From Candidatus Parcubacteria bacterium (GTDB taxonomy: Bacteria > Patescibacteriota > Patescibacteriia > Patescibacteriales > UBA12075): a stretch of DNA of 15,139 nucleotides. Every line of letters starts with the position of its first letter. Position 1 is the first letter of the stretch. Location of the stretch: contig JAGLNE010000030.1 in assembly GCA_023139655.1 (NCBI GenBank), positions 1 to 15,139 of the forward strand. Reading direction: 5' to 3'. The notes under the pieces are model-generated. The model saw only the letters and a list, made by a program, of their open reading frames with translations, ran no database searches and was not told the origin of the DNA. Of the stretch, positions 1-15,139 are shown piece after piece. Position numbers and translations under genes: made by a program.

Positions 1-480
1 TGTTATTGCACCATTTAGAGCTGGTGGCCGCCCAAACCGGAGTAGTTGTTCCGGATATGTTATCTACTAAAATTTGATCAGAGGTGGTAGCAACTACTGT
101 AGCAGTCACAGAAGTAGTGGCATAATTTGGCAGGACTAAAGTAACGGCTAGGTCTGATGTAATATCCCCGGTAGCATAACCGCTAAATACTCTGGTGGTG
201 CTGGCGGTTATATCTGAGTCAACGGATGATTCCCAAACACTTAGAGTATGATAATCCAAATTAGCGCAGTCCCCGCCTGTGCCAGTGTTTTCGCAAATAG
301 TAGACACATATTCAACAGGAACTTCATCCGCGCCAATATCCCAGGCGTTGCCGCGGGATGTGCCGTCTATGTCAGTAGAAAAAGACGTAGTCGCGTTGTA
401 CCACAACGCGACGCCGGCATCACGAGCGGCGGTGTCGTCTGGGTCTAAGTGGAAGTCGTTGTTGGTGCTATCTAAAAATG
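1..480 (-). repeat. Linker block B, second copy (giant gene)
   Basis: Matches 3733-4212 at a constant offset of 3,732 bases with no indel noticed. Over 371-470 against 4103-4202 I count five mismatches in 100. It spans the end of one helix, DIDGTSRGNAWDIGADE, and the B-type linker VEYVSTICE...LSVWE. Confidence 0.88.
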
Positions 481-3400
481 CAACGGTGGTACTGCCAAAT
501 CCGCTATCTGGTGAGGTAAAATCTGCGGTAATATTATTAGAACTAACCATATTACTAGGCGAGCCTTCAAAACAAGCGCAGTTTGCACTATAATCGCAGC
601 AATTTTGCATTATATTATTATATAAATAAAGCGTACCCTGCGAACCCCATGGAACAATTCCGGCAGCGCAATCATAAGTAGTATTATTATATATATACGC
701 CTTAGCTGTACCGACATTTAAATTAGCATAGATACCGATACCATTCTGTCCTGTTCCTGAATCATAAGTAAATCCATAGATAATATTATTCCAAACTTTA
801 GTAACGTTATTATCCTGCCGACTGCAATCAATAGCCCAACCCTCGCCGTTATCACCCAGGTCTGTTTTTATAATATTATTTGAAATTCTAACATCGGATT
901 CTCCGGTCGGAACAGATGTTAAGCTGATCAAAGCCCCATCATAACTAACATAATTATGATAAAATTGCAGACCGTCAATTCTTACAAAACTTTCATTTGA
1001 TTCTATCAACTGTCCATACCCAGTTCTAACAAAACGATAATATGAATCGTTATATTTGCCCTTATGTCTGGCTGCGCTTGTTGTGTATATTTTTAAGTAA
1101 TTATATTCCCCCGTAGTCCAGCCATTTATATCAAGCGTGCCTCCGGGGTTATCAACAATTGACCACGCCCCATCTATTTTCGCTACTGCTATTGCCGGGT
1201 TGCCGGCGTTACTTAAACGGACACAGTTGGAGGTAGCGCCTTCTAAGCAAACCCATTCGCCGTTCTGGAATGTAGAGCTGGCTATGTTATAGAGTAGTAT
1301 TTGATTAGAAGAAGTAGAAACTATAGTGGTGCTGGCGACCGCAAAAGACGTAGTGCCATACACAGACGAGCCGATCGGGATCCAGCCGGCACTGGAATCT
1401 ATGCTAAATACCAAAGTAGTAGTGGCGGTCAGATCGCATTGCACGCCGGTTTCCCAGCTACTTAGCGAAGAAAATTCCCCGGCCGTGCTGCCGGTCTGGT
1501 CAACAACTTTGGGTTCAAAATACACGCTAGCCTCGTCCGCGCCTATGTCCCAGGTACTGGCGCCACTCTCACCGCCCGGCGGCCGTATCCAGCCGTCAAT
1601 ATCATCTGTGACGATAGACGCCACAGAACTAGTCCCTTGGTCAATGCCGGCTGATGTTGGAGCGAGGTGGTAATCTTTATTAGCTTCGTCTACGAAAGTG
1701 ACGGTGGTGGTGGTTAAAGAGTTGTCGCCCGGAGCGGTCCAGTCGTCGGAAATATTATAATCACTTTCCGACTCAAATGCCCAGCTGGCATAAAAACCAT
1801 AATTACAATTTTGCGCGATATTATTTATTATAATCTGTGTTGAGCCATTATCATTATCTTGATAACCTATATCAGAATTATAAACAGTATTATTATAAAC
1901 ATAAAGAATCCAATCACTACCATTTTCAATTCCGTGCGCTCTGGTTGTATCGCTTGTGCCTATGTCATAAACTATATTATTCCAAATTCTTACGATTGAA
2001 CCAGCGCCGGTAGCGCGTGGGTATATCCCGCGATAACTATGCGCGGATGAAGGATTTGACCCTTTGATAATATTATTACTTATATAAATAGAGGAATTAA
2101 CTCCGGTTTCCCAAGTAGAAATACCATCACTATTGTTATTTGTCTGAGTTTGGTAAATTTGTAAACCATCTATTCTAACATGGTCGTCTTGAATATAAAT
2201 TACATTAATAGCATTAGAAGAAAGCCGATATTTATCATCATCCCATTTACCTGTATGCCTCTGGCTTTCCCCTACTTCGTCTGTATCAACCGGAGTATAT
2301 ATTTTTAAATAATTGTTTTCACCAGTAGTCCAACCATTGATTGTCACAGCCGTACTGTCCACCGCATCCCCATAACAAGCAATATTCCATTGCTCATAAT
2401 TATTAACCAGATCCCGGCCTTCCTCATCGGCTTGGCTTGGATTCCAGTCATCAAAATTCTCTACCGCATCCGGAATACCGGTATTTTCCTGCCCTGATTC
2501 CGCGTCTGATAGCGATGTGTAGGCACGGAATATGCACCAGCCCGAATCAGCCGTCACGTCGCTTGGATTATTGCCGGCTGTGGTTTTAACTGTGTATGTA
2601 GTTGATGACGTGCGTCCTGATATAAACAATATAGACGATGAGGCGTTATAGACAATCGCGTCGCCCACGCCAATGGTATCAGCCAACCCAATCGTAAATG
2701 TCGCCAATGACGTTGAAGAAGAAACCGACATATTCCCACCCGTAGCGGCGCAAGATTTTGCGCCTGTAGAACCCGGCCCAACCGACCGATATATCACCGC
2801 CATACTATACTCATCCGCGCCAATATCCCAGGTGCCATTATACGGCCTGGTCCAGCCGTCTATGTCGGTGCTTATGCCGGAAATCACATTTAAAGTAGAG
2901 CTGGATGTAATATCAAAACCAAAATCTTTAGCACCAGTGTCATCCTGAGCCAAATGGAAATCTTTAGTACTAGTAGAGACAAAACTGAAAGTCTGATTAA
3001 CGCGGTTATTATCTCCTTGGCCTGGTGAATCATCAATATGATCAGTTGAATTATAATCAGTGCCATAGGCAAAGGCACCGCTAAATGGATTAGTGGTGCT
3101 GGCAATAAGATTATTTATAGCGATTGTGCTTGCCCCACTGCTGTTACTATAAATACCATTATCCGCATTATAAATTGTATTATTATATACGTAAGCTGTA
3201 GCGTATGAATCAATATATATAGCAGTGTCTGCACCATCGCCATCCACAAAATCATAAAAAATATTATTCCATATCCTAAAGTTTCCATAATCTTGATAAC
3301 TGTTTTGTATACCTCGACCCTGATTTGTTAAACCACTATAGTCAGCCAAGAGAATATTATTAGAATAATGGATATCTGAATCTACATTATCTATATTAGA

Positions 3401-6400
3401 TGAAAGAATATTTGGGTAAACAGACCCACTGCGTTTATGTTTGAACTGTAGACCATCTATTCTGGTATATTCTTCATAAGTTCGAATTACTATAGTTGAG
3501 GTATCATCAATAAACATCCGATAGGCTGTATAATCCCACTTACCCTCATGCCTAGCCGCACTCGCTGTATAAATTTTAATATAATTATCATAATCAGTAG
3601 TCCAATTACCAATATCAACTGCCGCTGTATCACTCGCACTCCAGCTGCCGTCTATTTTGGCAATGGCGATCGGGCTGGCGCCGAGCTCGTCTCCAGTACC
3701 GCCAATATTCCAGGCAATGGCGCAGGCCGTGGTGTCATTGCACCATTTAGAGCTGGTGGCGGCAATTACCGGAGTGGTGGTGCCGGATATGTTATCTATT
3801 AGAATTTGGTCTGATGTAGTGGCAACTACTGTAGCTGTCACAGAAGTAGTAGCATAATTTGGCAGAACTAAAGTGACTGCCAGATCTGCTGTAATATCCC
3901 CGGTGGCATAGCCGGAAAATACCCGGGTAGTACTAGCCGTAATATCTGAGTCAACAGCCGCTTCCCAGACGCTAAGAGTGTGATAGTCCAGATTAGCGCA
4001 GTCCCCGCCGGTGCCAGTGCCCTCACAGATCGTAGATACATATTCTACCGGCACCTCGTCCGCGCCAATATCCCAGGCGCCGCCTCTTGATGTTCCGTCT
4101 ATGTCAGTAGAAAAAGACGTAGTCGCGTTGTACCACAACGCGACGCCTGCGTCACGAGCAGCGGTGTCGTCTGTGTCTAAGTGGAAGTCGTTGTTGGTGC
4201 TGTCTAAAAATGTGACAGTAGTTGTTGTCTTGGAATTAGAGCCCGGAGCGGTCCAGTCGGAGGAGATGTTGTAGCCGGAGGCTGAATTACAACCATTATC
4301 ATAAAAATCTAGACTAGTATTAATATTAGCAATATTATTTCTCATGAATACATAACCATCCTCGCAATAATACCCGTAATTATTATCATATACAGTATTG
4401 TTATATATATAACCATGGGAATTAGTATTAGAACGCATAAAAATCCCCGTGTCAAAACCATAGACAATATTATTGTATACATAATAATGGTCAGTACCGG
4501 CTAAACCGCCACGGCTTATAGCGTAAGCATTGGCCTGATTATCTGACCTCACTATATTATTGCTGATCGTAATATTACTGCTTCCATCAAAAACAAAGCC
4601 ATAGCCACCGCTATTACGGTCCTGATAAAGTTGTATACCGTCAATGATCACACTATCGTTATTAATATCGAAAGGCCTACTATTATTATTGGATTTAAAT
4701 ACGTATTTACTATCGCTCCATTTCCCCTGATGTCTAGCCGAATCCGTCGTATAAACCCGAATATAATTATACTCACCAGTAGTCCAGCCCTCTATATCTA
4801 CGGCTGAAGTGTCGGCACTGCTCCACGCCCCATCAATCTTAGCCACAGCAATAGCCGGGTTGCCGGCGTTGCTTAAACGGACGCAGTTGCTTGTCGCGCC
4901 TTCAAGGCAGACCCATTCTCCGTTTTGGAAAGTGCTAGAAGCGATATTATAGAGAAGTATTTGGTTTGATGACGTTGCCACAATCGTCGTGCTGGCCACG
5001 GCAAAAGACGTAGTACCGTACACAGACGAGCCGATCGGGATCCAGCCGGTAGAGGTAGAAATAGAGAAAACAAGAGTGGTAGTGGCGGTTAAGTCGCACT
5101 GCACACCTGTTTCCCAGCTACTTAGAGAACTAAATTCCCCGGCCGTGCTACCGCTTTGGTCAACGACCTTGGGCTCAAAATACACACTGGCCTCGTCCGC
5201 GCCAATATCCCAGGTGTTAGCGCCTGCATCTCCGCCCGGAGGACGTATCCAGCCGTCAATATCATCTGTCACGACCGACGACACAGAACTAGTCCCCTGG
5301 TCTATGCCGGCTGATGTTGGGGCGAGGTGAAAATCTTTGTTTGCCGAGTCTACGAAAGTGACGGTGGTGGTGGTTAATGAGTTGTCGCCCGGGGCGGTCC
5401 AGTCGGAGGAGATGTTGTTGCCAGAGTCTGAATCGCAGGTACTATTATAAAAATCACTTGTTGTATTATTGTTAGTGATATTATTTCTGGCGGTTACATA
5501 ATCATCACGACAGCGGATACCATTATTATTGCCATATACAGTATTATTATATATATAACCATGGGCATTCGCGTTGGAACGTAAATATATCCCAAGATTA
5601 AAACCATAAGCAATATTGTTATAAATATAACGATTACCAGTACCAGCCGAAGATCCGCAATTTATCGCGGTATCATTAGCTTGATTGTCTGACTTGAAAA
5701 TATTATTACTAATAGTAGTATTATTACTTGCGTCGAACACAATACCATGGCCACCATCATTCCTGTTTTGATAAAGCTGTATGCCATCAATAATCACATT
5801 ATCCACGTCTATGTTAAATGGATAATCAGCGTTATTGGATTGAAAAACATATTTATTATCATCCCATTTTCCCGCATGTCTTTGCGTTTCGCCAACTTCC
5901 CAGGTGTACACCGGGGTGTACACTTTTATATAATTACCAGACCCTGTTGTCCAACCGCCAACCACAACCGCCGCGTTATCGGCCGCCGTGGTACTGGCAT
6001 AGCAAGGCACAAACATTAAAGTATTAGAGGCGACGAGGTCCAGGCCAATAAGTACATCCTCGTCCACACTAGAGTTAATACTGCTGTTAACATCCTCTTC
6101 TAAATGATCCTCCCAGTCGTCTAATAATTCAAAAGCGCGGTAAATAGAACAAGCCGCTGAGCTGGTCGCGGTGGGTAAATTATTATACCCGCCCTGAATA
6201 CTAAATGTGCTGGAGCTAGTGCGGCCGATTATATACGCCAAGGCGTAATAGCCACTTCCGCCGTACTGGATAACGTCCCCCACGCCCACATTATCCGGCT
6301 GGCCCACGCTAAATACGGCCGTGGAAGTTCCGGCATAAGTGCTGACAGTCACCGTGCTAGCGCTTGTCTTTAAATCCGCTTCCGTATTACCCACGCTACG

Positions 6401-7663
6401 GTAAGCCGTATAAACGATCTCGTCCGCGCCAATATCAAATAACCCACTCCTGGTTTCGCCGTCAATATCAGTGGTAAACAAAGAATCAACCGAAGTGGTG
6501 CCGTTTTTTCTGGCCGAAGTATCAATAATAGACAAGTGATAGTCCTCGGTAGAAGTGGACACAAAATCAACCGTGGTCGTGGTCATGGAACTGTCCCCGG
6601 GCGCGCTCCAGTCGCTTGATATGTTATTACCGGATAAAGAATGCCAAGTACCGCCGGTAGAAGTACGGAAATCATAGCCGGCTAAAGTTATGTCATTGGC
6701 AATATTATTTCTAACAGTTGCCGTGCCGGCGTAGATAAGATAGCCGGAATCGCAATTATTTACTGTGTTATTATACGCGTACACCGTCAGGTCATCATCG
6801 TAAAAATCCATGCCCACGGAATTATCGTTGCTGTCAAAATCATAAACAATATTATTCCATACCTTGGCCGTAGCCGTAGCTGTCATATTAACAAACCTTA
6901 AGCCGTCATGATAATTCTGGCTGCCGCCGTTAACGCCCTTAATAATATTGTTGGAAACCTGCCATTCGCCGCCGCCACCGGGCGTGCTCAAATCCACGTT
7001 TATACCGCATTCGTCCGCGCCATTAATAGCCGTTACTTCTATCTGCAGGCCGTCAACACGGACGTAGGCCTCTTCTATTTTTAGAATATTATCATTTGAC
7101 GCGCTTAATCTGTATTTAGCAGTACTCCACTTCCCGTTATGCCGGCCATAAGGGTCGTCCGGGTCAGTCCAGATTTTAATATAAGTGCTTGTAGCCGTGG
7201 TCCAGCCATCAACCGTAACATTGGTCGTATCCGCCGATCCGGCAGTAGAGCGGCACTTAGCTGTAGCAATAACGCTGTCGCCGGCATCACTTATTACAAC
7301 ATAGTGAACGTCCTGGGTCTGGTAGATCTGCTCACCGGACTGGAACGGCCCGCTGGCTACGGCTGTCAACAGTATCTGTCCGCTGGTAGTATGCTCGGCC
7401 GTCGCGGTCGCGCCGGAAGTGGCGCCGGTAACGCTAGCCCCGTCCGCGACAGTACCGGAAGCCGTGGAATACGAAAACACCAGCGTCGTAGTCGCGGTTA
7501 AGTCGCACTGCACAGCTGTTTCCCAAGCATCAAGCGTGGTAAAACTCGTCCCCGGGCCAGAGTCTGGGTCAACGATGGCGATGAATTCGGTCGATGCCGA
7601 AACATCCCGTGCTGCTAACACAGTTATTACTATAAACAGAATTGTCAAAAATATTTTCTTCAT
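1..7663 (-). CDS. Giant secreted modular beta-helix surface protein (C-terminus beyond window)
   Basis: One open frame of 2,554 codons from ATG at 7663 runs off the left edge; the frame is consistent at all six module ends I checked. The N-terminus has a signal peptide: MKK, a hydrophobic stretch at about residues 4-18, then VSA-ST with likely cleavage after Ala23. The mature protein is a chain of modules of about 400 residues. Each begins with a Thr/Ser-rich beta-rich linker (SLSSWETGVQCDLTATTTLV type), continues with VDGLQI, ISNNI, VYNNIVY, IYNNTVY and RNNI ladders typical of right-handed parallel beta-helices, then SSDWTAPG, FVDSxNKDFHL and a closing DIDG...WDIGADE, the hallmark of choice-of-anchor-Q-type proteins. 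Module ends are encoded near 6428, 5203, 4065, 2820, 1543 and 333. It is probably exported and displayed as a surface stalk or adhesin; no catalytic residues were recognised. The anchor, if any, lies outside the window. There is no clear Shine-Dalgarno. The fold call is strong; the role is unknown. Confidence 0.9.
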   Translation of the reverse strand, partial: MKKIFLTILFIVITVLAARDVSASTEFIAIVDPDSGPGTSFTTLDAWETAVQCDLTATTTLVFSYSTASGTVADGASVTGATSGATATAEHTTSGQILLTAVASGPFQSGEQIYQTQDVHYVVISDAGDSVIATAKCRSTAGSADTTNVTVDGWTTATSTYIKIWTDPDDPYGRHNGKWSTAKYRLSASNDNILKIEEAYVRVDGLQIEVTAINGADECGINVDLSTPGGGGEWQVSNNIIKGVNGGSQNYHDGLRFVNMTATATAKVWNNIVYDFDSNDNSVGMDFYDDDLTVYAYNNTVNNCDSGYLIYAGTATVRNNIANDITLAGYDFRTSTGGTWHSLSGNNISSDWSAPGDSSMTTTTVDFVSTSTEDYHLSIIDTSARKNGTTSVDSLFTTDIDGETRSGLFDIGADEIVYTAYRSVGNTEADLKTSASTVTVSTYAGTSTAVFSVGQPDNVGVGDVIQYGGSGYYALAYIIGRTSSSTFSIQGGYNNLPTATSSAACSIYRAFELLDDWEDHLEEDVNSSINSSVDEDVLIGLDLVASNTLMFVPCYASTTAADNAAVVVGGWTTGSGNYIKVYTPVYTWEVGETQRHAGKWDDNKYVFQSNNADYPFNIDVDNVIIDGIQLYQNRNDGGHGIVFDASNNTTISNNIFKSDNQANDTAINCGSSAGTGNRYIYNNIAYGFNLGIYLRSNANAHGYIYNNTVYGNNNGIRCRDDYVTARNNITNNNTTSDFYNSTCDSDSGNNISSDWTAPGDNSLTTTTVTFVDSANKDFHLAPTSAGIDQGTSSVSSVVTDDIDGWIRPPGGDAGANTWDIGADEASVYFEPKVVDQSGSTAGEFSSLSSWETGVQCDLTATTTLVFSISTSTGWIPIGSSVYGTTSFAVASTTIVATSSNQILLYNIASSTFQNGEWVCLEGATSNCVRLSNAGNPAIAVAKIDGAWSSADTSAVDIEGWTTGEYNYIRVYTTDSARHQGKWSDSKYVFKSNNNSRPFDINNDSVIIDGIQLYQDRNSGGYGFVFDGSSNITISNNIVRSDNQANAYAISRGGLAGTDHYYVYNNIVYGFDTGIFMRSNTNSHGYIYNNTVYDNNYGYYCEDGYVFMRNNIANINTSLDFYDNGCNSASGYNISSDWTAPGSNSKTTTTVTFLDSTNNDFHLDTDDTAARDAGVALWYNATTSFSTDIDGTSRGGAWDIGADEVPVEYVSTICEGTGTGGDCANLDYHTLSVWEAAVDSDITASTTRVFSGYATGDITADLAVTLVLPNYATTSVTATVVATTSDQILIDNISGTTTPVIAATSSKWCNDTTACAIAWNIGGTGDELGASPIAIAKIDGSWSASDTAAVDIGNWTTDYDNYIKIYTASAARHEGKWDYTAYRMFIDDTSTIVIRTYEEYTRIDGLQFKHKRSGSVYPNILSSNIDNVDSDIHYSNNILLADYSGLTNQGRGIQNSYQDYGNFRIWNNIFYDFVDGDGADTAIYIDSYATAYVYNNTIYNADNGIYSNSSGASTIAINNLIASTTNPFSGAFAYGTDYNSTDHIDDSPGQGDNNRVNQTFSFVSTSTKDFHLAQDDTGAKDFGFDITSSSTLNVISGISTDIDGWTRPYNGTWDIGADEYSMAVIYRSVGPGSTGAKSCAATGGNMSVSSSTSLATFTIGLADTIGVGDAIVYNASSSILFISGRTSSTTYTVKTTAGNNPSDVTADSGWCIFRAYTSLSDAESGQENTGIPDAVENFDDWNPSQADEEGRDLVNNYEQWNIACYGDAVDSTAVTINGWTTGENNYLKIYTPVDTDEVGESQRHTGKWDDDKYRLSSNAINVIYIQDDHVRIDGLQIYQTQTNNNSDGISTWETGVNSSIYISNNIIKGSNPSSAHSYRGIYPRATGAGSIVRIWNNIVYDIGTSDTTRAHGIENGSDWILYVYNNTVYNSDIGYQDNDNGSTQIIINNIAQNCNYGFYASWAFESESDYNISDDWTAPGDNSLTTTTVTFVDEANKDYHLAPTSAGIDQGTSSVASIVTDDIDGWIRPPGGESGASTWDIGADEASVYFEPKVVDQTGSTAGEFSSLSSWETGVQCDLTATTTLVFSIDSSAGWIPIGSSVYGTTSFAVASTTIVSTSSNQILLYNIASSTFQNGEWVCLEGATSNCVRLSNAGNPAIAVAKIDGAWSIVDNPGGTLDINGWTTGEYNYLKIYTTSAARHKGKYNDSYYRFVRTGYGQLIESNESFVRIDGLQFYHNYVSYDGALISLTSVPTGESDVRISNNIIKTDLGDNGEGWAIDCSRQDNNVTKVWNNIIYGFTYDSGTGQNGIGIYANLNVGTAKAYIYNNTTYDCAAGIVPWGSQGTLYLYNNIMQNCCDYSANCACFEGSPSNMVSSNNITADFTSPDSGFGSTTVAFLDSTNNDFHLDPDDTAARDAGVALWYNATTSFSTDIDGTSRGNAWDIGADEVPVEYVSTICENTGTGGDCANLDYHTLSVWESSVDSDITASTTRVFSGYATGDITSDLAVTLVLPNYATTSVTATVVATTSDQILVDNISGTTTPVWAATSSKWCNN
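390..412. repeat. Perfect inverted repeat inside the giant gene
   Basis: gtcgcgttgt and acaacgcgac are exact reverse complements separated by acc. They encode part of VALWYNATTSF. The identical structure is at 4122-4144. Confidence 0.85.
1196..1745 (-). repeat. Linker block A, second copy (giant gene)
   Basis: Matches 4856-5405 at a constant offset of 3,660 bases. It encodes the module end SAGIDQGTS...DIDGWIRPPGG...WDIGADEA and the A linker with EPKVVDQ, SLSSWETGVQCDL and WVCLEGATSNCVRLS, a conserved cysteine pair. Confidence 0.88.
3733..4212 (-). repeat. Linker block B, first copy (giant gene)
   Basis: Partner of 1-480. It encodes the end of module A1 and the start of B1, including the TGTGGDCANLDYHTLSVWE stretch and the ATTSKWC-like end of the linker. 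Confidence 0.88.
4122..4144. repeat. Perfect inverted repeat inside the giant gene, second copy
   Basis: Same ten-base arms and acc spacer as at 390-412, kept exactly although the surrounding linker has accumulated changes. Confidence 0.85.
4270..4750 (-). repeat. Helix core A1, paralogous to the neighbouring C1 core
   Basis: Aligns with 5416-5896 at an offset of 1,146 bases. Shared features include the DGIQLYQ start, the SDNQAN segment, RSNxNxHGYIYNNTVY and the DFY...C end. It is less similar to the A2 core than to C1. Confidence 0.8.
4856..5405 (-). repeat. Linker block A, first copy (giant gene)
   Basis: Partner of 1196-1745; the two are almost identical over long runs, for example around cacagacgagccgatcggga. 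It joins helix core C1 to module A1. Confidence 0.88.
5416..5896 (-). repeat. Helix core C1, paralogous to the A1 core
   Basis: Adjacent duplicate of the 4270-4750 core. The C-type module start YRSVG upstream of it (about 6400) recurs at about 2790 for module C2, whose helix core is quite different. Confidence 0.8.
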
Positions 7664-7668
7664 TATTC

Positions 7669-7711
7669 CGCTGAATTTACGCGGACACTACGCGGCGTTC
7701 ACGCGGATGCG
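7669..7711. repeat. Family 1 left half, downstream of the GxxExxY gene
   Basis: The sequence gcggacactacgcggcgttc matches the left half of the full elements. It supplies the last codons and stop of the GxxExxY gene and the short leader of the giant gene, whose ATG is at 7663. Confidence 0.8.
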
Positions 7712-8103
7712 TTTTTTTCGCGCGCGGTGTCGTAAACAATGCGTTTCATTATTAGACCTTTCGGTGAAAAATTAATTAATAACCCTAATTTATATTTAGA
7801 ACCTCTAAGATATTTCCAGAACTGGTCAATATCACCTTTTGACATAAAGGGCTTACATTTTAGCTCAATAATTATTTTATTGTTTACTATAATGTCCGGG
7901 ATATAAATACCAACTTTAATATTCTTAAAATAAATATTGATTCTTTTTTGAGTTTCAATGTTTAATTTCTTTTCTTTCAATGCAATTTGCAATGCCTTTT
8001 CAATTATTTTTTCTTTAAATGCACCACCAAATTCATTCCATACTTCAAAACAGGCACCCCTAATTAAGTATGTTTCTTTTTCGTATAATAATTTATCCTC
8101 CAT
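7699..8103 (-). CDS. GxxExxY family protein (PDDEXK_3-like)
   Basis: A 134-residue protein resembling the GxxExxY family, small PDDEXK-nuclease-fold proteins of unknown substrate found in many phyla. Seen: an N-terminal helix with FEVWNEFG (residues 19-26), then AFKEKIIEKAL, where family members usually have GFLESVYEKAL; so the name-giving Gly and Tyr are Ala28 and Ile34 here, while the central Glu31 is kept. The nuclease-like core is PDIIVNN (Asp70) followed by IIIELKC (Glu80, Lys82), the D...ExK pattern. The C-terminal QFWKYLRG...LGLLINF is also typical. The last residues and the UGA stop lie in a half-copy of the TCCGCG repeat, and the opposite half-copy lies just upstream of the start. 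The family is well supported; DNA cleavage is possible but unproven. No Shine-Dalgarno is visible. Confidence 0.85.
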   Translation of the reverse strand: MEDKLLYEKETYLIRGACFEVWNEFGGAFKEKIIEKALQIALKEKKLNIETQKRINIYFKNIKVGIYIPDIIVNNKIIIELKCKPFMSKGDIDQFWKYLRGSKYKLGLLINFSPKGLIMKRIVYDTAREKNASA

Positions 8104-8109
8104 ATTTTT

Positions 8110-8150
8110 ATCCGCGTTAATTCAGCGTAGTGTCTGCGTTAAATCCGCGG
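8110..8150. repeat. Family 1 right half, upstream of the GxxExxY gene
   Basis: The sequence ttcagcgtagtgtctgcgtt between two tccgcg blocks matches the right half of the full elements. No left half adjoins it here; the matching left half lies on the other side of the GxxExxY gene. Confidence 0.82.
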
Positions 8151-8162
8151 AAAAGCGAAGCG

Positions 8163-8801
8163 TTAGCGAAGCTCCTTCTTCTTCCTAACAATCCCCCAAT
8201 CATAAGTCTTATCCTGGAACGGCTGTCCGGTAAGCAGGTCGTTGGCCTCAAATTCATCAAAACCGTGCTTGCTTAAATCAACAAAATAAAGACGGGCCCG
8301 GGTAATATCTATCAGGTTTCTTAATTTCTCTTCCTCCTCTGCTATTTGCTCTGCTGTAACCTCTTGGCCAAATATAGCCGCCTTCTCCTTAAGCTCGGCG
8401 ATCTTTATTGCCAATTCTTCTTGTATTTCTTCTTCAGTTAATCCCTCTCCGTCCGGCATTATTAGCTTGGCCGCGTGATCATTATTCAGTTTCATTTTCA
8501 ATATAAGATAGCTGGTCAATTCACTGCCGGAGAACTGATACTCAGCGTCATATACCGCCAAAACATCGCCTTTTTTCAGAGAACTGCGCAGATCTTCCAC
8601 CGGGTCTGGATTTTGCTGGCTGACCGCAGTCACGGCCACTTGATAAATTTGCTGCTTGTCCGTCTTTAAAATAGTTCTCCCTATGCCAATAGTCGGAACA
8701 ACTACGGCTAACATAATGAGCGGAGTAATAATTTTACGCTGGCTTAAGCGCTGCCGGATAAATTCTCTGATCCGCGTGATAAAAGATTCTTGATTTTTCA
8801 T
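8163..8801 (-). CDS. Single-pass membrane protein, paralogue of the upstream gene
   Basis: A 212-residue protein I do not recognise by name. It has a short basic N-terminus, one transmembrane helix at about residues 24-45, then a soluble part. The positive charges before the helix suggest N-in topology with the rest outside. It is a clear paralogue of the gene just upstream: both share IYQVAV, a DPVEDLRSSLKKGDVL-type block (residues 66-81), SYLILKMKL (97-105), an acidic helical segment (about 120-165), a RLYFVDL strand, FEANDLL, GQPF and a final Y.W.IV.KK. The last residues (ELR) and the stop fall in sequence resembling the gcgttagcgaag repeat, so the original end may have been replaced. The gap to the paralogue is 84 bases with no terminator. 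Possible role: partner or processing factor for the secreted giant protein, by context only. Confidence 0.85.
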   Translation of the reverse strand: MKNQESFITRIREFIRQRLSQRKIITPLIMLAVVVPTIGIGRTILKTDKQQIYQVAVTAVSQQNPDPVEDLRSSLKKGDVLAVYDAEYQFSGSELTSYLILKMKLNNDHAAKLIMPDGEGLTEEEIQEELAIKIAELKEKAAIFGQEVTAEQIAEEEEKLRNLIDITRARLYFVDLSKHGFDEFEANDLLTGQPFQDKTYDWGIVRKKKELR

Positions 8802-8885
8802 AGTGTTTTTTAAGTTAATTAGTTAAATAACATCTATAGAATTCGTAAACTAAATCTACTGTACTTGGTATTTATTTTCATATAT

Positions 8886-9569
8886 TTATTTCTTGTCAAC
8901 TATTCTCCAGTTGTATACTTTTTCCGTAAACGGCTGTCCTTCAAGTAAGTCGTTGGCCTCAAAACCCTCAAATTTCTTTTGGTTTAAATCAATAAAATAA
9001 AGCCTTGGCCGGATACTTATCCGCCTTTGCCTTATTTCTTCTTCTTCCCGCTCCAGTTCTTCTTCTGATATTTCTTGGTTAAATTCAGTAGCGCGCTGAG
9101 AGCGTTCTTCACGCATTTTTTCAATTTCCGCTTTTATTTCTTTTTTTGTTAATTCTTTCTCATCAGCCATAGTTAATTTCGCCGCCTGTTCCTCGTTTAA
9201 TTTCATTTTCAGGATCAAATAGCTAACTGACTCGGTCTTGGAGAACTTATGGTTTTCATTTTGCACCACTAAAGCGTCTCCTCTTTTTAATGATGTACGT
9301 AAGTCCTCGGCTTTATCTTTATTAACCTGGTCCCGCACCATAATCGCTACTTGGTAAATTTGTTTTGGCGCCGGCTTGAATATTGTCATTCTTAAGCCGA
9401 TAGCTACAGCGATCACGGCCAAAATCACGATCACGGCAATAATATTCTTTTTAGTCGCATGCCGACGGAAAAATTCCACAATTTTTTCCATTAAGCTTGG
9501 CTTTGGCAGCTCCCGCTCCGGGTTTAATTCTTGTCTTGGTAAATTTTGTTGACTTGTTTCTTCTTTCAT
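8886..9569 (-). CDS. Single-pass membrane protein with acidic coiled coil, tandem paralogue
   Basis: A 227-residue protein of unknown function. Residues 1-41 are a polar, cytoplasmic-looking tail with FFRRHATKK just before a transmembrane helix at about 42-60; the remainder is predicted outside. Domain order matches the next gene: IYQVAI (71-76), AEDLRTSLKRGDAL (87-100), SYLILKMKLN (116-125), AAKLTM, a highly charged Lys/Glu helix or coiled coil (about 138-183), RLYFIDL (189-195), FEANDLLEGQPF (203-214) and YNWRIVDKK at the C-terminus. It thus preserves an end that the paralogue has extended. The tandem pair indicates local duplication. The leader is AT-rich and contains a partial copy of the terminator-like ccctgctaaa sequence but lacks its second arm. 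No enzymatic motif is visible; a scaffold or envelope role is inference. Confidence 0.85.
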   Translation of the reverse strand: MKEETSQQNLPRQELNPERELPKPSLMEKIVEFFRRHATKKNIIAVIVILAVIAVAIGLRMTIFKPAPKQIYQVAIMVRDQVNKDKAEDLRTSLKRGDALVVQNENHKFSKTESVSYLILKMKLNEEQAAKLTMADEKELTKKEIKAEIEKMREERSQRATEFNQEISEEELEREEEEIRQRRISIRPRLYFIDLNQKKFEGFEANDLLEGQPFTEKVYNWRIVDKK

Positions 9570-9672
9570 ATTTTTCTTATAAATTTTATAAATCCCTGCT
9601 AAATTTTATTTGCAAAAGATTTATATGATTTATATGATTATTTAATTAATTTGTTAGTATTTAACGTTTATA

Positions 9673-9760
9673 CCGCGGATTGAACGCTGACCCTACGCAG
9701 ATTTCACGCTGATTAATCTTCCGCGTTAATTCCGCGTAGTGTCTGCGGAACATCCGCGGA
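9673..9760. repeat. Palindromic repeat family 1, full element overlapping a gene end
   Basis: Left half (gaacgctgaccctacgcaga) and right half (ttccgcgtagtgtctgcgga) form an inverted pair. The right half encodes residues 148-164 of the HTH membrane protein, and that gene's stop (9713-9715) lies at the centre of the element. Confidence 0.87.
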
Positions 9761-10207
9761 TTGATTATATTGTTCCTCCACCCCCGCGATCCTTCCCTGA
9801 TTATACGAAACATATAAACCCAGGCCGATAACAATAAACAACAAAAAAACAGCCATGCTTATGGCTATTTGCTTCCAAATATTAGAGTGTCCAATGGTTG
9901 TATATTTTCTCGTTGCCGCGAACTTATTATTTTTGGTACGTACCACGCTTGATCCTGGGGCTGATTTCTTTGATTTCTTATTTAGATATTCCTGATATTT
10001 TTCATATTTCGCGTCATGGGCATGCTGTTCAAGATATTCGCTAAACCACTTTTCCGAGGTGTAATAATTCCTGCCGATCCGCTTTGCTTTAAGCTTGCCA
10101 CGCTGAACCAGCTGCGACAAATACGCGGGACTATAAACATCCTCTACGCTAAACTTCCGCAAAGGAATCAACTTTTCTTTATCACGACTTAAGTGATTTT
10201 TTAGCAT
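9713..10207 (-). CDS. Membrane-anchored protein with excisionase/MerR-like helix-turn-helix
   Basis: A 164-residue protein. The N-terminal part (about residues 18-58, SPAYLSQLVQRGKLKAKRIG then a YYTSEKW strand) resembles the winged HTH of excisionase/MerR-type domains, in which a helix reads DNA and the wing carries the tyrosines. A basic linker (about 65-108) follows, then one transmembrane helix at about 111-134 (IWKQIAISMAVFLLFIVIGL). Basic residues precede the helix, so the HTH should be cytoplasmic and about 30 residues outside. Residues 148-164 (NQSADVPQTLRGINAED) and the stop are encoded by the right half of a dispersed palindromic repeat, so the native end was probably overwritten. 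It could be a membrane-tethered regulator of the cluster or a DNA-to-envelope tether. The gene follows a promoter-like sequence and a gap after the ribosomal terminator. The HTH call is moderate. Confidence 0.8.
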   Translation of the reverse strand: MLKNHLSRDKEKLIPLRKFSVEDVYSPAYLSQLVQRGKLKAKRIGRNYYTSEKWFSEYLEQHAHDAKYEKYQEYLNKKSKKSAPGSSVVRTKNNKFAATRKYTTIGHSNIWKQIAISMAVFLLFIVIGLGLYVSYNQGRIAGVEEQYNQSADVPQTLRGINAED

Positions 10208-10326
10208 GGGGACTGTATAATGCTAATTTAAGCAATAAATTTGCCTATATATTATCTTTTTATTACTCAATAAATATCTTTTTGTGTTTTGTTTATTATT
10301 TTTTTATTATCATTAACTTATACACA

Positions 10327-10356
10327 ATTATAACATAATTCCCCTTGTTTGGTAAA
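10327..10356 (-). promoter_or_regulatory. Candidate promoter for the accessory cluster
   Basis: On the minus strand a TGTTATAAT extended -10 (TATAAT at 10327-10332, TG at 10334-10335) is preceded 18 bases upstream by TTTACC at 10351-10356, a partial -35. Transcription would start near 10320, about 110 bases before the HTH membrane gene. This fits its location just after the ribosomal terminator. Found by eye in AT-rich DNA, so only moderately certain. Confidence 0.5.
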
Positions 10357-10411
10357 TAGCTACTGGTATTATTGGTTAACAATATTCTAAGCTATTATCT
10401 GAATATTATTA

Positions 10412-10499
10412 CCGCAGATGATACGCAGACACTACGCGGATTTAACGCAGAAACTATTATCCGCGTTATATCAGCGTAGGGTCCGCGTTAATTCCGCGT
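10412..10499. repeat. Palindromic repeat family 1, full element
   Basis: Left half carries gatacgcagacactacgcgg, right half carries ccgcgttatatcagcgtagg; the halves are imperfect inverted copies separated by a few bases. The same pair recurs at 9673-9760. A third pair, split around the GxxExxY gene, lies at 7669-7711 and 8110-8150. Confidence 0.85.
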
Positions 10500-10500
10500 A

Positions 10501-10537
10501 AAAAATAAAAAAACCCTGCCAAATAATTTTAGCAGGG
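10501..10537 (-). terminator. Intrinsic terminator after rpsI
   Basis: Read on the minus strand, CCCTGCTAAA pairs with TTTGGCAGGG across a four-base loop, giving a ten-pair stem (one T-G wobble) followed directly by seven T residues. It starts about 25 bases after the S9 stop, so it ends the ribosomal operon. It separates that operon from the accessory cluster downstream. Confidence 0.88.
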
Positions 10538-10562
10538 ATTTATATGATTAATATGATATAGT

Positions 10563-11009
10563 TTATCGCTTACTCCATTGCGGCGCTCTTCTCGCCTTCT
10601 TAAGTCCTGGTTTTTTGCGCTCTTTTTTCCTGGCATCGCGGGTGATCCAGCCTTTGGCCTTTAGGCTGGGCTTAAGCTTCTCGTCAAGCTTAACTAAGGC
10701 AAGTGCAAGCGCGTGGCGAATTGCTTCAGACTGCCCCTTTTTACCGCCGCCACGGACCAGACAGGAGAAATTAAGCGTCTTCAAATTTCCAGTCAGCTTA
10801 AGCGGTTGAAGAACAATAGACTGCTGTATAACGGAAAAATATTCTTTTAAAAACTTATCATTTACAACAATTATGCCGGTGCCTTTCTTAAACATTCTAA
10901 CTCTGGCAGCTGCCCTTTTTCGTTTCCCAACCACGCTGGTATACCTTCCCTTAAGTTTGGGAACATCTTCTTTCGCGGTAGATTTTACTTTTTTCTCTTC
11001 TTTATCCAT
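10563..11009 (-). CDS. rpsI: 30S ribosomal protein S9
   Basis: S9 of 148 residues. It binds 16S rRNA in the head of the small subunit, and its C-terminal tail reaches the P-site tRNA. Seen: a Lys-rich N-terminal extension (about residues 1-20), the VGKRKRAAARVRMF start of the fold (27-40), the GGGKKGQSEAIRHALALAL signature (87-105), the LKPSLKAKGWITRDARKKERKK segment in the C-terminal third, and the RRAPQWSKR end. The family's end is usually PQFSKR, so Trp replaces Phe while the terminal SKR is kept. It is the last gene of the ribosomal run; an intrinsic terminator follows its stop by about 25 bases. The leader contains the TGTCATTCTGA palindrome rather than a Shine-Dalgarno. rplM-rpsI is the usual bacterial pair. 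Confidence 0.97.
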   Translation of the reverse strand: MDKEEKKVKSTAKEDVPKLKGRYTSVVGKRKRAAARVRMFKKGTGIIVVNDKFLKEYFSVIQQSIVLQPLKLTGNLKTLNFSCLVRGGGKKGQSEAIRHALALALVKLDEKLKPSLKAKGWITRDARKKERKKPGLKKARRAPQWSKR

Positions 11010-11021
11010 TTTGGTTTATTT

Positions 11022-11109
11022 TGTCATTCTGAATCCGCGAAGCGGGTGAAGAATCTTGTGGGTTAACCTCGAGATCCTTCACTTCGCTAACGCTACGTTC
11101 AGGATGACA
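11022..11109. repeat. Family 2 palindrome between rplM and rpsI
   Basis: Begins tgtcattctga and ends tcaggatgaca, with an internal ccttcacttcgctaacgcta segment. It can fold into a long hairpin. It is an inverted copy of the element at 13021-13102. This resembles the gtcattctgag...gaagaatct repeats common in many bacterial genomes (from general knowledge). Confidence 0.88.
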
Positions 11110-11117
11110 GTGTGTAG

Positions 11118-11465
11118 TTACTTTATAGTTAATCTCTTCAACATATCACGCCTAAACTTAACTGCCGGCAACATCTTTCGTACCGCGCGCTTTAGCACAT
11201 CACCCGGATCACTGGCAAAAACATCAGCTAATTTTTTTTCTTTAAGTCCGCCGGGATACCCTGAGTAGCTATAATATTTCTTATTATCCAGTTTTTTACC
11301 GGTAAATTTAAGTTTAGCGATATTGCTCACTTCCACTATATCACCGCAATCCAAATGCGGCTCAAACTCCGGCTTATTTTTTCCACGCAAAAACAAGGCT
11401 ACTTGCGTGGCGAGTCTGCCAACCGACTGGTCGGTCGCGTCTAGTTTGTGGGTTTTTCTGTCCAT
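11118..11465 (-). CDS. rplM: 50S ribosomal protein L13 (short form)
   Basis: L13 of 115 residues, a large-subunit protein that acts early in 50S assembly. Seen: DATDQSVGRLATQVALFLRG (residues 9-28), matching the family's DAxxxxxGRLA start; a CGDIVEVSNIAKLKFTGKK core; YYSYSGYPGGLK, corresponding to the YxHTGxxGG motif; and AVRKMLPAVKFRRDMLKRL, the MLP...GR..LRKL region. It is shorter than the approximately 142 residues of Escherichia coli L13: about ten residues are missing at the N-terminus and the C-terminal tail ends soon after the MLP helix. This looks like natural trimming rather than a frameshift, since the core motifs are intact. The upstream gap is a 150-base AT-rich inverted repeat. 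Confidence 0.96.
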   Translation of the reverse strand: MDRKTHKLDATDQSVGRLATQVALFLRGKNKPEFEPHLDCGDIVEVSNIAKLKFTGKKLDNKKYYSYSGYPGGLKEKKLADVFASDPGDVLKRAVRKMLPAVKFRRDMLKRLTIK

Positions 11466-11472
11466 ATCTTAT

Positions 11473-11623
11473 AATTTTCAATTTACAAATTTTCAATTTA
11501 CAAACAATTTACAATGATTTAATTTAAAAATTTTCAAACAAAAAATTTATTCGTTTTTAAAACATTGAAAAATTAATAAATTAATTCATTGTTTGAAAAT
11601 TGAAAATTGAAAATTCGTAAATT
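11473..11623. repeat. AT-rich inverted repeat between rplQ and rplM
   Basis: Left arm (aattttcaatttacaaattt, caaacaatttacaatg) and right arm (attcattgtttgaaaattga, aattcgtaaatt) are inverted copies, with a few AT-rich bases in the middle. It fills the gap and ends on the stop codon of rplQ. Confidence 0.85.
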
Positions 11624-11972
11624 ATACTAACTCTATCTGTACTATTTTCGCACCATCGCCTTGCCGGTTATTTAACCTTATAATCCTAGTATAACCGCCT
11701 TTTCTGTCCTGATAACGCTTGCCGATCACTTCCATAAGCTTTTTAACCGCGTTTGGCTGAGGTAAGAGCGCGATCAAGCGCCGACGGCTGCTTAAATCGT
11801 TCTTTTTGGCAATGGTAATTGATTTTTCCACCAAGCTTCTAACCGCCTTAGCCTTAGCCTCGGTTGTACTCACTTTCTCGTATATTAAAACACTGGCCGC
11901 TAGGTTACGCAGCATCATCTCCCGTGGAGCCTTTTTACGGTCTAAAATTGTTTTTTTTATTCTATGCCTCAT
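11622..11972 (-). CDS. rplQ: 50S ribosomal protein L17
   Basis: L17 of 116 residues, close to the normal length of bacterial L17. It lies near the peptide exit region of the large subunit. Seen: MRHRIKK at the start, a shorter form of the usual MRHRxxGRKL; the RKKAPREMMLRNLAASVLIYEKVSTTEAKAKAVRSLVEK stretch spread over residues 12-50, matching the family's R..L..NL...L..HE.I.TT..KAKE.R...EK pattern; and GGYTRIIRLNNRQGDGAKIVQIELV (about 92-116), the GGYTRI.....R.GD.A....IEL ending. It follows rpoA as in most bacteria, 80 bases downstream. The UAA stop lies at the edge of the AT-rich repeat that separates it from rplM. No Shine-Dalgarno is visible before the ATG. Confidence 0.97.
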   Translation of the reverse strand: MRHRIKKTILDRKKAPREMMLRNLAASVLIYEKVSTTEAKAKAVRSLVEKSITIAKKNDLSSRRRLIALLPQPNAVKKLMEVIGKRYQDRKGGYTRIIRLNNRQGDGAKIVQIELV

Positions 11973-11992
11973 GCTCTAGTTGCTTAGGGATT

Positions 11993-12058
11993 AGTTAATT
12001 AGTGATTAGGCTAAAATATCGCCCCTAATTAACCAATTAACTATTTAACTAATTAACT
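11993..12058. repeat. TTAGTTAATTAG-type repeat between rpoA and rplQ
   Basis: Short units of ttagttaattag on the left face cctaattaaccaattaac on the right, giving an AT-rich hairpin. The stop codon of rpoA lies in its edge. A short related piece occurs at about 8811-8826, upstream of a membrane protein gene. Confidence 0.7.
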
Positions 12059-12979
12059 CTCCTTTTTAGGTCTTCCCCTCTTCTTCTTAGGTTCATCCTT
12101 GTCCGCCGTAGCCTTGGCAGAGGAGGGCTCTTTTTCTGAATCGTCTTTATCCTCAGACACGCCGCGGCGCGTCTCTACAATTTCTTCAACATCCGACTCA
12201 TCTTTTTCTCCTTTCTGCTTTCTGTTTTCTCCTTTCTCACTATCTGTTTTCTGTTTTCTATTTTCTGTTTTCTCCTCACTACCACCAACCAGCGCGGCAA
12301 ATTGCTCCAGCAAGATCGCTACTGACTGCTCAAAAGCCTCCTCAGGCGTTATAGTACCATCGGTAATAATATCTATGGTCAAACGATCCCAATTGGTCAT
12401 TTTACCCACCCGGACATTATCAACCGAAATCCCGGCCTTTAATACCGGGGTAAATATGGAATCCATTTCAATATAACCAATCTCCTTTTCTTTCTTTTCC
12501 TGCGATTCGCCGGCCCGACTTTCAATCGTAGTATATCCCCGGCCCTGCTCAACCTGAAGTTCTAAATTTATGCTGCCCGACATATCGGTTATCTGGCAAA
12601 TTTTCAGCTTTGGGTTAGCAATTTCAACTTGGGCATTTTTCTTAAAATCAGCCGCGGTTACTTGTTTTTTGCCATGGACTTTCAATTCCAATTTTTCGGT
12701 TTCCTTGGAAAAAACTTTTATCCGCAGTTCTTTTAGTTTTAAAATTATTTCCAACACATCTTCCTTAACGTTTGGTATGGTCGTAAACTCGTGGTCAACT
12801 CCTTTTATTTTTATACCTACCGGCGCCGCCCCAGAGAGTGAAGACAAAAGTACTCGCCTAAGCGAATTGCCAAGCGTAACCCCATAGCCCGGGAACAGCG
12901 GCTCAATAATTATAGAGCCTTGGTTTTTGTCTTTACCGCTAATGTAATCTTGTTTTTTAGCTAAGGCGATAGTATTCAT
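12053..12979 (-). CDS. rpoA: RNA polymerase alpha subunit lacking the alpha-CTD, with AT-hook-like tail
   Basis: The alpha subunit dimerises through its N-terminal domain and scaffolds beta and beta-prime. Seen: an intact alpha-NTD, residues 1 to about 232, with the IIEPLFPGYGVTLGNSLRRV signature (24-43), LSSLSGAAP, the GYTTIESRAG insert, IGYIEMDSIFTPV, VRVGKMTNWDRLTIDIITDG and TPEEAFEQSV. After VGGSEE at about 235 the usual (HhH)2 alpha-CTD, about 80 residues that bind UP elements and activators, is absent. A charged tail of about 75 residues replaces it. It contains repeat-like ENRKQK units (239-256), VETRRGVS (268-275), SSAKATADK (286-294) and ends with KKKRGRPKK (298-306), an AT-hook-like motif. 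The gene is complete from ATG to TAA. Only 80 bases separate it from rplQ, so no hidden CTD follows. Promoter recognition through AT-rich DNA by the tail is a hypothesis. Confidence 0.96.
   Translation of the reverse strand: MNTIALAKKQDYISGKDKNQGSIIIEPLFPGYGVTLGNSLRRVLLSSLSGAAPVGIKIKGVDHEFTTIPNVKEDVLEIILKLKELRIKVFSKETEKLELKVHGKKQVTAADFKKNAQVEIANPKLKICQITDMSGSINLELQVEQGRGYTTIESRAGESQEKKEKEIGYIEMDSIFTPVLKAGISVDNVRVGKMTNWDRLTIDIITDGTITPEEAFEQSVAILLEQFAALVGGSEEKTENRKQKTDSEKGENRKQKGEKDESDVEEIVETRRGVSEDKDDSEKEPSSAKATADKDEPKKKRGRPKKES
12098..12127. repeat. In-frame SSAKATADK-coding element in rpoA
   Basis: The segment gtccgccgtagccttggcag encodes SSAKATADK. From memory, this peptide and its DNA recur in unrelated proteins of Patescibacteria; only one copy is in the window. 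Confidence 0.55.
12156..12179. repeat. In-frame GACGCGCCGCGGCGCGTC-type palindrome in rpoA
   Basis: The element gccgcggcgcgtctctaca encodes VETRRGVS of the tail. A near-identical copy is in rpsK at 14501-14524. Confidence 0.82.
12208..12275. repeat. In-frame CTGTTTTCTG-type repeat in the rpoA tail
   Basis: Units such as tctgctttctgttttctcc recur on the plus strand and read as KTENRKQK and ENRKQKGEK on the coding strand (RpoA residues about 236-258). It is the same type as in the rpsM-rpsK gap. Confidence 0.7.
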
Positions 12980-13020
12980 ATAAATTACAAATATTATAAA
13001 TAAGCTATATTAGAACTAAC

Positions 13021-13102
13021 TGTCATCCTGAACGTAGCGTTAGCGAAGTGAAGGATCTCGAGGCTAACCCACGAGATTCTTCGCCTACGGCTCAGAATGA
13101 CA
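13021..13102. repeat. Family 2 palindrome between rpoA and rpsD
   Basis: Begins tgtcatcctgaacgtagcg and ends ctcagaatgaca; the reverse complement closely matches the copy at 11022-11109. It occupies most of the rpoA leader-side gap. As RNA it would form a strong hairpin, perhaps affecting processing or partial termination. Confidence 0.88.
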
Positions 13103-13107
13103 TAGGG

Positions 13108-13737
13108 CTATCGTGAGTAATATTCAATGATCATTTGGATATTAAAAGTCGGAGCGATTATATTCATTGTCGGCTTATGAAGGATCTTCGCGCTTAAGGT
13201 CTTTGTGTCCATGTTAAGCCAGCCTGGAATCTCTTTTTTCTGTAATATTTCATTTAAATTACTAAAAATTTTAGCGTCCCTTTTATTGCTTTTGATCTTG
13301 ATCACATCACCGGTCTTGGTCGCGTACGACGGTACGGTTACCCGCTGTTCATTTACAGTCAACAGTCCATGACTAACCATTTGTCTGGCCTGTCCCCTTG
13401 AAGCGGCTAAACCTAGGCGAAAGATAATATTATCAAGCCTCATTTCCAAAAGACACAAAAAATTTTCGCCGGTATTGCCGGTCTTAGCCTTTGCCCGCTC
13501 AAAGGTCAAACGAAATTGTTTCTCCATCAAATTATATTGACGCCTGGCTTTTTGTTTTTCCTGAAGCTGAAGGCCGTAGTCGGTTAAACGCTTTTTACCT
13601 TTGGCGCCATGGCAACCGGGTGGATAATTACGCTTTACAATCGCGCATTTGCTAGTATTACAACGCTCACCTTTAAGAAACAGCCTTTCGCCTGCTCGCC
13701 GGCACTTTTTACATTTTGCATCTAGATCTTTAGCCAT
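13108..13737 (-). CDS. rpsD: 30S ribosomal protein S4, zinc-binding form
   Basis: S4 of 209 residues, full length for the family. It nucleates assembly of the 16S rRNA 5-prime domain. Seen: an N-terminal zinc-finger-like arrangement with Cys9, Cys12, Cys26 and Cys31 in CKKC...GERCNTSKC, characteristic of the cysteine-containing S4 form; RNYPPGCHG (36-44), close to the conserved RNYPPGQHG; the LTDYGLQLQEKQKARRQYNL segment; then the S4 RNA-binding domain (about 98-160: MRLDNIIFRLGLAASRGQAR, GLLTVNEQRV, GDVIKIK); and the final FNIQMIIEYYSR. It lies between rpsK and rpoA, as in many bacteria. Gaps on both sides carry repeats of two different families. No Shine-Dalgarno is visible. Confidence 0.97.
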   Translation of the reverse strand: MAKDLDAKCKKCRRAGERLFLKGERCNTSKCAIVKRNYPPGCHGAKGKKRLTDYGLQLQEKQKARRQYNLMEKQFRLTFERAKAKTGNTGENFLCLLEMRLDNIIFRLGLAASRGQARQMVSHGLLTVNEQRVTVPSYATKTGDVIKIKSNKRDAKIFSNLNEILQKKEIPGWLNMDTKTLSAKILHKPTMNIIAPTFNIQMIIEYYSR

Positions 13738-13746
13738 AATGTTGCT

Positions 13747-13952
13747 AATTTACAATTTTCAATTTTCACCCAAAGGGCACTTCGCAATTTTCAAACAATG
13801 AATTAATTTTCAATTTTATAATTTTAAAATTAAATCATTTCAGCCCAAGGCTGATCCGCCTTCTACGTACGTGAATTATCCACGACAGAAATTGGCGGAG
13901 AAAATTGTTTGAAAATTCGTAAATTGAAAATTCTATAAAGAATTCGTAAATT
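13747..13952. repeat. AT-rich inverted repeat between rpsK and rpsD, with nested insert
   Basis: The same aattttcaa / ttgaaaattcgtaaatt arms as at 11473-11623. A GC-richer block, cccaaagggcacttcg, interrupts the left arm, and the centre carries gcccaaggctgatccgcc and ggcggag, which pair with each other in part. It looks like repeats nested within a repeat. Confidence 0.82.
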
Positions 13953-14640
13953 AAACCCTTCTTGGTTTTTTCGGCCGGCATCCATTATGCGGTATCGGAG
14001 TAATGTCTTTAATTGATGTAACAATCAATCCATTATTATTTAAGGCCCGGACCGCTGACTCACGGCCAGTACCTACGCCGCGGATAAATACACTTACTTC
14101 CTGAAGGCCATATTCTTCCCTTGCCTTACCCACTGCAATTCTGGTTATGATCTGCGCTGCATAAGGGGTTGATTTTTTCGGCCCCCTAAAACCGGCAATC
14201 CCGGCGCTCGCCCATGATAACACATTCCCGCTCATATCGGTTAAAGTAACTATCGTATTATTGTAAGTGGACTTAATATAAGCCTTGCCAATACTAACGC
14301 GCTTGGAGGTTTTCTTTTTCTTTTTAATTGCCTTTTTCTTACTTTTAAGCTTCTTAACTTCTGTCTTTCTTTTCTCCATCTTTTTAACTATATCTTCCGG
14401 CAATTCTTCCAGATTCTTAATCCCCTTTTCTTCTTTTTCAGACTTTTCTTTAATAGACTCCACATCTTTCTTTTTAACATCTTTATCGGACGCGCCAGAA
14501 GACGCGCCGCGGCGCGTCTCTACATTCTCTTTTTTTCCCTGTCCTGAGCCTGTCGAAGGGTCAACCTTAACATCAGCTGACTTATCATCAACCTTTTTAT
14601 CTTTGCCTTTATCTTCTGTTTTCTTTTTATCTTCGCCCAT
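13951..14640 (-). CDS. rpsK: 30S ribosomal protein S11 with long N-terminal extension
   Basis: The S11 core occupies about residues 112-229: [66 protein letters not shown], and the [11 protein letters not shown] end, all family hallmarks. S11 sits on the 30S platform near the mRNA exit. Escherichia coli S11 is about 129 residues, so roughly 110 residues are extra at the N-terminus. They are Lys/Glu/Asp-rich, low complexity and probably disordered. They include DPSTGSGQ (27-34) from a TGAGCCTGTCGAAGG element and [12 protein letters not shown] (40-51) from a palindromic element also present in RpoA. The start at 14640 gives the longest frame; Met88 (MEKRKTEV) is an alternative that would give 142 residues. 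The whole extension remains open, which favours genuine translation. No Shine-Dalgarno is visible at either start. Confidence 0.93.
14501..14524. repeat. In-frame GACGCGCCGCGGCGCGTC palindrome in rpsK
   Basis: Perfect 18-base palindrome followed by tctaca; encodes VETRRGAS of the S11 extension. Same element as in rpoA at 12156-12179. Confidence 0.85.
14538..14562. repeat. In-frame TGAGCCTGTCGAAGG element in rpsK
   Basis: The segment cctgagcctgtcgaaggg encodes DPSTGSGQ of the S11 extension. From memory, this short element is widely dispersed in bacterial genomes; only one copy is in the window. Confidence 0.6.
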
Positions 14641-14650
14641 ATTATATATA

Positions 14651-14698
14651 ACTGATAGCAGATAGCAGTGGTTTTTATCTGTTTTCTGCTTTCTCTTT
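14651..14698. repeat. TCTGCTATCTG / CTGTTTTCTGCTTTC repeat between rpsM and rpsK
   Basis: The whole 56-base gap is built of gatagcagatagcag-like and ctgttttctgctttct-like units. The second type recurs in frame in the tail of rpoA (12208-12275), where it encodes ENRKQK units. Confidence 0.7.
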
Positions 14699-15089
14699 AA
14701 GTCTTTTGCGCCGCCGCCACTCTACCTGAACCCATTGTGCGCCTTACATTACCGCGCACGCTCCGGCTATTGGTTTTTGTCCGCTGTCCGCGGGTAGGCA
14801 AACCGCGTTGATGCCGCAGTCCCCGGTATGAACCGATCTCTTTTAAACGCTTAATATTACCAACTACTTCCCGTTTCAAATCCCCTTCAACCTTATAATT
14901 TTTTTCTATTATGGTCCGGAGTTTATTTACATCATCTTCCTTTAAATCTTTAACTCTGGTATTCAAATCAACTTTGGCTGATTTTAAAACAATCCCTGAC
15001 GTTACTTTGCCAATGCCAAAAATATAAGTCAAGGCGATCTCAACTCGTTTTTCATTAGGAATTGTAACTCCAGCAATGCGTACTGCCAT
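14697..15089 (-). CDS. rpsM: 30S ribosomal protein S13
   Basis: S13 of 130 residues, slightly above the usual 118-125. It sits in the 30S head and contacts the P-site tRNA and the 50S. Seen: [20 protein letters not shown] (1-20), then [12 protein letters not shown] (the H2TH-like region), [38 protein letters not shown] (86-105, the core signature [19 protein letters not shown]) and [14 protein letters not shown]. It heads the visible part of the operon; the promoter and genes such as infA and rpmJ that often precede it lie outside. Upstream are only about 50 bases, AT-rich with repeated ctttataaactttataac units and no Shine-Dalgarno. Confidence 0.97.
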
Positions 15090-15139
15090 AAATTTAGTTA
15101 AAAGTATAAAGTTATAAAGTTTATAAAGTTAGCTGTTCT

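Follow-up and report, generated by a model that had tools for sequence, protein, structure and literature searches.

The C-terminal domain (CTD) of the α subunit is the standard contact of bacterial RNA polymerase with upstream DNA and with activators, and AT-hooks bind A/T-rich minor grooves. The nearest mechanistic precedent for an RGRP motif at a promoter is WhiB7, which, according to passages of PMC6282962 and PMC10245118, holds region 4 of sigma and places the motif in an A-tract just upstream of the −35 element. That α can lack its CTD has been described as well: a passage of PMC8321222 states that the domain was lost in Parcubacteria, and names microalgal chloroplasts as another case of a CTD-less α. 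The term 'RNA polymerase' was absent from the main text of the reference cited there (PMC4508563), which appears to be cited in that passage for lifestyle. Loss of the CTD in Parcubacteria is already in print; for a terminal KKRGRPKK motif on RpoA, a literature search found no report.

The rpoA gene of the window and its C-terminal tail

The window, that is, the whole stretch of 15,139 nucleotides analysed, carries rpoA among ribosomal-protein genes. The features of this region are as follows.

11622–11972, minus strand: rplQ, the next gene after rpoA.
11973–12052, no strand: rpoA–rplQ gap of 80 bases.
12053–12979, minus strand: rpoA, 308 amino acids.
12053–12061, minus strand: terminal residues ES and stop codon.
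12062–12088, minus strand: terminal AT-hook-like motif KKKRGRPKK, the sole such site in the assembly, with residue and codon conservation in relatives.
12092–12289, minus strand: charged linker (residues 231–296), mostly predicted to be disordered, partly made of dispersed genomic repeats.
12092–12134, no strand: a third dispersed repeat, giving the linker peptide SSAKATADK, with a copy on contig C134 (86% identical).
12155–12186, no strand: a second dispersed repeat, giving the linker peptide VETRRGVS, with a further copy at 14500–14531 in the rpsK extension (91% identity).
12241–12274, no strand: dispersed repeat copy in the linker (ENRKQK-type peptide), with a 34-base copy on contig C103 (100% identical) and many partial copies.
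12290–12979, minus strand: complete N-terminal domain (NTD) of RpoA (residues 1–230), supported by Pfam, TIGR02027, solved-structure alignment and AlphaFold2.

The α subunit encoded here has an intact NTD, lacks the CTD and ends in a tail predicted to be disordered. The completeness of the NTD, as originally predicted, was borne out. In a Pfam scan, PF01000 and PF01193 scored above the cut-off (PF13656 below it); TIGR02027 matched with 240.7 bits (cut-off 227.8) and covered positions 2–241 of its 298; and the domain aligned over its full length to solved bacterial α subunits (best 6wvj, query 16–256). In the AlphaFold2 model, pLDDT was 90 or higher at 168 residues and fell below 50 at residues 246–295.

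Neither Pfam nor NCBIfam, which both recover the NTD, found any trace of the helix-hairpin-helix CTD (PF03118) in the protein, which confirms that the domain is missing. A CTD displaced by a frameshift was dismissed, as it had been in the original prediction, on the basis of the 80-base gap to rplQ and of a six-frame search of the genome from which the window derives. This search gave no PF03118 match at E ≤ 10 in an assembly that is 89.65% complete, and thus no sign of a CTD-like protein elsewhere in the genome, the finding that would have spoken against the prediction; in the control, the same search gave a match in 14 of 14 genomes, 9 of them over the cut-off. Because of the 89.65% completeness, a separate CTD gene may possibly have been missed in the assembly.

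That a tail ending in KKKRGRPKK follows the NTD was correct, but its length is 78 residues (231–308) instead of about 75, a minor correction. The protein ends PKKKRGRPKK-ES. The linker DNA had 38 matches in the genome, itself included, and its odd peptides ENRKQK, VETRRGVS and SSAKATADK, as well as its length, are due to dispersed repeats read in frame. Short dispersed repeat families occur in this genome (12092–12274 and 37 other matches), some of them in frame within coding genes of the window. The rpsK gene (13951–14640, minus strand) encodes ∼107 additional N-terminal residues ahead of the S11 domain. Compared with RpoA of a genome of the same genus (G001), the linker differed and the end was kept.

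The α-CTD in the class and the phylum

The class to which the window belongs is presumably the one labelled ABY1; related records carry the names Falkowbacteria and Veblenbacteria. RpoA was matched in 274 of 285 genomes sampled from the class, and those matches that were listed ended between positions 210 and 242 of the 298-position profile. In total, 180 tails were inspected in full. Fifty, the window's own included, came from the order of the window, where RpoA was matched in 53 genomes and three with fragmented or partial matches were left out, and 130 from the rest of the class (130 of 256 genomes with an RpoA match, taken by rank of that match, with some rows skipped). For part of the latter, matches to [KR]RGRPxK were already known when the tails were picked; loci fetched for their motif were kept outside the 180. 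None of the 180 tails contained a CTD. The CTD did score over the cut-off in 29 of the 285 genomes, yet no RpoA NTD lay beside it at the 29 loci fetched (one per genome; six further matches fell outside this set). Loss of the α-CTD is thus a trait of the class in this sample.

In a sample of the phylum, PF03118 was matched at E ≤ 0.01 in 316 of 379 genomes, 9 of them among the 33 of the class and 307 among the remaining 346 (these in-class and out-of-class genome numbers are hand tallies). Thirty of the CTD loci outside the class were fetched; in 23, the CTD was on RpoA, and the rest were other proteins or were cut by a contig end. Outside the class, 39 of the 346 genomes had no PF03118 match at E ≤ 0.01, and the α-CTD may perhaps have been lost in other lineages as well.

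Ten of the CTD-bearing proteins of the class were scanned for further domains. Eight were fusions of Sigma70_r4 and RNA_pol_A_CTD, 278–467 amino acids long as open frames (L273, L274, L275, L276, L277, L280, L282 and L033), which may supply an α-CTD in trans or may be regulators. The other two are small proteins in which the RNA polymerase α-CTD was the sole Pfam match (E ≤ 0.01):

L043:1387–1791, minus strand: 135 amino acids as open frame.
L279:1390–1986, minus strand: 199 amino acids as open frame.

None of 17 genomes with a CTD in another protein had a GRP[KR] tail, compared with 30 of 128 others (Fisher p = 0.024, kinship not corrected). Mutual exclusion of the two is not claimed, because one genome fetched for its motif (G619) bears both.

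The terminal motif: conservation, loss and occurrence elsewhere

GRP[KR] was present in 46 of the 180 class tails. Each position of K-K-R-G-R-P-K-K was occupied by the majority residue in 43–46 of these 46, while their codons were scrambled: all four glycine, all four proline and all six arginine codons were used. The slightly stricter [KR]GRP[KR] was found in 45 of 180 tails, compared with a mean of 0.017 and a maximum of 1 in 2000 residue shuffles, so that chance from composition was discarded as the source of the motif. Among the 119 homologues of the best-120 list, which is slightly biased by the presence of the motif in the query, 81 had GRP[KR] within the last 25 residues, followed by 3–8 residues to the end. 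The linker preceding the motif was rich in glutamate and lysine and 20–73 residues long (median 37), and class tails as a whole varied widely. Judged by this pattern of residues and codons, the KKRGRPKK end is a selected motif, conserved at the protein level.

The reading of KKKRGRPKK as an AT-hook was upheld for the GRP core and the basic flanks but not for the curated Pfam cut-off: AT_hook (PF02178) matched residues 298–306 of the window protein with 11.4 bits (cut-off 17.4). Of 50 hand-picked homologues, 25 matched it with E values of 1 or less, the lowest being 0.021. Because the curated cut-off was missed, the motif is called AT-hook-like here and not a member of the Pfam family.

The original prediction had further supposed that loss of the CTD coincides with an RGRP end. 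This was not the case: the remaining 134 of the 180 RpoAs, all of them without a CTD, also lacked GRP[KR], and loss of the CTD is therefore wider than the motif. GRP[KR] ends were found in 22 of 50 RpoAs from the window's order (its own included) and in 24 of 130 from the rest of the class. Even close relatives without both CTD and RGRP, which had been named in advance as evidence against the idea in its strict form, were found: within the window's family, 6 of 9 sampled RpoAs had GRP[KR], and G003, G008 and G009 had neither. Among near homologues, the motif was intact in P0002, changed from RGRP to GGRP in P0003 (84% identical; KKKGGRPKK) and gone from P0004 (80%), which ends KEPKKVKK. Other families were uniform in having it (f183, 8/8; f20, 4/4; f209, 4/4; f7, 3/3; f227, 3/3; f201, 3/3). 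By tail-state rules of our own definition, 61 of the 180 tails were lysine-rich without RGRP, 13 had softened forms such as RGKAKK and RGRKPK, and 25 were shorter than 25 residues, 16 of these in families f23 and f32. In these two families (e.g., L101, L109 and L171), RpoA stops almost at the end of the NTD, and the tails are among the shortest. Whatever the function of the motif, it is dispensable, since 134 of 180 CTD-less RpoAs lack it and 25 have tails of fewer than 25 residues.

On a tree of the NTD (180 class members and eight outgroups), GRP[KR] required 19 changes, compared with a mean of 41 and a minimum of 35 in 500 shuffles, and softened ends adjoined RGRPKK tails (L004 with L011; L086 with L111 and L153). 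A two-state model placed the motif at the root of the class, followed by repeated loss. The motif may go back to the ancestor of the class, with frequent later loss or softening to polylysine, but this ancestry is to be taken loosely because the gain rate in the model sits at its lower bound (zero). The GC content of the rpoA locus did not clearly separate the tail states.

In the 1.19-Mb assembly of the window, a coding pattern for RGRPxK occurred at one site, 12062–12079 (the reversed control also gave one match). Across the 285 class genomes, [KR]RGRPxK was matched 98 times, compared with 42 for the reversed control. By hand tally, 48 of the 98 were at the C-terminus of RpoA (two, in G624 and G631, assigned by coordinates and frame alone, unfetched), 6 were in the N-terminal extension of an S9-like gene and 44 were elsewhere, the last being approximately at the level of the control. 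No excess was seen in the 346 genomes outside the class (39 matches versus 45 for the control, by hand tally, as was the control count of 42). The S9-like gene, named from its end without a family search, lies near rpoA in families f180 and f201 (L063, L065, L072, L097, L107 and L139). The motif was thus found chiefly on RpoA. RpoA is nevertheless its main and not its sole bearer, because it also lies in the last 20 residues of no fewer than six further, longer open frames from class genomes (L215, L217, L235, L237, L238 and L257). The neighbouring L17 and L13 never carried [KR]GRP[KR] (0/176 and 0/173, respectively); with this and the single site in the genome, a proteome-wide habit of RGRP ends was rejected.

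Candidate functions of the tail and comparison with known systems

If the end of the tail is an AT-hook-like anchor, it would provide each α with a contact to upstream DNA in the way the AT-hook of WhiB7 does beside the −35 element; this is the favoured reading and is given about an even chance. The NTD dimer assembles the polymerase as usual, and the flexible tails end in KKRGRPKK, which would make one tethered hook per α. Such hooks could reach the DNA just upstream of −35, as in WhiB7, and could thereby restore a weak, activator-independent upstream contact. We infer DNA binding by the tail, its preference for the minor groove, its upstream position and any effect on promoter strength. Convergent replacement of the minor-groove contact of the CTD by the tail is plausible, and the idea survives in a weakened form: the AT-hook-like end is selected yet dispensable and is borne chiefly by RpoA, in a lineage with CTD-less α subunits. 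The fuller scenario is somewhat doubtful: an ancestor of the class would have dropped the α-CTD and regained contact with the minor groove through an AT-hook at the end of α, resulting in a polymerase with two built-in AT-hooks, and later lineages would have softened the hook to polylysine, lost it, or kept a CTD only in trans on fusions with a sigma-region-4-like domain.

Promoters of rnpB were compared between genomes with GRP[KR] tails (n = 11) and others (n = 15). Over the 22 bases preceding the predicted −35 element, neither AT content (p = 0.60) nor the length of AT runs (p = 0.40) differed, which lent no support to replacement of the CTD contact, in a weak test comprising one promoter per genome, predicted starts and few genomes. 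TTGACT is common to many rnpB promoters of the order (L380–L409), and a T-run, a spacer of 17 bases and a TATAAT-like box often come after it; in the regions upstream of tmRNA, no clear promoter was discerned by eye.

This lack of AT enrichment counts in favour of a rival reading, in which the tail is a polyampholyte with a terminal lysine/arginine patch and non-specific affinity for DNA or nascent RNA, RGRP being one solution among several, with no preference for the minor groove or for AT. The 61 lysine-rich tails without RGRP, the 13 softened ones and the proximity of softened forms to RGRPKK tails on the tree point in the same direction. A mere need for charge, however, would not retain glycine and proline over deep branches, and Gly-Arg-Pro is fixed in 46 of 46 tails (a set chosen by this very feature), amid flanks that hardly vary and codons that are scrambled; a generic basic end is considered rather unlikely. 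Less likely still, the motif might dock to something else, such as a Nus factor, some other protein, or the ribosome or rRNA when transcription and translation are coupled. Such docking would fit the position of rpoA among ribosomal-protein genes and the same peptide on the S9-like extension in families f180 and f201, but L17 and L13 at the same loci are devoid of the motif, and in WhiB7 it is AT-rich DNA to which RGRP binds, according to passages of PMC6282962 and PMC10245118. Finally, the tail might have drifted after loss of the CTD, with expansion of repeats and RGRPKK arising by chance. The linker does consist partly of dispersed repeats, and tails vary widely; yet the count of 45 tails far exceeds that in residue shuffles, the motif persists on deep branches despite synonymous scrambling, there is but one site in the genome, and the 98 versus 42 matches and the 19 changes on the tree are likewise unfavourable, which makes a neutral end most improbable.

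Should the AT-hook-like anchor prove correct, the upstream contact of a lost α-CTD could be re-made by a motif of eight residues, which would hint at how the polymerase of a minimal genome gains promoter strength without a domain for docking activators. The window protein is filed as a variant RpoA and its motif as AT-hook-like. The RGRP core with lysine/arginine flanks is presumably akin to the HMGA-type AT-hook (PF02178; match at residues 298–306), from which it differs in being a single copy, below the Pfam cut-off and not part of a multi-hook array. With WhiB7/WblC of Actinobacteria, as far as these are covered by the passages named above, it shares the RGRP core, the basic flanks, the position near the C-terminus and a host protein that is part of the transcription initiation complex; WhiB7, however, is a separate Fe-S regulator on sigma region 4, whereas the motif described here belongs to the α chain itself, and its DNA binding is putative. 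The CTD-less α subunits of reduced genomes (Tremblaya and Hodgkinia) have likewise kept the NTD and lost the CTD, but the passage in PMC8321222 on such subunits mentions no tail of this kind, whereas many members of the class have kept a selected terminal basic motif. Like α of E. coli and B. subtilis, RpoA of the window has a complete NTD followed by a flexible linker and is encoded ahead of rplQ; unlike these, it has no α-CTD, and its long linker, predicted to be mostly disordered, ends in KKRGRPKK.
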